Source: Pseudanabaena sp. (GTDB lineage Bacteria > Cyanobacteriota > Cyanobacteriia > Pseudanabaenales > Pseudanabaenaceae). From it: a stretch of 64,000 nt of DNA. Below the pieces are notes generated by a model. It saw only the letters and a program-made list of their open reading frames with translations. It was not told the origin of the DNA and did not search any database. This document shows positions 1 to 64,000 of the stretch, piece after piece. Both the position numbers and the translations under genes were made by a program. The DNA lies in contig QBMK01000012.1 in the NCBI GenBank assembly GCA_003249035.1, positions 1 through 64,000 on the forward strand, read 5' to 3'. Numbering within the stretch: position 1 is the first letter of the stretch; every line of letters starts with the position of its first letter.

Positions 1-97
1 CTAAATTTCTTTGACATTTGGCTTTGCCTAACTCTTCTTCTTTTTTACCTCTTTTTGCGCGTTGCGTAAGTCCTAAAACTATTCCTGTTGGATTGGG
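1..97. other. Window edge, no supported gene
   Basis: The minus strand can be read as a lysine-rich tail ending in a stop at the window edge, but there is no start codon with a convincing context. I see no gene here that I can support. Confidence 0.4.
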
Positions 98-331
98 TTA
101 GTCATTTTCTAGCCCTTCCCAAAGTTGAGATAGTGGAATTGTTTGACCTGTCATTGCTTCGTGCCATGCTTGGCGAAAGTCAGATATTATTTCTTCTTTA
201 GTGAAGTCTTCTTGTGATTCTGGAATCAGTACGATGATTTCTACTCGACTATTTTTGTTTTTCAGTAGTGGACTGTCTAGGGTTATTTGCCCTTGTTCGT
301 TGATAGTTGCCATTGCTTTAAGTGCTTTCAT
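98..331 (-). CDS. Small antitoxin-like protein (77 aa)
   Basis: A 77-residue acidic protein. The N-terminal half (ATINEQGQITLDSPLL) reads like the short beta-strand DNA-binding segment of cyanobacterial type II antitoxins, and the C-terminal half is helical and acidic (FRQAWHEAMTGQ). I infer an antitoxin from size, composition and position beside a VapBC-like pair. No toxin reading frame is intact in the 97 bases downstream, so it looks like an orphan or its partner lies outside the window. Family assignment is uncertain. Confidence 0.55.
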   Translation of the reverse strand: MKALKAMATINEQGQITLDSPLLKNKNSRVEIIVLIPESQEDFTKEEIISDFRQAWHEAMTGQTIPLSQLWEGLEND

Positions 332-355
332 GGTTTTATTCCTTAGTTAGAAGTT

Positions 356-500
356 TTAGTAGATTGTGATTGTTGTGTATTCTGGTTCTGTTAGTTCAAA
401 TTCTGGATCAATGATTTTTACTTCGTCATAGGTGAGTTGATAGAATTTGTAAACTAAATTATTAATCGCCTTTTCTAATTCGCTCGTATCGGCATAAGTT
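356..500 (-). pseudogene. Orphan tail of a type IIG restriction-modification gene (copy A)
   Basis: The minus strand reads ADTSELEKAINNLVYKFYQL and continues about 25 residues to a TAA at 356-358. This matches the C-terminus of the protein at 1761-2675 (ADTSKLENAIDTLVYQLY). A TGA lies just upstream in the same frame and no start codon serves it, so it is a detached gene tail wedged between two toxin-antitoxin genes. The homology was read directly from the translations; the insertion history is inference. Confidence 0.7.
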
Positions 501-508
501 CATCAAGT

Positions 509-919
509 TTATCTCAGCAAGGCTATAAATCCTGCTTGTTCAAAATGTTTGTCATAGGCGATCGCTTCTAATATATTTTGTTGCTGCATGATTTGAAATG
601 ATGTGCAATCTGTATGACTCCAAGCTTGATCGAGACGTTGATCGTATAGCTCAAGAGCATTTTGAAATAGTGCGTCAGTCTGCAAAAACACTTCGATTTC
701 AGGATTTGTAAAGGCGTGTTTGATAAATCTAACGGCTTTTTGTCGATAGGATTTACCTTTGCTAGAGAAGGCGTTGAGTAGTTCAGTAAATACCATTTCA
801 CTGGTAACTATGGGCGTTGAGATTAAGGTGACAGATATTTGTCGAGCTTTTTGATGTAGGTCATCGTCGGGGTTGAGTAGGGCGATCCAATAGCCTGTAT
901 CTGCAAATACTTTTTTCAT
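509..919 (-). CDS. PIN-domain toxin, VapC-like ribonuclease
   Basis: A 136-residue PIN-domain protein. The family's metal-binding acidic residues are visible as D7 (FADTGYW), E46 (VFTELLNAF), D104 (SHTDCTSF) and D123 (AYDKHF), spaced as in VapC toxins, which cut tRNA or rRNA when freed from their antitoxin. Its ATG overlaps the stop of the upstream antitoxin gene (916-1188) in an ATGA junction at 916-919, the usual antitoxin-then-toxin order with translational coupling. All four acidic positions are present, so it may be active. The RNA target cannot be read from the sequence. Confidence 0.85.
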   Translation of the reverse strand: MKKVFADTGYWIALLNPDDDLHQKARQISVTLISTPIVTSEMVFTELLNAFSSKGKSYRQKAVRFIKHAFTNPEIEVFLQTDALFQNALELYDQRLDQAWSHTDCTSFQIMQQQNILEAIAYDKHFEQAGFIALLR

Positions 920-1188
920 GCTTGTTCTTTGGGTGTGCCGTATAGATAATGATCTAGATTTTTGGCAAGGTCTTTGGGAATATTTGTTTCTGTTGGTGTT
1001 TCAGAATTGACTTGATCGATAAAACTCAAAAAATCTGGAATATTAGATTCTTTAGTTTTTTGAATGGATTCTTGTTTGGGAATTTCATTGGTTCGGGTTT
1101 TGATGAATAAAAAGAAATTCAAGACTTCGCGCACCAGAAAATCGGGCGCTTGATCGAGTTCACGGATTAGTTGTTCTTTGTCAGACAT
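916..1188 (-). CDS. Antitoxin partner of the PIN toxin (DUF2281-like)
   Basis: A 90-residue protein starting MSDKEQLIRELDQAPDFLVR, a pattern common in small cyanobacterial antitoxins (DUF2281-like) that precede PIN toxins. The N-terminal part is helical; the middle is polar and probably disordered (PKQESIQKTKESNIPDF), as expected for a protease-sensitive antitoxin; the tail ends HYLYGTPKEQA. It overlaps the toxin start by 4 nt. In such pairs the complex usually represses its own promoter; no operator is evident here. Confidence 0.75.
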   Translation of the reverse strand: MSDKEQLIRELDQAPDFLVREVLNFFLFIKTRTNEIPKQESIQKTKESNIPDFLSFIDQVNSETPTETNIPKDLAKNLDHYLYGTPKEQA

Positions 1189-1241
1189 GGTATTTACTCT
1201 TATTATCTTTATTGTTTATCGAACTTTTGATTTTATTTGTA

Positions 1242-1400
1242 TTACAGGCCATACTCAATTGTAATTGCTGTGTATTCTTGTTCTGTTAGTTCAAATTCTG
1301 TATTGATCGCTTTTACTTCGTCCTAGGTGAGTTGATAGAGTTTGTAAACTAAGTGATCGCACTCCTTTTCTAATTCACTCGTATCAGCAAGGCGATCGCT
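1242..1400 (-). pseudogene. Orphan tail of a type IIG restriction-modification gene (copy B)
   Basis: The minus strand reads ISDRLADTSELEKECDHL, then LVYKLYQLT, an in-frame TAG, and a further 25 or so residues to a TAA at 1242-1244. It is closely related to copy A (356-500) and more distantly to the tail of the 1761-2675 gene. The internal stop and lack of a start mark it as decayed. It lies directly upstream of the PIN-toxin antitoxin gene. Confidence 0.7.
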
Positions 1401-1448
1401 AATAGACTTCATTGTGAGTAACGATATCAAGTAAAACTAGCTCTCTCA

Positions 1449-1670
1449 TTAGTCTTCTGCCAAAGTTGCTTGTAGTTCAGAAATGATTTCTTCTATGGGT
1501 TGAGGTTTTAGCTCTCCACGATGAAAGGTAGCGATCGCTTCTTTGGCATCTTGAGCAATTTCCTCTCGACGGGCTTCAATCATTTGATTCTTAACGATTT
1601 CTAAGAGCATTTCTCTTTGCTCAATTGAAAGTTGATTAACTGTTAAAATTGCTTCTTCAAATGTAACCAT
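1449..1670 (-). CDS. Small helical antitoxin-like protein (73 aa)
   Basis: A 73-residue, almost entirely helical and acidic protein starting MVTFEEAILTVNQLSIEQRE. I place the start at the ATG at 1668-1670 rather than 14 codons upstream because an AGGAG ribosome-binding site lies 7-8 bases before it. Proteins of this size and pattern are common in cyanobacteria next to RelE or PIN toxins; here no toxin frame follows, and the space downstream holds the truncated restriction gene. The antitoxin role is inference. Confidence 0.6.
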   Translation of the reverse strand: MVTFEEAILTVNQLSIEQREMLLEIVKNQMIEARREEIAQDAKEAIATFHRGELKPQPIEEIISELQATLAED

Positions 1671-1760
1671 TTTAGATCTCCTAATAAGTTTAAATGTCTT
1701 GATTATAGTCAAATCTCAAGAGTTCTGTTCTTTTTCCTTTTGCCTTTCTACTTTTACTTG

Positions 1761-2790
1761 TCACCTCTCTTCTTCCACTATTTTAATCTCTTCTTCAGTC
1801 AACCCATAAAGTTGATAAACTAAAGTGTCGATCGCATTTTCTAATTTGCTAGTATCAGCATGGCGATCGCATTTTTTAGCATCAAGGCATTTCTGCACAA
1901 GTTTTTCTATCTCTGTACATTGAGGATTGGGCGCATTAGGAATAGGAATTTGTTTCATATAATCACTAAATGCTCTTAAATATCCTCCTCGAATAGAGTT
2001 TGTTATCATTGCGTAAAACCACTCAATTAATTGAGAGTTTAAAGGCCCACAAAGCCATGTTTCATCTATTGGAATGAAATAACAAGTATTTCCTGAATAA
2101 AAGCCCAGAGTATCAATTGCAAAACTTTGATGTTCGTAAATATCTGGATAAATAATTTTAGGTTGTTCAAATTCTTGATAAATACCTTCTTGTGGTTGTT
2201 GCAATTCATACCAAGGATGTGAGTTGATAGTGGCACGAGATGAAAGTGCAATACGATATTGTTCTAAGTACTTTCGTATTGCTGGATACCTATCAATCGA
2301 GAATCCACGCTTTGCAAATATAATATATTGTTCTGCGAAATCTACACTCCATCGTTTTACATCTTTACCTCTTAAAAATGGTTTGATTACTTCTACAGAT
2401 GCAGGATCTTCAGCGATAAAATCATCTCGTTGCTTTTTGCTTATAACAAAAACCTCATTCAATCCAGTTTTAACACCCATGTATATTTTATTATTTACAT
2501 ATTCTCCCAATGGCGTGCCAGCACTGCGTAATTTCGCGAGTAAGTCTAAAACTTCCGCCGACTCTAACCGCCAGCCATCCGCCTGTAATTCACTTTGGGA
2601 AATTGTCAAACCATTAGATTCTAATACCGTTGCAAACTGGTCAATATCTTGTTTTTTCGTTGAATCCCATGACAAAGCATGTACTTGATTATTTTTAGAT
2701 TTGGCTTTACTTAAAGTGATGATACTTGGATAGGCTATAGCTTCCTCAAAAACAGGATAATCACCAAAATCAATTAAGTTATGAATAATA
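1761..2790 (-). pseudogene. Truncated type IIG restriction-modification protein (TaqI-like specificity domain)
   Basis: This frame holds the C-terminal target-recognition region of an Eco57I/TaqI-like restriction-methyltransferase. Visible features are SAGTPLGEYVNNKIYMGVKT, PFLRGKDVKRW, QPKIIYPDI, CGPLNSQLIEWFY and the tail LYGLTEEEIKIVEEE. Translation can start at the ATG at 2673-2675 (304 aa), but the frame runs open upstream without a start (IIHNLIDFGDYPVFEEAIAY) to 2790, where a 135-bp inverted-repeat element interrupts it. Full-length relatives have a methylase domain with an NPPY motif, absent here. It is therefore a fragment; the domain could still bind DNA but is unlikely to work as an enzyme. 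Confidence 0.8.
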
Positions 2791-2925
2791 GACCTGTTGG
2801 GTAATAAGCTCTAAAAACCCCAAAAGTTAGTCTGGGTAAGGGCTCCAAGGATTTTAGGATAAAATCCTTGGAGCCCTCTCTAGGCAACGGTTTTAGCGAT
2901 TTTAATTTTTATTACCCAACAGGTC
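2791..2925. mobile_element. 135-bp MITE-like element with 17-bp terminal inverted repeats
   Basis: The ends are exact inverted repeats: GACCTGTTGGGTAATAA at 2791-2807 and its complement at 2909-2925. A TA flanks each side (2789-2790 and 2926-2927), as expected from TA target duplication by IS630/Tc1-type transposases. The interior has no reading frame but contains a perfect 17-bp hairpin with a GGA loop (2841-2877). It interrupts the restriction-gene frame ending at 2790. No transposase for it is visible in the window. Confidence 0.75.
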
Positions 2926-2992
2926 TAATGCTTCTCTTGGCTGTAGCTGGTTTCCCGACATGAAAATTTACTTACAAGGATAGACCTAAGAT

Positions 2993-4354
2993 TTATAGAA
3001 TAGCTGATAAAGTCATTTTAATACCGCCAGCAGGGGCAAGTGTCACTCCTCGGCGTTGTGGCTTAACTGGTTTGCGATCGCTTAACTCCAAATCATAATT
3101 CAAGAGAATTGTTGCCAAAACGATCTTCATCTCAAATTGGGCCAATGCCTCACCCACACAGCGCCGCACACCGCCGCCAAATGGCATAAACTCATAGGGA
3201 GAAAATTGGCGATCGAGAAACCGCTCAGGCTTGAATTGCTCGGCATCAGGATACAATTCTTCCCGATGATGTAAGAGATAGATGCAACCAACCACAATTG
3301 TATTTGACTCTAGTTTGTACCCCAATAGTTCTACAGGCTCTACTACAACTCTAGGAAAAGTCAGCATCGCCACAGGATGAATCCGCAAAGTTTCATTACA
3401 AACTGCGGTTAGATATGGCAATCGAAAGATGCCCATCCAATCCATTTGATCGGCTACACTTTTTAACTCTTTGAGAAGTTTCTCTTTAACTTCTGGCAAA
3501 CTGTGAATCCAATACAAAGCCCAAGACATCGCTGTTGCAGTAGTTTCATGTCCAGCAATCAACAAAGCAAGAAGTTCATCATGGACTTCAACATCCGTCA
3601 TTCCATTCCCTTCCTCATCGATCGCCGACAATAGCATCGTGAGAATATCAGTACGACTTGGATCGTGGGTGGTGCGTCGTTCAGTTATTTCCGCATAGAT
3701 TAATTGATCTATTTGTTGCTTCTGACGGACAAAATTGCCCCAAGGACTCCAAGCGCCCAGATCTTTTTGCAGCGAGGGGAAAAATAGGGCTGCCGAGGTG
3801 AATGGGGAATTAAAGAGTTCCGTCATTTTGCTCATCAGCATTTTAAGTTGCTGACACCGATCGCCTTCATATAGACCAAATACTGCTTGCAAGATAATTT
3901 GTAGCGAAATATCCTGCATGGCATCGCGGACGAGAAAGCTGCTATTTATGGTTTTATTGGCATATAGATTTTTGAAGGCTTTGGTGGTTAATTCAAAAAT
4001 CAACTGCCCATAATTTTGCATTCGTGAGCCATGAAAGGCAGGCATTACCAGTTGTCGCCGTTTTTTGTGCTGATCGCCATCTAGCATCATCACCGATGCA
4101 TCGCCCAATATGGGCTTTAAAATCCCATTCAATTCCCCAGGTGCACTAAATTGCTTACGATCGTTAGTCAATATCTGCTGAATAGCTTGAGGTTCGTTCA
4201 CAAAGACTAAATCGTTGCCAAAGCCAATTATCTTGGCTGTAAAAATATCTGGATATTTTCGCGCCGCCGTCTCCATATACCCCACAGGATCGGCGACCCA
4301 TTGAATTTGTTGTAATAACGACATGGTCTCGATTTGGTTAATTGCTGTGTGCAT
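2993..4354 (-). CDS. Cytochrome P450, CYP110-like
   Basis: A 453-residue P450, full length for a soluble bacterial enzyme. The I-helix oxygen-activation motif AGHETT is at 267-272, the ExxR motif ETLR at 321-324, and the haem-ligand loop FGGGVRRCVGEALA places the cysteine at residue 399. The opening (GYMETAARKYPDIFTAKI) and overall pattern resemble the cyanobacterial CYP110 family, associated with oxidation of fatty acids or terpenoid-like lipids. The substrate is unknown. It needs an external ferredoxin and reductase, not present nearby. It stands alone on the minus strand. ATG11 (MSLLQQIQW) is a possible alternative start. Confidence 0.92.
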   Translation of the reverse strand: MHTAINQIETMSLLQQIQWVADPVGYMETAARKYPDIFTAKIIGFGNDLVFVNEPQAIQQILTNDRKQFSAPGELNGILKPILGDASVMMLDGDQHKKRRQLVMPAFHGSRMQNYGQLIFELTTKAFKNLYANKTINSSFLVRDAMQDISLQIILQAVFGLYEGDRCQQLKMLMSKMTELFNSPFTSAALFFPSLQKDLGAWSPWGNFVRQKQQIDQLIYAEITERRTTHDPSRTDILTMLLSAIDEEGNGMTDVEVHDELLALLIAGHETTATAMSWALYWIHSLPEVKEKLLKELKSVADQMDWMGIFRLPYLTAVCNETLRIHPVAMLTFPRVVVEPVELLGYKLESNTIVVGCIYLLHHREELYPDAEQFKPERFLDRQFSPYEFMPFGGGVRRCVGEALAQFEMKIVLATILLNYDLELSDRKPVKPQRRGVTLAPAGGIKMTLSAIL

Positions 4355-4562
4355 TTACATTCGCTGTATTTCAGTTTGTTTCTATTTTATAGTAACCATC
4401 GGCTTTGTTGCTTGAATAAAAAGAGGACAAAGGATTGAGGATATTCGGATAGATAATTAACGAACAATTGAGCAGGAGAGGAGCGTATGCCACTTTTGTA
4501 AAAAGCGAGTAAAAGGATGGGAAACAGAATAATTGAGAGACCAGTAAAAGCATGACACTATC

Positions 4563-5687
4563 CTAGTAGAGTTCATATTTCATTAATTGACATGGTAATG
4601 TGCCATTTAATACAGCAGTTCGTTCCGCACATTTCAAACCAATCGTTTGAGATAGTTGCTTATTGCCACTAAGGACAAAAGCTGTCCATCCCTTAAATCT
4701 CTGTTTGAGAACATTCCCTAATTGTTTATAGAAAGCGCCTAAGTCGCTATCTCTACCTAATCTTTCTCCATAGGGAGGATTGCAGAAGAGAACTCCACTG
4801 TCAGCAGGTGCGACAACTTCTGCAAGATCTAATGCCGAGAAATAGACATGATTGGATAGACCGCAGTTTTTCGCGTTGATAATTGCTTGACCTACGACTT
4901 CAGGATTGCGATCGCTACCCCATATTGGTGCAGGTAAAGCATCTAAGCGGTTATCATCCGCTTCTTGAATTAGTCGAGCTAAAAGCTCTTGATCGAAATC
5001 TAGCCAAGTCTCAAATCCAAAACTATCGCGAAACATTCCTGGCGCAATATTCAGCGCTTTTAAACTTGCTTCTAATGGCAAAGTTCCCGAACCACAGAGG
5101 GGATCGTAAAACATTTGGTCTGGTTGCCAACCTGACATTTGGATTAGAGCCGCAGCGAGAGATTCTTTTAGAGGTGCAGCGCCTACGGCGGGGCGATAGC
5201 CTCGACGGTGCAAACTATTGCCAGAACTATCTAAACTAACGGTACAGCCGTTATCATCAATATGCACCCCAATTCTCACATCAGCTTCCTGCACATCCAC
5301 ATCCGATCGCTCACCAAATTTTTCCTTTTGCTGATCGACGATCGCATTTTTGACTTGCAAGGCGGAGAAATGAGTATGATTGAGATGATCGTTTTTGCCA
5401 GTGGCATTAACGGCTAAGGTCATTTCAGGGGTGAGAAATTCTGACCAGTCGATCGCTTTAATTCCTTTATAAAGATCGTCAGCATCGAGGCAATCAAACT
5501 GATCAATGTGCATTAAGATCCGAAATGGCAATCGCGCCCAAAGATTAACTCGATAGAGCAAAGTGCGATCGCCTTCAAAGCTAACTCCACAAAATCCTGC
5601 TTCAACAGAATGTGCGCCGAGCTGTTCTAATTCTTGTGCAGCGAGTGCTTCTAAGCCTCTCGCCACAGTTGCAAAATATTGATTCAT
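4563..5687 (-). CDS. THUMP-domain class I RNA methyltransferase (RlmL N-half/YpsC-like)
   Basis: A 374-residue SAM-dependent RNA methyltransferase. The N-terminal part (ATVARGLEALAAQELEQLGA) and a THUMP region to about residue 155 bind RNA. The catalytic domain shows DPLCGSGT (195-202) and NPPYGERLG (303-311), the signature of guanine-N2 methyltransferases of the UPF0020 group. By family it probably methylates a 23S rRNA guanine. The length matches stand-alone cyanobacterial and Bacillus YpsC-type proteins, not the two-domain E. coli RlmKL. Its stop lies 209 bp from the P450 start. Confidence 0.9.
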   Translation of the reverse strand: MNQYFATVARGLEALAAQELEQLGAHSVEAGFCGVSFEGDRTLLYRVNLWARLPFRILMHIDQFDCLDADDLYKGIKAIDWSEFLTPEMTLAVNATGKNDHLNHTHFSALQVKNAIVDQQKEKFGERSDVDVQEADVRIGVHIDDNGCTVSLDSSGNSLHRRGYRPAVGAAPLKESLAAALIQMSGWQPDQMFYDPLCGSGTLPLEASLKALNIAPGMFRDSFGFETWLDFDQELLARLIQEADDNRLDALPAPIWGSDRNPEVVGQAIINAKNCGLSNHVYFSALDLAEVVAPADSGVLFCNPPYGERLGRDSDLGAFYKQLGNVLKQRFKGWTAFVLSGNKQLSQTIGLKCAERTAVLNGTLPCQLMKYELY

Positions 5688-5699
5688 TTTTAAAACCTA

Positions 5700-5736
5700 A
5701 AATAGAGTTGCGGCGCAAAGCGCCGCAACTCTATTT
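5700..5736. terminator. Perfect 17-bp hairpin, AAA loop, between methyltransferase gene and tRNA
   Basis: Arms 5700-5716 and 5720-5736 are fully complementary around a three-base loop, with the GC-rich apex CGGCGC-AAA-GCGCCG. It lies between the tRNA-Arg 3' end and the methyltransferase ATG, so it could end tRNA transcription. It belongs to the three-nucleotide-loop hairpin set of this window. Confidence 0.6.
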
Positions 5737-5743
5737 CTAAAAA

Positions 5744-5817
5744 CAGGCTAGGATGGACTCTAACCATCGACCGATCGCTTAGAAGGCGATTGCTCTATAC
5801 AACTGAGCTACTAGCCC
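5744..5817 (-). tRNA. tRNA-Arg (anticodon UCU)
   Basis: The minus strand folds into a complete cloverleaf. The acceptor stem GGGCTAG pairs with CTAGCCT (first pair a G-T wobble), discriminator G. The D arm contains TAGCTCAGTTG, the anticodon stem-loop is TCGC-CTTCTAA-GCGA with anticodon TCT, and the T arm is GATGG-TTAGAGT-CCATC. No CCA is encoded. It would read AGA (and AGG) arginine codons. Confidence 0.93.
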
Positions 5818-5911
5818 AAACAATTTCACGGTTTATTATACTACAACAAAAGTTATGGTTTTAGCAATTTGTTGTGAATTGCCGATCTCAGGCTTTTATT
5901 GTAAGCAGCCC

Positions 5912-5946
5912 AAAAAGAGAGGTTCGCTTAGCGAACCTCTCTTTTT
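5912..5946. terminator. Bidirectional terminator hairpin, TTA loop
   Basis: Perfect 16-bp arms (5912-5927 and 5931-5946) around TTA, with A-tract and T-tract on the two sides, so it can act in both orientations. It separates the tRNA promoter side from the TPR gene. Confidence 0.7.
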
Positions 5947-6051
5947 GAGGCGTTTGTTAAAAATTACTTTTTAAACTGCCTAAACAAATTGCTGAGATGT
6001 AATGATGTAAAAGCTCTATTAATAAAATTAATTAAAGTTTAGTAAATACCT

Positions 6052-6570
6052 ATGGATAGTACATTAGCGATCGCATACCTTGGGGCCTTAGTTGTGCTAC
6101 TAGCTGGGGTTAGCTGGTTAGTTATCCGCCAGATTTTGAAAGCACGTAGTTTAGAAAACGTAATTTCTGACCTACAGCCTAAGCTCCAAAAGGAAAAAGG
6201 CACACCTGAGGACTATTACCAACTTGGTAGTGTCTATTTGCGAAAAAAGCTCTACGCCCAAGCAATTACCCTGTTTAATAAGGCGCTGAAAGAAGGCGGA
6301 GAAAATAATGCCGAAGTTTACAATGCACTAGGATTTTCCTATTTCTCCCAAGAGCAATTTGATTTGGCGATCAAACATTATAAAGAGGCGATCGCTTTAC
6401 AAGATGGCTATGTGACTGCCATTAATAATCTTGGTCATGCCTACGAAAAGAAAAAGTTGCTACCTCAAGCAATCGAGATGTATGAGCAAGTGCAAAAGCT
6501 GGATGAAAAAAATGAAACCGCCAAGCGCCGCTTAACTTCTTTGAGAAAACAAGTAGTACCAACAGCATAA
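6052..6570 (+). CDS. Membrane-anchored tetratricopeptide-repeat protein
   Basis: A 172-residue protein with one N-terminal membrane helix (about residues 5-27, AIAYLGALVVLLAGVSWLVI) followed by about three TPR units (roughly 53-155; EDYYQLGSVYLRKKLYAQAI, AEVYNALGFSYFSQEQFDLA, VTAINNLGHAYEKKKLLPQA). TPR arrays mediate protein contacts; conserved cyanobacterial proteins of this build are anchored with the TPR domain facing the cytoplasm or lumen. The partner is not identifiable. It is monocistronic, closed by the terminator at 6591-6619. Confidence 0.85.
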   Translation: MDSTLAIAYLGALVVLLAGVSWLVIRQILKARSLENVISDLQPKLQKEKGTPEDYYQLGSVYLRKKLYAQAITLFNKALKEGGENNAEVYNALGFSYFSQEQFDLAIKHYKEAIALQDGYVTAINNLGHAYEKKKLLPQAIEMYEQVQKLDEKNETAKRRLTSLRKQVVPTA

Positions 6571-6590
6571 AAAACGCATAAAAAACGCAT

Positions 6591-6619
6591 AAAAAAGGGA
6601 CGCTAAGCGTCCCTTTTTT
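6591..6619. terminator. Convergent terminator shared by TPR gene and mnmA
   Basis: Arms AAAAAAGGGACGC and GCGTCCCTTTTTT (6591-6603, 6607-6619) enclose TAA. The right arm overlaps the mnmA stop codon region at 6618, so the hairpin can end both converging transcripts. Just upstream, the motif AAAACGCAT occurs in short direct repeats. Confidence 0.85.
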
Positions 6620-7724
6620 ATTGCTTGGATTCGATTAGTCCGCCGCCAAGTAACAAGTCATCGCGATAAAAAACCGCCGCTTGACCAGGGGCGATACTAA
6701 ATTGTGGCTCATCAAAAACAATCCTTGCGCGATCGCCTTCGAGGGGAATTATGGTCGCAGGAGCTGGCACAGTTCGATAGCGCACTTGCACTTCAGCTTG
6801 AAATGGCATGTCAGTAGGAGCAAGTGACACCCAGTTAACTTGATTGATTGTACATTCATTGTCGTGGGCTTCCGAGCGATCGCCAAGGACGACTTCATTC
6901 TTGATGGGATCAAGAGCAACTACATACAGAGGAGTTGCCGCCGCTACGCCCAAACCTTTGCGTTGACCGATAGTGTAGTGATAAGTGCCATCATGCTCAC
7001 CCAAGACATTGCCCTGCGTATCCACAATTTTGCCTTGAATAGGCGCTAGATATTTATCCAGAAAGGCTTTCATAGAGCCATTGGCTTCGACTAGACATAA
7101 ATCCATGCTTTCAGGCTTTTCGGCGGTGGCTAAGCCAAACTCGGCGGCGATTTTGCGAGTTTCGACTTTAGTTGTATTTCCCAACGGAAAAATGCAGCAG
7201 CTTAATTCTTCTTGCCCGACTTCATAGAGAAAATAGGACTGATCCTTTGTATCATCAACGGCGCGACGCAACTCATAGCGTCCCGAGTCAGGATTAAAGT
7301 TGAGCTTGGCATAATGCCCCGTCGCAATTTTATTGATCCCCAACTTTTCACGGGCATAGGTCATCATTGGTGCAAACTTTACAGCTTTATTGCAGCGCGA
7401 ACAGGGCAGAGGGGTATAGCCTGCTGCATAGCCTGTGACCAGATAGTTGATAATGCTTTGCTCAAAGACATCACGACTATCAACAATTTCGTGATGAAGC
7501 CCTAATTCCTCGCATAGTCGCACGGCATCGACCATTCCCTCAGAGCAGCATTGTCCCTTGCCACGCATTAACCACAGCGTCAAACCCGTGACATCGTAAC
7601 CTGCCCAATGCAGTAGGGCAGCCGCCACGGAGCTATCTACTCCGCCTGACAAGCCGACAACGACTTTTTCTGCTATTGCAGGCTTAGTATCTAGTTTTCT
7701 TTCGATGATTTCTACGTTTGACAT
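6618..7724 (-). CDS. mnmA: tRNA-specific 2-thiouridylase MnmA
   Basis: A 368-residue enzyme that thiolates U34 at C2 in tRNA for Lys, Glu and Gln, using sulfur relayed from a cysteine desulfurase. The ATP-pyrophosphatase P-loop SGGVDSS is near the N-terminus (32-38 when counted from an upstream TTG). Two cysteines match the family's catalytic pair: PCSRCN and DLCLVE. The C-terminal PGQAAVFY segment is typical. I choose the ATG at 7722-7724, since the longer frame would start at a TTG. It stands alone between convergent hairpins. Confidence 0.95.
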
Positions 7725-7772
7725 TTGCTGCGATCGAACCAATCAAATTAAATTGTATCGTAAAACCTCAAA

Positions 7773-7805
7773 GATGAAAGGCGGCGCGAAGCGCCGCCTT
7801 TCATC
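7773..7805. terminator. Perfect 15-bp hairpin, GAA loop
   Basis: Arms 7773-7787 and 7791-7805 are fully complementary, apex GGCGGCGC-GAA-GCGCCGCC. The right arm runs into the cbiA stop codon at 7804-7806. Likely terminator of cbiA; same hairpin set as the one at 5700. Confidence 0.65.
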
Positions 7806-9177
7806 AGAACTTGTTTGAGAAGTGATCGCAATTTGCGAGAAATCTTTCTAATAGGTTCGTTTGCGCCCCAAAGTGCAGATGAGTATAAGCGGCATGAACT
7901 TGATAACGTTGCCAGCCTTCGGAGTCATATTGCAAATGTGAGTCATAGCCTTGCAGAGAATACAAGGGTCGATCGCAGATTTCGGTTAAAGATGAACGAT
8001 GAAACTCATGTCCCCAAATCCGATCGCCTTTTTTCATGAGCGGACTATCTTGCAACGCGATCGCTTGACGATATCCGAGAGTTAGGCGCTTTCCCATTTT
8101 TGCAGCCGTCGGGAAAATATTCGCCATTGGGAAAGATTGATCCTGAAAATCAACAATGCGATCGCATAGATACATCAAGCCGCCACATTCAGCATAGGTA
8201 GGAATTCCTGATTTGATGGCATTGTGCACAGATTCTTTAGCGGTTTTATTTTCGGATAATTCATGGGCGAATACTTCGGGAAAGCCACCGCCAAAATATA
8301 AACCTTGGATATTTTCAGGTAAAGCGCGATCGCTAATTGGACTCCAAGGAATTAACTCCGCGCCCATTTCTCGAAATAAATCGAGATTGTCGGCATAGTA
8401 AAAACTGAAGGCACGATCTTGAGCGATCGCAACGCGAAGCCCCTCACCCGCAGCCACTCTCACTGAGGGTGAGGTAGCTGGAGGGGGAGGGCTTTCCATT
8501 AGTGGTAATAACTTCTCCCAATCAAAACAAGTCTCGCCTAAATGTGCCAATCGCTGAATAATTCCATCAAGATCGGACATTTCCGCAGTGGGGACTAGTC
8601 CTAAATGACGATCAGGAATGGAGATGTTATCTTGGCGGCGGAGAACTCCTACAATTGGTAAATTCAATGGCTCTAGAGCTTGGGTTAATAACTCTAAATG
8701 GCGATCGCTACCAACGCGATTAAGCACAACTCCCGCAATATGAATACGAGGATCAAAGGTGCGATATCCATGGGCGATCGCCGCAATGGATCGGGAAGTA
8801 CTCGCACAATTGAGAATCAAGATTACGGGAATGTTTAACAATCGGGCAATGTGAGCGGTGCTAGCTGTGTCGTCTTTGCCTGTTGCTCCGTCGAATAGCC
8901 CCATTACCCCCTCAATAAGAGCATATTCAGCATTCTGACTATGTTTTGCAAAGCATGACTTCACATAGGATTCGGAAGTTAAGACAGGATCGAGATTGCG
9001 ACAAGGTAGCCCTGTGATGTAGGAATGGAACATCGGATCGATGTAGTCAGGCCCAACTTTAAAAGATTGCACTGGAGATTTAGTAGATAGCGATCGCGCT
9101 TTCATTGCGGCTAGTAGTGCCAAAGTTACTGTGGTTTTGCCTACGCCACTCCGTTCACCCGCGATGATAATTGCCAT
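7804..9177 (-). CDS. cbiA: Cobyrinic acid a,c-diamide synthase
   Basis: A 457-residue CobB/CbiA-type enzyme that amidates the a and c side chains of cobyrinic acid in cobalamin synthesis, using ATP and glutamine. The N-terminal ATPase domain opens MAIIIAGERSGVGKTTVTLA (P-loop GERSGVGKTT); then FKVGPDYIDPMFH and ALIEGVMGLFDG. The C-terminal class I glutaminase domain carries the nucleophile in YAECGGLMYL and the late GHEFHRSS. I start at the ATG at 9175-9177, because the 29-residue upstream extension is atypical and the P-loop normally sits at the very N-terminus. No B12 riboswitch is seen upstream. Confidence 0.94.
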   Translation of the reverse strand: MAIIIAGERSGVGKTTVTLALLAAMKARSLSTKSPVQSFKVGPDYIDPMFHSYITGLPCRNLDPVLTSESYVKSCFAKHSQNAEYALIEGVMGLFDGATGKDDTASTAHIARLLNIPVILILNCASTSRSIAAIAHGYRTFDPRIHIAGVVLNRVGSDRHLELLTQALEPLNLPIVGVLRRQDNISIPDRHLGLVPTAEMSDLDGIIQRLAHLGETCFDWEKLLPLMESPPPPATSPSVRVAAGEGLRVAIAQDRAFSFYYADNLDLFREMGAELIPWSPISDRALPENIQGLYFGGGFPEVFAHELSENKTAKESVHNAIKSGIPTYAECGGLMYLCDRIVDFQDQSFPMANIFPTAAKMGKRLTLGYRQAIALQDSPLMKKGDRIWGHEFHRSSLTEICDRPLYSLQGYDSHLQYDSEGWQRYQVHAAYTHLHFGAQTNLLERFLANCDHFSNKF

Positions 9178-9477
9178 TGTTATAGATAAGTAAGAAGGTT
9201 TAATTATTTGTAGCGGATAGGTATAGCTAATTTGGTGTATTAGAAATCTTTTTAAACAAGCCAAACATGGTTCTTGGAAAATTCACTATTGTGCCAATTA
9301 TGTTACCCAGAACAAAGATGATGAATCTCTTACTGGTAGAGAATCAGGGCAACCACGGGGGGATGTCCTAATATCTGAGAAATTCATGTTCTATAGAGGC
9401 TGTGCCCCTGTGCCAGCCCCAAACCTCAGCTATCGTAGGAATTCTATCTTAAAGCATTTCCAACCCATTATGGGGAT
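9178..9477. other. 300-bp spacer upstream of cbiA and downstream of RND genes
   Basis: I see no conserved gene. A cobalamin riboswitch was looked for upstream of cbiA and its B12-box signature was not found. A short GC-rich imperfect repeat (CTGTGCCCCTGTGCC) occurs near 9400. The promoter of cbiA must lie here but I cannot place it. Confidence 0.4.
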
Positions 9478-12400
9478 TCACTTTACGGTATTTTTTGCGG
9501 CGCGGTTGACAAATAATCGCTGTAAGAGTTTTGCTAAGCTCTTAAAAGTATTGCTAAGGTTGCGGTTGGGTTGACCTAGCATTTTTCTCCATGCTTCCAT
9601 ATAGGTATAAAACACAGGCGTTAGATAAAGAGTCAAAATTTGTGAAAAAACCAAGCCACCAACGATCGCAATACCGAGAGGACGACGCGCCTCGGATCCA
9701 ACACCACCACCTAATGCGATCGGCAATGTCCCGATTAGGGCTGCCATAGTCGTCATCATGATCGGACGAAAACGCACGATACAGGCGGCGTAAATTGCAT
9801 CTAGTGGACTCTTGTTTTCTCGTCGCTGTGCTTCGATCGCAAAGTCAACTAGCATGATCCCGTTCTTTTTGACAATTCCTACTAACAGAATAATCCCAAT
9901 AAAAGAATAGAGGTTTAGCTCAACTTGAAACACCCATAGGTTTAGCAATGCGCCAAAACCTGCGGAAGGAAGTCCAGACAGAATTGTGATCGGATGAATA
10001 AAATCTTCATAGAGAATTCCTAGAATTAAATAAATCACCACAATTGAGACTAGCAACAACCAACCTAAGTCGTTAAAGGATTGGCTGAAAACCTGCGCCG
10101 ATCCTTGAAAACTTGTGGTTACAGTGTCTGGCAATACTTCCTTAGCAACTTTTTTAATCGCATCGGTAGCGTCACTGAGCGATGTTCCTAACTGTGTATC
10201 AAAGGAAATTGTTGCGGAAGGAAGTTGGGCAAGGTGGTTAACGGTGAGAGGACCTACATTCTGCACAATTGTAGCGATCGCACTTAAGGGAATCGATTTC
10301 CCACTGTTAGATTTGACATAAATCATCGATAGTGCGGTCGGATCGCGTTGGAATTCTGGTTTGAGTTCTAAAATGACGTAAAATTGGTTGTCTGGAGTAT
10401 AAATTGTCGAAACTTGACTAGAACCATAGGCATTACCTAGAGTCTTTTCTATTTGTGAAGCTGTAATTCCTAAAAGAGCAGCTTTATCATGATTGATTTG
10501 GATTTCTATTTGTGGGGTTCTGAGTTGAAGATCGCTATCAACGCCGCGCAGTCCAGATAAAGCTTTGACCTTATCCAATAGCTTTGGTACAGAATCACGT
10601 AGATCCTGTAAATTTAGGCTCTGAAGGGTAAATTGATAGGTGGAATTGGTTTGCTGTCCACCAATGGGAATCGCCGCAGGAGCGCGTAAAAATGTTTGAA
10701 TACCGATAACGCGACGAAGTTTGGGTGTAAGTTCCTGTATGATTTCATCGGCGCTGAGTTGTCTCTGGTCACGAGGTTTTAAACGGATCGTAATCCGTCC
10801 ATTATTTATGGAAGCATTAGGTCCCGATGCGCCAACTGTTGAGTTAAGTGCGGCAATATTTGGATCTTGGCGAATAATATCTACTACTTCTTGCTGATGC
10901 TTTAACATATCGTCAAAGGAAATATCTTGGGCAGCCTTTGTGCTTGCTGAAAGTTGTCCAGTATCTTCTGTGGGGATAAAACCTTTGGGAACGAGGGTAA
11001 ATAGATAAAAGGTGAGAAATAGCAAAATAAGAGAACTAATCATCGTGATGCGGCGATGTTTTAAGACTGGCTTCAATGTCCATTCATAGCCCTTGAGTAA
11101 ATTATCGAAAGCGCCCTCTAGAAGATTCGCCAAACGGTTTGGTCGATGATGCGATCGCTCACTAGATTTTAAAAATCGGCTACAAAGCATTGGCGTGAGA
11201 CTAAGAGAAACAAAACCTGATACGAGAATGGCAATGCTAATCGTAATCGCAAATTCATGGAACAGTTTCCCAATTAACCCACTCATAAAGATAATGGGAA
11301 TGAATACTGCGACTAAGGAGAGGGTCATCGATAAAATTGTGAAGCTGACTTCTTGCGAACCCTTTAGCGCCGCCGCCATTGGGGACTCTCCCATCTCGCG
11401 ATGACGGACAATATTTTCCAACACGACGATCGCATCATCAACCACAAATCCGACTGAGAGCGTCAAAGCCATCAGCGATAAATTATCTAGGGAATATCCC
11501 AATACATACATGGCGGCAAAAGTACCAATGATGGCGATCGGTAGCGCCATACTGGGAATCATCGTGGCGGGAAGATCTCGTAGAAACAAGAAAATCACTA
11601 AAATCACAAGGGCAATTGAGAGGATTAAGGTGAATTGCACATCTTGAATAGAAGCGCGGATCGAGATGGAGCGATCGTAGAGAATTCCCATCACAATCGA
11701 TTGAGGAATTTGTGCCTGTAAGGTCGGGAGCATTGCTTTAACCGCATCGACAATTTTTACAGTGTTCGCCCCTGGTTGTGGCTGCACGGCGAGAACGATG
11801 GAGGGTTGATTGGAAACTTTGCGATCGCTAAATAAATTCGATATTTTATTGTTTTGGATACTATCAATCACATTGCCTAAGTCTTTTAGTTTTACTGGTG
11901 CGCCATTTTGATAACTAACTATTAACTCTCCATAGGCGGCGGCATCATTTAGCTGTCCATTTGCTTGAATCAGATAGCTCTTATCTTTGCCAGACAAGCT
12001 ACCAGTGGGTAGGGTGGCATTCCCCTGCTGAATTGCCGTCTTAATTTGATCGAGTCCAATACCTTTAGCTGCAACCGATCGCGGATCGAGTTGGACTCGG
12101 ACTGCATATTGCTTTTGACCATAGACCTGTACTTGAGCAACTCCATTAATTGCGGAGATGGGCTGAGCGATCGCAATCTCTGCATTTTCATCGACTTCGG
12201 AAATCGGTAGGGTTTCCGAATAGAGATAGAGATAGAGGACTGGGGAAACCGATGGATTGACTTTGCGATAGGTTGGTGGTTTGGGCATATCCGCAGGTAA
12301 TTGCCCTGCCGCCGCCGAGATTGCGGCTTGCACATCCTTGGCGGCGGAAGCAACATTGCGGCTAAAGTCAAACTGTAAGGAGATACTAGTACTACCAGCG

Positions 12401-12654
12401 GAACTGGTGGAATTAAACGAGTTTAGTCCTGCAATTTCCGTAAATTGGCGTTCGAGAGGTGCAGCGACGGCTGAAGCCATAGTTTCGGGTGTGCCGCCTG
12501 GGAGGCTTGCCGAGACGCTGATAAAAGGATATTCAACGTTGGGGAGAGCGCTGATTGGCAATAAGGTATAGCTCAGAATTCCAAAGACGAGGATACCAAT
12601 CATGACTAAGGTTGTCATGACTGGACGGGTGATAAATAGTTTAGAAAGATTCAT
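9478..12654 (-). CDS. RND efflux pump, HAE1/AcrB family (second of two)
   Basis: A 1058-residue inner-membrane proton/drug antiporter subunit. It has the RND layout: one membrane helix at about 11-30, a large periplasmic loop, helices 2-6, a second large loop and helices 8-12. The TM4 proton-relay motif SVGFVVDDAIVVLENI and the later KKNGIMLVDFA match AcrB. It starts 4 bp after the stop of the preceding pump gene. Two non-identical tandem RND genes behind one adaptor recall the mdtABC arrangement, where the two form a mixed trimer; this is inference. No outer-membrane TolC gene is adjacent. Confidence 0.93.
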   Translation of the reverse strand: MNLSKLFITRPVMTTLVMIGILVFGILSYTLLPISALPNVEYPFISVSASLPGGTPETMASAVAAPLERQFTEIAGLNSFNSTSSAGSTSISLQFDFSRNVASAAKDVQAAISAAAGQLPADMPKPPTYRKVNPSVSPVLYLYLYSETLPISEVDENAEIAIAQPISAINGVAQVQVYGQKQYAVRVQLDPRSVAAKGIGLDQIKTAIQQGNATLPTGSLSGKDKSYLIQANGQLNDAAAYGELIVSYQNGAPVKLKDLGNVIDSIQNNKISNLFSDRKVSNQPSIVLAVQPQPGANTVKIVDAVKAMLPTLQAQIPQSIVMGILYDRSISIRASIQDVQFTLILSIALVILVIFLFLRDLPATMIPSMALPIAIIGTFAAMYVLGYSLDNLSLMALTLSVGFVVDDAIVVLENIVRHREMGESPMAAALKGSQEVSFTILSMTLSLVAVFIPIIFMSGLIGKLFHEFAITISIAILVSGFVSLSLTPMLCSRFLKSSERSHHRPNRLANLLEGAFDNLLKGYEWTLKPVLKHRRITMISSLILLFLTFYLFTLVPKGFIPTEDTGQLSASTKAAQDISFDDMLKHQQEVVDIIRQDPNIAALNSTVGASGPNASINNGRITIRLKPRDQRQLSADEIIQELTPKLRRVIGIQTFLRAPAAIPIGGQQTNSTYQFTLQSLNLQDLRDSVPKLLDKVKALSGLRGVDSDLQLRTPQIEIQINHDKAALLGITASQIEKTLGNAYGSSQVSTIYTPDNQFYVILELKPEFQRDPTALSMIYVKSNSGKSIPLSAIATIVQNVGPLTVNHLAQLPSATISFDTQLGTSLSDATDAIKKVAKEVLPDTVTTSFQGSAQVFSQSFNDLGWLLLVSIVVIYLILGILYEDFIHPITILSGLPSAGFGALLNLWVFQVELNLYSFIGIILLVGIVKKNGIMLVDFAIEAQRRENKSPLDAIYAACIVRFRPIMMTTMAALIGTLPIALGGGVGSEARRPLGIAIVGGLVFSQILTLYLTPVFYTYMEAWRKMLGQPNRNLSNTFKSLAKLLQRLFVNRAAKNTVK

Positions 12655-12658
12655 ATTC

Positions 12659-15600
12659 TTACGCCCGTTCCAAGAAAAGATTTTTGAAATTAAATCCTTT
12701 AAGTTTTTTACGCCACGCTTCCATATAGATATAGAAGACAGGCGTTAAGTAAAGCGTCAGGATTTGGGAAAAGATTAGTCCGCCTACAACGGCAATACCT
12801 AAAGGGCGGCGCGATTCTGAACCTGCACCAAAACCGATCGCGATCGGCAAAGTTCCCATCAGCGCCGCCATTGTCGTCATCATGATTGGGCGAAATCTGA
12901 CTAAACAGGCTTGATAGATTGCGGTTGCGGGCTTTAGCGATTCAGTGCGCTGGATCTCGATCGCAAAGTCCACCATCATAATTCCATTTTTCTTGACAAT
13001 ACCGACGAGTAAAATAATGCCAATAAAGGAATAAACATTAAGTTCCACATGAAATATCATCAAGGTTAGTAATGCGCCAAAGCCTGCGGATGGCAAACCT
13101 GAGAGAATGGTAATCGGATGAATAAAATCCTCGTAGAGAATTCCCAGAATCAAATAAATCACGAGAATTGCTACGGCTAATAAAAATATTAAACTAGGCA
13201 AAGAACTCTGGAATACCTGACTAGCTCCCGTAAAGCTCGTGGCAATATTTTCAGGGATCGTCTCGCGGATTAACTGCTCGATTTGCTGATTGGCATTTCC
13301 TAAAGCCACATTGGGCGCTAAGTTATAGGAAATTGTTGCCGAATTCATTCTCCCTGCATGATTGACCATTAGCGGCGCAATTGCTTGGGAAACTGTCGCG
13401 AAGGTATTGAGTGGTACGACTTGACCAGAAGTAGAAGTGATATAGAGAGATAGCAAAGCTTTGATATCTTGCTGATATTCTGGCTCCAATTCGAGAATTA
13501 CCTGATACTCATTAGTAGAACCATAAATCGTTGAGACTTGATAGGCTGCATAAGCGCTTCTGAGGGCATTCTCGATCTGTTGGGCGGTGATCCCACGGGT
13601 AGATGCTTTACTGCGATCGATGTCAATTTTGACTTGAGATGTCATCTGCAAATCGCTATTCACATCTTGCAATAGTGGCAATGCTTTCAGTTTTTCTACC
13701 AGTTGCGGCACATATTCTTGTAAAGGCTGCACATCAGTATTTTGAAGCTCTAGTTGATATAGTCCAGTAGTTTGCTGAGTGCCAATGGGAATCGCAGGTG
13801 GATTTTGTAAAAATACTTGGATGCCTATGACATCAGCAAGTTTCTTGCGTAATTCTTGAATAACTTCATCGGCGCTTGCCTCGCGTTGCGATCGCGGTTT
13901 CAGACGGATAAATAAACTGCCCGAATTGCTAGCACCTGCAGCACTTCCAGCATTTGCACCAATATTCGAGTTCACTGCATACACATTAGGATCTTTGCTG
14001 ATCAGTTCAGCAACCTCTTGTTGACGAGTCACCAGAGCTTCAAAAGATGTATCTTGAGCTGCTTGAGTCGTGCCGATGATCTGCCCAGTATCTTCACTGG
14101 GAATGAATCCCTTCGGCACGGCGAGAAATAGCCCAATCGTGGCAAATAGCAGCACAAAGGATAAAATCATCGTGGTGCGATGGTACTTCATCACTGTTTT
14201 GAGACTGCGATCGTATTGACCGAGAACGCGATCAAATATTGCCTCTGTGGCGCGATAAAAAAGGCTTTGGCTTGCATGGTTGACGGGGCGCAAAAAGCGA
14301 CTGCATAACATCGGCGTTAAGCTCAGGGACACAAATCCTGAAACTAGAATCGAAACTGCGATCGTTACCGCAAATTCATGGAATAAGCGCCCTAAAAGTT
14401 CGCTCATAAATAACATGGGAATGAATACAGCGACTAATGAGAGCGTCATCGACAGGATCGTAAAACCGATTTCCCTAGAGCCATTGAGCGCCGCTTGCAT
14501 AGGGCGTTCGCCCATTTCCATATGTCGCACGATATTTTCCAACATGACGATCGCATCATCCACAACAAAGCCCACCGATAGGGTGAGCGCCATCAGAGAT
14601 AGGTTATCCAGCGAAAAATTTAGCTGGTGCATCACCGCAAATGTACCGATCAGCGATACGGGCAGAGCCAAACTGGGAATTACAGTTGCTGAGAGGTTTC
14701 GCAGAAACACGAAGATCACTAAAACCACTAAGGCGATCGTTAAAACTAGCGTAAATCGCACATCATCAACAGAATCGCGAATTGATTGGGAAGCGTCGTA
14801 TAGCACCCCAATTTGCACAGAACTGGGAACCTGTTCGCGCAGTTTGGGCAGTAATTTCTGAATCGTATCGACAACTTCTACCGTGTTTGTCCCTGGTTGA
14901 CGTTGAATTGTGAGAATAATGGCGCGAGTATTGTTATACCAGCTTGCAACCTTATCATTCTCAACGCTATCAATTACTCGTCCAAGTTGTTCTAGATAAA
15001 GTGGTGCGCCATTTTTATAGGCAATAATCAGTTTGCGATAGGCGGCGGCATCTTGAAGCTGTCCGTTGGTCTGGACGGTAAAGTTTTTATGATCGCCCGA
15101 AAGACTTCCTGTCGGTAAGTTGACATTGCCCAGCTGGATCGCCGTCTGCACTTGATCGATGCCAACACCTTGACTAGCAAGCTTTTGCGGATCGAGTTGG
15201 ATTCTTGCCGCATACTTTTGGGAACCGTAAACGCTCACTTGCGCTACCCCCGAAATTGTCGAGAGCTTTTGGGCTAGGTAAGTTTCTGGGTAATTATCGA
15301 CTTGCGAGAGTGGTAGCGTCGGTGAATAGAGATAAAGATAGAGAATCGGTTGATCGGCAGGATTAACCTTGCTAAAGGTGGGAGGATTGGGCAAATCATT
15401 CGCCACTTGTCCTGAAGCTGCTGCGATCGCAGCCTGTACATCTTGAGCAGCATCGTCGATACTACGGCTGAGGTTAAATTGCAGCGCGATTTGGGTTTTT
15501 CCTAATGTGGTGGTGGAGTTGAGCGAATCTAATCCTGCAATACTAGAAAACTGCGCTTCTAGGGGACGTGTTACCGAAGCTGCCATCGTTTCGGGACTAG

Positions 15601-15760
15601 CCCCTGGTCTTGATGCAGTTACCTGAATCGTGGGATAGTCCACGCTCGGTAAATAGCTGATCGGTAAAGACTGATAGCTCATCCATCCAAAGATGAGGAT
15701 TCCCGCCATTACCAAAGTGGTCATGATCGGGCGACGAATGAAAATTTCTGAGAGGTTCAT
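12659..15760 (-). CDS. RND efflux pump, HAE1/AcrB family (first of two)
   Basis: A 1033-residue RND transporter, clearly paralogous to the next gene (shared LPISxLPxVxYPxI, GFVVDDAIV and DFIHPITILSGLPSAGFGAL). The TM4 acidic pair is in SVGFVVDDAIVMLENI and the TM10 lysine region in GIVKKNGIMMVDFAIE. Its ATG overlaps the adaptor gene's stop in a TAATG junction at 15758-15762, so translation is coupled. Substrates may include drugs or metabolites; HAE1-type signatures, not metal-pump ones, argue for organic compounds. The pair probably arose by tandem duplication. Confidence 0.93.
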   Translation of the reverse strand: MNLSEIFIRRPIMTTLVMAGILIFGWMSYQSLPISYLPSVDYPTIQVTASRPGASPETMAASVTRPLEAQFSSIAGLDSLNSTTTLGKTQIALQFNLSRSIDDAAQDVQAAIAAASGQVANDLPNPPTFSKVNPADQPILYLYLYSPTLPLSQVDNYPETYLAQKLSTISGVAQVSVYGSQKYAARIQLDPQKLASQGVGIDQVQTAIQLGNVNLPTGSLSGDHKNFTVQTNGQLQDAAAYRKLIIAYKNGAPLYLEQLGRVIDSVENDKVASWYNNTRAIILTIQRQPGTNTVEVVDTIQKLLPKLREQVPSSVQIGVLYDASQSIRDSVDDVRFTLVLTIALVVLVIFVFLRNLSATVIPSLALPVSLIGTFAVMHQLNFSLDNLSLMALTLSVGFVVDDAIVMLENIVRHMEMGERPMQAALNGSREIGFTILSMTLSLVAVFIPMLFMSELLGRLFHEFAVTIAVSILVSGFVSLSLTPMLCSRFLRPVNHASQSLFYRATEAIFDRVLGQYDRSLKTVMKYHRTTMILSFVLLFATIGLFLAVPKGFIPSEDTGQIIGTTQAAQDTSFEALVTRQQEVAELISKDPNVYAVNSNIGANAGSAAGASNSGSLFIRLKPRSQREASADEVIQELRKKLADVIGIQVFLQNPPAIPIGTQQTTGLYQLELQNTDVQPLQEYVPQLVEKLKALPLLQDVNSDLQMTSQVKIDIDRSKASTRGITAQQIENALRSAYAAYQVSTIYGSTNEYQVILELEPEYQQDIKALLSLYITSTSGQVVPLNTFATVSQAIAPLMVNHAGRMNSATISYNLAPNVALGNANQQIEQLIRETIPENIATSFTGASQVFQSSLPSLIFLLAVAILVIYLILGILYEDFIHPITILSGLPSAGFGALLTLMIFHVELNVYSFIGIILLVGIVKKNGIMMVDFAIEIQRTESLKPATAIYQACLVRFRPIMMTTMAALMGTLPIAIGFGAGSESRRPLGIAVVGGLIFSQILTLYLTPVFYIYMEAWRKKLKGFNFKNLFLERA

Positions 15761-17382
15761 TAATTTGTGCCCTCTGTTTTTGCTGGTGGATTTTTGTCAG
15801 TCTTGGGTGAGCTATTCGGCGCTCCATTTGTAGAGCCATCTGTAGAACCAGATCGGTGACCTTTTCCTGATTTCTTGCGATCGCTTGCAGGCTTAGTAGG
15901 ATCATCACTCGTTTTAGTCTTAGCGCCGCTAGAGTCATTACTACTATCAGCCGCTTTCACCTTGATCTTGCTACCATTGACCAAGTTCGCTTGCCCATCA
16001 ATAACAACGCGATCACCTGATTTTAATCCCTTCTGAATTACATCTAGCCCGTCAATGCTGCTACTCGCAACTACAGGAACATTGGTTACAGTCGGATTAT
16101 CCTTATCTTCGTCATTGACCACAAATACAAACTGTCCATTTGGTCCATTTTGTACCGCTTGAGCAGGAACCACGATCGCATTTGGTTGTTCATTCAGGGT
16201 CAGCGTTGTGTTTACAAACTGTCCTGGGAATAACTTCCCATTGGCATTATTAAAGTCCCCAATCAGTTGAATTGTACCTGTCGTATTATCAACCGTATTG
16301 TTAATGAAGGTCAAAGTCCCCGAAATCGGCGTATCACTACCCGCAAAGGTGACAACCACATTCAGTTTGCCATTCTTCATCCGCTTTTGGATTTCGGGAA
16401 GATTCACTTCAGGAATCGCAAAGGATACTTGAATCGGATTGATTTGCGCGATCGTGACTAGAGGATTAGCGCTATTCGCTTGCACCACATTACCTTCAGT
16501 GACAAGAATATTACCAGCGCGTCCATCAATTGGTGCATAAATTTCTGTATAGGAAGCTAGTACTTGCACATTTTGGTAGGCTGCTTCATCGGTGGCAAGC
16601 ACCGCTTCGGCATTGGCGATCGCAGCCTTATCACCTTCAACAACCGCCATCGCATAGGTAATAGCTTCGCGATCGCCTTGCAATGTTGCCTCAGATATAT
16701 TGTTGCTAGTACTGTATTGCTGAGCTTGATCCTGACTGATCGCTCCTTCTTTGTACAAAGCGTTATAGCGATTGCTTTGGGATTTGGCAAATTGAGCCTG
16801 TGCCTCATCTTTTGCTAAATTTGCTTCCGCCGATCGCACTAGTCCCAAATCTCTATCTAAGGTAGCCCTAGCCTGTTGCACTTGAGCAAGATCCCTTGCT
16901 AAAATTCCTTGTGCTTGTTGAATTGCCGCAGTTTGCGATCGGTTGTCAATCGTGAATAAGAGATCGCCTTTATGCACCTCCTGTCCTTTTTTGAAATGTA
17001 CGCCTGTAATCATGCCTCCTGCTTGCGGTGTTACGGAAACCGTCGAACTAGCCTGAACATTACCGATCGCCTGTAATTGAATTGGTACAGTCTTTTGCGT
17101 AACTACCGTCACGGCTACTGGCACAACCTGCCCTTGTTTAGCAGTTTGTTTATTAGCACCATCATTCTGTTTAGGCGCTGTTAGAGCCTTAAAACTAAAG
17201 AAACCCACAGTTCCCAGCAATAATAAACCTGCGATCGCTAGACCAACCTTTTTTTTACTTAACCTTCCCGATTGCGGTTTTAAGAGATTGCGATCGCTAT
17301 CAATATCGTCAGCAAGTCGATCAGAAGAATGATTAATCCCTTCCTCGTAATTTAATGGAATCTCTAATTGCTGTTCATTCAT
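15760..17382 (-). CDS. RND periplasmic adaptor (membrane fusion protein)
   Basis: A 540-residue HlyD/AcrA-type adaptor. A cytoplasmic N-terminus leads to one membrane helix (about 46-66, VGLAIAGLLLLGTVGFFSF); a barrel-sandwich region follows (VSVTPQAGGMITGVHFKKGQ), then a long coiled-coil hairpin (about 150-265) and the second lipoyl half (EIYAPIDGRAGNILVTEGN), ending with the beta-barrel. The last 60 residues are a low-complexity S/K/P/G/T tail, unusual in length. It is the first gene of the operon, and the promoter should lie in 17383-17700. Confidence 0.92.
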   Translation of the reverse strand: MNEQQLEIPLNYEEGINHSSDRLADDIDSDRNLLKPQSGRLSKKKVGLAIAGLLLLGTVGFFSFKALTAPKQNDGANKQTAKQGQVVPVAVTVVTQKTVPIQLQAIGNVQASSTVSVTPQAGGMITGVHFKKGQEVHKGDLLFTIDNRSQTAAIQQAQGILARDLAQVQQARATLDRDLGLVRSAEANLAKDEAQAQFAKSQSNRYNALYKEGAISQDQAQQYSTSNNISEATLQGDREAITYAMAVVEGDKAAIANAEAVLATDEAAYQNVQVLASYTEIYAPIDGRAGNILVTEGNVVQANSANPLVTIAQINPIQVSFAIPEVNLPEIQKRMKNGKLNVVVTFAGSDTPISGTLTFINNTVDNTTGTIQLIGDFNNANGKLFPGQFVNTTLTLNEQPNAIVVPAQAVQNGPNGQFVFVVNDEDKDNPTVTNVPVVASSSIDGLDVIQKGLKSGDRVVIDGQANLVNGSKIKVKAADSSNDSSGAKTKTSDDPTKPASDRKKSGKGHRSGSTDGSTNGAPNSSPKTDKNPPAKTEGTN

Positions 17383-17863
17383 GGTAATTGGTGGAAATAA
17401 AGAAGGCTATTATGGTGATATATCGTTTGAAGGATTAGGTGTCTGCTCGTAGGATTTCTCGAAAACGATCTGAATTTTTGCTTTCTGCTCCACCATCAGA
17501 TCGAGACTATCAATTCTATTTTGACCATATGAACGTTTAATAGTGTTAGGAATAAGACTCAATCAATTTAGAAAAGGCTTAGGACTGTCTAAATATTCCT
17601 AAGCCTAAGATGTGAGGAGTCTTAACGACTTCAACAATCTTATCGGGTGCAAGGAATTTGCACATGACCATGAAGTAACGACTAGACTAGTCGAAAAGTA
17701 ATGAAGTACTAGTGACTTTTTTCCTATTGCTTATTTAAAAATCAGGCTTAATTTCTCTAGCACAATCAACAAAAGAATTGTTATATAGATAGTACTTAAA
17801 CAAAAAGACCTCAAAACCTTTGAAAACACTTTTTGTATATAGCAAGTGAAAAGAAAAGATATT
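17383..17863. other. Divergent promoter spacer (481 bp)
   Basis: The spacer lies between the efflux operon (minus) and the small MshEN-like gene (plus). It contains an inverted repeat AGGCTTAGGA/TCCTAAGCCT (17575-17584 and 17597-17606), which is a candidate operator or attenuator for the efflux genes, and the short palindrome GACTAGACTAGTC near 17680. No gene is seen. Roles are inference. Confidence 0.4.
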
Positions 17864-18049
17864 ATGCAACTTGGAGAAATCTTAATTCGTAAAAAGCTGA
17901 TATCCCAAACTCAGTTAGAGCAAACTTTAGCTCTTATAGAATCTACTGATAAGCAGCTTGGTGAATTGCTGTTAGACAATGGAGAAATTTTTGGCACACA
18001 GCTCAAAGAAGCTCTGAACGAACTGTATTGGCGAAATAATGGATTTTAG
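17864..18049 (+). CDS. Small MshEN-like (GspE N-terminal-like) protein, 61 aa
   Basis: The protein starts MQLGEILIRKKLISQTQLEQ and consists of two similar halves (LGEILIRKKLISQTQLEQTL and LGELLLDNGEIFGTQLKEAL). This is the two-motif layout of the MshEN domain found at the N-terminus of type II secretion and pilus ATPases, where it can bind c-di-GMP. Here it stands alone. Key arginine and glycine positions of the binding motif are partly replaced, so ligand binding is doubtful. I prefer the ATG at 17864 over a GTG at 17846 because the domain normally begins at this methionine. It precedes a sensor kinase by 58 bp. Confidence 0.6.
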   Translation: MQLGEILIRKKLISQTQLEQTLALIESTDKQLGELLLDNGEIFGTQLKEALNELYWRNNGF

Positions 18050-18107
18050 ATCATTGACTAAGCGTAGTAATCAAGTATAAGCCTCGTTAATTACCATGTA
18101 AGCCCCT

Positions 18108-19322
18108 ATGAATCTCTCATCCTATAGCTCATTTCGTCTTTTACTGCAACTGGAGTGGCTGCTAATTGCTACAGCAATATTAATGGAAACGTTATTACCA
18201 TTCCATTGGTCTTGGCTATTACTTATACAAATAATGACAATTCTATCGTTAGGGGTGATGAGTTTATGGCTGCCGTCCACAAGTCTAAAGAAAAAGGTGT
18301 TTTATACATTTCTAGAATTTGGATTGATTATGCTACCAGCCACACAGGGAATTTTAGCCACACGCCCAGTTTTCTTGTTGTGTCTAGTTCTCTTAATGCG
18401 AAGTTGTTTAATCTTTAAAAGAGCTGGACAAATTGTAGTTCTTGTTTTATCACTTCTATCCTATAGCGCCCTACTTTTAACAAAACCGATTGAGCTTGCC
18501 AAGCCTCAATTAGCTGAAATTGTCTGGGATTCTCGCATCAGTAATATTCTACTATTCAGTTTAACGCTTATATTCGCATTACTTCTAATTAATGCTTTAC
18601 TTTCCGAACGGCAGAGTCGAGAAAAATTGGAGAAAGTATATCAAGAATTAGAAATGACGCATCAACAATTACATCAATACGCTCTTCGCATTGAAGATCA
18701 AGCTACTCTTCAAGAACGTAATAGAATTGCCCGCGAAATTCATGATGGATTAGGACATACTTTAACTGCTCAAACAATTCAAATTAATAACGCTCTAATT
18801 TTTTGGCACGCTAAAAGCGAACAATCATTAGCCTCTCTAAAGCAAGCGAAACAATTAGGGGCAGAAGCATTATTAGAAGTACGAAAATCAGTTTCGGTAC
18901 TACGCTCAAATCCCTTACAAGGGAAATTACTAGAATCAGCCATTGACAAACTCTTACAAGACTTTAAGCAAAATACTGGAATTGAATTATCGACAAATAT
19001 TTATCTACAACAATCCTTACCTTCAGACGTTAATACCACCCTCTATCGTATTATTCAGGAATCACTGACTAACATCTACAAGCACGCCCAAGCAAAGATG
19101 GTAAATATTGAATTGTCACAGCAATTAGGATCTATTCGCCTTATGATTGAAGACAATGGCAAGGGATTTGATCCAACTCAAAATACCACTGGATTTGGTT
19201 TGCAGGGCATGAAAGAACGGACATCAGCACTTTGCGGTCAATTTATGCTTGATAGTCAACTTGAAAAAGGCTGTCGGCTAGTTATTTCGCTCCCAATTAC
19301 TAACTTCAACTATGCAGAATAA
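18108..19322 (+). CDS. Sensor histidine kinase, NarL-partner type (HisKA_3)
   Basis: A 404-residue membrane kinase. The first 165 residues hold about five hydrophobic segments (for example LEWLLIATAILMETLLPFHW and NILLFSLTLIFALLLINALL) with short loops, so sensing is probably within or near the membrane. A coiled coil (170-200) leads to the H-box RIAREIHDGLGH (phospho-acceptor H212), and the HATPase domain shows RIIQESLTNIYKHA and IEDNGKGFD plus GFGLQGMKER. The response regulator at 19451 is the obvious partner. A perfect hairpin lies between the two genes. Confidence 0.92.
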   Translation: MNLSSYSSFRLLLQLEWLLIATAILMETLLPFHWSWLLLIQIMTILSLGVMSLWLPSTSLKKKVFYTFLEFGLIMLPATQGILATRPVFLLCLVLLMRSCLIFKRAGQIVVLVLSLLSYSALLLTKPIELAKPQLAEIVWDSRISNILLFSLTLIFALLLINALLSERQSREKLEKVYQELEMTHQQLHQYALRIEDQATLQERNRIAREIHDGLGHTLTAQTIQINNALIFWHAKSEQSLASLKQAKQLGAEALLEVRKSVSVLRSNPLQGKLLESAIDKLLQDFKQNTGIELSTNIYLQQSLPSDVNTTLYRIIQESLTNIYKHAQAKMVNIELSQQLGSIRLMIEDNGKGFDPTQNTTGFGLQGMKERTSALCGQFMLDSQLEKGCRLVISLPITNFNYAE

Positions 19323-19352
19323 GTATCTCGACGCAATTAAATATAAAACTCC

Positions 19353-19393
19353 AAAAGCTGTAGCGACCGCTTTGCGGTCGCTACAGCTTTTGA
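19353..19393. repeat. Perfect 19-bp hairpin, TTT loop, between kinase and regulator genes
   Basis: Arms 19353-19371 and 19375-19393 match fully around TTT, with apex GCGACCGC-TTT-GCGGTCGC. It sits inside a likely two-gene operon, so it may attenuate transcription into the regulator gene or protect the upstream mRNA. Confidence 0.7.
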
Positions 19394-19450
19394 CTCTGGT
19401 TTTTAATTATGCCCAGCTACTTCCCATCTCAATTCCTATTAAATAACCCT

Positions 19451-20092
19451 ATGATTCAGATTTTGTTAGTAGATGATCAGTATATTATTCGTCAAGGATT
19501 GAAGGTGATGCTTGAGTCTAATCCTGATATGCAGGTCATTGGCGAAGCAGAAAATGGCCAAAGAGCGCTTGACCAGATCCCCTTGTTGCAGCCTGACATT
19601 GTGCTGATGGATATCCGAATGCCAATTATGGATGGAGTGGCGGCAACAGGTGCGATCTCACAATTATATCCAGATCTCAAAATCCTGATTCTGACCACCT
19701 TCGACGATGACGAATATGTATCCAAAGCAATGCGATTGGGTGCAAAAGGTTATTTACTCAAGGATACTGAGCCTGATGAACTAGCTATGGCAATTCGTGC
19801 TGTCATTAAGGGACATACTCAGTTAGGTCCTGGCTTGTTTGAAAAAGCGATCGCATCTAATGCAACCGTTTCTTCAATTTCATCTCCTTCTGAATTAGCG
19901 CAACTCACTCCCAGAGAATTAGAAGTACTCAAGTTAATTGCATCTGGTTCTAACAATCGTGAAATTGCGGAAGTATTGTTTTTATCTGAAAACACCGTTA
20001 AAAATTATGTCACCAATATTTTGAGTCGATTAAATTTACGAGATCGCACGCAAGCCGCATTGTTTGCCCACTCTCTTTTTCTATCTGCGTAA
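19451..20092 (+). CDS. NarL/LuxR-type response regulator
   Basis: A 213-residue regulator with an N-terminal receiver domain (acidic pocket VDD at 7-9, phospho-acceptor D54 in VLMDIRMP, and KGYLLKD near the end) and a C-terminal LuxR helix-turn-helix (LTPRELEVLKLIASGSNNRE, then SENTVKNYVTNILSRL). I start at the ATG at 19451 (MIQILLVDDQ), because receiver domains begin there and the frame upstream has no better start. It is the likely partner of the kinase at 18108. Its targets are unknown; no close copy of an operator could be defined. Confidence 0.92.
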   Translation: MIQILLVDDQYIIRQGLKVMLESNPDMQVIGEAENGQRALDQIPLLQPDIVLMDIRMPIMDGVAATGAISQLYPDLKILILTTFDDDEYVSKAMRLGAKGYLLKDTEPDELAMAIRAVIKGHTQLGPGLFEKAIASNATVSSISSPSELAQLTPRELEVLKLIASGSNNREIAEVLFLSENTVKNYVTNILSRLNLRDRTQAALFAHSLFLSA

Positions 20093-20100
20093 CATGAGTT

Positions 20101-20203
20101 ATACCAATTCACAAAAGTGTGACGACAATTTTGTGAATTAAAAAACAAACCCAGTAAGGGTTTTAAAAACACAAAATGGCGGAGCCATTTTGTGTTTTGG
20201 TAT
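20101..20203. repeat. 103-bp three-hairpin repeat, full copy 1
   Basis: Bounded by ATACCAA and TTGGTAT. Inside are three successive palindromes: TTCACAAAAGTGT-type, AAACCC-AGTAA-GGGTTT, and AAACACAAAATGGC around a GGA loop. The same 103-bp unit recurs at 50843-50945 and 58889-58991. It lies just downstream of the response-regulator stop. Confidence 0.85.
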
Positions 20204-20228
20204 TACTTAGTGTTTTTGGTAGTGAGAC

Positions 20229-20273
20229 AACTCTAAAGATGGAAAGCACTTCGTGATGTCCATCTTTAGAGTT
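20229..20273. terminator. 15-bp perfect-arm hairpin at convergent gene ends
   Basis: Arms 20229-20243 and 20259-20273 (AACTCTAAAGATGGA and complement) with a larger loop; the right arm reaches the stop of the minus-strand gene at 20272. A plausible convergent terminator with the 103-bp repeat beside it. Confidence 0.55.
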
Positions 20274-20673
20274 ATGGAATAAACTGTCTTAAGAATTTAC
20301 GCAGTCTTAATAGATCAATTACTTCGCGTATCTTTGGAGAGACTAAAGCTTCGGGAGGAATGCCATCTAGCGATCGCAATTTTTCCATGAGTTCAGCATA
20401 TTCGGCGGCAGTGAGTTGTTTGCCATCAATGGGAGATCGTGCATCGGTATAGATTTCAACACGTAAGACTTCTTCAGGTACATCTTCCTGAAAAGCTGAC
20501 ATAGATTGAGTTTCCGCAGAACTATTCATCGGCACTATTGCCAGTGCAGATATCTGTAAACCCAAAAAAGAAGCGATCGCCAAATTCAGATTTTTGCGCC
20601 GAATTCCACTTTTTGATAAGAGTTCACTATGCAAATCATTAACAAATTTAGCGCCCCAATCTGTTTGGTACAT
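20272..20673 (-). CDS. Conserved-looking cyanobacterial protein with one hydrophobic segment
   Basis: A 133-residue protein of unknown function. Residues about 30-52 (NLAIASFLGLQISALAIVPM) form a membrane helix or late signal peptide, followed by a charged region and the tail PKIREVIDLLRLRKFLRQFI, rich in alternating Leu/Arg. I start at the ATG at 20671-20673, since GGAGG lies about 8 bases upstream; the longer frame to 20778 lacks this. It overlaps the end of the pentapeptide-repeat gene by 26 bp, so the two are probably translated from one mRNA. Confidence 0.65.
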   Translation of the reverse strand: MYQTDWGAKFVNDLHSELLSKSGIRRKNLNLAIASFLGLQISALAIVPMNSSAETQSMSAFQEDVPEEVLRVEIYTDARSPIDGKQLTAAEYAELMEKLRSLDGIPPEALVSPKIREVIDLLRLRKFLRQFIP

Positions 20674-21778
20674 CCTCGCAGCCTCCAGGAATAGTTTTAC
20701 GAGATTTCTTGCCACACCATGCACAGAGATATTGGCGCGTTTCTTCAGATAGATCGATTGCCTTGCTAAAGTCAGCATCTTCTACAACTGCACCCGTATA
20801 TTCGCCAGTATCGAAATTAGGAAGATTTTGGCGATCGCGAGGAGAAGCAGTTTCTAGCTTGCCATAAAATAGCTTTACACGGCTAAGATCGGTGCCTCGT
20901 AAGTTTGCTTTCGCCAATATTGAGCCAACAAGGTTTGCTCCCGTGAGATCGCAATTAGCAAAGTTTGCCTTAATCAAATTTGCGCCACTCAAATCAGCAT
21001 TTCGCAAATCTGTATTGCAAATATCACGATTGGCTAACATCATTCCTAAATTAACCACTCTCACTCCATTAGCAAGATCGACCACATAACCACCTGTTCC
21101 ATCAAGAATTGGCCGCCCAAGCAACCCATCACGTTTCAGTGGTGTCAAAAGATTAGCGCTGGACAAGAATCGGATGATTTTGGCGCGTCCATCGGCATCA
21201 CAGCCACCAAGTAATGCTGCGGTTCTAGCTTGGGCGATCGCTCTTTCTAATGGCCAATCTTCCAATTGTCCTTGTGGATCGAGTACTAAGTCAGAAATAC
21301 CTTGAAAATAAGAATCGATCGTTTGCTGTTGGGTAATCACATTTTGCTGACCCGTCAAACTTTCTGAAATTTGATTTTGTCGCCATGCTACCCATACCGC
21401 CAAAATCGCAATCAATATTTGTCCTACTGCACCTAATGCGTCCCACTTTAGACTGTCAAACCATCTTGCAAAGGCTAGGTCAAACTCTGTAACATGGGCA
21501 GCCATGAATACGGCAACGCTGCCTAAAATAATAGATAGCGTAATGTCCCATTGCTTGCCTAGGGGAGAATTGGCGATCGCGCTAATAAATGGCGGTATGA
21601 GAATTGGCAAAATGATTGAAGAAATCACAGCGAGACTTATATAAACCAGCTCGTCTCGCTCTAAATACATTGCGGTAAGTGCCACGATCGAAAAGATCGT
21701 TGCTACAACTAAGAAAAATGCTTTGATTCGAGAATTTGGTAGAGTCAATCTAGTTAATTCTGTTGGATTTACTGACAA
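20648..21778 (-). CDS. Membrane protein with C-terminal pentapeptide repeats
   Basis: A 376-residue protein. The N-terminal third has four hydrophobic segments (IKAFFLVVATIFSIVALTAM, VYISLAVISSIILPILIPPF, ITLSIILGSVAVFMAAHVTE, AVGQILIAILAVWVAWR), resembling bacterial pentapeptide proteins with an ion-channel-like head. A linker (150-235) precedes A(D/N)LxX repeats (TDLRNADLSGANLIKANFAN, then CDLTGANLVGSILAKANLRG). The C-terminus carries CAWCGKKSR, a possible half of a metal site. The function is unknown; such repeats form a right-handed beta-helix. Confidence 0.8.
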   Translation of the reverse strand: MSVNPTELTRLTLPNSRIKAFFLVVATIFSIVALTAMYLERDELVYISLAVISSIILPILIPPFISAIANSPLGKQWDITLSIILGSVAVFMAAHVTEFDLAFARWFDSLKWDALGAVGQILIAILAVWVAWRQNQISESLTGQQNVITQQQTIDSYFQGISDLVLDPQGQLEDWPLERAIAQARTAALLGGCDADGRAKIIRFLSSANLLTPLKRDGLLGRPILDGTGGYVVDLANGVRVVNLGMMLANRDICNTDLRNADLSGANLIKANFANCDLTGANLVGSILAKANLRGTDLSRVKLFYGKLETASPRDRQNLPNFDTGEYTGAVVEDADFSKAIDLSEETRQYLCAWCGKKSRKTIPGGCEDVPNRLGR

Positions 21779-21847
21779 TCGGGATAAGGGCTATATTTGC
21801 CTCAACAATCTTAACAATATTTCTACAATTTAGTGGCGTAACAACTT

Positions 21848-23827
21848 CTACGATCGCCTATTTAAAATATCTTTCGCCATTTTTAAGAAATAATCTGGAC
21901 TAGCGGCAACTTCATCAATTTTGCTGCGCGAACCAACCCCGTTAGCGTCATTAGTCTTTTGCGCAATATCGAGATCCGAAAGAACCACAGGTGTTATGTC
22001 TAATGTATTGGGAGGTAGAACTTCGGACTGAACAGGAGACAATGCTTTGGGAGAATATAGCAAATATAAAATGCGATCGCCTTTTTCCCATAACATATCC
22101 GCAGATACAATTTGTAATTGATCTTTGCGCTCAAACAGCAACGGCAATAATATGCCTGCATTAAACATTGTATTAAAACTATTTAACTGCTCTTCAAGTT
22201 CTTCTTCAATAAGCAAAAATTCGCCGACTCGCACTTCTCGTTGCAAAATATATTGATTCCAAGTTTTAATCGGAACACGGGAGCTAAAAGCCTGCTGGAC
22301 TTCATGCTCTCCATTGTGATCGTCTTCAGCCTCTTTGATGTAAACAGCAAATACTTTAGGCGGATTGAACTCCTTCGCTGCAATTTGTGCAATTACAATA
22401 TTCACATCGGTATTAATAGTCAATGCCACAAAAGTTCCTACCGAGTCCAATCCAGCTTCAGCCAGAGATTTGGCATCCAAGCCATTACTCACAAAAGCAG
22501 GAATATCGTATTGGACAGCTTGCTTGCAAAGTTCAGCACTGGTATCGATAAGAGCCACGCGCTGACCATTTGCTTGAAAGAGTCGTGCTACCAAAATTCC
22601 GATCGGATTACTTCCCACAATCACCAATCCCGAAATGTCGGGTTGATTTAGTCCGAGGAGCTTCGCTACTAACTTAGCTGATAACCCCTGCAAAAAGACA
22701 GTCATTGCGATCGTGAGGAAGACCAAAGCCTTAATCGATTCTCCACCATTGACTCCCCGTTCTGTTAATAAAATTGAAAAGAGCGAAGCTACCGAAGCTG
22801 CCACAATTCCCCTGGGTGCACACCATGACAGAAATGCTTTTTGTCGCCAAGTGAAGCTGCTATTCCATGTGCTGACAATCACATTGATCGGTCGGACAAT
22901 AAACATCAGAAATAGAACTGTCTGCACACCGCCCCAACCAAGGGCAAAGATACTGGGAATGGAAAGATTTGCTGAAAGTAAAACAAATAGAACTGAAACT
23001 ATAAGAGCCACAAGTTGACTCTTGAACTTGAGCAAAGCGCGGCTATTAGGGATATCAGAAGCGCGTAAAACTATTCCCATTAGTACAACCGCCGTCAGTC
23101 CAGATTCGCTTTGGATCTCTTGCGCAATACCGAATAGCCCTAATACTGCCGCAACTACCACCGCACTTTTGGTATCTTCGGCGAGAAATGATGCACGCTG
23201 CAAAAATTTGCCCAATAACCAACCCGCGATCGCACCTAGCACACCACCCACACCTAGCCTCAATCCCAGATCGCTGACGACAGCAAAAGCGCTAGAAGTT
23301 GGTTTTAAAGCGACATCAAGGACAACAACGGCAAGCACTGAGCCGATCGCATCAATTAATACACCTTCCCCTTCGAGTATCGTGGCAAGACGGCGATCGA
23401 GTCCGACCTCTTCGATAATTGGATTAATGACCGTTGGGCCTGTCACCACCACTAAAGCTGCATATAAAAAAGCGATCGTCCAAGGAAATTCACTCAACCA
23501 ATAGGCAGCAATTCCGCCGCCTATCAAGGTGATCAGTGTTCCAATGGTAATTAAATTGCGTAAACTTGCCGAAACTTTGCCAAGCTCTTTTAGTTGCAGA
23601 TTCAGTCCGCCATCAAACAAAATCAGGGCAACAGATATCGAAACGATCGCCTCTAACCCATCTCCCAGTAGACGAGGCTGAACTAAATTTAACCCATTTC
23701 CTCCTAAAGCTACCCCAAAAATTAACAGGAAAACAATGCTCGGTACACGAAAAAAGTTGGCAATGACACGGGCAAAAATACCTGCGACGATCGCAATAAT
23801 AATGATTACAGAGAGAGAGCCTTCCAT
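21848..23827 (-). CDS. CPA1/NhaP-type cation/proton antiporter with RCK domain
   Basis: A 659-residue transporter. About twelve membrane helices fill residues 1-385 (SIVFLLIFGVALGGNGLNLV, ALILFDGGLNLQ, LYAALVVVTGPTVINPI, LEGEGVLIDAIGSVLAVVVL, SWCAPRGIVAASVASLFSIL). A TrkA-N/RCK nucleotide-binding domain follows from about 398 (GLVIVGSNPIGILVARLFQA), with the acidic IDTSAE end of strand two. The family exchanges Na+ or K+ for H+; the regulatory domain suggests control by NAD(H) or a nucleotide. The cation cannot be read off. Confidence 0.9.
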   Translation of the reverse strand: MEGSLSVIIIIAIVAGIFARVIANFFRVPSIVFLLIFGVALGGNGLNLVQPRLLGDGLEAIVSISVALILFDGGLNLQLKELGKVSASLRNLITIGTLITLIGGGIAAYWLSEFPWTIAFLYAALVVVTGPTVINPIIEEVGLDRRLATILEGEGVLIDAIGSVLAVVVLDVALKPTSSAFAVVSDLGLRLGVGGVLGAIAGWLLGKFLQRASFLAEDTKSAVVVAAVLGLFGIAQEIQSESGLTAVVLMGIVLRASDIPNSRALLKFKSQLVALIVSVLFVLLSANLSIPSIFALGWGGVQTVLFLMFIVRPINVIVSTWNSSFTWRQKAFLSWCAPRGIVAASVASLFSILLTERGVNGGESIKALVFLTIAMTVFLQGLSAKLVAKLLGLNQPDISGLVIVGSNPIGILVARLFQANGQRVALIDTSAELCKQAVQYDIPAFVSNGLDAKSLAEAGLDSVGTFVALTINTDVNIVIAQIAAKEFNPPKVFAVYIKEAEDDHNGEHEVQQAFSSRVPIKTWNQYILQREVRVGEFLLIEEELEEQLNSFNTMFNAGILLPLLFERKDQLQIVSADMLWEKGDRILYLLYSPKALSPVQSEVLPPNTLDITPVVLSDLDIAQKTNDANGVGSRSKIDEVAASPDYFLKMAKDILNRRS

Positions 23828-23839
23828 AAGATAAATCTC

Positions 23840-23876
23840 AGTAGATAGGGTTGGCGCGAAGCCTAACCCTATCTAC
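23840..23876. terminator. Imperfect hairpin between ppx and antiporter genes
   Basis: AGTAGATAGGG on the left pairs with CCCTATCTACT on the right, and GGC with GCC around GCGAA, with one bulge. The right arm overlaps the ppx stop at 23873. It likely ends the ppx transcript before the antiporter gene. Confidence 0.55.
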
Positions 23877-25459
23877 TCTAAAGATACTGACAGCGTAACG
23901 TTAAACTGAGCCTCAAAGGGTTGTTTCTTATAATCAAGACTCCAAAGCTCTAAGGTGCAGGGATCGTTGGGTTGTCTAGGTGCAAGTTGTAACGCACAAG
24001 CACGAGTACGAGGGTTACAAACTACGCGAATAGAGGCGATTGCGCCAATCTGACGACGATCGAGGGCTGTAGCTATTCGCAGAAATGTACTACCTTGTCG
24101 CACAAATACCTTCAGCCGCTCACTATCTAAACGCTGGAAATTATCATGTTTTTTCTTCGGCTCGCTCTTGCGATGATAGCGGGCAAGATTGGCGATCGCC
24201 TCAATCTCTGACTCGGTATAGCCCAATAACTCACCATTACGAATTAAATAGTAGGAATGCTTGTGGTGCGCGTCGTGGCTGACGTGATGCCCCGCATTAT
24301 GTAGCATAGCTGCTGCCCATAGCAAATGTCTTTCATCATCGCCCCATTCATGGAAGATGCCCTTAGTCTGGTCAAAGAGACTCAGAGCGTGGTCAGCAAC
24401 ATGCTGAGCATACTTTGTGTCAATGCCGTATTTATCAGCAAGCTTGAGAATGCTGCGATCGCGAACCGTACTTTGATAGCGCCAACCATCCTCGATATAG
24501 CCATGGCGGATCATCCAGTCAACCACCAAGCCTTCGCGTAAGGCTCGCTGACATAGCATAATTTTGGGAATTCCCAATAAGCGCATGGTTTCTAAGAGAA
24601 CTATTGCCCCAGCCAAGATAATCTCGGCTCGCTTTTGGCGCACCATCGCCGTACGTTCTTCTAAATTCGAGCGCCGTAAGCGCCAAACAATATTCTCTAA
24701 ATCAGCAAAGGGAAGCTCATAGCCTTGTAGTGGATTAGGAACAAGACCTAATTTTTCTTTGGCATGGAGAGACATTAAAGTCTCAATCGTCCCTGATGTG
24801 CCGATCGCCTTTAATGGCTTGCCCTCAAGTTCGTCCTTAAGCAAATATTTTAAGTCATCGGTAGGGCGCTCAATTGAACCAAGAACGTAACCCAATAAGC
24901 GATCGTATTCTGGTTGCGAAATCGGATCGGTATTAACAAATAAATCAGTTAAGCGGACTGCGCCGATTTTAGTGCTACTGAGATGTAAAGGATCGCGACC
25001 ATCTCCCAAGATCATCTCTGTCGAACCGCCGCCAATATCAATCAGCAGATGCGGCTCATCTTTGAGTTCCATCGCCGAAATCACACCTAGATATATGCGT
25101 CTGGCTTCTTCTTGTCCTGAGATAACTTCAACATGCAAGCCTAATTCTTCATAAATGCGGCGGATAAAATCATGCCCATTAGGTGCTTCACGGGTCGCAC
25201 TCGTCGCCACAGCCACAATCTCTTCAACTTTAAATGTACGGCAGATTTCCTGACACCGCTTCAGAGCTTCCAGCGATCGCTTCATCGCATCTTCAGTCAA
25301 ATTTCCTGTTTGAGCACAACGCTCTCCTAGCCTCACGGTTGCCTTTTCTGACTCAATTACGCTAAAACTAGGGATCGATGTCTGAATTTGCACAATTACC
25401 ATATGAATGGAATTTGTACCAACATCGATCGCTGCTAGGATTTTGACATCTGAAGACAT
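23873..25459 (-). CDS. ppx: Exopolyphosphatase / pppGpp phosphatase (Ppx/GppA)
   Basis: A 528-residue member of the ASKHA-fold Ppx/GppA family, which removes terminal phosphate from polyphosphate or from pppGpp. Motifs seen are AAIDVGTNSIHMVIVQI, VAVATSATREAPNG, LLIDIGGGSTEMILGDG and KAIGTSGTIETLMSL. The C-terminal HD-like domain shows LLWAAMLHNAGHHVSHDAHH-like histidines. Length is typical of the long, four-domain form. Whether polyphosphate or pppGpp is preferred cannot be told. It is divergent from the signalling gene at 25653. Confidence 0.92.
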   Translation of the reverse strand: MSSDVKILAAIDVGTNSIHMVIVQIQTSIPSFSVIESEKATVRLGERCAQTGNLTEDAMKRSLEALKRCQEICRTFKVEEIVAVATSATREAPNGHDFIRRIYEELGLHVEVISGQEEARRIYLGVISAMELKDEPHLLIDIGGGSTEMILGDGRDPLHLSSTKIGAVRLTDLFVNTDPISQPEYDRLLGYVLGSIERPTDDLKYLLKDELEGKPLKAIGTSGTIETLMSLHAKEKLGLVPNPLQGYELPFADLENIVWRLRRSNLEERTAMVRQKRAEIILAGAIVLLETMRLLGIPKIMLCQRALREGLVVDWMIRHGYIEDGWRYQSTVRDRSILKLADKYGIDTKYAQHVADHALSLFDQTKGIFHEWGDDERHLLWAAAMLHNAGHHVSHDAHHKHSYYLIRNGELLGYTESEIEAIANLARYHRKSEPKKKHDNFQRLDSERLKVFVRQGSTFLRIATALDRRQIGAIASIRVVCNPRTRACALQLAPRQPNDPCTLELWSLDYKKQPFEAQFNVTLSVSLE

Positions 25460-25488
25460 GGGCTGTTTCCGCGAAATTAATTACAAAC

Positions 25489-25537
25489 CCAAACTTGTAA
25501 GGTTGCGCCTCGCAGAGGTGCAGACTTACAAGTTTGG
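25489..25537. repeat. Hairpin in the divergent spacer upstream of ppx
   Basis: Arms CCAAACTTGTAAG (25489-25501) and CTTACAAGTTTGG (25525-25537) enclose a GC-rich imperfect inner palindrome GCGCCTCGCAGAGGTGC. It sits between two divergent genes, so it is not a simple terminator; it looks like a partly decayed member of the hairpin set. Confidence 0.55.
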
Positions 25538-25652
25538 ATAAATTATTCTGTACAAGTACTTAAGTCATGGTAAATGAAAACCTGTAAGAATAGAAGCCAC
25601 ATTCGTTAACCTTTTCTATTTATGAGGCACTCCTAGCTTGCATATAAAAAGT

Positions 25653-26762
25653 ATGGGAAATAAACAAGTAGTTTTAGTCGTAGATGATGAGCCGGCAAAT
25701 TTAGATGTTATCGAAATTTTGCTGTTTAAGGAGGGGTATGAGCTTCATCATCAAGACAACGGGGCGGATGCGATCGCCTCTCTTGCCTCAATTAATCCAG
25801 ACCTCATTTTGCTAGATGTAATGATGCCAGACATAGACGGTATTGAGCTATGTCAACAGTTAAAGAATGACCGCCAATGGCAACATATCCCGATTATTAT
25901 CATTACCGCCCTATCAGAAAAAGAAGATCTTGCCCGTTGTCTGGAGGCTGGCGCAGATGATTTCCTCAGTAAGCCAATTAATAGCACTGAACTACGCGCC
26001 CGCGTGCGATCGATGTTGCGGATCAAGGCGCAATACGATCGCATTCAAGAAACAATGATGTTGCGCGAAGAAATGCTGCAAACAATTGTCCACGATCTTC
26101 GCAATCCTTTAATTGGTATCTTGTTGGGCTGTGATTCTCTCAAAGCAATAGATCTGCCAGAGCGATCCAAGAAGAGAATCACCCAGATTGGTCAAGCAAT
26201 TGAGCAAATGCGTCTGCTCATCGATGATATTTTGACCATCGGTAGGATCGAAGCCAATAAACTGATTCTCAATCGTACTAATTTCGATATAACTGAATTG
26301 GCAAAATCAGCGATCGCTGATTTTGAACTATATGCTACCAATAAACAAATCCAATTATTAGGTGAACTTCCCACAGAGCCAGCTTATATTTCTGGCGATA
26401 TGCATCTAATTCGCCGTGTATTAGACAATTTAATTGATAATGCGATCAAGTTTTCCCCACAGCAAAGTTCTATTATTCTCAGGATTGAAGGGTTGCCCAA
26501 AAATCCCGATCGCCAAGATTTGATCAAAATAGAAGTCATTGATTGCGGTATTGGCGTTAGTCCCGAACAAAAACAAACGATCTTTGAAAAGTATGAAGTT
26601 GGCAACATCGTGATGGGAGTCTCGCAAATTGGCTTAGGGCTATCTTTTTGTAAAATGATGATTCAAGCCCATCAAGGCTCAATCTCAGTAACCCAAAATC
26701 AACCGAAAGGCACAATTTTTACAATTCTGCTAGATCGTGTGAAAAATCCCTCCCAAATTTGA
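25653..26762 (+). CDS. Receiver-histidine kinase protein (REC-HisKA-HATPase)
   Basis: A 369-residue soluble signalling protein. An N-terminal receiver domain (VVDDEPANLD; phospho-acceptor in LILLDVMMPDIDG; FLSKPI) is fused to a kinase core: H-box EEMLQTIVHDLRNPLIGILL, N-box LDNLIDNAIKFS, and IGLGLSFCKMMIQAHQG. It lacks a membrane segment, so input probably arrives by phosphotransfer to the receiver. The start is the ATG at 25653 (MGNKQVVLVVDD); the longer frame would begin at TTG. A second protein of the same architecture follows 200 bp downstream. Confidence 0.9.
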   Translation: MGNKQVVLVVDDEPANLDVIEILLFKEGYELHHQDNGADAIASLASINPDLILLDVMMPDIDGIELCQQLKNDRQWQHIPIIIITALSEKEDLARCLEAGADDFLSKPINSTELRARVRSMLRIKAQYDRIQETMMLREEMLQTIVHDLRNPLIGILLGCDSLKAIDLPERSKKRITQIGQAIEQMRLLIDDILTIGRIEANKLILNRTNFDITELAKSAIADFELYATNKQIQLLGELPTEPAYISGDMHLIRRVLDNLIDNAIKFSPQQSSIILRIEGLPKNPDRQDLIKIEVIDCGIGVSPEQKQTIFEKYEVGNIVMGVSQIGLGLSFCKMMIQAHQGSISVTQNQPKGTIFTILLDRVKNPSQI

Positions 26763-26841
26763 AATTAGTGAATTGGAGAATTACCCTACTTCACCAATTT
26801 TGGATATTTCTAATCCAAAAGAGAGTCATAGCCTAAGAATC

Positions 26842-26870
26842 AGTGTCGTCACACTTTTGTGAATTGGTAT
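26842..26870. repeat. Partial copy of the 103-bp repeat (right end)
   Basis: Retains the end hairpin with CACACTTTTGTGAATTGGTA followed by T, matching the terminus of the full copies at 50843 and 58889. The remaining two thirds are absent. It lies upstream of the second REC-kinase gene. Confidence 0.7.
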
Positions 26871-26966
26871 TAGAACTTCACTAAGGTGGCGATCGCGATA
26901 ATATCCACTTAGATGATCGCTCATAATGTTAAATGGGTAATATCTCAACAAAAACAAACAGAATGT

Positions 26967-28049
26967 ATGACATGCATATTAGTCATCGAAGATGAAGACT
27001 TAATTCGAGAGTCTTTAGAAGACTTGCTTTCCTTAGAGGGGTATGAGGTAATTACTGCTGAGAATGGGGGAATAGGAGTGAATCTGGCAAGGCAAAGACA
27101 TCCAGATTTGATTCTTTGTGACGTAAAGATGCCTATCCTCAATGGCTATGAAGTCCTCGAGCAAGTGCGTCAAGATAAAAACCTAAGTACTGTCCCTTTT
27201 CTGTTTTTGACTTCGATAGCGGATCGACGCAGTACTCGTAGGAGCATGGCTTTGGGTGCTGATGATTATCTAGAGAAGCCCTGCACAAAAGATGAATTAC
27301 TAGAAGCGATCGCTGTGCGTTTGTGTAGACAACAGACCATAGAACATCGTGTTCAAGAAAAAATGGAAGCGTTACGGACTAGCATTACCTTATCTCTGCC
27401 ACATGAGTTACAAACTCCTCTTTCAGGGATTATGGGACTATCAGAATTGATGACGATGCAAAGCGAAGAACTACTTCCTTCTGAAGTTCATGAATATGCT
27501 GAAGGTATTCATCAATCGGCCGATCGACTCCACCGATTGATCCAAAACTATTTGCTATACAGCAGATTAATAGTCATGAAATCTCAAGGACAAACTAGAT
27601 TTTCCTCGACATATCCCTGCAATAGCCAAATGATTATCAGCAAGCTAGTCGATCGCAAGGCAAAATTATGCGATCGACTAGAGGACTTAGAGCTAGATCT
27701 TGCAGAATTCGATCTTGCAATTTCATCAGAAGACTTAACTAAAATCGCTGAAGAATTGATTGATAATGCTTTCAAATATTCCCGAAAAGGGAGCAAGGTA
27801 GGTCTCAGCAGCCAGGTTACTGACAATGCATGGATATTTAAAATCCAAGATTATGGACGGGGCATGACTGATAATCAAATCGCTGATATTGGTGCATTTA
27901 TACAATTTGAACGCCAATTGTATGAACAGCAAGGTTTAGGTTTAGGATTATCGCTAGCAGAGACTTTAGTTAAGTTTTATGGCGGTAATATCGACATCCA
28001 AAGCCAAAAAAATTTAGGTACAAATGTTTGTATTTCAATTCCGCTCTAA
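26967..28049 (+). CDS. Receiver-histidine kinase protein (REC-HisKA-HATPase), second copy
   Basis: A 360-residue protein with a receiver domain (VIEDEDLIRESLEDLLSLEG; acceptor Asp in LILCDVKMPILNG; DDYLEKPC) and a kinase core with H-box TLSLPHELQTPLSGIMGLSE, N-box EELIDNAFKYSRKG, and QDYGRGM and LGLGLSLAETLVK. Architecture matches the gene before it, but sequence similarity is modest, so this is an old duplication or recruitment. I start at the ATG at 26967 (MTCILVIEDED), because the upstream 18 residues are not part of the receiver fold. No output domain exists in either protein. Confidence 0.88.
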   Translation: MTCILVIEDEDLIRESLEDLLSLEGYEVITAENGGIGVNLARQRHPDLILCDVKMPILNGYEVLEQVRQDKNLSTVPFLFLTSIADRRSTRRSMALGADDYLEKPCTKDELLEAIAVRLCRQQTIEHRVQEKMEALRTSITLSLPHELQTPLSGIMGLSELMTMQSEELLPSEVHEYAEGIHQSADRLHRLIQNYLLYSRLIVMKSQGQTRFSSTYPCNSQMIISKLVDRKAKLCDRLEDLELDLAEFDLAISSEDLTKIAEELIDNAFKYSRKGSKVGLSSQVTDNAWIFKIQDYGRGMTDNQIADIGAFIQFERQLYEQQGLGLGLSLAETLVKFYGGNIDIQSQKNLGTNVCISIPL

Positions 28050-28102
28050 ATATCAAAGCCGAAGAGGTGGCACAAAGTGCCACCTCTTCGGCTTTGATAT
28101 TT
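28048..28102. terminator. Perfect 26-bp hairpin, AAA loop
   Basis: Arms 28048-28073 and 28077-28102 are fully complementary; the apex is GTGGCAC-AAA-GTGCCAC. The left arm begins in the stop codon of the kinase gene. Likely terminator; among the longest perfect stems in the window. Confidence 0.7.
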
Positions 28103-28187
28103 GGGGCGCTTTGCGCCCTAGTATCAGTTCGCCAATAGCCCAAAAAAGTTATGATCTAGCTAGATCCATCTAGTCAGAAATAGCAAA

Positions 28188-29384
28188 ATGTCGGTTGTCC
28201 CATCCCATCGCAAGGCAAAAGCTCTTGGAGATGTCCAGCGTCGCCCTGCCAAAGAACTGTGCAGCGAATGCGGTCTCTGTGATACCTACTATATTCATTA
28301 CGTCAAAGAAGCTTGCGCGTTTATCACGCAACATATTGATGAACTCGAAACGCAGTCTCACGGGCGATCACGCGATCTCGATAACGAACAAGAATTATAT
28401 TTCGGTGTGCATCAAGAAATGATCGCCGCCCGCAAAACTGAACCCATCGAGGGAGCGCAATGGACAGGAATTGTGTCTAGTTTGGCGATCGAGATGCTAG
28501 AGAGTGGATTAGTTGAAGGCGTGGTCTGCGTGCAATCTAGTAAAGACGATCGCTTCAAGCCCCAACCAATTATCGCCCGCACCCGTGAAGAAATCTTGGC
28601 AGCAAGGGTCAATAAACCCACGCTTTCGCCGAACCTTTCAGTATTAGAGCAAATCGAGCAGTCGGGCATCAAAAGATTATTAGCGATCGGGGTTGGTTGC
28701 CAGATTCAAGCATTGCGCACGGTCGAGAAAGAACTCGGTCTTGAGAAGCTCTATGTATTGGGTACGCCTTGCACGGACAATGTGACGCGATCGGGCTTAC
28801 AGAAATTTCTCGACACTACTAGCCGATCGCCTGAAACTGTCGTGCATTATGAATTCATGCAGGATTTTAATGTGCATTTCAGGCATTCCGATGGCTCCAC
28901 CGAGCAAGTACCTTTCTTTGGACTAAATACTAAAGAACTCAAGGATGTATTTGCACCTTCTTGCATGACCTGCTTTGACTACACTAATGCTCTCGCTGAT
29001 ATCGTCGTTGGCTATATGGGCGCAACCTTTGGCTGGCAATGGATTGTCGTGCGTAATGAGACAGGCAAAGAAATGCTGGAACTAATCAAGGATCAATTGC
29101 AAACTCAACCTGTGATTTCTAGTGGAGATCGCCGTGCAGCTGTGCAGCAGGGTATCTCGGCATATGACAATGCGATGACGATTCCAATTTGGCTAGCTTG
29201 GATCATTAGTTTTGTTGTCAATAAAGTCGGCCCCAAGGGTTTGGAATATGGCAGATTTTCCATCGATTCGCACTTTGTCCGAAATTTCCTATATGTGCGG
29301 CGTAACTACCCTAAAAAGCTAGAAGCCCATGTCCCCGAATTCGCCAAGCGAATCATTGCTCAGTACCAATTACCAAAAGTTTAA
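28188..29384 (+). CDS. bciB: Divinyl chlorophyllide a 8-vinyl-reductase, ferredoxin-type (BciB)
   Basis: A 398-residue iron-sulfur flavoprotein of the coenzyme F420 hydrogenase beta-subunit family. In cyanobacteria of the Synechocystis Slr1923 type this protein reduces the 8-vinyl group of chlorophyll precursors with electrons from ferredoxin. Cysteine clusters are visible at the start (ELCSECGLCDTYY) and in the middle (GTPCTDNVTRSGLQ, FAPSCMTCFDYTNALADIVV), with VVGYMGATFGWQWIVVR typical of the group. The related 7-hydroxymethyl chlorophyll a reductase is the main alternative. The gene is monocistronic. Confidence 0.92.
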   Translation: MSVVPSHRKAKALGDVQRRPAKELCSECGLCDTYYIHYVKEACAFITQHIDELETQSHGRSRDLDNEQELYFGVHQEMIAARKTEPIEGAQWTGIVSSLAIEMLESGLVEGVVCVQSSKDDRFKPQPIIARTREEILAARVNKPTLSPNLSVLEQIEQSGIKRLLAIGVGCQIQALRTVEKELGLEKLYVLGTPCTDNVTRSGLQKFLDTTSRSPETVVHYEFMQDFNVHFRHSDGSTEQVPFFGLNTKELKDVFAPSCMTCFDYTNALADIVVGYMGATFGWQWIVVRNETGKEMLELIKDQLQTQPVISSGDRRAAVQQGISAYDNAMTIPIWLAWIISFVVNKVGPKGLEYGRFSIDSHFVRNFLYVRRNYPKKLEAHVPEFAKRIIAQYQLPKV

Positions 29385-29676
29385 TAATTGTAACAAGGGG
29401 TTTAAGCCTGCCCTTTGTTGCTTGCAAATGCTTTCTTCAAAAATTGGTTTGCTAAGTGCTGTTATTGCACTACTTAATCCCTGATTAGACTGTGTAAGTT
29501 TTGCCAAGCCAATTCCTCTGAATTTCAATAGATAAATATATGGATAAAATACGAATACGCAACTAAAAGGTAAATATCAATCTTTTTAAATGAATATGCT
29601 ACGTTGATTAATATCAAAACAATGAATTTAAGCCCATTGTTCGGCATTTATATCGGCATTTATACAGGAGTAAGTA
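29385..29676. other. 292-bp spacer upstream of DUF29 gene
   Basis: No gene seen. Near 29645-29665 CGGCATTTATA occurs twice in tandem, and AGGAG lies six bases before the DUF29 start. A promoter must be present but no clear box was found. Confidence 0.35.
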
Positions 29677-30177
29677 ATGGTCGAAGTACAACTAGAAACT
29701 CCCTCTACACAGAACGAAATAAGCGATCGCAGTCTTATTCCAACTAATTTGTACGATCTAGATTTTTATGCTTGGACACAATCGCAATCAGAACTATTGC
29801 GTTTAGGTAATTGGCAAGAGTTGGATATTGAGAATTTGGTCGAGGAGATCACATCTTTGGGTAAGCAACAAAAACAAGAACTACGAAATCGCCTAGGTAT
29901 ATTAATCGGACATTTGCTGAAGTGGGATTATCAACCTGAATTGCGAGGAAAAAGTTGGAAAGCCACAATCCGCGAACAACGTAAACAGATCCAATTGCAT
30001 ATCCAAGAAAATCCTAGTTTAAAGTCTTATCTCGTTCAGGCAGTTATTGAAGCCTATGAGCTTGCCCTAGCGCTAGTTGTGCGGGAGACCCCACTTGATT
30101 ATCAGGATTTACCGTTGGAATGTCCCTACGCGATCGCCCAAATTCTCGATCCACAATTTCCGAGCAATATGGACTAA
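29677..30177 (+). CDS. DUF29 protein
   Basis: A 166-residue protein of the DUF29 family, which is greatly expanded in cyanobacteria and has no known function. Family hallmarks are LYDLDFYAWTQSQSELLRLG, DIENLVEEITSLGKQQKQEL and HLLKWDYQPELRG, with the C-terminal PYAIAQILDPQFP. The ATG follows AGGAG at good spacing. A frameshifted relative lies at 45206-45636. It is probably a soluble, helical protein; links to mobile or toxin-like systems have been suggested only by its scattered distribution. Confidence 0.85.
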   Translation: MVEVQLETPSTQNEISDRSLIPTNLYDLDFYAWTQSQSELLRLGNWQELDIENLVEEITSLGKQQKQELRNRLGILIGHLLKWDYQPELRGKSWKATIREQRKQIQLHIQENPSLKSYLVQAVIEAYELALALVVRETPLDYQDLPLECPYAIAQILDPQFPSNMD

Positions 30178-30370
30178 ACAATAAAATACAGTACTCTACT
30201 TTTAGTTAACACCTAACAAGTTGCTAGGTGTTAGCTATTTTCTATATTTAAAAATCCCTAACAGCTTGCAAGGTGACCGATCGCACCTGTAACAACTAAT
30301 CTAACTACATCAAACAAGTAGCTTTTTTAAATGACTTGATTAATGGGCTTGATTAGTTCAGAGCAAAACT

Positions 30371-31210
30371 ATGACTACCGCAACCTTCGCCGTCAAATCC
30401 AATATTTCTGATCACTCTAGCAACGCCTATACTCACAAAGTACGAGAGTTTTCGGCAGTAGACAAAACTACTACCCTCGAACTACTCAAGCAATATCGCA
30501 AAGCACCATCAACATATCTACGCGATCGCCTTGTACGTTTAAATATTGGGCTAGTCAAAAAAGAAGTTCATTTTTGGGCAGATCGTCACTCTGAGCTATA
30601 TGACGATTTATTGCAAGTGGGGGCACTTGGTCTAATCGGAGCCGTTGATCGCTTTGAGTTAAATCGTGGTTATGCATTTAGTTCTTTCGCTGTCCGCTAT
30701 ATTCGCGGTGAGATTCAACATTATTTACGGGACAAAAGTTCGTCAGTCCGTATCCCTCGACGTTGGATGGATTTGCAACAGCAATCAATGCGGGTGATGC
30801 AAAAGTTGCGCAATACTTTGCAAAGAGAACCTTCGGCACAGGAAGTTGCCAATGCTCTTGGAGTTACACTTATCGAATGGCAAGAAGCGAAACTCGCCTG
30901 TCAGAACCGCGCTCCTTTAAGTCTTGACGCACCCATTCGTTCTGAAGAAGAAGATTCTTCCTCCATTGGCGATCTTGTTGCCGATCCCAGAAGCAACATG
31001 CAACTACAGCAAGATGAGAAGTTCCGTTTACAGCAGGCTCTATCACTCCTAGAGCAACGCACTAGAGAAATTGTCGAGTTTGTATTCATTGAAGATCTTC
31101 CTCAAAGAGAAGTCGCTAAAATGTTGGGGGTGAGTGCAGTTACTATCTCGCGACAACTCAAAAAAGGTCTATCAACTTTGCGCTGTGTATTAGAAGCTGA
31201 AGCTTGCTAA
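30371..31210 (+). CDS. sigF: RNA polymerase sigma factor, group 3, SigF-like
   Basis: A 279-residue alternative sigma factor of the SigB/SigF/FliA group. Region 2 (DRLVRLNIGLVKKEVHFWAD, LLQVGALGLIGAVDRFELNR, AFSSFAVRYIRGEIQHYLRD) leads to region 3 (RIPRRWMDLQQQ, REPSAQEVANALGVT) and region 4 (EQRTREIVEFVFIEDLPQRE, VAKMLGVSAVTISRQLKKGL). Cyanobacterial SigF controls pilus and surface-structure genes in Synechocystis; the same role here is inference. The match to SigF is by overall pattern, so the symbol is tentative. The first 30 residues are variable. Confidence 0.85.
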   Translation: MTTATFAVKSNISDHSSNAYTHKVREFSAVDKTTTLELLKQYRKAPSTYLRDRLVRLNIGLVKKEVHFWADRHSELYDDLLQVGALGLIGAVDRFELNRGYAFSSFAVRYIRGEIQHYLRDKSSSVRIPRRWMDLQQQSMRVMQKLRNTLQREPSAQEVANALGVTLIEWQEAKLACQNRAPLSLDAPIRSEEEDSSSIGDLVADPRSNMQLQQDEKFRLQQALSLLEQRTREIVEFVFIEDLPQREVAKMLGVSAVTISRQLKKGLSTLRCVLEAEAC

Positions 31211-31402
31211 ATTTTATTTTTTCTGATAATTCGTTGATGCAGAAAGGGGGGGGCTAAGAGAAATTGATAGGAAGTGGTTTGCAATTTATTGTATTAAAGA
31301 CAGAAAGTAACAATTTACCCAGTTTAAAAACTACTGTAAGTTCAATTCCTTCGCCTACTTATAAGTAACTTCAAAAAGCGTCAGACGCTATCATAGCAAT
31401 GT

Positions 31403-31467
31403 AAATCAAAACCCAAAAGATGAGTGGCGGCGCTTTGCGCCGCCACTCATCTTTTGGGTTTTGATTT
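31403..31467. terminator. Perfect 31-bp hairpin, TTT loop
   Basis: Arms 31403-31433 and 31437-31467 are fully complementary without a bulge; the apex GTGGCGGCGC-TTT-GCGCCGCCAC recalls other sites but the outer arms are unique to this copy. It lies between convergent sigF and hisI. Likely bidirectional terminator. Confidence 0.7.
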
Positions 31468-31502
31468 GTCCTATCTATCTCTTACGTTGCTATAGTAAAC
31501 AT

Positions 31503-31841
31503 TTATTTTGTTATCGGAACTTCTGTAAAGAAACAACTTCTCGCTCCAGTGTGACAGGCAATATCGCCAACCTGCTCGATTTTGACCAAAATAACATCGC
31601 GATCGCAATCATAATAGAGCTTTTTTAACTTTTGGATATGTCCTGAAGTTGCGCCCTTATGCCATAGCTCCTGACGCGATCGGCTCCAATAATGGACTTC
31701 ACCAGTCGAAACCGTTAATTCCAAGGCATGACGATTCATCCATGCCATCATCAAAATTGTGCCATCTTGGTGATCTTGCGCGATCGCAGGAATCAATCCT
31801 TGAGCATCATATTTGAGCGTCTCAATCCAATTGTCAGGCAT
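31503..31841 (-). CDS. hisI: Phosphoribosyl-AMP cyclohydrolase
   Basis: A 112-residue enzyme for the third step of histidine synthesis, opening the purine ring of phosphoribosyl-AMP. The zinc and magnesium sites are visible as YDCDRDVILVKI and ACHTGARSCFF, with MMAWMNRHALE and YWSRSRQELWHKG ahead of them. I start at MPDNWIETLKY (ATG at 31839-31841), because the 13 residues before it are not part of the fold. It lacks the phosphoribosyl-ATP pyrophosphatase (HisE) domain that many cyanobacterial HisIE proteins carry, so hisE must be elsewhere. Confidence 0.93.
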   Translation of the reverse strand: MPDNWIETLKYDAQGLIPAIAQDHQDGTILMMAWMNRHALELTVSTGEVHYWSRSRQELWHKGATSGHIQKLKKLYYDCDRDVILVKIEQVGDIACHTGARSCFFTEVPITK

Positions 31842-31893
31842 TTTTAAGATAATACGTTGTTCAAATAAATTATATAGCAATGAAAGAGATAGC

Positions 31894-31964
31894 TAGGACA
31901 TAAACCCCAAATAAATGAAGGCGGCGCTTCGCGCCGCCTTCATTTATTTGGGGTTTATGTCCTA
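31894..31964. repeat. Perfect 34-bp hairpin, TTC loop
   Basis: Arms 31894-31927 and 31931-31964 match at all 34 positions around TTC; the apex is GGCGGCGC-TTC-GCGCCGCC. This is the longest perfect stem found here. It lies between znuA (3' end at 32058) and hisI, in the same direction, and could end the znuA transcript. Confidence 0.7.
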
Positions 31965-32057
31965 TTGATTGTCAAATCTTTTAGTGGTTAGACTGACTAA
32001 ATCAACAATTAGATCATTCAGTGGTTAGTTTTGCGATCGCTCTTCATTGATTTTGCT

Positions 32058-33191
32058 CTAAGGCGTTTTCAACTGAAATGGAGTGTACTTGCCGCCCAAT
32101 CCTTCGACAATTGTGCGGGTATTTACAATTAACATCCCTGCAAAGGTTTCAGCTTCACTACCTTTTGCGCCCAGACCATCGGCATAGAGTTCTCTTTCAG
32201 AAACTTTGACATTAGCTTCCTTCGCAACGGTCGTAATCAATTTCGGATTGATTGATACTTCCGCAAAAATGGTGGGAACCTTGCTAGCTGTAATCACCTC
32301 AACAAGTTCCTTAACTCTGGTTGGTGTCGGTTGCTCCTCTGTGCTAATTCCATTTAAAGCACCTTCAACGGGAATGCCATAGGCTTGAGCATAGTAACCA
32401 AGGGCATCATGAGTCGTGACCAACTTACGTGAAGCTTCAGGAATTGTGGCAATTTGAGCTTTAATCCAAACATCAATTTGCTCGAGTTCGCTGATGATTT
32501 TGGCTGTGTTTTTTGCATAAGTTTCCGCCTGATCGGGACGGAGCATACTCAAGCTTTTACTGATTGATTGAGTAATTTTGATGCCATTCTGAGCATTGTT
32601 CCAAACATGGGGATCGACTTCTTTTGCATCTTTTTTATCAGACTTTTCAGATTTAGCGTCTTTTTTTTCTGCTTTTTCATGAGAATGGTCATGGCTATGA
32701 CCATCTTCAGACATCAAGGGACTTGGCACTGCGACCTCATTAACCGCAATTTTGGGCGCTGAATTAGAACTAGCTTGAATTAATTTGATCAGACCTGGCT
32801 CAAAGTCATAACCACCATAGAGAACTAACTTTGCAGAGTCGATCGCTTTACGATCATCGGGCTTTGGCTGATAAAGATGGGGATCCGTACCTGCTTCGAT
32901 CAGGCATTTCAGATCAATCGTATAGCCTGCAATTTGCTTAGCCAATGCACATGCTACAGAGTTTGTTGCCACGACTAAAGGCAAGCTTTCAGTTTTTGCG
33001 GGAGTTGTGGCTGCGGTTGTAGTAGCTACTGTGGTCGTAGTCGCGGTGGGTTTGGTAACAGTAACAGTACAAGCAGTAATACTGCTTGCGATCGCGATTA
33101 CTGCCGCTACCGAATAAACTTTAAATCCTTTAATCGAAAGTCTCTTGGAGATTTCTTTTACAGATGATTCTCTAGGTGAATGTAAGAGCAT
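32058..33191 (-). CDS. znuA: Zinc ABC transporter substrate-binding lipoprotein (ZnuA-like)
   Basis: A 377-residue cluster A-I metal-binding protein that delivers Zn(II) to an ABC importer. An N-terminal signal ends in ASSITAC, a lipobox-like cysteine. Metal-site histidines lie in DPHLYQPKPDD, the family motif EVDPHVWNN, and TTHDALGYYAQAYG, with an acidic C-terminal residue in the YADGLGAKG region. Between them is a His- and charge-rich loop (DGHSHDHSHEKAEKKD), typical of zinc rather than manganese binders. I start at the ATG at 33189-33191; the longer frame would run through the Zur box. Permease and ATPase genes are not adjacent. Confidence 0.92.
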   Translation of the reverse strand: MLLHSPRESSVKEISKRLSIKGFKVYSVAAVIAIASSITACTVTVTKPTATTTTVATTTAATTPAKTESLPLVVATNSVACALAKQIAGYTIDLKCLIEAGTDPHLYQPKPDDRKAIDSAKLVLYGGYDFEPGLIKLIQASSNSAPKIAVNEVAVPSPLMSEDGHSHDHSHEKAEKKDAKSEKSDKKDAKEVDPHVWNNAQNGIKITQSISKSLSMLRPDQAETYAKNTAKIISELEQIDVWIKAQIATIPEASRKLVTTHDALGYYAQAYGIPVEGALNGISTEEQPTPTRVKELVEVITASKVPTIFAEVSINPKLITTVAKEANVKVSERELYADGLGAKGSEAETFAGMLIVNTRTIVEGLGGKYTPFQLKTP

Positions 33192-33214
33192 ATTTTTTAC
33201 TTTGTCAAAAATAA

Positions 33215-33229
33215 TGATAATCATTATCA
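33215..33229. promoter_or_regulatory. Zur box, perfect 7-1-7 palindrome
   Basis: TGATAATCATTATCA is an exact 7-1-7 inverted repeat and fits the cyanobacterial Zur consensus TGATAATnATTATCA. Its centre is about 31 bp upstream of the znuA ATG I chose, a repressor position. Zinc-dependent repression of znuA is therefore expected. Fur boxes can look similar, but the gene identity favours Zur. Confidence 0.88.
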
Positions 33230-33361
33230 TAGAGCTTTTAATCAAATTTTTGCTATAAGTTGTGCATCTAGTATTTTTTTGCTAAGAGGTGTCAAGGTGG
33301 GGGAGGATGTAGGTTTTGCGATGGCTTCAACGCAAATGAAGGCAGATAGCTTCTAATTTTG

Positions 33362-33458
33362 AAACCAATTCTGGTGTTTCCACCGCCTCAGGCGGTGGAA
33401 ACACCAGAATTGGTTTTGAGGAAATTCCGACGAAGACGAACTTTCCTCAAAACCAATT
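33362..33458. repeat. Two palindromes sharing one arm
   Basis: A perfect 26-bp hairpin with TCA loop (33362-33387/33391-33416) is joined to a second palindrome AATTGGTTTTGAGGAAA (33408-33424/33442-33458). The middle segment AATTGGTTT can pair with either neighbour, giving mutually exclusive folds. It lies upstream of the divergent znuA promoter and at the 3' side of the glycosyltransferase gene. Confidence 0.75.
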
Positions 33459-33532
33459 TTTATAATGAGAATTGTTTGAAGGCAGAGATTAAGCTATACG
33501 AAATCTATCGATTTACGCTTGTATGAGAACCT

Positions 33533-34480
33533 TTATGATTCAGTACTAGGCAAAGAGGAAAAATTTGGAAAAAGCAACTTGCTTTCTCTATCCCAATTGC
33601 GATACATCCAAATGACGGTGTACCAATTCATGTAAATCCGAAAGATCTCCATCGCAACCTCAGATCTACCCCGATCGCATAACCAAGTTAGCAACGGCTT
33701 GAGTGTGCGATCGTTGAGCGTGCCGCCAAGAGTGAGAACACCCCAAAGAAATAGATGTAGCCAAGTTTTTTGGATCATTAACTTTACTTCCCATGTCGGA
33801 TGTTTTTGATAAAAGATAATGCTCATTCTGCCGCGTTGCTCTTCAAGATTTAGCAGCCGTGGCATTTTGTCGATAGAAAACTTAGCGTGGTAATGAAATG
33901 CGATCGCACCCGCACAGGTCAAACGTTTTAAGCCTAATTTCTTAATCCGCATTCCTAATTCAAAATCTTCCCAACCATATTGGAAGAATCCAGTATCAAA
34001 TTTTCCTGCTTCCAATAACCATTTACGGGCGATCGCTAAATTACAAGTATCAAAAATAGCAGCGGTAAAATATGGCACCGCGGAGACAGGCTCTGAGTCA
34101 GGTGCTTCCAGATTACTAGTATCTACGATCCGTCCGTAGCTATAAACTTTTTCCCCTTGGGCAAGGGTTTCCGAATGAGCTTGGAGATATTCAGGATTAA
34201 CAGTGATATCACTATCGACAAAAGCAATATATTTACCTTCAGCAGAGTCAATGCCATAGTTACGTGCAGTAGCAGCAGCAGCATGATCTTGAGTTAATAG
34301 TCGCAGGTGCGGATAGCGATCGCTATTAGCTGTTAAAAACTCCACCGTGCCATCGGATGACCCATCATCAATAACCAAAATTTCGTATGGCTGGGTTAGG
34401 GTCTGTTTTTCCAATGCCGCAAGACATTTCTGCAAAATTGGCAGACGATTATATGTTGGTACAACCACTGACCACAACAT
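33533..34480 (-). CDS. Glycosyltransferase family 2
   Basis: A 315-residue GT-A enzyme. The N-terminus MLWSVVVPTYNRLPILQKCL and EILVIDDGSSDGTVEFLTAN bind the nucleotide, and the DxD-like metal site is in YIAFVDSDITVNPEYL. The C-terminal half has the galactosyltransferase-type GWEDFELGMRIKKLGLK motif. It is probably involved in surface glycan or glycolipid assembly. I use the ATG at 34478-34480; an upstream TTG would add 11 residues. It is oriented away from the main polysaccharide operon that begins 407 bp further on. Confidence 0.85.
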   Translation of the reverse strand: MLWSVVVPTYNRLPILQKCLAALEKQTLTQPYEILVIDDGSSDGTVEFLTANSDRYPHLRLLTQDHAAAATARNYGIDSAEGKYIAFVDSDITVNPEYLQAHSETLAQGEKVYSYGRIVDTSNLEAPDSEPVSAVPYFTAAIFDTCNLAIARKWLLEAGKFDTGFFQYGWEDFELGMRIKKLGLKRLTCAGAIAFHYHAKFSIDKMPRLLNLEEQRGRMSIIFYQKHPTWEVKLMIQKTWLHLFLWGVLTLGGTLNDRTLKPLLTWLCDRGRSEVAMEIFRIYMNWYTVIWMYRNWDRESKLLFPNFSSLPSTES

Positions 34481-34887
34481 TTCCGACAAAGTATTTCTCC
34501 TAAGCGATCGCAAAAGAATTATAACCTTAAGTGCCTTGGGGCTTGGTGCTGAAAATTGGTGATTTTAAGACATGATTTTTTGGGTAATGTCACGCAATAT
34601 TTTCAGGCACTGGTCAGCTAAAACGCGATTGACGGATTTGAGTCTTTTTCGCATGCATGAAATGTGCATTTCAGCATCCATCCCTCATTAACTGACCAGT
34701 GACCCAGTTACTAGCAAAGGGGATATATCGAGATACTCTCTAGGTGAGAAATGCCAGATTTTGACAAGAATTACTAAGCGATCGCTTTGCCAAATCTACA
34801 TAATAATGAGTAACTTCAATCTTAATCTCAGGGTAATCTTTATCTATGTAGGATAATTATCATAGTCTTTTGCGCCTCCTAGAAGTA
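34481..34887. promoter_or_regulatory. Divergent spacer upstream of the Wzm/Wzt operon with inverted repeats
   Basis: The 407 bp contain an almost perfect inverted repeat, CACTGGTCAGCTAA at 34608-34621 and TTAACTGACCAGTG at 34688-34701 (one mismatch), enclosing a smaller palindrome TGAAATG-TG-CATTTCA at 34658-34673. A 10-bp palindrome GATAATTATC lies at 34852-34861, 26 bp before the first gene. These are candidate operators or a structured leader; no gene is seen. Confidence 0.45.
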
Positions 34888-35712
34888 ATGAGTTCTAAAA
34901 TTACAATTATTAGTCCTAAGGGCAAATCTCTAATCTATAGCATTCGGGAATTTTGGGAATATCGTGATCTGCTATACATGCTGACTCTACGTCATATTAG
35001 CGTCCGATACAAACAAACTGTGATTGGTGTAGCTTGGGTGCTGATTCAACCTTTAGTATCTATGACTATTTTTACAATTATTTTTGGCAATCTAGTTAAA
35101 GTTCCGACTGACGGAATTCCTTACCCAATTTTCGTTTATTCTGCTCTAGTTTTATGGGGGTTGTTTTCTGAAAGCATTAGTCGATCTGGCGCGAGCCTAA
35201 TTAATGAAGCACAGCTAATTACGAAAGTCTATTTCCCGCGATTGATAATTCCTTTAGCTGCAGTTGGTTCAGCTTGGATAGACTTTGTGATTTCTTTATT
35301 TTTACTCATACCGTTAACTTTTATCTATGGTATGCGTCCCACTTGGCCATTGCTATTAATTCCGTTTGTAATGGTTGTAACTATGGTCTTTTCCGCAGGT
35401 ATCGGTGTAATATTGGCAGCCTTGAATGCTCGCTATCGCGATTTTCAGTATGTTATTCCCTTTTTAATTCAAATTTGGCTCTTTTCTTCTCCAGTGGTAT
35501 ATTCAGTGCAAATTGTCCCTAAACATCTATTATTTTGGTACTACCTAAATCCAATGGCAGGACTTTTAGATACATTTCGTTTTGCTGTGACTGGACAAAC
35601 TGCTCTTAGTAGAATTGGGTTAAGCTGGTCAATATTTTGTGCGATCGCTATCTTTAGTATAGGTACGTCGGTATTTCGGTCAGTGGAAAGCAATTTTGCA
35701 GATTATATTTAG
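34888..35712 (+). CDS. wzm: Polysaccharide ABC exporter permease (Wzm type)
   Basis: A 274-residue ABC-2 permease that moves lipid-linked polysaccharide across the inner membrane. After an N-terminal amphipathic segment (REFWEYRDLLYMLTLRHISV), six hydrophobic spans can be traced (for example VAWVLIQPLVSMTIFTIIFG, WIDFVISLFLLIPLTFIYG, LLLIPFVMVVTMVFSAGIGV, WSIFCAIAIFSIGTSVF). RYRDFQYVIPFLIQIWLFSSPVVYS is the family's cytoplasmic-loop signature. The start is the ATG at 34888, since the longer frame uses TTG. It is directly followed by its ATPase gene (2-bp gap). Confidence 0.92.
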   Translation: MSSKITIISPKGKSLIYSIREFWEYRDLLYMLTLRHISVRYKQTVIGVAWVLIQPLVSMTIFTIIFGNLVKVPTDGIPYPIFVYSALVLWGLFSESISRSGASLINEAQLITKVYFPRLIIPLAAVGSAWIDFVISLFLLIPLTFIYGMRPTWPLLLIPFVMVVTMVFSAGIGVILAALNARYRDFQYVIPFLIQIWLFSSPVVYSVQIVPKHLLFWYYLNPMAGLLDTFRFAVTGQTALSRIGLSWSIFCAIAIFSIGTSVFRSVESNFADYI

Positions 35713-35714
35713 CT

Positions 35715-36980
35715 ATGACGCAACCAGTAATTCAAGTTAGAGATTTAAGTAAGTCTTACCAAATTCGGAAAACTACTAAAAAGCCTTATCACAGCCTCCG
35801 TGACGACTTGATGGACGGCTTCAAGAATCTGATGAAAGGACAATGGCAGCTACAGGGAACCGAAACATTTTGGGCATTAAAAGATATTAACTTTGATATA
35901 AATCAAGGTGATGTAGTCGGGATTATTGGGCGTAATGGAGCAGGTAAGAGCACTTTACTGAAAATTTTGTCCCAGATTATCCAGCCCACTACAGGTGAAA
36001 TCACGATTAGGGGTAGAGTTGGTTCGCTTTTAGAAGTTGGTACGGGCTTTCATCCCGAATTAACAGGGCGGGAGAATATTTTTATGAATGGGGCAGTTTT
36101 GGGAATGAAGCGATCTGAAATTGTTCGCAAGTTTGATGAAATCGTGGCATTTGCTGAAGTGGAAAAGTTTTTAGATACACCCGTGAAGTTCTATTCATCT
36201 GGGATGTATGTCCGCCTTGCTTTTGCTGTAGCTGCTCACTTAGAACCAGAAGTCTTAATTGTCGATGAAGTCTTGGCAGTTGGTGACGCTCAATTTCAGA
36301 AGAAGTGCCTAGGCAAAATGGAAGATGTGAGTAAAGAAGGTAGAACCGTAATATTTGTGAGCCATAGTATGGCATCCATTTCTGCTCTTTGTTCGAAAGC
36401 ACTTGTGCTTAAAAATGGACTTATTCAATTTTGTACAGACAATGTAAAGGATGCAATTAGTGAGTATTTACTATTGGTCGATCATGCTGTTAGCATAAGG
36501 CTAGAACATCGTAAGGATAGACAGGGCGAAGGAAAAATCATGCTTACCAATTTTGCCGTCTACGATCACCTAGGCAACGAACTTGAATTTTTAGCTTGCG
36601 GGCAACAAGTGGAAATGCGTATTCACTTTAAATGCGATCGCCATAATATCGCTAAAAACATCTCTTTTGGAATTGGTATATATAATACTTTAGGAAATTT
36701 TCTCACAGAACTTAGTAATGAAATTGCTACAAATATATTCGATACAGTTAGCGATCACGGTTTTACATCTTGTCTAATTGATAAGCTCCCGATCGCCCCC
36801 GGCAAATATCTGATTAACCTAATTGTTCGCCAAAATGACATAATTCAAGACTGGATTACAGATGCAGCAGTCTTGACAATCGAGAGTGGAGACTTCTATG
36901 GAACTGGGAGATTATCGGCAGACACTCATAGGGGCATGTTGATCGAGCAAAAGTGGACTGTGGAGAATAAAGAAAACTAA
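35715..36980 (+). CDS. wzt: Polysaccharide ABC exporter ATPase with C-terminal glycan-binding domain (Wzt type)
   Basis: A 421-residue ATPase. Residues 1-250 form the nucleotide-binding domain: Walker A GRNGAGKST, signature YSSGMYVRLAFA, Walker B VLIVDEVLAVGD, and the H-loop VSHSM. The extra 170 residues (about 255-421; LTNFAVYDHLGNELEFLACG, VEMRIHFKCD) match the beta-sandwich that in E. coli O8/O9a-type Wzt proteins recognises the modified non-reducing end of the glycan before export. Its presence predicts that the exported chain carries a specific cap. The stop overlaps the next start (TAATG). Confidence 0.92.
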   Translation: MTQPVIQVRDLSKSYQIRKTTKKPYHSLRDDLMDGFKNLMKGQWQLQGTETFWALKDINFDINQGDVVGIIGRNGAGKSTLLKILSQIIQPTTGEITIRGRVGSLLEVGTGFHPELTGRENIFMNGAVLGMKRSEIVRKFDEIVAFAEVEKFLDTPVKFYSSGMYVRLAFAVAAHLEPEVLIVDEVLAVGDAQFQKKCLGKMEDVSKEGRTVIFVSHSMASISALCSKALVLKNGLIQFCTDNVKDAISEYLLLVDHAVSIRLEHRKDRQGEGKIMLTNFAVYDHLGNELEFLACGQQVEMRIHFKCDRHNIAKNISFGIGIYNTLGNFLTELSNEIATNIFDTVSDHGFTSCLIDKLPIAPGKYLINLIVRQNDIIQDWITDAAVLTIESGDFYGTGRLSADTHRGMLIEQKWTVENKEN

Positions 36981-37699
36981 TGAACGCGATTAAAAAATTG
37001 GCAAAAAAAGCCCTCGCAATGTTTGGAATTGGGATCTATAGACTAGAATCGAGCCAACCATTAACCGCAGTGGCGCAAGGATTTATAATCACTTCACCGA
37101 TTGAAGCTAATACCGAAGAGAGTGATGATAAATATTACTCAGACCCTGAGATAGTCAAAGCTTACTTAGAACCTGAACGGCTCGAATTTTATGAGTATGT
37201 AGTGAATTTCTTACATGAAAATGGCGTAGATTTTAATGGTAAAACTGTTGCAGATCTAGGTTGTGGTACAGGGCATTTACTACTAAATATCCATAAAAAA
37301 TTCACCCCTAAGTCTCTAACAGGAATGGATCACTCTAAATTTGGATTAGATGTAGGGCGATCAATTTTACCTAACGCAACATTTCAATATTTTGACATCT
37401 ATCAAAAGTATGATTTTCAATTTGAAGTGATTTTTTGTACCGAAGTTTTAGAACATTTACTATATCCAGAACAAGCATTAAAAAATATGATTACCATCAT
37501 TTCTACTTGCGGAGTAATGCTACTGACTGTTCCAAATGGTAGAACCGACACTTTTCTCGGTCACATAAATTTTTGGAGTCCTGAAAGCTGGGATGTTTTT
37601 GTGAAATCTGTTTGCAACGATCTAGATATAGAACTTGAAATTAATACTGGTCTAACTACTAAAAACTCCAATTTTGCCATCTTAAAGAGAAATAACTAA
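36980..37699 (+). CDS. SAM-dependent methyltransferase (class I)
   Basis: A 239-residue class I methyltransferase. The SAM-binding motif I is GKTVADLGCGTGHLLLNIHK, with motif II at the end of strand two (LTGMDHSKFGLDVGR) and post-I residues in IFCTEVLEHLLYPEQALKNM. The first 45 residues are a variable leader. The translationally coupled position right behind wzt makes it the best candidate for methylating the terminal sugar recognised by the Wzt C-terminal domain; this is inference. Confidence 0.82.
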   Translation: MNAIKKLAKKALAMFGIGIYRLESSQPLTAVAQGFIITSPIEANTEESDDKYYSDPEIVKAYLEPERLEFYEYVVNFLHENGVDFNGKTVADLGCGTGHLLLNIHKKFTPKSLTGMDHSKFGLDVGRSILPNATFQYFDIYQKYDFQFEVIFCTEVLEHLLYPEQALKNMITIISTCGVMLLTVPNGRTDTFLGHINFWSPESWDVFVKSVCNDLDIELEINTGLTTKNSNFAILKRNN

Positions 37700-37717
37700 T
37701 TTATATCAGATATCAAA

Positions 37718-38767
37718 ATGAATCCTGAATCTCAAATCACATCTCAAATTATAGTTTCCCAAATCGGTTGTGGATACTGGGGACCAAACTTGCTACGTAA
37801 TTTTGCCACTCAATCTGGATGTCATGTGAAGTGGGTTGCCGATAGCAGTCCCCAGAGATTGGCATACGTGCTTAAAAATTATCCCGCCACCCAAACAACC
37901 CAAAATTGGCAAGATATCATCGCCGACCCCGCAGTTGATGCCGTAATTATTGCCACACCTGCTTCTTCTCATTATGAATTAGCAAAAGCTGCACTCAATG
38001 CAGGTAAGCATGTTTTAGTAGAGAAACCACTAGCGATGAACCTAAAAGAAGCTGATGAATTAATTGCGATCGCCGCAGCTACAAATAATATCCTTATGGC
38101 AGGTCATACTTTTTTATACAATCCTGCGGTTCAGTATATGAAAGAATTGATAACTAGACAAGAATTAGGTCAAATTTATTATATTTATGGTCAGAGACTT
38201 AATTTAGGACAAGTACGTTCTGATGTAAATGCTTGGTGGAATCTTGCTCCTCACGACATTAGTATTCTGCTCTACTTGTTTTCGGGAGAATTACCAACTT
38301 CTATTGCTGCACATGGCACAGCATATCTTCAGCCCGAAATTGAGGATGTAGTCTTTGCAACTATGACCTGGGCAAATCAGGTAACCGCACACATACAGGT
38401 AAGTTGGCTAGATCCAGGCAAGATTAGAAAAATGACATTGGTAGGAAGTCGGAAAATGATTGTATATGATGACATCAGCGATTCAAAAATCATGGTTTTA
38501 GATAAAGGAGTAGAATGGATACCCAAAGCTGGAGAGGTAATGGATTTTGATCGCCTCGATAATTACAACCCTTCCTATCGCTCTGGCGATATTTGGTTGC
38601 CAAAAATTGATAATAAAGAACCATTGGGAATAGAAGCAAGCCATTTTCTGGAATGTATTCGCAAAGGAGAAGTCCCAATATCTGATGGTAAACATGCAAG
38701 AGATGTAGTTGCCGTACTCGAAGCAGGTCAAATAGCTCTAAAATCTGGACAAAAGGTATCTCTTTAA
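37718..38767 (+). CDS. Gfo/Idh/MocA-family sugar oxidoreductase
   Basis: A 349-residue NAD(P)-dependent oxidoreductase. The Rossmann motif is QIGCGYWGPNLLRNFATQSG, followed by DAVIIATPASSHYELAKAAL and the catalytic-lysine motif GKHVLVEKPLA. The C-terminal substrate half includes WWNLAPHDISILLYLF. Relatives oxidise nucleotide sugars at C3, giving a keto sugar for transamination. The DegT aminotransferase at 40647 would supply the next step, so a 3-amino sugar is a reasonable inference. Confidence 0.9.
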   Translation: MNPESQITSQIIVSQIGCGYWGPNLLRNFATQSGCHVKWVADSSPQRLAYVLKNYPATQTTQNWQDIIADPAVDAVIIATPASSHYELAKAALNAGKHVLVEKPLAMNLKEADELIAIAAATNNILMAGHTFLYNPAVQYMKELITRQELGQIYYIYGQRLNLGQVRSDVNAWWNLAPHDISILLYLFSGELPTSIAAHGTAYLQPEIEDVVFATMTWANQVTAHIQVSWLDPGKIRKMTLVGSRKMIVYDDISDSKIMVLDKGVEWIPKAGEVMDFDRLDNYNPSYRSGDIWLPKIDNKEPLGIEASHFLECIRKGEVPISDGKHARDVVAVLEAGQIALKSGQKVSL

Positions 38768-38773
38768 GCAAGC

Positions 38774-39841
38774 ATGGAAGTCTTATTAAAAAAGATTAAC
38801 CCGCAAGAGTGGGAGAATGTTTTAACCCAATTGAATTCTAAGAATTTATTGTTTCAATCATTATCTTGGCATCAAGTTTTGATTGAGGCTTATGGATTTG
38901 AGATTGATTATTATGCCGCAATAGATGTTAACGAGACGAATGGGAATGTTATTGGCGCGATCGCAATCTGCCAGATTATCTCTCCTCAAGGCATCAAATA
39001 TGTTTCACTCCCATTCAGTGATTATGCTGGAATTATCGGAATTAATTCTGAATCAATTTTGACTACGGTGATCGCTTTACAGAATTTAGTAAATGGCGAG
39101 AAATTAATAGTACGTGCCTCTGGCGAACAGATTTCTAGTTTAGAATCTCAAGCAGAAGTAATTAGAGAAGGATATCTGCACTATATCGATCTCACTCAGA
39201 CTGAAGAAGCTCTATTATCTCAATTATCAAAAGGATTTTGTGGCGCCGTCCGTCAGGCGGAAAAATTTGGAGTTATAGTTAAGTTTGATGATTCAGAGGC
39301 AGCATTTCAACGGTTTTGGTCGATTCATGCTCAGTTGAGACGACACAAATTTAATGAAATCCCTCAATCTCGGCACTTTTTTGATTGTCTGTTTACCGAA
39401 TTTGCGCTCAAAGGTAAAGGCGGAATCGTCGAAGCTTGGCATGGCGATCGCTGTATTGCCGGCATTCTTTATTTAATTGTCGGCGATCGCGTTTATTACA
39501 AATTTGCGGCTTCATTAGCTGATGCCTTAGAAATCCGCCCAAATAACCTGTTACTTTGGCAGAGCATACTTGAATTTCGGCGGCAGGGATTCTTACGATA
39601 CGAGCTAGGTCTTACAGGTGGCTCTGATGCCTATGCGGGGTTACGTTTCTACAAGTTAAGTAGTGGCGCGGTCGAAATACCACTCAAGTTTTTGGCTTTT
39701 AACCATAGCAGCGATAGCCTTGAAGCACAGAGTTGGCAAAAGTTTATGCAAAATCTCACCAATGCGATCGCCCAAGATCCAGAAATCACCGAAAATAGTC
39801 TCAATAATCTGAGTCGGGCAATTTATCAGTGGCTTGCATAG
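38774..39841 (+). CDS. FemAB/GNAT-fold acyl- or aminoacyl-transferase
   Basis: A 355-residue protein with the double GNAT fold of FemAB and related exopolysaccharide proteins: the first half includes LLFQSLSWHQVLIEAYGFEI and the second GGIVEAWHGDRCIAGILYLI, followed by YKFAASLADALEIRPNNLLL and the end motif FRRQGFLRYELGLTGGSDAY. Relatives transfer an amino acid or acyl group to a polymer. In this locus it may acylate an amino sugar made by the neighbouring genes. The donor is unknown. Confidence 0.75.
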   Translation: MEVLLKKINPQEWENVLTQLNSKNLLFQSLSWHQVLIEAYGFEIDYYAAIDVNETNGNVIGAIAICQIISPQGIKYVSLPFSDYAGIIGINSESILTTVIALQNLVNGEKLIVRASGEQISSLESQAEVIREGYLHYIDLTQTEEALLSQLSKGFCGAVRQAEKFGVIVKFDDSEAAFQRFWSIHAQLRRHKFNEIPQSRHFFDCLFTEFALKGKGGIVEAWHGDRCIAGILYLIVGDRVYYKFAASLADALEIRPNNLLLWQSILEFRRQGFLRYELGLTGGSDAYAGLRFYKLSSGAVEIPLKFLAFNHSSDSLEAQSWQKFMQNLTNAIAQDPEITENSLNNLSRAIYQWLA

Positions 39842-39933
39842 ATCTAACAGACTTAAGGGAACAATATCAATTAATATAATACAGACTGTACTCGGATAGA
39901 TTTCGCACACAGGCAGCAAATAAAACTCCAAAT

Positions 39934-40650
39934 ATGCAAAGCGATTTAGACCAAATAGCGCAAAAATACTCTACCTATACAGACTATGATTACTGGCTAA
40001 ACCGTGCTGCTTGTAAAATTTTAATTCCTAGACTGGAGGGCTTGAAAGTTCTACAAATGGGCTGCGCCAGCGGTGTAATTACTGAACAATTGATTAAAAT
40101 TGTCGGAGAATTGCACGTTGTTGAAGGCAGTAGTCTTTACGTACAGGAAATGCGAGATCGCTTTGGTAGCCAAGTTCAGATCGAAGTATCTTATTTTGAA
40201 GAATTTAGCCCCGATCAGACCTACGATGCGATCGTGTTAGAGGGAGCATTACATATTCTTAAAAACCCCGCTCAAATTTTACAAAAGGCTCAAAATTGGC
40301 TTACTGAAAGCGGAGTATTACATATTACTGTTCCCCATAGCTTATCTTTCCATCGCCGTCTTGGAGTCAAAATGGGAATCTTACAAGATCCAGTCACAAA
40401 CTCGGAGAGAGGCGAATTTTTTGCACAACAATCTCATTTTACTCAAGCAAATCTAACTTCTTTATTGGTAGATAATGGATGGGAAATTAAAGAAATATTT
40501 AGCTATTTGATCAAACCATTTAGCAATCAGCAAATGCAAAAACTTGAGCTACCTGAAACCGCGATCGATGCTCTATTTGAATTGGGAAGAGAATTTCCCG
40601 AACTTGCCAATCAGATTTATGTAGCTGTAACTAGGAGTTTTGCCCCATGA
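39934..40650 (+). CDS. SAM-dependent methyltransferase (class I)
   Basis: A 238-residue protein with a degenerate but recognisable SAM motif ([20 protein letters not shown]), acidic end of strand two ([19 protein letters not shown]) and [20 protein letters not shown]. The N-terminus [20 protein letters not shown] is shared by methyltransferases in polysaccharide loci. Its 3' end overlaps the aminotransferase start by 4 nt (ATGA), marking operon structure. Confidence 0.78.
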
Positions 40651-41738
40651 TTCCACTTGTAGACCTCAAGGCTCAATATGATTCCATTCAGACTGAAATC
40701 GATCGAGTAATTCACAGAGTAATTAATCGCACTGCTTTTATTGGTGGTGAAGAAGTGGAGCAATTTGAAGCGGAATTTGCCACCTATTGCGAAACAAAAG
40801 CTTGTGTTGGCGTTGGTAATGGTACAGATGCACTTTATTTAACCTTACGAGCGATGGGAATTGGTAAAGGAGATGAAGTGATTACGGTAGCTCACACATT
40901 TATTGCCACTGCCGAAGCCATCTCCCTCGTGGGAGCCAAACCAGTTTTTGTAGATATTCTTGAAAGCACAATGCTGATCGATCCCGACACCATAGAAGCA
41001 GCAATTACACCAAACACTCGCGCAATTATCGCCGTACATCTATACGGTCAGCCCTGTGAAATGGATCGAATATCAGCGATCGCTCATAAATATAATTTAA
41101 AAGTCATTGAAGATGCTGCACAAGCTCATGGCGCTTTCTATCAAGGTCGGCGAGTCGGCTCTTTAGGTGATGCTGCCTGCTTTAGCTTTTATCCGGGCAA
41201 GAATTTAGGAGCTTACGGCGATGGCGGTGCTGTAGTGAGCCAAAATGAGAATTTAATTGACAAAATTCGTATGTTAGCAAATCATGGCAGAGTCGAAAAA
41301 TATACCCATCAGATTGAAGGCACAAATAGTCGACTTGACAGCTTACAAGCAGCAGTTTTGCGAGTGAAATTAAAGCACCTAGATAATTGGAATGCCCGCC
41401 GCAGCCACCACGCCGACTACTATCTCACATATCTCAATAGCCAAGTTGTCACCCTGCCTGCAGTTCACCCAGAGACCAAATCAGTATGGCATTTATTTGT
41501 AGTGCGATCGCTGGATCGAGACCAATTCCAAAAACAGCTTAAAGGGAAAGGCATAAGTACAGGCATTCATTATCCCATTCCACTTCACCTCCAACCAGCC
41601 TATGCTCATTTAGGCATCCCTAAAGGTAGCTTAGAAATTACCGAGAAGGTTGCTTCTCAAATTACTAGCCTTCCCATGTATGCTGAACTTACGGAGCAAC
41701 AACTCAGTTTTATTGTGGAAACCATTAATTTTTTATGA
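40647..41738 (+). CDS. DegT/DnrJ/EryC1 family sugar aminotransferase
   Basis: A 363-residue PLP-dependent enzyme that transaminates keto-nucleotide sugars. Motifs seen are [55 protein letters not shown], and the PLP lysine K185 in [39 protein letters not shown] is a family hallmark. Length is typical. It pairs with the Gfo/Idh/MocA oxidoreductase to suggest synthesis of an amino sugar (QdtB, FdtB or WlbC type). Amino donor is usually glutamate. Confidence 0.93.
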
Positions 41739-42835
41739 GAGTCCTATTACTATGGCAATACTATGACAGATACCTCCACTATTTCTATCAGCGTTATCCT
41801 GATGTAGAATTACTGCCCTATGAGCAACATCAGAATAAGTTGATTTCTGATAATTTTATTTGGACATTTGCCCTAATACTTAGGCTTAGAGAATCTGGAT
41901 ATGAGGTCGAGATAGCAATTGTAAATGATGAGAACTTACAAAGAAAATGGGCAGTAGAAAAAGGTAAAGATTTTAATCGGGACTGGCAATTTAGCATACC
42001 CTATCAGCAGATTCAAAATTTTCACCCGGATATTATTTGGTCTGGATGTCCATTCAATTATTACGGGAGATTCTTTCGAGAAATTAAACCATTTTGCAAA
42101 CTACTTTTCACTTGGATATCCTGTCCTTGGTCAAATCAGCTAGACTTTTCAGGGATCGATTGTGTTTTAACCTCTGATATTGCGCTTCAAGCAGCATTCG
42201 AAAAACTAGGCGTTAGTTCTCAAGTCCTCTTACCCGCCTTCGAGCCACGCATACTAAAACAGTTAGAAAATCATAGTCTAATACGAGATATTCCGTTAAG
42301 TTTTGTCGGAGGACTTTCGTCAGGTCATAGGAGTCGAAAAGAAATGTTAAATAAATTAGCCAAACTATACCAAATTCAGATCTGGGGATATAGATTTAAA
42401 CAACCTGTAAGCGGATTACGATCGCTGCTAAATCGCATCAAGGGAGAGATCGAAGACTATAGACTTGATACTCACCATAATGGTGAAGTTTGGGGGATGG
42501 AGATGTATCGAATACTGCAACGCTCATTTTTGACCATAGATATCGTAATTGATATGGATATTGGCATGGCAGGTAGTATGCGGATGTTTGAAGCTACAGG
42601 ATTAGGAACCTTACTACTCACCTATGATGCACCTAATATGCCAGACTTATTTGCAAGCGATTGCGAAGTAGCTACTTACCGCACAGGTAATGAGTTGATC
42701 GACAAAATAAAATACTACTTAGAACATAAAGAAGAAGGAGAGAAGATTGCATCTGCTGGACAAAAACGAACATTAACTGAACACAACACCCTAAAACGTA
42801 GTAGAGAGTTAATGAATATCTTTGAATCTTTTTAA
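41735..42835 (+). CDS. CgeB-like glycosyltransferase
   Basis: A 366-residue GT-B-like protein of the CgeB/spore maturation type. The N-terminal domain ([40 protein letters not shown]) is followed by [20 protein letters not shown] and the C-terminal domain ending [34 protein letters not shown] and [20 protein letters not shown]. Such proteins are found in glycan loci; the sugar is not known. It overlaps the aminotransferase stop by 4 nt. Confidence 0.85.
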
Positions 42836-42893
42836 ACTAAAATATTCACAATTCTGCAATCCAAGTTAACTATTCATTTTTTTTACAAATAAA

Positions 42894-43577
42894 ATGCCCA
42901 CATCAAACTGGTTAAAGCAAGAGTTTCATTATGGTTATGATAGCGGCAACATTTTGACTCCAATCCCGAATCTGACGAGGTGGCGAGAAGAGCGGCGAAT
43001 TGGAGGTTCCTACCGTAATGTTTTTCTCAAAGCCATTAAACCATATTTACAGGAAAATTCTAGAGTATTAGAACTAGGCGCAGGCTTAGGAGCTTGGTCA
43101 AGGACAATTCTTCAATATATACCTCAAGGAAGTCTGCATACAATTGATTATCAAGATGTCTCTGAATGGTTAAAGCCAAATCAATATGAAGGAAGACTAA
43201 TTTGTCATCAAGTAAATGATAATTCCGCTTCGTGTTTACCTGAGAATTATTTCGACTTCTTTTGGTCTATGGGTGTTTTATGTCACAACAATGTAGGAGA
43301 TATTGAAGAAATACTTAAAAATATTTTATCAAAAATGAAGGTTGGTGGTTTTGCCGTCCATCAATATTCTGATTGGGAAAAACTAGAAAAGTATGGATGG
43401 AAGAGAGGTGGAGTCCCCTTGGAATTTAAGCAGAAACCAGATGATGAAATTTGGTGGGTTAGAAATAATCAATCCACAATGTCTGCTCTAGCCGAGAGTT
43501 TGGGATGGGAAGTAATTTCTCCAGATTTAAACTTAGTTAAAAGAGATTCAATTATCGTACTCAAGAGAGGAGAATAA
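42894..43577 (+). CDS. SAM-dependent methyltransferase
   Basis: A 227-residue class I methyltransferase. The SAM motif is SRVLELGAGLGAWSRTILQY, followed by the acidic HTIDYQDVSEW and a motif IV-like region FFWSMGVLCHNNVGDIEEIL. The late GGFAVHQYSDWEKLEKYGWK suggests a small-molecule or sugar acceptor. It is one of six methyltransferases in this run and is followed by another after 5 bp. Confidence 0.8.
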   Translation: MPTSNWLKQEFHYGYDSGNILTPIPNLTRWREERRIGGSYRNVFLKAIKPYLQENSRVLELGAGLGAWSRTILQYIPQGSLHTIDYQDVSEWLKPNQYEGRLICHQVNDNSASCLPENYFDFFWSMGVLCHNNVGDIEEILKNILSKMKVGGFAVHQYSDWEKLEKYGWKRGGVPLEFKQKPDDEIWWVRNNQSTMSALAESLGWEVISPDLNLVKRDSIIVLKRGE

Positions 43578-43582
43578 ATAAG

Positions 43583-44347
43583 GTGAAAAGTGTAATCAAG
43601 AGATACCTTGAAAAGTTCAATATCATCAAGCCCCAGAGTAATCCACAGACAAATATTGATAACTTTCCTGAAATCGATCTAGATGCCAGAAATATTATTT
43701 CTAAGGTTCAGAATTACACTATGACCAGTGTAGAAAGAAGATTTGCTCTAATTAATACTATTCGATATATCTCAACTAATCAGATTGCGGGAGATATCGT
43801 AGAATGTGGTGTATGGAAAGGTGGAAGCATGATGGCAGTTGCCTATACTCTAATCCAAATGGAGGATTTAGGCAGAGATTTGCACTTATTTGATACATTT
43901 TCAGGCATGGCAGAGCCTAGTGAAAAAGATATATCTATTTCTGGTACTCTGGCTACTCATGAATTGAACAATACTAAGAAAGAAGACGAGAAGTCGGTTT
44001 GGTGCTATGCCGATTTGGAAACTGTGAGAACTGCGTTATATTCTACAGATTATCCTAAAGAGAAGATTCATTTTATTCAAGGTAAAGTCGAAGATACGAT
44101 TCCCGATCGCGCGCCCGATCAAATTGCACTTCTGCGGTTAGATACGGATTGGTATGAATCTACTCGTCATGAGCTAGAGCATTTATTCCCTCGGATAGTT
44201 GAAGGAGGGGTAATTATCATAGATGACTATGGGCATTGGCAGGGAGCAAAGCAAGCAGTGGATGAATATATTCAGAAGTATAAAATTAGGATTCTCCTAA
44301 ATAGAATTGATTACACAGGTAGAATTGCAATTGTTAACCACTCCTAA
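43583..44347 (+). CDS. TylF/MycF-type macrocin O-methyltransferase
   Basis: A 254-residue enzyme of the TylF family, metal-dependent O-methyltransferases that act on sugar hydroxyls. Signature segments are GDIVECGVWKGGSMMAVAYT, LHLFDTFSGMAEPSEKD, IALLRLDTDWYESTRHELEH and VIIIDDYGHWQGAKQAVDEY, which holds the metal-binding acids. The start is a GTG at 43583, 5 bp after the preceding stop. Likely methylates a sugar of the exported glycan. Confidence 0.88.
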   Translation: MKSVIKRYLEKFNIIKPQSNPQTNIDNFPEIDLDARNIISKVQNYTMTSVERRFALINTIRYISTNQIAGDIVECGVWKGGSMMAVAYTLIQMEDLGRDLHLFDTFSGMAEPSEKDISISGTLATHELNNTKKEDEKSVWCYADLETVRTALYSTDYPKEKIHFIQGKVEDTIPDRAPDQIALLRLDTDWYESTRHELEHLFPRIVEGGVIIIDDYGHWQGAKQAVDEYIQKYKIRILLNRIDYTGRIAIVNHS

Positions 44348-44354
44348 CCATACA

Positions 44355-45209
44355 ATGAATTTCCTCAATATTGGCTGTGGTTCTGTTTTTGATCAAGATT
44401 GGATTAACCTAGATGTTGATCCTTACTCAAAAGATGTAAAGACTTGGGATGTTCGGAAAGGTTTACCATTTGCTGATAATTCTCTTGATGCTTGTTATAG
44501 CTCTCATGTAGTTGAGCATTTAACCTCAATTGAAGCACAAAAGTTGCTAGGTGAATGTTTTAGAGTTCTTAAACGGGGTGGGGTGATTCGGCTTGTAGTA
44601 CCCGATTTAGAAGCGATCGCCCGTCTATACTTAAATACCTTAACCCAAATAGATATGAGAAAAAGTGAAGCAGAACTTAACTATGATTGGATGATGCTAG
44701 AGCTATACGATCAATATGATTGGATGATGCTAGAGCTATACGATCAAACTGTACGCTCTTATAGTGGAGGCGAAATGGGAAAATATTTATTAGCAAAAAA
44801 GAATCAAGAATTTGTGCGATCGCGTATAGGGATGGAAGCAGAAAACTATTGGAATCCGATAGAAGCTCTTAAGCCTAAAATTATCAGCAAGCTCAGTTCT
44901 AAATTTTCTAATCAAGCTTTGCAAAAACTCCGAATATCTATCTCCAGTTTTTTAGTTCGGATACTTAATGGTAAAGAAGTAGAAACAGCATTTAGAGAAG
45001 CAATTTTTCGGAACTCAGGTGAGATACATAAATGGATGTACGATCGCTTCTCATTGTCGAGATTGTTAGAAGAATGCGGATTTGTGAATATTAAAATATG
45101 TCAAGCTCACGAAAGCAGTATTACTGATTTTAATAGCTATAGCTTAGATATAATCGATGGTAAGGTACGGAAACCAGACTCACTTTTTATAGAAGCTCTT
45201 AAGCCATGA
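44355..45209 (+). CDS. SAM-dependent methyltransferase with a fresh internal duplication
   Basis: A 284-residue methyltransferase: MNFLNIGCGSVFDQDWINLD, SLDACYSSHVVEHLTSIEAQ, LGECFRVLKRGGVIRLVVPD. The block YDWMMLELYDQ occurs twice in a row because of a perfect 33-bp tandem repeat at 44682-44747. Without it, the family pattern ELNYDWMMLELYDQTVRS is restored, so one unit is surplus. The start is the ATG at 44355, 7 bp after the TylF stop, since the SAM motif normally begins there. It overlaps the next gene by 4 nt. The insertion may impair the enzyme. Confidence 0.85.
   Translation: MNFLNIGCGSVFDQDWINLDVDPYSKDVKTWDVRKGLPFADNSLDACYSSHVVEHLTSIEAQKLLGECFRVLKRGGVIRLVVPDLEAIARLYLNTLTQIDMRKSEAELNYDWMMLELYDQYDWMMLELYDQTVRSYSGGEMGKYLLAKKNQEFVRSRIGMEAENYWNPIEALKPKIISKLSSKFSNQALQKLRISISSFLVRILNGKEVETAFREAIFRNSGEIHKWMYDRFSLSRLLEECGFVNIKICQAHESSITDFNSYSLDIIDGKVRKPDSLFIEALKP
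44682..44747 (+). repeat. Perfect 33-bp tandem duplication in frame
   Basis: Two identical 33-bp units (44682-44714 and 44715-44747) encode YDWMMLELYDQ twice. No base differs between them, so the event is recent or the assembly is wrong. Slippage at this size gives an 11-residue insertion without a frameshift. Confidence 0.92.
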
Positions 45210-45636
45210 CAAAAACTTTGTATGAACTAGACTTTGGACTTTGGGCTGAGCAGATGGCAGATCTGATTGCGGCAGGACGTTTTGCGGAATTGGATATCGA
45301 AAATTTAGTCGAAGAGGTACGGGACTTGTCTAAACGGGAGCGAGATCGCCTATTGAGTAGCCTACGGTTGATTGTGCATCATTTGTTAAAGTGGGACTAT
45401 CAACCACAGCGCAGATCAAGGAGTTGCCAAATCACAATCCAACGGGAACGATTGAATATTAAAAAATATTTGGTAGATAGTCCAAGTCTCAAGCGTTATT
45501 TAACGGATGAATATATATATATCAAGTTTATGAAACTGGTCGTTTAGATGCGATCGGAGAGACAGACTTGGAAATGCCGATCAAATGCCCCTTCATGATT
45601 GGGGATGTGTTGGAACGAGATATTAGCTTAAATTAG
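45206..45636 (+). pseudogene. DUF29 gene, frameshifted at an AT repeat
   Basis: The first frame encodes a typical DUF29 N-terminus (LYELDFGLWAEQMADLIAAG, DIENLVEEVRDLSKRERDRL, HHLLKWDYQPQRRS). At the repeat (AT)6 at 45511-45522 the frame is lost and the first frame stops at 45547. Another frame continues with IYQVYETGRLDAIGETDLEM, PIKCPFMIGDVLERDISLN and a TAG at 45634-45636, the normal C-terminus of the family. Removing one AT unit restores a single frame of about 142 residues. It is either a pseudogene or a slip-switched gene. It overlaps the upstream methyltransferase gene by 4 nt. Confidence 0.85.
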
Positions 45637-45638
45637 CC

Positions 45639-46940
45639 ATGAAAGTTTTGTTGTGCAGTAGCTTTGACATTGGTGGTGGCGCGGCGCGTTCAGCTTATCG
45701 ATTGCACCAAGGTTTTCAGAGCTTACAAGACTTGCATGTTGAAAGTCAAATATTAGTGCAAACTAAACTAAGTGATGACTTTAGAGTGCTTTCAGGAAGG
45801 AATAAATTATCAAATGGAATACCTAAACTCAGGCTAACTCTAGATCAATTACCTTTGTATTCATACCCAAAACGGGACCGCACTATATTTTCTCCGCAAT
45901 GGTTGCCTAACTCCCTAGATTCCCTAATAAGGGAAGCTGCGCCCGAAATAATTAACTTACATTGGATTTGCCATGGATTTATACCAATTAAGACTCTTCG
46001 CCAATTTAAACAGCCTCTAGTCTGGACTTTGCATGATATGTGGGCTTTTACGGGGGGGTGTCACTATAGCTATGACTGCGATCGGTATCAACACTCCTGC
46101 GGCATTTGTCCACAACTTCATAGCCATCGAGAATATGACCTATCGCGTCAAATTTGGCAACAAAAGTCTAAATATTGGCAAAATCTTGATTTGCGGATCG
46201 TTACTCCTAGCAATTGGTTAGCTAAATGTGCAGCATCTAGCACTCTATTTAAAGACTTAGAGATCAAAGTAATTCCCAATGGATTAGATATAGAAATCTA
46301 TAAGCCGATTAATCGTCAGTTAGCAAGGCAAATTTTGAACTTGCCACTAAACTCGAAACTAATTCTATTTGGGGCGATAGATGCGACTGGCGATCGCCGC
46401 AAGGGATTACATTTGCTCCAGCCTGCCCTCCAAAAACTACAGAGATCGCTTGATATTACAGAAATCCCCACAGAAATATTAATTATGGGAGCCTCTCGTC
46501 CTAAATCACCGCTAGACTTTGGACTAGCCACCCATTATCTCGGCAAACTCAATGATGATGTTACCCTTGCTTTGGTTTACAGTGCTGTCGATGTATTCGT
46601 TGCCCCATCATTGCAAGACAACCTTGCGAATACTGTCCTTGAGGCGATTGCCTGTGGATTGCCTGTGGTTGCTTTTGATATAGGAGGGATGTCTGACATG
46701 ATTACCCATCAACAGAATGGCTATTTGGCAAAACCCTTTGATACGGATGAGTTTGCTCACGGGATTAGCTGGATTTTGGAAGATGGCGCTCTCCGCCAAT
46801 ACTTATCGAATCATGCAAGGGAAAAAGCTGAGAGAGAATTTTCTCAAGAATTGCAAGCAAAGCGTTATGCGCAACTATTTGAAGAAATTATTGCTAGTCA
46901 TAAGACTTTATCGACAATAAGTGGAGACCTCTCCACATAA
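45639..46940 (+). CDS. Glycosyltransferase family 4 (GT-B)
   Basis: A 433-residue GT-B glycosyltransferase. The N-terminal acceptor domain begins MKVLLCSSFDIGGGAARSAY, with WTLHDMWAFTGGCHYSYDCD and its cysteines (CGICPQLHSH) typical of a subgroup in polysaccharide loci. The C-terminal donor domain shows VIPNGLDIEIYKP, DVFVAPSLQDNLANTVLEAI (ExxxxxxE motif region) and GLPVVAFDIGGM. It starts 3 bp after the DUF29 remnant. Donor and acceptor are unknown. Confidence 0.9.
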   Translation: MKVLLCSSFDIGGGAARSAYRLHQGFQSLQDLHVESQILVQTKLSDDFRVLSGRNKLSNGIPKLRLTLDQLPLYSYPKRDRTIFSPQWLPNSLDSLIREAAPEIINLHWICHGFIPIKTLRQFKQPLVWTLHDMWAFTGGCHYSYDCDRYQHSCGICPQLHSHREYDLSRQIWQQKSKYWQNLDLRIVTPSNWLAKCAASSTLFKDLEIKVIPNGLDIEIYKPINRQLARQILNLPLNSKLILFGAIDATGDRRKGLHLLQPALQKLQRSLDITEIPTEILIMGASRPKSPLDFGLATHYLGKLNDDVTLALVYSAVDVFVAPSLQDNLANTVLEAIACGLPVVAFDIGGMSDMITHQQNGYLAKPFDTDEFAHGISWILEDGALRQYLSNHAREKAEREFSQELQAKRYAQLFEEIIASHKTLSTISGDLST

Positions 46941-46995
46941 AGCATTGATGTCATTTTAGCCGTTCTATATCCGATAAAGTTTATACTCTAAACTA

Positions 46996-47229
46996 ATGAA
47001 TAAGTCAGCAGATATTATTATTCCAGTTCATCTGGAGCAAAATCCTCCATCTGCTTATTTCTTTGAACGTCGAAATGCGGATGAGTTAGCTGAATTGCTG
47101 GCAAAGGCTATTGCCAGCCTAGAGCCAGGTCCTCATAATCAATCAGAAGATTTAGCAAGACAGGAAAATCAAGAAAGAGTTATAACTTATGGCCGAGGAT
47201 TCTTAGAAACGATCAATAGTATTAAGTGA
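46996..47229 (+). pseudogene. Orphan C-terminal fragment, possibly of a glycosyltransferase
   Basis: A 77-residue frame reading NPPSAYFFERRNADELAELL and ending ERVITYGRGFLETINSIK. Such an ending (AYFFERR plus a helix, then a terminal helix) is seen at the C-termini of sugar-processing enzymes, but no N-terminal part exists in the 56 bp before it. I consider it a leftover gene tail in the glycan operon; a real short protein is possible. Confidence 0.45.
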
Positions 47230-47248
47230 AAAATGACGGGAAATATAT

Positions 47249-47992
47249 ATGAAATCAATAATAAAGTCTATTAAACATATCATCAAAAATCTTCTCCACT
47301 ATATAAAAGAGAAGCTCAGAAGTGAAGGCTTTAAAATAGATAACTATTCATTAGAAGCCGCTTTATCAAGATCTAAATGGCGAAATACCGATATTAGAAC
47401 AGTGATTGATGTTGGAGCATCTGATGGCAGATGGTCTTTAGTAGCTAAAAAATACTTCCCCCAAGCATTTTACTTTTTAATTGAAGCAAGGCAAGAACAT
47501 GAAACTGCGCTTCGACAAGTAAAATTCAATTATCAAAATCTAGATTATTTGATTTCTGCTGCGGGTGACAAAGTTGGGCAATGTTACTTTGATGCTTCCG
47601 ATCTATTTGGAGGGCTAGCTTCCCATAATCCGTTCGATCAAAATTGTATTACTGTGCCAATCACGACTATTGATATCGAAGTTCAAGCACGAACATTAGT
47701 CCCACCTTTTTTAATTAAGTTAGATACACATGGCTTTGAAGTGCCAATCCTAGAAGGGGCAATCCAGACGTTAAAGCATTCAGAGCTAGTAATTATTGAA
47801 GCCTACAACTTTCAACTCACAAATGATAGTCTGAAGTTTTATGAGTTGTGTGCATATATGGAGACACAAGGATTTAGATGTGTTGATTTTTCTGAGCCTG
47901 TGCATAGACAAAAAGACAAGGCTTTTTGGCAAGTTGATCTATTCTTTATTCCTACCAATAATATTGTTTTTGATTCAAATAGTTATCAATAA
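47249..47992 (+). CDS. FkbM-family methyltransferase
   Basis: A 247-residue SAM-dependent O-methyltransferase. The motifs are TVIDVGASDGRWSLVAKKYF, FYFLIEARQEHETALRQVKF, ITTIDIEVQARTLVPPFLIK and the family hallmark IKLDTHGFEVPILEGAIQTL. FkbM-type enzymes methylate sugar or polyketide hydroxyls. The first 30 residues are basic (IIKSIKHIIKNLLHYIKEKL). It likely contributes another methyl group to the exported glycan. Confidence 0.9.
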   Translation: MKSIIKSIKHIIKNLLHYIKEKLRSEGFKIDNYSLEAALSRSKWRNTDIRTVIDVGASDGRWSLVAKKYFPQAFYFLIEARQEHETALRQVKFNYQNLDYLISAAGDKVGQCYFDASDLFGGLASHNPFDQNCITVPITTIDIEVQARTLVPPFLIKLDTHGFEVPILEGAIQTLKHSELVIIEAYNFQLTNDSLKFYELCAYMETQGFRCVDFSEPVHRQKDKAFWQVDLFFIPTNNIVFDSNSYQ

Positions 47993-48017
47993 TTTTTTTC
48001 TCTTGCACAAAAAAACT

Positions 48018-48866
48018 ATGAAAAAAATATCGATTATTACGCCATGTTTTAATTCAGAAAAATATATCGAGGAAACGGTTGAATCAATTCTTAAGCAAAC
48101 TGCTCTATTATCACAAAGAGCAGAGTTAGAATACATTATCTGTGATGGTAATTCATCAGATCGAACGTTATCAATTGTTGAGTCTGCAATTCAAGTTGTA
48201 GAATCTAATTATATAAAACATATCAACATAAAACTGATCTCAGAAAGTGATTCAGGTATGTATTCGGCTTTAGCAAAAGGGCTAAAATTAGTCACTGGTG
48301 ACATTATTGCTTACTTAAATGCGGGAGATTATTATCATAAATGTGCATTTGATGTCGTTTTAGATATTTTTGAAACCAAAGATGTAAATTGGCTGACTGG
48401 ATATAAAGTTGCCTATAATCAACAATCACATTTTGTCGGGGCTGTATTGCCTTACAAATATCGCAAACGCTTTTTTGATTGTGGTTTCTATATCAAGCAG
48501 CTTCCATGCGTGCAGCAAGAATCAACTTTTTGGAATTCTAAATTAAATGCTGTACTTGATTATGAGGCTTTGGCTAAATTTAAGTATGCTGGTGATTACT
48601 ATCTATGGTCACAATTTGCAAAAGCCGAAAACCTATATATTATTGAAGCTTACTTGGGTGGATTTAAACATCAAGCAGGACAAATATCAGAGGATTTAGA
48701 ATCATACTATGCAGAGGTTAAAAATATATGTTCAACTCCAAGAATTGATGATTGGATATTAGCGTATATAGATAAATTGATTTGGCATACTTCTAGTAGG
48801 ATAAAAAAAGTTTGCAATCCACAGAACTTATTTCGCTTTAATCACAAGCTACAAATGTGGATGTAA
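48018..48866 (+). CDS. Glycosyltransferase family 2
   Basis: A 282-residue GT-A enzyme. It begins MKKISIITPCFNSEKYIEET, with YIICDGNSSDRTLSIVESAI and GDIIAYLNAGDYYHKCAFDV (the D-G-N and N-A-G-D pattern seen in one GT2 subgroup), and CVQQESTFWNSKL further on. I use the ATG at 48018; the track's longer frame overlaps the previous gene by 150 bp and is not supported. The sugar is unknown. Confidence 0.87.
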   Translation: MKKISIITPCFNSEKYIEETVESILKQTALLSQRAELEYIICDGNSSDRTLSIVESAIQVVESNYIKHINIKLISESDSGMYSALAKGLKLVTGDIIAYLNAGDYYHKCAFDVVLDIFETKDVNWLTGYKVAYNQQSHFVGAVLPYKYRKRFFDCGFYIKQLPCVQQESTFWNSKLNAVLDYEALAKFKYAGDYYLWSQFAKAENLYIIEAYLGGFKHQAGQISEDLESYYAEVKNICSTPRIDDWILAYIDKLIWHTSSRIKKVCNPQNLFRFNHKLQMWM

Positions 48867-48933
48867 TCAAATCTTGCTTCTGGACAAATTTTTGTATAGA
48901 TAGCCCCAAATCTGCACAATCTAAAGATTAAAG

Positions 48934-49830
48934 ATGAGCAATAAAAGTATCTGTATTATTATCCCAGTTCATAATCGTAAATCGTTAACTTTAGCTTGTC
49001 TCGAAAATTTAAAAACTAACGGCGATTTACAGAAGTATCAAGTAATCCTTGTTGATGATGGCTCTAGCGATCGCACTGCCGAAGAAGTTACAGAAAACTA
49101 TCCTGAAGTTAAGATTCTTAAGGGTGATGGAAATTTGTGGTGGACAGGCGCGATCGCATTAGGGATGAAATACGCCTATGAACATGGTGCAGAGTACTTG
49201 ATTTGGCTAAACGATGACTGCCAACTTAGCGATCGTACAATTGAGAACTTAGTGGATTTTGCATCTGAACATCAAAATGCGATCATTGGCTGTCAAGGTG
49301 TAGAGAAGGAGAATCCTGACACAATTGTATTTGGTGGCAAACTCAAGACTTGGAGGGGATATAGATTTATTCAGCCTTCTGTGAATACTGTTGCTAGTTG
49401 TGATTTGTTAAGTGGAAATATTGTTTGCATTCCGCGCTCTGTAGTCGATCAAATCGGCTATCCTGATTCAAGCTTTACGCCCCATTATGGAGGTGATGCG
49501 CTTTATTTGATCCTTGCCAAAAAAGCAGGATTTTCAATTTATGTAGATACGAGAAGTATGGTGTATAGCCTACATGGAGAATCAAAACTTTATCCGCAGA
49601 AATGGTTGTTAGGGGCAGGCAAACCCTTAGATATTCTTAAATTAGTATTTGTGCCGCAATCAGGACTAAGTTGGCGAGTGTGGCTAAAGCTAAATTGGGA
49701 AGCCTATGGAGTTTGGGGGATGGTAATGTTTTTTAAGAAATATTTATCAATTCTATTTATTACAGGTTTAAGATTTTTACCACTCAAACTCAGGTGCAAA
49801 TTATTTGGTAGAGGAAATCATCATGAGTAA
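48934..49830 (+). CDS. Glycosyltransferase family 2, rhamnosyltransferase-like
   Basis: A 298-residue GT-A enzyme. The nucleotide-binding start is ICIIIPVHNRKSLTLACLEN with VILVDDGSSDRTAEEV; the metal site lies in YLIWLNDDCQLSDRTIENLV; GDGNLWWTGAIALGMKYAYE is typical of the WbbL/rhamnosyltransferase-like branch. A C-terminal hydrophobic segment (MVMFFKKYLSILFITGLRFL) may tether it to the membrane. Its 3' end overlaps the next gene by 8 nt. Confidence 0.87.
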   Translation: MSNKSICIIIPVHNRKSLTLACLENLKTNGDLQKYQVILVDDGSSDRTAEEVTENYPEVKILKGDGNLWWTGAIALGMKYAYEHGAEYLIWLNDDCQLSDRTIENLVDFASEHQNAIIGCQGVEKENPDTIVFGGKLKTWRGYRFIQPSVNTVASCDLLSGNIVCIPRSVVDQIGYPDSSFTPHYGGDALYLILAKKAGFSIYVDTRSMVYSLHGESKLYPQKWLLGAGKPLDILKLVFVPQSGLSWRVWLKLNWEAYGVWGMVMFFKKYLSILFITGLRFLPLKLRCKLFGRGNHHE

Positions 49831-50737
49831 TATTAGTGTGATTATTACTTGCTATCGCGAAGGCAATTTAATCTTCGAGGCCGTCAACAGTATCTTGGCT
49901 CAAACATTACTTCCTTTAGAGATTTTGTTGGTCAATGATGCCTCTAGCGATCGCTGCACAATTGAAGTCTGTCAAGAACTAGAGCAAAATCCCCTTGTTC
50001 GAGTGATTTGGCGTGCTACTAATGGAGGCCCTTCAGTTGCCAGAGATGCTGGATTTCTAGAAGCTCATGGTGAGATTTTAGTGCCATTAGATGCTGATGA
50101 CATATTACCGAATAATGCATTATTTCTGATTTGGGAAACTTTTCAAAAATATCCTGATGCTGGTTTCGTTTATGGTAATTACTTGAGACAAAAGCAAGCT
50201 AATTCCATTAGCGAGATTATTAATCCACAGGATATTTCGCTGCAATCTATGCTCAAAGCTAAGAATTTCTCGCTCAGCTCAAACTGGAGATTAATTGGGA
50301 CAACTCCGCTTAGGCGATCGCTATGGCAAGCTATTGGCGGTTATGATCCAAATTTTGGTGAAGAAGATTTACATGATGTCGAGTTTTGGATACGTGCGAT
50401 CGCATCAGGATGTAATTATCAATATATTCCCGAGGTTATCTATATTTGGCGTAAATACTTAGGGAGCAATAGTCGGAAAGTTACACCATTGTCGTGGTAT
50501 CGTATCGCCCAAAAGTATTTATTGATTTATCAAGATTTAGGATTAGCATACCGCGCTTATGAACTATTACTTTTAGGTAGTAAATGGCTAAACGATCAAA
50601 AAGAAATTCAACATTATTCGCAAGAAATTAAGCGTTGTATCTGTCAGGGAAAATTCCAAATTTCCACATTGATCGCATTAGGAATTCCGACAGCTGTTCT
50701 GCAATCTTTATCTATGCGATTGAGCCAAAGACGATAG
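49823..50737 (+). CDS. Glycosyltransferase family 2
   Basis: A 304-residue GT-A enzyme starting MSNISVIITCYREGNLIFEA. Motifs are ILLVNDASSDRCTIEVCQEL, NGGPSVARDAGFLEAHGEIL and the DxD site VPLDADDILPNNALFLI. A later GEEDLHDVEFWIRAIASGCN is the usual acceptor-side motif. The ATG at 49823 is preceded by GAGG; the frame extending to 49805 is not needed. It is the last gene of the glycan operon before the repeat at 50843. Confidence 0.9.
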   Translation: MSNISVIITCYREGNLIFEAVNSILAQTLLPLEILLVNDASSDRCTIEVCQELEQNPLVRVIWRATNGGPSVARDAGFLEAHGEILVPLDADDILPNNALFLIWETFQKYPDAGFVYGNYLRQKQANSISEIINPQDISLQSMLKAKNFSLSSNWRLIGTTPLRRSLWQAIGGYDPNFGEEDLHDVEFWIRAIASGCNYQYIPEVIYIWRKYLGSNSRKVTPLSWYRIAQKYLLIYQDLGLAYRAYELLLLGSKWLNDQKEIQHYSQEIKRCICQGKFQISTLIALGIPTAVLQSLSMRLSQRR

Positions 50738-50842
50738 ACAAGTTACTCATAGGAAATGCCAAACGATCGCTTTTTGCTTGCGACTCCCTCAACTGAGCAT
50801 CAGCCAACTCAGCACAATTCTTGTAAAGGAAAGCGAGTAGTG

Positions 50843-50945
50843 ATACCAAAACACAAAATGGCTACGCCATTTTGTGTTTCTAAAACCCTTACTGGGTTTG
50901 GTCTTTAATTCATAAAAGTGTCGGCACACTTTTGTGAATTGGTAT
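50843..50945. repeat. 103-bp three-hairpin repeat, full copy 2
   Basis: Same unit as 20101-20203 in the opposite orientation, bounded by ATACCAA and TTGGTAT and again 103 bp. It lies just past the last glycosyltransferase gene. The hairpin loop differs (TAC in place of GGA or GTA) while the arms stay paired. Confidence 0.85.
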
Positions 50946-51004
50946 GAGTTAAAATTATTGAGATTGTGCAGACTAAATGCGTAAATTTATGCGAAGGGAC
51001 AAAC

Positions 51005-51790
51005 ATGACTTTCACATTAGATCCATCAACCGATCCTGTTACACTTCCCGACCATACGCAACTTCCCGAATCTGATGGTACGTTTGTGAAAAATTTTCAA
51101 GAGCACCCGCAAAGTATCTTGCTCACAGATTCGATTGAGCCGATTTTGCAAAAATACCATCCCGATGGACAATATGTGATCGGGCAGGATTCGGGCATAT
51201 ATTGGCGGATGACGGAACCTCCTGAAAAGGGTGCAGAAGCCCCTGATTGGTTCTATGTGCCGAATGTTCCGCCGACATTAGATGGTCAGTCTCGACGTTC
51301 ATATGTGCTTTGGCAAGAATTTATTGCACCGCTGATCATTTTAGAATTTGTGTCTGGCACTGGCAAAGAGGAACGCGATCGCACGCCTTGGACGGGTAAA
51401 TTTTTTATCTATGAGCAGGTGATTCGTCCTGCTTTTTATGGCATTTATGAGGTTCAGAAATCAAGTATCGAGCTATATCGCCATGTCACAAATCATTTTG
51501 AATTAGTCGCTGCAAATGAAAGAGGTCATTTCCCAATCGAAGAGTTAGGCGTGGAGCTTGGCATTTGGCAGGGAGTTTACCAAAATTCGGAACTGCCTTG
51601 GCTGCGCTGGTGGGATGCTAATGGCAATCTGCTGTTAACAGGCTGGGAAAACTCTGAACAAGAAAAGTTAATTGCTCAACACGAAAGGTTAATTGCCGAG
51701 CAGGAGCGTCATCGGGCGGAGCAGGAGCGTCAAAAAAATGAGATCTTGATCGCCCAACTACTCGCTGCGGGGATTGAACCTCAGTTATAA
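51005..51790 (+). CDS. Uma2-family (DUF820) endonuclease-like protein
   Basis: A 261-residue member of the Uma2/DUF820 family, PD-(D/E)XK-like proteins abundant in cyanobacteria with uncertain roles. The catalytic region shows LIILEFVSGTGKEERDRTPW and FFIYEQVIRPAFYGIYEVQK. The C-terminus is an acidic, Glu/Arg-rich coiled coil with near-repeats (HERLIAEQERHRAEQERQK). I take the ATG at 51005, which has AAGGGA upstream, rather than a GTG at 50966. It ends 6 bp inside the convergent CobT-like gene. Nuclease activity is not demonstrated. Confidence 0.83.
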   Translation: MTFTLDPSTDPVTLPDHTQLPESDGTFVKNFQEHPQSILLTDSIEPILQKYHPDGQYVIGQDSGIYWRMTEPPEKGAEAPDWFYVPNVPPTLDGQSRRSYVLWQEFIAPLIILEFVSGTGKEERDRTPWTGKFFIYEQVIRPAFYGIYEVQKSSIELYRHVTNHFELVAANERGHFPIEELGVELGIWQGVYQNSELPWLRWWDANGNLLLTGWENSEQEKLIAQHERLIAEQERHRAEQERQKNEILIAQLLAAGIEPQL

Positions 51791-52843
51791 CTGGGCTTCG
51801 ATCGCACTCAACAATTTCTCTTGCGTCCAATTTTGATATAAATGCGCCGCGATCGCTGCTCCACCTGCGCCAACACCTTCTTTGACAAAACCTTGCTCAT
51901 AGGCTCGCAACTGCGGAAACTTAGACTTAGCAAAACTTAGCTGTGTGGCTAGTAAAGGCACATCTTGCACAGCTAGGGCTAGATCGACAGTCTTACCTGT
52001 GGGATCTTCGGCAACCCATCGGGTTGTGCCTGCAATAATCGCATTAGGATTCCATGTGAGATTTTGGTGGACTGCGATCGCTCTTGCTAATGCGTATACC
52101 GCTAACATTTGAGTGCCACCCGCGAGTAATACCCCTGCATGACGACTGGCGGCGATCGCCATTCCAGCCACCGCAATTTGCATGGGATCGCCCACGGCAG
52201 CCACAATTTCAAATGGAGTGGCTGTTTGCTCTAGGTGTTGTAATCCTGCTTGCACGATTTCCCACTTTTGAGCATGGTTACAAGTGGAATGAGAGCTATT
52301 TACTTTATCTTTGGCATCAATTCCTAATGCTGTCAGCACCGCTAAAGCGGTAGTTGTCCCACCGACTACGCATTCACTCAAGATTACATAAGCGCCTGAT
52401 TGGGATAGTTTTTCGCCCCATACTAATCCTTGGACAAATAATTGCAACACAGTTTCAATAGGCAAAGCTTTGCCTGTACTTAGACACTTTGCTGGTAATC
52501 CAGAGAGGGAGATCGCTTGAATAGTCGGTGCGATCGCTAAACCAGCATCAAAAATAAACAGCGGCAATTCTTGGGCGGCGACAACAGCACGGGAAATTAA
52601 GACTGGTGAGGCTCCTGCAACTAGGGGGGGCAAAGGGAAACTGGTGTTAATTCCCGTTGCAAGAAATTCAGCATCAGCGATCGCTGTATATTTGCGGTCT
52701 TCAGGAGTAGCCCCTGCTGCGGAAATATTGGGGATTAATCCTGTCTCCGTAAATCCCAGCACACAAGCAAATACTGGACGTTTCCCACGATAGTTTTTGA
52801 GCCAAGACTTGGCTTTTTTGCGTTGTGTGTAGGTCTTGATCAT
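51785..52843 (-). CDS. CobT-family nicotinate-nucleotide phosphoribosyltransferase-like protein
   Basis: A 352-residue protein of the TIGR00303 type within the CobT superfamily. Segments include PVFACVLGFTETGLIPNISA, DAEFLATG, LPLFIFDAGLAIAPTIQAIS, GAYVILSECVVGGTTTALAV, VGDPMQIAVAGMAIAASRHA and GVLLAGGTQMLAVYALARAI. CobT activates the lower-ligand base (dimethylbenzimidazole or adenine) for cobalamin. The cyanobacterial form likely makes alpha-ribazole-phosphate-like products for pseudocobalamin; this is inference. It complements cbiA elsewhere in the window. The 3' end overlaps the Uma2 gene by 6 bp. Confidence 0.82.
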   Translation of the reverse strand: MIKTYTQRKKAKSWLKNYRGKRPVFACVLGFTETGLIPNISAAGATPEDRKYTAIADAEFLATGINTSFPLPPLVAGASPVLISRAVVAAQELPLFIFDAGLAIAPTIQAISLSGLPAKCLSTGKALPIETVLQLFVQGLVWGEKLSQSGAYVILSECVVGGTTTALAVLTALGIDAKDKVNSSHSTCNHAQKWEIVQAGLQHLEQTATPFEIVAAVGDPMQIAVAGMAIAASRHAGVLLAGGTQMLAVYALARAIAVHQNLTWNPNAIIAGTTRWVAEDPTGKTVDLALAVQDVPLLATQLSFAKSKFPQLRAYEQGFVKEGVGAGGAAIAAHLYQNWTQEKLLSAIEAQL

Positions 52844-53187
52844 TTAGACTTGTTTGCAAAAGTTATTGAAAGTAAATATTTCTACGGTACTTTCGTTAAG
52901 ACAGTTAAAGATTATCTGAAGAAGTAGCCAAAAGGGCACATGTAGGTTCTTACAATGAAGCTAACACATATAGCAATCCTAAAGAAATTGCTGTGAGTAA
53001 GGGCAACTCATGAATTGTCTTTACTTACAGCAATTTATGCTCGAGAGAGCCGCAATAAAATTTCTATAAGTGTTACTTTGCAACGCTTATAGAAATTTTA
53101 TTAGTTCGGTTTTAATTGCAAAGTGATGTATCTGGGTTGCCCGATCATACATTTCGGTAAGTGAAGATAATTGAATAAGGTGCATGA
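52844..53187. other. Spacer upstream of pntA with two long hairpins
   Basis: AAATTGCTGTGAGTAAG near 52984 pairs with TTACTTACAGCAATTT near 53020-53036 (one mismatch), and AATAAAATTTCTATAAG (53054-53070) pairs with CTTATAGAAATTTTATT (53086-53102), extended by a wobble pair. No gene is seen. The hairpins could be a leader that controls pnt expression or a 3' barrier for readthrough from either side. Confidence 0.45.
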
Positions 53188-54333
53188 ATGAAGATAGGCG
53201 TAATCAAAGAAATAGAATTTGGAGAGCGTAGAGTCGCTCTAATTCCTGAAGTGGTGAGTCGCTTGGTCAAAAATGGTTTGGAAGTCTTGATTGAGAGTCA
53301 TGCTGGTGAATCATCTTTTTTTGCGGATGCAGCTTATGAAGAAGTTGGAGCCAAGATTATTTCTGACAAGACTGTTCTGATTAATGAATCAGATATTTTA
53401 CTAAAGGTAGGTGCACCTCGCGAAGAAGAAGTGAGCATGTTCAAATCTGGACAAATCGCGATTGGTTTTTTAAATCCTTTAGGAAGACCTGAACTGATTC
53501 GCCGCCTAGCGCAACAGGGGGTAACAGCCATGAGCATGGAGATGATCCCCCGTAGTAGTCGAGCACAAAGTATGGATGCTCTCTCCTCACAGGCTTCGAT
53601 CGCGGGCTATAAAGCTGTGCTGATCGCAGCAGCAGCTTTGCCAAAATATCTGCCAATGCTGACCACCGCCGCAGGTACGATCCCACCTGCCAAAGTGGTG
53701 GTTTTGGGTGCAGGTGTGGCAGGGCTTCAGGCGATCGCAACCGCGCGTCGTCTCGGCGCTCAGGTCGAAGCCTATGATATTCGTCCTGCGGTGCGCGAAG
53801 AAGTGCAGAGCCTTGGTGCAAAATTTATCGATGTCACCTTGGATGAGGATACGACTGCCGATGGTGGCTATGCCAAAGAAATTTCTGAAGCTGCAAAACA
53901 ACATGCTCAGGTCATTCTCGCGAAGCATATTAAGGAAGCGGATATTGTGATTACCACCGCCCAAGTACCTGGACGTAAAGCACCCGTGATGGTGACTGAT
54001 GCGATGATCGCCCACATGAAGCGTGGCTCGATCATTGTCGATATGGCTGGCGAACAAGGGGGCAATTGTGAAGGGACGATCGCGGGCAAAGATGTCATGT
54101 GTCATGGCGCAATGATTATTTCGCCGATCAATCTTCCTTCTTCAATGCCGATCCATGCTTCGCAAAAATACGCGAAGAATCTGCTCAACCTTCTCAATCA
54201 CTTGATCAAGAAAGGCGAACTGGATCTTGATTTTGATGATGACATTATCAGCAGTACCTGTATTACTCACGCTGGCGAAATTCGCAATCAGCGCGTTAAA
54301 GATGCTCTATCTCAACTAGCAGTCGCCGTCTAA
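53188..54333 (+). CDS. pntA: NAD(P) transhydrogenase subunit alpha, part 1 (NAD-binding)
   Basis: A 381-residue soluble dI component. With PntA2 and PntB it forms a membrane proton pump that transfers hydride between NADH and NADP+. It begins MKIGVIKEIEFGERRVALIP, an alanine-dehydrogenase-like fold, with the NAD site KVVVLGAGVAGLQAIATARR and AYDIRPAVREEVQSLGAKFI. The RQDPVDD-type mobile-loop region lies at ITTAQVPGRKAPVMVTDAMI. The membrane part is a separate gene, as in other cyanobacteria. Confidence 0.95.
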   Translation: MKIGVIKEIEFGERRVALIPEVVSRLVKNGLEVLIESHAGESSFFADAAYEEVGAKIISDKTVLINESDILLKVGAPREEEVSMFKSGQIAIGFLNPLGRPELIRRLAQQGVTAMSMEMIPRSSRAQSMDALSSQASIAGYKAVLIAAAALPKYLPMLTTAAGTIPPAKVVVLGAGVAGLQAIATARRLGAQVEAYDIRPAVREEVQSLGAKFIDVTLDEDTTADGGYAKEISEAAKQHAQVILAKHIKEADIVITTAQVPGRKAPVMVTDAMIAHMKRGSIIVDMAGEQGGNCEGTIAGKDVMCHGAMIISPINLPSSMPIHASQKYAKNLLNLLNHLIKKGELDLDFDDDIISSTCITHAGEIRNQRVKDALSQLAVAV

Positions 54334-54400
54334 TATCAAACAAAATGGCGTAGCCATTTTGTTTTTTGAAAACCCCTACTGGGTTTAAGTTTTAATTCAC
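54333..54400. repeat. Partial, diverged copy of the 103-bp repeat between pntA genes
   Basis: The ACAAAATGGC-GTA-GCCATTTTGT hairpin and the following ACCCCTACTGGGTTT palindrome match the full copies at 50843 and 58889; the third hairpin is replaced by unrelated sequence. It begins at the pntA stop codon and lies inside the operon. Confidence 0.7.
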
Positions 54401-54454
54401 ATTCAATTGATTTGAACTTGTTGGCACTGAAGTCAACAAGTTCGTTAAACAACT

Positions 54455-54745
54455 ATGAACGAATCATTAATTAGTGCTCTATTTGTCTTTGTGCTTGCTT
54501 CCTTTGCAGGATTTGAAGTAATTAACAAGGTTCCACCAACATTACATACCCCATTGATGTCAGGGTCTAACGCCATTTCAGGTATCTCCGTCATTGGTGC
54601 TTTGATTGTGGCGGGTAGCGATGTGAATCCCAATCTCTCTGTGATTTTAGGACTTGTCTCAGTTGTCTGCGCCACGATCAATGTTGTCGGTGGATTTCTG
54701 GTTACCGATCGCATGTTGCAAATGTTCAAAAAGAAAGAGGCGTAA
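54455..54745 (+). CDS. pntA2: NAD(P) transhydrogenase subunit alpha, part 2
   Basis: A 96-residue membrane protein with about three hydrophobic helices: SALFVFVLASFAGFEVINKV, SGISVIGALIVAGSDVNPNL and LSVILGLVSVVCATINVVGG. The segment TLHTPLMSGSNAISGI is the conserved region of the PntA membrane domain. It carries part of the proton channel with PntB. The stop is 6 bp before pntB. Confidence 0.93.
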   Translation: MNESLISALFVFVLASFAGFEVINKVPPTLHTPLMSGSNAISGISVIGALIVAGSDVNPNLSVILGLVSVVCATINVVGGFLVTDRMLQMFKKKEA

Positions 54746-54751
54746 AGCACC

Positions 54752-56164
54752 ATGCTAGAAAATATTTTGGATTATGTCCCGACAGGGATTCAGCTTACCT
54801 ATTTGGTGGCGGCTTCCCTATTTATGGTTGGTCTCAAACAGATGGGATCGCCTGCTACAGCTCGTCAGGGGAATTTGCTAGGCGCGATCGCTATGTTGTT
54901 AGCGGTTGTGGCAACGTTGCTCGATAAGCAGGTATTGAGCTACAGCTTGATTTTGGTAGCGATCGCGATCGGCTCAGCGATCGGTTCTCTGATTGCTTAC
55001 AAAGTTGCGATGACCGATATGCCTCAGATGGTTGGCTTGCTCAATGGTTTGGGCGGTTTGGCTTCATCTCTAGTGGCTGTTGGCGAATATTGGCGGGTAG
55101 TCAGTCATGGGTTGACCTTGCCATTGGTCGATAATCTTTCGATTACCGCGAGTGTTCTCATCGGCAATATTACCTTTACGGGTAGCATGATTGCCTTTGC
55201 GAAATTGCAAGGAATCATGAGGGGTGCACCGATTCGCTTTGCCTATCAGCAAACCATCAATATTTTGCTGCTAGCCACTTTTGTCTTTGGTGCAGCCATG
55301 CTGATTGTCAATCCTGCCGATCTGGTCGCATTCATTGGTATTAATATCATTTCGCTCCTAGTCGGTGTATTGTTTGTGATCCCCATCGGCGGCGGTGATA
55401 TGCCCGTGGTCATCTCGCTGCTGAATTCTCTGTCAGGGGTTGCTGCTAGTGCCGCAGGCTTTGTGGTGATGAATAATGTTTTGATTATTTCAGGTGCATT
55501 GGTCGGCGCTTCAGGCTTGATCCTTACCCAGATTATGTGTAAGGCAATGAACCGTACTCTTCCCAATGTGCTATTTAGCGGCTTTGGCACAACCTTAGTC
55601 ACAGATGGTGACGCAGGCGACAGCAGCAACAAAACCGTGAAAACTATTGACCCTGAAGAATGCGCGATGATGTTGGGCTATGCGCGATCGGTGGTGATTG
55701 TGCCTGGCTATGGCATGGCAGTCGCTCAAGCGCAGCACGCTGTACGAGAGTTGTCGGACATGCTCGAACGTAAAGGCGTAGAAGTAAAGTTTGCCATCCA
55801 TCCAGTTGCGGGGCGGATGCCAGGGCATATGAACGTGCTTCTCGCAGAGGCTAATGTGCCTTACTCGCAACTCTATGACATGGACGATATCAATACGCAG
55901 TTTGAGAATACCGATGTGGTGTTGATTATCGGTGCAAATGATGTGGTCAATCCTGCGGCAAGGACTAATCAAGCTAGCCCGATATTTGGAATGCCGATTT
56001 TAGATGTGGATAAAGCTAAGAATGCGATCGTGATTAAGCGAGGCATGAGTGCTGGTTTTGCGGGAGTCGAGAATGACTTGTTCTATCAACAAAAAACGAT
56101 GATGTTGTTTGGTGGTGCTAAGGACATGGTTGGCAAGCTTGCCAATGAACTAAAACAAATTTAA
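54752..56164 (+). CDS. pntB: NAD(P) transhydrogenase subunit beta
   Basis: A 470-residue subunit. Residues 1-260 hold about nine membrane helices (IQLTYLVAASLFMVGLKQMG, LVAIAIGSAIGSLIAYKVAM, ITASVLIGNITFTGSMIAFA), and the C-terminal dIII domain binds NADP(H): VVIVPGYGMAVAQAQHAVRE, HPVAGRMPGHMNVLLAEANV and DVVLIIGANDVVNPAA. It follows pntA2 at 6 bp and is closed by a clear terminator. This completes the three-gene transhydrogenase operon. Confidence 0.96.
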   Translation: MLENILDYVPTGIQLTYLVAASLFMVGLKQMGSPATARQGNLLGAIAMLLAVVATLLDKQVLSYSLILVAIAIGSAIGSLIAYKVAMTDMPQMVGLLNGLGGLASSLVAVGEYWRVVSHGLTLPLVDNLSITASVLIGNITFTGSMIAFAKLQGIMRGAPIRFAYQQTINILLLATFVFGAAMLIVNPADLVAFIGINIISLLVGVLFVIPIGGGDMPVVISLLNSLSGVAASAAGFVVMNNVLIISGALVGASGLILTQIMCKAMNRTLPNVLFSGFGTTLVTDGDAGDSSNKTVKTIDPEECAMMLGYARSVVIVPGYGMAVAQAQHAVRELSDMLERKGVEVKFAIHPVAGRMPGHMNVLLAEANVPYSQLYDMDDINTQFENTDVVLIIGANDVVNPAARTNQASPIFGMPILDVDKAKNAIVIKRGMSAGFAGVENDLFYQQKTMMLFGGAKDMVGKLANELKQI

Positions 56165-56169
56165 CGAAG

Positions 56170-56201
56170 AAAGAGACTCGCTTAGCGAGTCTCTTTTTTT
56201 T
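56170..56201 (+). terminator. Rho-independent terminator of the pnt operon
   Basis: Arms AAAGAGACTCGC and GCGAGTCTCTTT (56170-56181, 56185-56196) around TTA are followed by a run of T to 56201, immediately after the pntB stop. Confidence 0.88.
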
Positions 56202-56422
56202 GATAACTAAATTTTATTAGTGTCATGATTTATTCGCGCCCTCAAATCCCTATAAGACAAGTTGTCCCTGCGTTGCGAGTTTAGGGCAAAGCATTCCCAA
56301 TTTAAAAGGATCTGAAAACTTATAGATTTCTGTGGGAATGCTTTGCCACTACGAGAAGATCGTCTGAAGAGCAAATAATCCATGACACTATCTAAATTTG
56401 AATAGGAGCGAATTTATTAGCT

Positions 56423-56971
56423 ATGAGTTTTCAACGAATTTTTGCATTACTTCTTATCGTCTTTGGCACAGCGTCATTGATATTTGCGATGACCAACATT
56501 CCTTATAGTCCCTTTGCTGCCATGATGTTTGGAGTTAGTGGCGTGGTAATGATAGCGATCGCAGTTTTGAGTTATCGTGCAACTAGCATGCTCGACGGAA
56601 CTCGTGCTGTAGTCTCGTGGATGCTGATCTTGGCAGGTATACCGTCGAGTGCCTTTAGTCTGTTTGTAATGTTGATGGGTGGGGATATCTATATGATTAT
56701 TATGTTGTATGGGTTGCCAGGATTAGCTGCTGGTACTTTGGGCTGGACATTGCTTAAGCCAAAGTTCCCTATTGTTATGGCGAAAAAGATTATCAGTGGA
56801 ATTTGCATTACAACTGGTGCTGGGGCTGTTCTTTTCCCTATTGTGATTTTGTCTATCCTCGGCACTACAATTGGTTTTGTTTCCATTGCGCCTATTTATG
56901 TCATGTCTGGTATAGGACTTGTCGCGATCGGTAGCCAATTAAGAAGACCTACCAAAGCAAAGCAAAAATAG
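56423..56971 (+). CDS. Small multi-pass membrane protein of unknown function
   Basis: A 182-residue protein with five hydrophobic segments (IFALLLIVFGTASLIFAM, AAMMFGVSGVVMIAIAVLSY, AVVSWMLILAGIPSSAFSLF, MIIMLYGLPGLAAGTLGWTL, GAVLFPIVILSILGTTIGFV) and a short basic tail ending PTKAKQK. No conserved active-site motif was recognised. It is monocistronic, 258 bp after pntB. Confidence 0.6.
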   Translation: MSFQRIFALLLIVFGTASLIFAMTNIPYSPFAAMMFGVSGVVMIAIAVLSYRATSMLDGTRAVVSWMLILAGIPSSAFSLFVMLMGGDIYMIIMLYGLPGLAAGTLGWTLLKPKFPIVMAKKIISGICITTGAGAVLFPIVILSILGTTIGFVSIAPIYVMSGIGLVAIGSQLRRPTKAKQK

Positions 56972-57026
56972 CTGTATAGCTCTTCCGTAAGTCCCAACTT
57001 TAGAAACGTTGAATCTTATCTTTACT

Positions 57027-58658
57027 TTATCGACTCTGAGTATGAAGAAATCGCTCAAAGTCTTCAAGCGGCATCGCTCTAGCAAATAGCCACCCCTGTC
57101 CGTAACTGACTCCTCTATCCTTTAGATACTGATATTGCGCTTCAGTTTCTATGCCTTCGGCAACTATTGTTAACCCTAAACGATCGCCAAAATCAATCAA
57201 GCTATCCACAATCAGCGAAATCTTGCTGCCATTTTCTAGTCCCTTGATGAATAGTTGATCTAGTTTCAGTTGATCGATGTCAAGTTTCTGTAGATAAGCA
57301 ATATTAGAATATCCAGTACCGAAATCATCAATCGCGAAACTAACTCCCCATTTTTTGATCCGAGCGATCGCATCTGAGACAACTTGAGCCTGTTGCTCGA
57401 CTAAGCGATTTTCGGTGATTTCAAATGTGATTTTGGATTGAGCGCGATCGCGTTCTTGCAAAATTTTAATTAGACGCTCTATATCCCCATTATTTAGGTG
57501 AGAGGGTGAGAGATTTATGGAAGTGTAAAGGTCTTGAAACTCTGTTCCTAAAATATTTCGATCTTGAATTACTTTTTCTAGAAGCCATTCAGTTATTTGA
57601 ATGATCAGCCCTGTCTCCTCAGCAATGGGAATAAAAAGCCCTGGATAGAGTAGCCCTCTTTGAGGATGTCTCCATCTCAACAAGGCTTCTGAGCCCACAC
57701 ATTGCCTTGTTTGCAAATCTACAATCGGCTGGTAATAAACCTCAAACTCATTTCGAGAAAGTCCGCATTTTAATTCATAATCTAGGGTGTTGAACTTTCT
57801 CACTTGACGGACAAAGAGATAACTTAAAATACCGCTAATCAATAAGGTTAGAGGAACGCCGATGATAAATTCTTGCATCCAATAGCGAAGTGCCCACTGA
57901 CGATCAATCTCTCCTACAATGATCATTTTCCCAACTTTTGTCGAGCCTGTGACCTGAATTGTATTGAAAGATAGATTCTTGATGTTAGAATTCATGTCTG
58001 GCGGCGGAGTCCCAATCGCTACGAGAATGCGCCGATCGCTTGCCATATATGCAATGTAACCGTTAACTCCTAAATCCAGATCGGGTATAGCTTCTAGAAA
58101 GCTTGTGAGAATTATGGGATCGACGAGTAGATACATGAAGCCTATTTTCCCCGATCCTTTAAGCATCAGAACAATGGATTTCTCTTGCATAAGCTGAGTT
58201 CTGCCTATGCCTAAGATTTGGAGGTTGCGATCTCTTGGGTCAAAGCGATACTTTGAGGGAGATATAGATATTGGTGGGTTTGACACTCCTAAATTAGATA
58301 GAGTCAAAAAGCCTTCTGTATTAACAATGCCGAATTCTCTAAAGCGAAAATCATTGTAAATCTGACGTTGCAGAATATTGATAGCGGTTTGAGTATCCGC
58401 ATTTTGAAGGTCTAGGTTGCTGCGGCGCATCATGTCCTCCGCATTCTCTAATAGCAGGTTAGTTTTCTGCGTGGCTACTTTGATGATGCCTTCCAAATTC
58501 GCTTTGGTGTATGCGATCGCTTGAAAGTAGGAAATAACTAATAGAACAATAGTTGGCAATATGCTAACGACAATAACCCAAAGGGTTGGGTTGCGAAAAA
58601 TTCCAAGCGAACGATGACCTATTGGATACTTGCGATGAGTAGAAATACGGCGAGGCAT
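57027..58658 (-). CDS. Membrane-bound EAL-domain c-di-GMP phosphodiesterase
   Basis: A 543-residue protein. An N-terminal helix (about 23-47, LWVIVVSILPTIVLLVISYF), a periplasmic sensor region to about 270 and a second helix (FIIGVPLTLLISGILSYLFV) flank the sensory domain. The EAL domain spans about 290-540: FEVYYQPIVDLQTRQCVGSE, the EALLRWRHP catalytic motif, ITFEITENRLVEQ, DDFGTGYSNIAYLQKLDIDQ, and VAEGIETEAQYQYLKDRGVS. The key acids are retained, so it can hydrolyse c-di-GMP. No GGDEF domain is present. The signal is unknown. Confidence 0.92.
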   Translation of the reverse strand: MPRRISTHRKYPIGHRSLGIFRNPTLWVIVVSILPTIVLLVISYFQAIAYTKANLEGIIKVATQKTNLLLENAEDMMRRSNLDLQNADTQTAINILQRQIYNDFRFREFGIVNTEGFLTLSNLGVSNPPISISPSKYRFDPRDRNLQILGIGRTQLMQEKSIVLMLKGSGKIGFMYLLVDPIILTSFLEAIPDLDLGVNGYIAYMASDRRILVAIGTPPPDMNSNIKNLSFNTIQVTGSTKVGKMIIVGEIDRQWALRYWMQEFIIGVPLTLLISGILSYLFVRQVRKFNTLDYELKCGLSRNEFEVYYQPIVDLQTRQCVGSEALLRWRHPQRGLLYPGLFIPIAEETGLIIQITEWLLEKVIQDRNILGTEFQDLYTSINLSPSHLNNGDIERLIKILQERDRAQSKITFEITENRLVEQQAQVVSDAIARIKKWGVSFAIDDFGTGYSNIAYLQKLDIDQLKLDQLFIKGLENGSKISLIVDSLIDFGDRLGLTIVAEGIETEAQYQYLKDRGVSYGQGWLFARAMPLEDFERFLHTQSR

Positions 58659-58838
58659 AAACCAAAAGTGTATTTAAGTATTTAATTGGAGAAAATCTTG
58701 TGAATACCATACCATTGATGATACTGACTCTTGGTGATACTGAAATCACCTTTCTAGCGATTTGCAATCTTATCTGAATTCCATTTTCTTCCGTCTTTCC
58801 TTAATCCCAAACCACATGAAGTTTTCCCTATCGTTGTA

Positions 58839-58887
58839 AGCTACCGAGTGGTATCTCCCGAATCGACGTATATGAACTTTCAGGGGT
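58839..58887 (+). pseudogene. Remnant of a duplicated MscS-like gene
   Basis: The plus strand reads KLPSGISRIDVYELSG, which matches KPPSGVTRIGVYEVAR of the mscS-like gene (nucleotides about 60299-60345). The remnant is cut off by the 103-bp repeat at 58889. It shows that a second copy of this gene's 5' region lay here and was destroyed; the rest of it was not found. Confidence 0.7.
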
Positions 58888-58888
58888 A

Positions 58889-58991
58889 ATACCAAAACTA
58901 AAAATGGCGTAGCCATTTTTAGTTTTTAAAACCCTTCCTGAGTTTGGTTTTTAATTCGCAAAAGTGTTGTCACACTTTCGTGAATTGGTAT
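58889..58991. repeat. 103-bp three-hairpin repeat, full copy 3
   Basis: Same length and ends as the other two full copies, in the orientation of copy 2. The main hairpin is AAAACTAAAAATGGC-GTA-GCCATTTTTAGTTTT: its arms differ from AAACACAAAATGGC of the other copies at paired positions, so the differences are compensatory. It adjoins the mscS remnant. Confidence 0.85.
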
Positions 58992-59301
58992 AATGTCACA
59001 TCTGGATAAGGAATAATGACATCTACTTATCTAGAGTTCCCTACATATGGATATGGGGATTTTGCAGTTTCCTCTCTTTACATCTTTACAAAGGATGTGG
59101 GTGTAGCGTTTGTAAACAACCCTACTCGTACCTCTCTAATGTTGATTGTAGGAAGAGTTGAAGCCTAAGTTTGTACTGCTTCCAACATCGCTGAAGTAAT
59201 AGCAGTAAAGGTTTGCAACCAAACTCGTAAGCCCTACTAATTCTTAAGAAACTATTGAATAATATAAAAAAACAGAAAAGTAGTATGTATATTTTAGTGA
59301 T
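58992..59301. other. Spacer between the repeat and the IS1-like remnant
   Basis: No gene is seen. The left end of the insertion sequence should lie here but no sequence matching the candidate right end (GGTAGTCCTCC) was found. Confidence 0.35.
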
Positions 59302-60008
59302 TTAAACAAGTAAGGATGAATTATAGTGGTCAATAAAGAGCCACATAGCACCAATGTGATTTTCTAGTTTTTTAGAGAAAGAGAGATTTTTGCGAACCAA
59401 TCGAGAGACACGTTGACGCATCGTACAGTTAAAACGCTCAACATAATTTGTTTGACCAGTTTCCTTCCCAACTATCTTGTGACGTTGTTCAGGAAACACA
59501 AGAGCGTAAGCACTCCAAAAATTCGTGTAAGCTACCGCACACAGTCGGTAGACATCTGGCAATGAATCCCAAAGTTCTATGGCTCCTTGTTCAGAGCGAT
59601 CGCCGATATGAACCCCGACAATTTCGCGGGTTTCGACATCAAGAGCAAGCCAAATCCACTGTTTGTTACCTTTATTCCCAACAAACGACCACATTTCATC
59701 ACATTGAATCGTTAGTCTTCTTTTTTTAGACGATACATTCACTTGTCGGGGCATCGACTCGTATTTGCGATTGACATAATCCTGCAACCTAGTTTCAGAA
59801 ACATCGCAAACCATCGCAATACTATCAAGAGGAATCTTTTCGAAATAGTTTATCAATCAGGGCTTTGGACTCTTCAGAGATTATTTTCTGCAGTGGTGCT
59901 TCAACAAACTGGCGACCACAGGTTTTACATTTGTAGTTTTGGTTCCCGTTATGGATAAAACCATTTTTGACAACATCTTTATGATTCACAGTTTGGACAA
60001 TTTGGCAT
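59302..60008 (-). pseudogene. IS1-family transposase, broken by two frameshifts
   Basis: Read on the minus strand, the frame starts MPNCPNCES at 60008 and stops at 59979-59981; the next frame continues KDVVKNGFIHNGNQNYKCKT and VEAPLQKIISEESKALIDK to a TGA at 59825-59827; the last frame carries MVCDVSETRLQDYVNRKYES, QCDEMWSFVGNKGNKQWIWL and NYVERFNCTMRQRVSRLVRK (the DDE domain). The first part is the zinc-ribbon InsA-like region and the last the InsB-like catalytic region. IS1 elements can use ribosomal frameshifting at one junction, but here two shifts are needed. A candidate right end is GGTAGTCCTCC (complement near 60065). Confidence 0.85.
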
Positions 60009-60156
60009 TTCTAATCAGACTAAAAGTTTCCTTATAATTTTATCCTTACATTTGGAGGACTACCTTTGTGCTTTGGTATTATTTCCGCTAAGTGGGAATA
60101 AAATCTTTTGATATTTGGTATTAATTCCGTCGATCAATTATTCATTCTCCATATTT

Positions 60157-61950
60157 ATGTTTTTGTTTAAGCGCTTGCGTCGTCTAATAATTCGATTTGT
60201 GCTAATCAGTCTGTTAGCGATCGCATTAGTAATCAGTTGGAGTGAACTTGCTCATAGCCAACTTCCTTCATTGCCTACCTTAGACTCCGCCAATTCGCAT
60301 AAGCCACCGAGTGGTGTCACCCGCATCGGTGTATATGAAGTTGCAAGGGTGATTTCACAGGTGGATAAGAAGCTGTTGTTTGAGATTGTCTCACCCACTA
60401 TTTTTAATCGAGACCGACCGAAAGAAAATACCCTTCCAGTGGAAGTGCGTGCCGAAGAAATAATGGAGCGGTTAAATCGATTGACTATTCGAGTCATGAA
60501 TTCTAAACAAACGCCAAAAGTTACTATTGGCAAGCTCAACGATCGCCCAATTCTTCAGCTTGAAGACGATCAATCGTCGCGACCATTAAGACTGGTGACA
60601 ATAACTGAACCTGATGCTGACTATCTAGGCAAAACTAAAGAAGAAGTGACGAACGAATGGCAGAAAATACTACAAACAGAAGTGAACCGCATTGACGAAC
60701 TGTTTTCTCCAGAAGTATTGTCTCAAAGATCTTGGAATGCCACCCAAATAATTATTGGATTGGTGTTTATCAGCCTATTGATATGGCTTTTGAGGCGAAT
60801 GTTGATTACTAAACAGAAAGCATTACAGACTCGCAATTTAGAGACCCAAGCCGCCGCATCAAAGACTGCTGCTATGGAGACATCTCTCGACTTAGAGATC
60901 AGTCAAGAAGAATTAGAGGTCGAAGTAATATCAAAAAAGCGATCGCGATTTTTAAAATTACTTCAGTATCAATTTACACTCGATCGCCAACTAGAAATCT
61001 ATGGCTTTCTGCACTGGTTTTTGTTTTGGTTATTTATCTTTTTGTGGTATGTCGGCATTTCATTCATTGTTTCTCACGTTCCTTTTCTGATGCGATGGTC
61101 ATTAGAAATGCTCTCTGACCCTCTCATACTGATAGTTTTTTGGTTTTTGCTTAGTCTTGCAATTCGATTAGTTCATAGCTTAACCGATCGTCTCATCCAT
61201 GCATGGACAAAACATCTAGATCTTCCAGTAAATGAAACTCAGCGTCTCTCTCTGCGAGCCATTACCGTTTCTAGAGCATTAAAAGGGTTCACCACCTTTA
61301 CCTTTATTACGCTCGGTATCGTTTGGACATTGAATTTATTTAACGTACCCACTGGCTCAATTTTGGCAGGGGGAGCGCTGATTGGTATCGCAATTTCTCT
61401 GGGTTCCCAAAGTTTGATCAAAGATCTTGTAAATGGCTGCTTGATTTTGATAGAAGATCAATTTGCGGTGGGCGATATTATTCAGATTGGCGACAAAAGC
61501 GGGCTAGTGGAAAAACTCAACTTACGGGTGACTCAACTGCGAGATAGTCAAGGTAAGCTCATCACTATTCGTAATAGCAACATTACCGAAGTCAGTAACT
61601 TAACTCGACTTTGGGCTCGGGTAGATTTTTCGATTGTTGTAGATTATGACAACGATCCTAAGGAGGTTCTTGATGTTTTGAACCAGGTATCACAGCAGCT
61701 TTACAACGAGACAGAATGGCGCGATCGCATACTCAATCCACCAGAAGTTTTGGGCATTGATGAATTGTCGCATAATGGAATGCTGATGCGCGTCTGGATT
61801 CAGACAATGCCCATGCAGCAATGGATCGTCGGTCGAGAATTTCATCTGCGCGTGCGGCAAGCATTTCAATCAAAAAATATCCAAATTGGCAGACCGCAAT
61901 TAGTCAACTACAACAATGATATTAGCGCTATGAGCAAATCCCAAGAATAG
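60157..61950 (+). CDS. MscS-family mechanosensitive channel, large form
   Basis: A 597-residue channel protein. A signal-like helix (LIIRFVLISLLAIALVISWS) is followed by an extracytoplasmic region of about 150 residues and several membrane helices (ATQIIIGLVFISLLIWLLRR, WFLFWLFIFLWYVGISFIVS, ILIVFWFLLSLAIRLVHSLT, TFTFITLGIVWTLNLFNVP). The pore helix and beta domain are clear: GSILAGGALIGIAISLGSQS, DLVNGCLILIEDQFAVGDII and VTQLRDSQGKLITIRNSNIT. It is expected to release solutes on osmotic downshift. I choose the ATG at 60157. Its 5' region is duplicated at 58839. Confidence 0.92.
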   Translation: MFLFKRLRRLIIRFVLISLLAIALVISWSELAHSQLPSLPTLDSANSHKPPSGVTRIGVYEVARVISQVDKKLLFEIVSPTIFNRDRPKENTLPVEVRAEEIMERLNRLTIRVMNSKQTPKVTIGKLNDRPILQLEDDQSSRPLRLVTITEPDADYLGKTKEEVTNEWQKILQTEVNRIDELFSPEVLSQRSWNATQIIIGLVFISLLIWLLRRMLITKQKALQTRNLETQAAASKTAAMETSLDLEISQEELEVEVISKKRSRFLKLLQYQFTLDRQLEIYGFLHWFLFWLFIFLWYVGISFIVSHVPFLMRWSLEMLSDPLILIVFWFLLSLAIRLVHSLTDRLIHAWTKHLDLPVNETQRLSLRAITVSRALKGFTTFTFITLGIVWTLNLFNVPTGSILAGGALIGIAISLGSQSLIKDLVNGCLILIEDQFAVGDIIQIGDKSGLVEKLNLRVTQLRDSQGKLITIRNSNITEVSNLTRLWARVDFSIVVDYDNDPKEVLDVLNQVSQQLYNETEWRDRILNPPEVLGIDELSHNGMLMRVWIQTMPMQQWIVGREFHLRVRQAFQSKNIQIGRPQLVNYNNDISAMSKSQE

Positions 61951-61953
61951 TTA

Positions 61954-61996
61954 ATACCAAAACACAAAATGGCGTAGCCATTTTGTGTTTTGGTAT
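61954..61996. repeat. Short palindromic form of the 103-bp repeat
   Basis: ATACCAAAACACAAAATGGC (61954-61973), GTA, and the exact complement to 61996: a perfect 20-bp hairpin. It matches one end hairpin of the 103-bp unit, closed on itself so that both ends read ATACCAA/TTGGTAT. It begins 3 bp after the mscS stop and can act as its terminator-like end. Confidence 0.85.
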
Positions 61997-62141
61997 TAGA
62001 ACAAAAAGATTATGATTAGCTTAACTACAGCCCTATAGGAACAATATGGCTGTAAAATCGTTCAAAATCGCAATGTCTACAAAACAACAATTTTCACAAA
62101 TCAGTGATTTAAATAATAAGTACCTGTGCAGAATAAGTTAC

Positions 62142-62190
62142 CCAAACCCATAAAGTTGCGCCCCGCAGGGGCGCAACTTTATGGGTTTGG
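62142..62190. repeat. Perfect 23-bp hairpin, GCA loop
   Basis: Arms 62142-62164 and 62168-62190 are fully complementary; the apex is GCGCCCC-GCA-GGGGCGC. It lies 64 bp upstream of the small secreted-protein gene and within its likely leader, so it is not a simple 3' terminator for that gene; it may end readthrough from mscS. Confidence 0.7.
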
Positions 62191-62253
62191 ATGTGTAATT
62201 AATTAAGCGCATCTACTTAAATCTAGTTTTGGAAGCGATTAGTTGTTTGATGG

Positions 62254-62736
62254 ATGCGAAACACAATTAGGAGAATATCATTGTTTAAATTTGCTGCTTT
62301 CGCTCTATCAGGATTATTAGGGCTGGGTGCGATCTCTCAATCTAATTCTGTGATGGCTCAACAAGGTTATTTATCACAAAAAGTTCCACAAACCAACGAT
62401 ATGAGAAAGCCAATCTCTCAAATCGACCCCAATAAACCGCTCCAAATTCGAGTTGTCAATAAGTCTAGCGTTAATATCAAGGCTCTAATTAAAGGTGTAA
62501 CTACCGAACGTATGGCTACACGTGAAAGTTCAGTTACTTTTGGCAGACTGCATACTAGCTATCTAACACTACCAATTAGTCTGATTGTGTACACAGATGC
62601 CGAAAATACAAACTTGATGCCTGAAATCACTGTTATCAACAATGAACTAATTGTCACCTTCACATCAAAAACTGATTTTGCAGGTATAACTACCTCAGTT
62701 TACGTGAATGAAAAGGGTGAAGTTCTACTTTTCTAA
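62254..62736 (+). CDS. Small secreted protein of unknown function
   Basis: A 160-residue protein with a Sec-type signal peptide: basic start MRNTIRRISLFKF, hydrophobic core AAFALSGLLGLGAIS, and a likely cleavage after VMAQ or nearby (NSVMAQQGYLSQ). The mature part is mostly beta-strand (QIRVVNKSSVNIKALIKGVT, SLIVYTDAENTNLMPEITVI). No catalytic motif was seen. The protein is probably periplasmic or exported. It is monocistronic and ends in a hairpin shared with dxs. Confidence 0.65.
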   Translation: MRNTIRRISLFKFAAFALSGLLGLGAISQSNSVMAQQGYLSQKVPQTNDMRKPISQIDPNKPLQIRVVNKSSVNIKALIKGVTTERMATRESSVTFGRLHTSYLTLPISLIVYTDAENTNLMPEITVINNELIVTFTSKTDFAGITTSVYVNEKGEVLLF

Positions 62737-62743
62737 ATCTAAT

Positions 62744-62780
62744 AATAAAAAAGGCGGTGCTTAGCGCCGCCTTTTTTATT
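62744..62780. terminator. Convergent terminator of the secreted-protein gene and dxs
   Basis: Arms 62744-62760 and 62764-62780 (AATAAAAAAGGCGGTGC / GCGCCGCCTTTTTTATT, one G-T type mismatch) surround TTA. The right arm overlaps the dxs stop codon at 62779. Confidence 0.82.
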
Positions 62781-64000
62781 AATTGCTTATAGCAGGTTGC
62801 TTATTAAAAGAAAATTGCTTGAGAATGCGATCGCAGATTTGACCACTGGACAGACCAAGGGAATTAAATGACTGCTCAGGTGAAGCATGTTCCACTAGAA
62901 TGTCTGGAACCCCAATTCGATAGGCAGGAACGAGGATATTTTCATCGCTCAACGCTTCAAGAACAGCGCTTCCAAATCCACCCATCAAACAGCCTTCTTC
63001 TACAGTGACCACCTTACCAATTTTTTTCGCAAGCGGTACGATTAGTTCCGTATCCAAAGGTTTAGCAAATCGAGCATTAACAACTGTGGCACTGACCCCA
63101 TGTTCATTCAGCAGTTCTGCAACTTGCATCGAAGGATAAACCATTGAGCCATAGGCAAGCAGCAAGACATCTTTACCCTCGCGTAGGACTTCCGCTTTAC
63201 CGATTGGTAATGGTTCGATATCTTCGTCTTGCAACGGCACGCCCATTCCATTGCCGCGAGGATAGCGCATAGCGATCGGTCCATTGTGGGTAATGCCAGT
63301 GACGATCATGTTCTGCATTTCTGCTTCATCCTTAGGCGCCATCAGCACGATATTGGGAATGCAACGTAGGTAGGCAATGTCATACATTCCCTGGTGTGTG
63401 GGTCCATCTGCGCCGACGATACCTGCACGATCTAAACAGAGGAATACGGGTAAATTTTGAATGCAGACATCATGGATGATCTGGTCAAAGGCTCTTTGTA
63501 AGAAGGTGGAATAAATCGCCGCAACTGGACGCATTCCCTCGCAAGCTAAACCTGCTGCAACTGTAAGCGCATGTTGTTCAGCAATACCGACATCGACAAA
63601 CTGATTTGGTAGTTGAGCCTGAAACTTGTCTAATCCAGTGCCAGTGGACATCGCGGCTGTAATCGCCACGATCCTCTTATCATGCTCAGCAAGTTTGATC
63701 AGCGTGTCGGCAAATACTTTGGAATAGCTGGGAGGCTTTGGCTTAGTTGAAGTTGAGGCTTTAGCCTTGCCGGTGGAAAGATCGAAGGAATTTTGAGCAT
63801 GATAGCCAACGCGATCGGCTTCAGCATAGCTGTAACCTTTCCCCTTAGTTGTAGCAACATGAACCATTACTGGGCCAGTTAGGGTATGCGCCATTTTAAA
63901 GGTGTCGATTAATTCGCGGATATTGTGACCATCGACGGGACCGATGTAAGTGAAGCCTAGCTCCTCGAATACTGCTCCCAGCTTATTTTGTACCATTGTC
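62779..64000 (-). CDS. dxs: 1-deoxy-D-xylulose-5-phosphate synthase, C-terminal two thirds
   Basis: A partial thiamine-diphosphate enzyme for the first step of the MEP isoprenoid pathway, joining pyruvate and glyceraldehyde-3-phosphate. The window ends inside the gene: about 405 residues are visible, and the N-terminal third (with the GDG-type cofactor site) lies beyond 64000. Motifs are [77 protein letters not shown] and [20 protein letters not shown] at the edge is internal, not the start. Supports chlorophyll, carotenoid and quinone synthesis. Confidence 0.95.

Follow-up and report, generated by a model that had tools for sequence, protein, structure and literature searches.

A genus-wide MITE of Pseudanabaena and its putative partner, an apparently undescribed three-base-pair variant of the IS630 superfamily

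The window, a stretch of 64,000 nucleotides from Pseudanabaena sp. that was analysed as a whole, harbors a dispersed repeat built of three palindromes, termed hp1, hp2 and hp3. The first-pass annotation described three full copies of constant length in both orientations, and all three lie at the coordinates claimed with the order hp1-hp2-hp3 in common. The length is indeed constant, but the figure of 103 bp is not that of the unit, which spans 101 bp from TACCAA to TTGGTA; the outer A and T are parts of 3-bp duplications. One full copy occupies 20102..20202 on the minus strand (hp3-hp2-hp1 on the plus strand) between TTA at 20099-20101 and TTA at 20203-20205, and is 93% identical to the copy at 50843. 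This second copy, 50844..50944 on the plus strand (hp1-hp2-hp3), lies between TGA trinucleotides at 50841-50843 and 50945-50947, and the third, 58890..58990 on the plus strand, between TAA trinucleotides at 58887-58889 and 58991-58993. One of the three is thus inverted relative to the other two. The alignment reveals two coupled changes in the hp1 arms of the third copy (AACTAAAAATGGC / GCCATTTTTAGTT). The unit is short and non-coding with the terminal inverted repeats TACCAA/TTGGTA, as is characteristic of a MITE.

The partial copies that had been reported are also real. At 26842..26870 (plus strand) the 3′ half alone remains, consisting of hp3 and the right tip, and at 54333..54400 (plus strand), in the gap that separates pntA from the following pnt gene, a decayed copy retains hp1, hp2 and a stub and has lost hp3. 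The closed palindrome reported at 61954-61996 is a solo 41-bp form without strand, composed of two left tips (61955..61995) and flanked by TAA and TTA with no direct duplication; its perfect pairing extends to 61952-61998. A relic of a tip of the partner-type insertion sequence (IS) described below, TACCAAAGCACAAA on the minus strand at 60065..60078, abuts an IS1-family insertion. The latter, at 59303-60066, is a broken copy that has a 94% copy at G000:C11:173446 (genomes, contigs and loci are given as G, C and L numbers).

The family extends far beyond the window. A first sequence search of the window's own genome listed 41 matches of at least 98 bp (E ≤ 4.9e-22), and a covariance model matched 150/150 scored candidates (E ≤ 3.3e-11), giving at least 150 near-full copies, an abundance far beyond chance. 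The survey of relatives covered 58 genomes, namely the own genome, 25 others of the genus, nine of the family outside the genus and 23 of the class. The MITE was detected in 26/26 Pseudanabaena genomes and in 0/32 genomes outside the genus, with filtering under which weak matches may be missed. Scanning named genomes for the pattern gave at least 69 stretches, and those listed all belong to Pseudanabaena or to Phormidium tenue FACHB-1050. Four plasmid records contain the MITE, all from Pseudanabaena and one with half of the unit, while phage records and viral contigs contain none.

Several other repeats are present in these genomes. A second hairpin repeat, AAATCAAAACCCAA-GC-rich stem-TTGGGTTTTATGTCCTA, is abundant throughout the genus with dozens of matches, often lies beside TATAGCTGTCGCCA-like sequence, and may be another MITE family; examples are found at L304 (G011:C77), at L303 (G005:C18) and in the flank of L044 (1508-1607). 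A third repeat of ∼100 bp, containing a GAACGCCAAAATTTTTAAAAAG...GGCGTTCG hairpin, lies in the flank of L191 (225-327) and has matches in several genomes of the genus. Long perfect hairpins occur at 62142-62190 and 28051-28099 of the window and at L043, L101, L132 and other loci. They are mostly GC-rich, many have AACCAA/TTGGTT feet, their sequences mostly differ, and they look like terminators.

The first-pass annotation proposed a search for target duplications and empty sites. The MITE loci collected gave 147 full matches, of which 141 remained after repeats with identical flanks and any copy within 30 bp of a locus end were dropped; these are the best search matches rather than a random sample, and as some may be orthologues, not all are independent. 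Counting the outer A and T, 129/141 copies measure exactly 103 bp. Identical 3-mers on both sides, of the kind seen at the three window copies (TTA, TGA, TAA), are found in 115/141, mostly TAA (62) or TTA (49), and are missing in the remaining 26. The middle bases of the two flanks are strongly associated (A/A 67, T/T 54, A/T 6, T/A 2; Fisher p=7.5e-27).

Two empty sites are clean. In G016 (L298) the sequence reads GAACTAA-MITE-TAAGAG, and the empty site in G019 and G018 (L300, L301) is GAACTAAGAG with one TAA. In G004 (L307) it reads GTTTAA-MITE-TAAAAC, and the empty site in G014 (L308) is GTTTAAAAC, again with one TAA. A third, L139 aligned with L200 and L201, has 0 gaps but carries substitutions in the target, so that the empty 3-mer is AAA or CAA. 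At the level of sequence, these sites settle that the MITE is inserted with an exact 3-bp duplication. Two further loci, L165 (G005) and L305 (G011), look like one insertion in which the middle segment is inverted and 29 bp of flank is gone; the case does not rest on this pair because the flanks of L165 are mismatched (TAA/TTA). The spacing of search hits suggested orthologous insertions at L018 and its matches in G008, G016 and G018; the alignment shows no element there. With 57027-60800 of the window as the empty-site query, the matches were swamped by the MITE itself and by the IS1-family copy.

Some regions appear to have received the MITE more than once. Two species carry apparently independent insertions in one corresponding intergenic region, at L009 (G000:C59) and L298 (G016:C4). 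Tandem pairs share or abut one TNA, as when a new copy inserts at the border of an earlier one (L127:42-251, L118:2940-3150, L128:4468-4678 and L024:1396-1603).

The identification of a partner relied on tip-like sequences that are not followed by hp1 or hp3; among those listed was an end joined directly to the C-terminus of an IS630-type protein. A search with this IS630-type protein in the 26 genus genomes revealed elements with both ends present at L171 (1143 bp), L191 (1150 bp, in the own genome) and L180 (1141 bp), and an internally deleted one at L176; L143, recognised before this search, is a second deleted element. By eye, the translation of L143 suggested an IS256 element, but on its left it carries the IS630-type end described above. 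All five have a matching TTA or TAA on both sides (5/5), with L177 left out of the count as a repeat of L176 in a sister genome. A copy with a mutated tip (L190) has TTA on both sides, and two others (L193 and L178) are without a matching flank pair. An empty site also exists for the IS: L180 (G021) aligned with L235 (G025) agrees at 135/141 positions with 0 gaps and exactly one TTA, and GATTTAAAGG at the empty site reads GATTTA-IS-TTAAAGG when occupied.

The IS with matching inverted-repeat ends that the first-pass annotation suggested should be sought is therefore represented by this ∼1.14-kb element, which shares both ends with the MITE. The left tip of the MITE, TACCAAAACACAAA, equals the IS end on the side of the first ORF over 14 bp in L176 and L143; L171 has a single mismatch there, and L191 and L180 have more. 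The right tip, TACCAATTCACAAAAG, agrees with the other IS end, TACCAAATCACAAAAG, at 15/16 positions. Each tip matches its own IS end, and the MITE therefore preserves even the asymmetry of the IS ends. These five loci (L171, L180, L191, L176 and L143) represent the putative autonomous source, and the ∼1.14-kb IS is the likely mover of the MITE. The copies in the own genome look dead, consisting of one near-full copy broken in several frames and of fragments. The partner IS is detected in 18/26 genus genomes at E ≤ 0.001, several of them weak or other IS630 matches; the MITE, as noted, is in all of them. A stretch of ∼115 bp at L128:5805-5921 with partner-IS-like ends and no hairpins is possibly a different deletion derivative.

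Transposases of two other classes were considered as partners. Loci with PF01609 (DDE_Tnp_1) show a tip pair around the transposase in 0/9 cases; one holds a separate MITE copy and one a single partner-type tip. Y1 transposases (RAYT) would be the agents if the repeats were REP/BIME/REPIN-like hairpins, as the first-pass annotation also suggested, and the inverted hairpins, intergenic position, high copy number and two Y1_Tnp matches in the genome accord with this. Around the two Y1 loci of the own genome the tips are no better than chance-like, with 3-4 mismatches; the consensus foot carries no GTAG/CGTC, the tag named in the title of PMC3733652. Moreover, precise 3-bp target duplications with empty sites, and a DDE partner whose tips and duplication are the same, argue against dispersal by Y1, which we regard as extremely improbable. 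The MITE-like reading offered alongside it is borne out by the copies across genome and genus, the empty sites and duplications, and the IS with the same inverted repeats.

The assignment of the partner to IS630 relies on profile matches. The second halves of the transposase score 129.9 bits (L171) and 124.8 bits (L180) against NF033545, above the cut-off of 100, and the first halves alone remain below it (82.2 for L171, 69.9 for L180). The DDE_3 profile matches at 61.1 (cut-off 28.6), and the best solved relative of the second ORF is Sleeping Beauty (E=5e-4). Relatives are present in 45/386 genomes of the phylum and 31/142 genera (E ≤ 1e-20). Thirty relative IS copies were collected from eight other genomes, and ends were set for 27; the ends of the G106 copies L316, L362 and L363 could not be set, and these were left out of the duplication count. 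A matching 3-mer flanks 24/27 (TTA 12, TGA 4, TCA 4, TAA 3, TTC 1) and is missing in 3/27. L349 and L350 (G057) are not independent: their left flank is common to both, and in L350 two left tips each follow a TTA. In L325 and L351, also of G057, the duplications are exchanged (TGA..TTA and TTA..TGA), the pattern that recombination between copies would leave. Seven proteins were scanned, one per set for seven of the eight sets, and 7/7 pass NF033545; the eighth has a stop within the range.

These counts bear on whether the repeat is an ordinary IS630/mariner MITE that duplicates the 2-bp TA, with the apparent TNA reflecting no more than target preference. The transposase is of the IS630 family, TA stands at the tip, and in the available part of PMC2170065 the cyanobacterial ISY100 duplicates TA, and IS630/Tc1-mariner elements insert at TA only with a 2-bp duplication. 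Against this, the middle base agrees on both sides, TCA/TCA and TGA/TGA included, the empty sites hold a single TNA rather than TNATATNA, and the 3-bp repeat that recurs among the related IS copies of eight genomes is missing from a control treated alike, in which two TA-type IS630 elements from the genus, with 5 and 4 copies and TA tips, show a matching 3-mer beyond the tips in 0/9 copies (flanks compared by eye). A plain TA duplication has, in our judgement, next to no chance of being the right account. The spacing of the active site also diverges: the second D and the E lie 31 residues apart in 11/12 elements and 32 in one, and 34 apart in the two TA-type controls (by eye). The partner thus has the profile of IS630 without its TA target, 2-bp duplication or DD34E spacing. 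The two transposase frames meet at a TTTAAAAAAA(A)C run in 6/12 elements (L313, L342, L321, L320, L171 and L180), and a programmed slip is therefore likely there, as a candidate. Taken together, the partner is apparently an undescribed IS630 variant defined by a 3-bp, mostly TNA, duplication and a 31-residue D-E spacing; among the titles listed from the open-access literature, none suggested a published account of an IS630 element with a TWA, TNA or 3-bp duplication or DD31E. If true, a 3-bp TNA branch with a shorter D-E spacing would make a link between active-site geometry and cut stagger testable.

The prevalence of the MITE differs sharply between genes and intergenic regions. With the element spliced out, 6/109 usable copies lie inside an ORF of at least 90 codons (ATG or GTG starts; 32/141 copies unusable), compared with 73% of TWA sites. 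Counting without removal of the element gave 0 copies inside ORFs, a figure that is uninformative because the element itself can break an ORF. Gaps between convergent genes hold 31/103 intergenic copies where 23.1 are expected, and a TAA stop codon is the duplicated site in 15/103, where random intergenic TWA sites predict 7.9 (maximum 16 in 1000 draws). Gene avoidance is therefore strong and gene-end preference slight, so that the data bear out only weakly the earlier statement that most copies directly follow gene ends. The copy placed inside the pnt operon is real as the 54333..54400 relic, which starts in the pntA stop codon, but that contact is probably secondary. The relic is present in 4/16 pntA orthologues (G000, G008, G016 and G018); in the other 12, G019 included, it is absent from the 190 bp read downstream of the stop codon. 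In G008 and G018, stop and relic are some 150 bp apart with other sequence in between, and the contact in the window is therefore probably a later deletion.

The outer palindromes themselves vary in a coupled manner. Among 129 copies, hp1 shows 68 complementary double, 3 non-complementary double and 30 single changes (∼1.5 complementary expected if independent), hp3 37, 3 and 134 (∼2.0 expected), and hp2 1, 0 and 80 (∼0.7 expected); these are cells rather than events, and the doubles per copy include inherited ones. The three palindromes are thus in the order first reported, but hp2, with its single complementary double against 80 single changes, shows no sign of being kept as a hairpin. The doubles fall into 11 types in hp1 and 11 in hp3, and three single types, probably inherited, make up 68/134 single cells of hp3. 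Among types seen once, doubles number 4/20 in hp1, 3/26 in hp3 and 1/12 in hp2 (Fisher p=1.0). As these types have no excess of doubles over hp2, the counts do not establish in-place correction after insertion, and most of this excess may stem from the earlier evolution of the source elements.

Such pairing could reflect selection on RNA, in which the hairpins are kept as terminators, mRNA stabilisers or small RNAs and mobility is secondary. The strong paired arms with coupled changes, and the slightly raised counts at stop codons and in gaps between convergent genes, favour this account, and the counts of changes seen once are compatible with it. The broken pairs speak otherwise, with G-T:A-C ratios of 9:8 in hp1, 54:57 in hp3 and 20:32 in hp2; G-T is not in excess over A-C, and therefore no RNA strand is favoured. 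In hp1 the loop reads TAC in 46 copies and GTA in 42, as flipping predicts. The hp3 loop is mostly in one orientation and rarely flipped, and hp3 has more single than double changes. Some palindromes run into the flank, and Rfam at gathering scores gives no match at the MITE places, a tRNA being the sole match in the window. Maintenance as RNA is accordingly an unlikely explanation, though less so than the Y1 and TA alternatives.

Template switching at quasipalindromes is described as homogenising arms and inverting spacers (PMC8604942, in part) and as upkeep of hairpins (PMC8794818, in part). In the MITE, arms of at least 24 pairs, reaching past the element tip, occur in 10/362 hairpin cores. 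By eye, the hp3-hp2 stretch of L138, L142 and L152 now complements the tip and the adjoining flank, the rewriting ending where the flank resembles GGGTTT of hp2, and in L160 outside sequence matches the sequence running from hp2 towards hp3. Bases derived from the flank cannot arrive by transposition, and at least these few cases therefore arose in place. DNA template switching fits the palindromes better than RNA selection, while many coupled changes may be inherited. Among the solo 41-bp palindromes, three loci (L044, L109 and L144) have matching 3-mers and the others, including that of the window, have none; no empty site of this form was present among the matches listed, and the mscS-type matches for the 61954 site, at 30-47% identity, are too diverged to judge insertion.

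Overall, the repeat is very probably a MITE, a non-autonomous derivative of a Pseudanabaena IS630-superfamily element, by the mechanism proposed here. The evidence lies in the sequences: the family itself, its duplications, the empty sites, the shared tips and the coupled changes. In the proposed mechanism, the IS transposase, consisting of an HTH half and a DDE half in two frames often meeting at an A-run, would recognise the shared tips TACCAAWNCACAAA and excise the element, which would be reinserted at TNA, mostly TWA, with 3 bp duplicated. Genic insertions are rare, probably lost by selection, leaving copies between genes; occasional insertions into TAA stop codons would restore the stop through the duplication. 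We infer that a transposase of the L171/L180 type moves the MITE, and by cut-and-paste chemistry. After insertion, hp1 and hp3 would fold as DNA hairpins during replication, and template switching would match the arms, flip the loop and sometimes carry tip sequence, together with adjacent flank from outside, over to the inner arm; it may also yield the solo 41-bp palindromes. We consider this replication step probable. It also seems fairly likely that a distinct cyanobacterial IS630-like branch (DD31E, two frames often meeting at poly-A) has abandoned the TA rule for a 3-bp TNA stagger and that one of its members has spread MITEs through all Pseudanabaena genomes examined, the palindromic ends of these MITEs being reshaped on site by template switching. 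With its many copies, empty sites and known source sequence, the family may offer an extensive natural archive of template switching at DNA hairpins. In practice, the MITE accounts for a frequent interspersed repeat in Pseudanabaena, one to mask during annotation and in searches for terminators and small RNAs.

Bacterial genomes harbor other IS630-derived MITEs, such as Correia/NEMIS, RUP and Nezha, which are small, non-coding, intergenic and of high copy number with inverted ends. The Pseudanabaena MITE is set apart from their descriptions by its 3-bp TNA duplication and palindromic ends, and among the open-access titles listed on cyanobacterial IS630 MITEs and on Pseudanabaena repeats, none pointed to this family. 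MITEs of the IS5/PIF-Harbinger group (Tourist type) have a 3-bp TWA duplication. The present family shares this duplication and differs in its transposase, which is of the DDE_3/IS630 type rather than the IS5/Harbinger type with DDE_Tnp_1. Compared with ISY100-type IS630/Tc1-mariner elements, the partner is alike in its HTH and DDE_3 domains, a DDE half over the NF033545 cut-off, a length of ∼1.1 kb, short inverted repeats and TA at the tips. It differs in the 3-bp, mostly TNA, duplication instead of TA, in the 31 residues from the second D to the E, and in its two frames, in contrast with the single transposase gene given for ISY100 in the available part of PMC2170065. As far as descriptions can be compared, MITE group 1 of Anabaena sp. 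90 is also cyanobacterial and also has three inverted-repeat sets; in the available part of PMC3542288 no matching IS was found for it and it is called type II, whereas the Pseudanabaena MITE has a candidate partner IS. Finally, the arm homogenisation and spacer inversion resemble quasipalindrome template switching as described in the available parts of PMC8604942 and PMC8794818, with the difference that here they occur in a mobile-element family, in which tip and flank are copied into the element.
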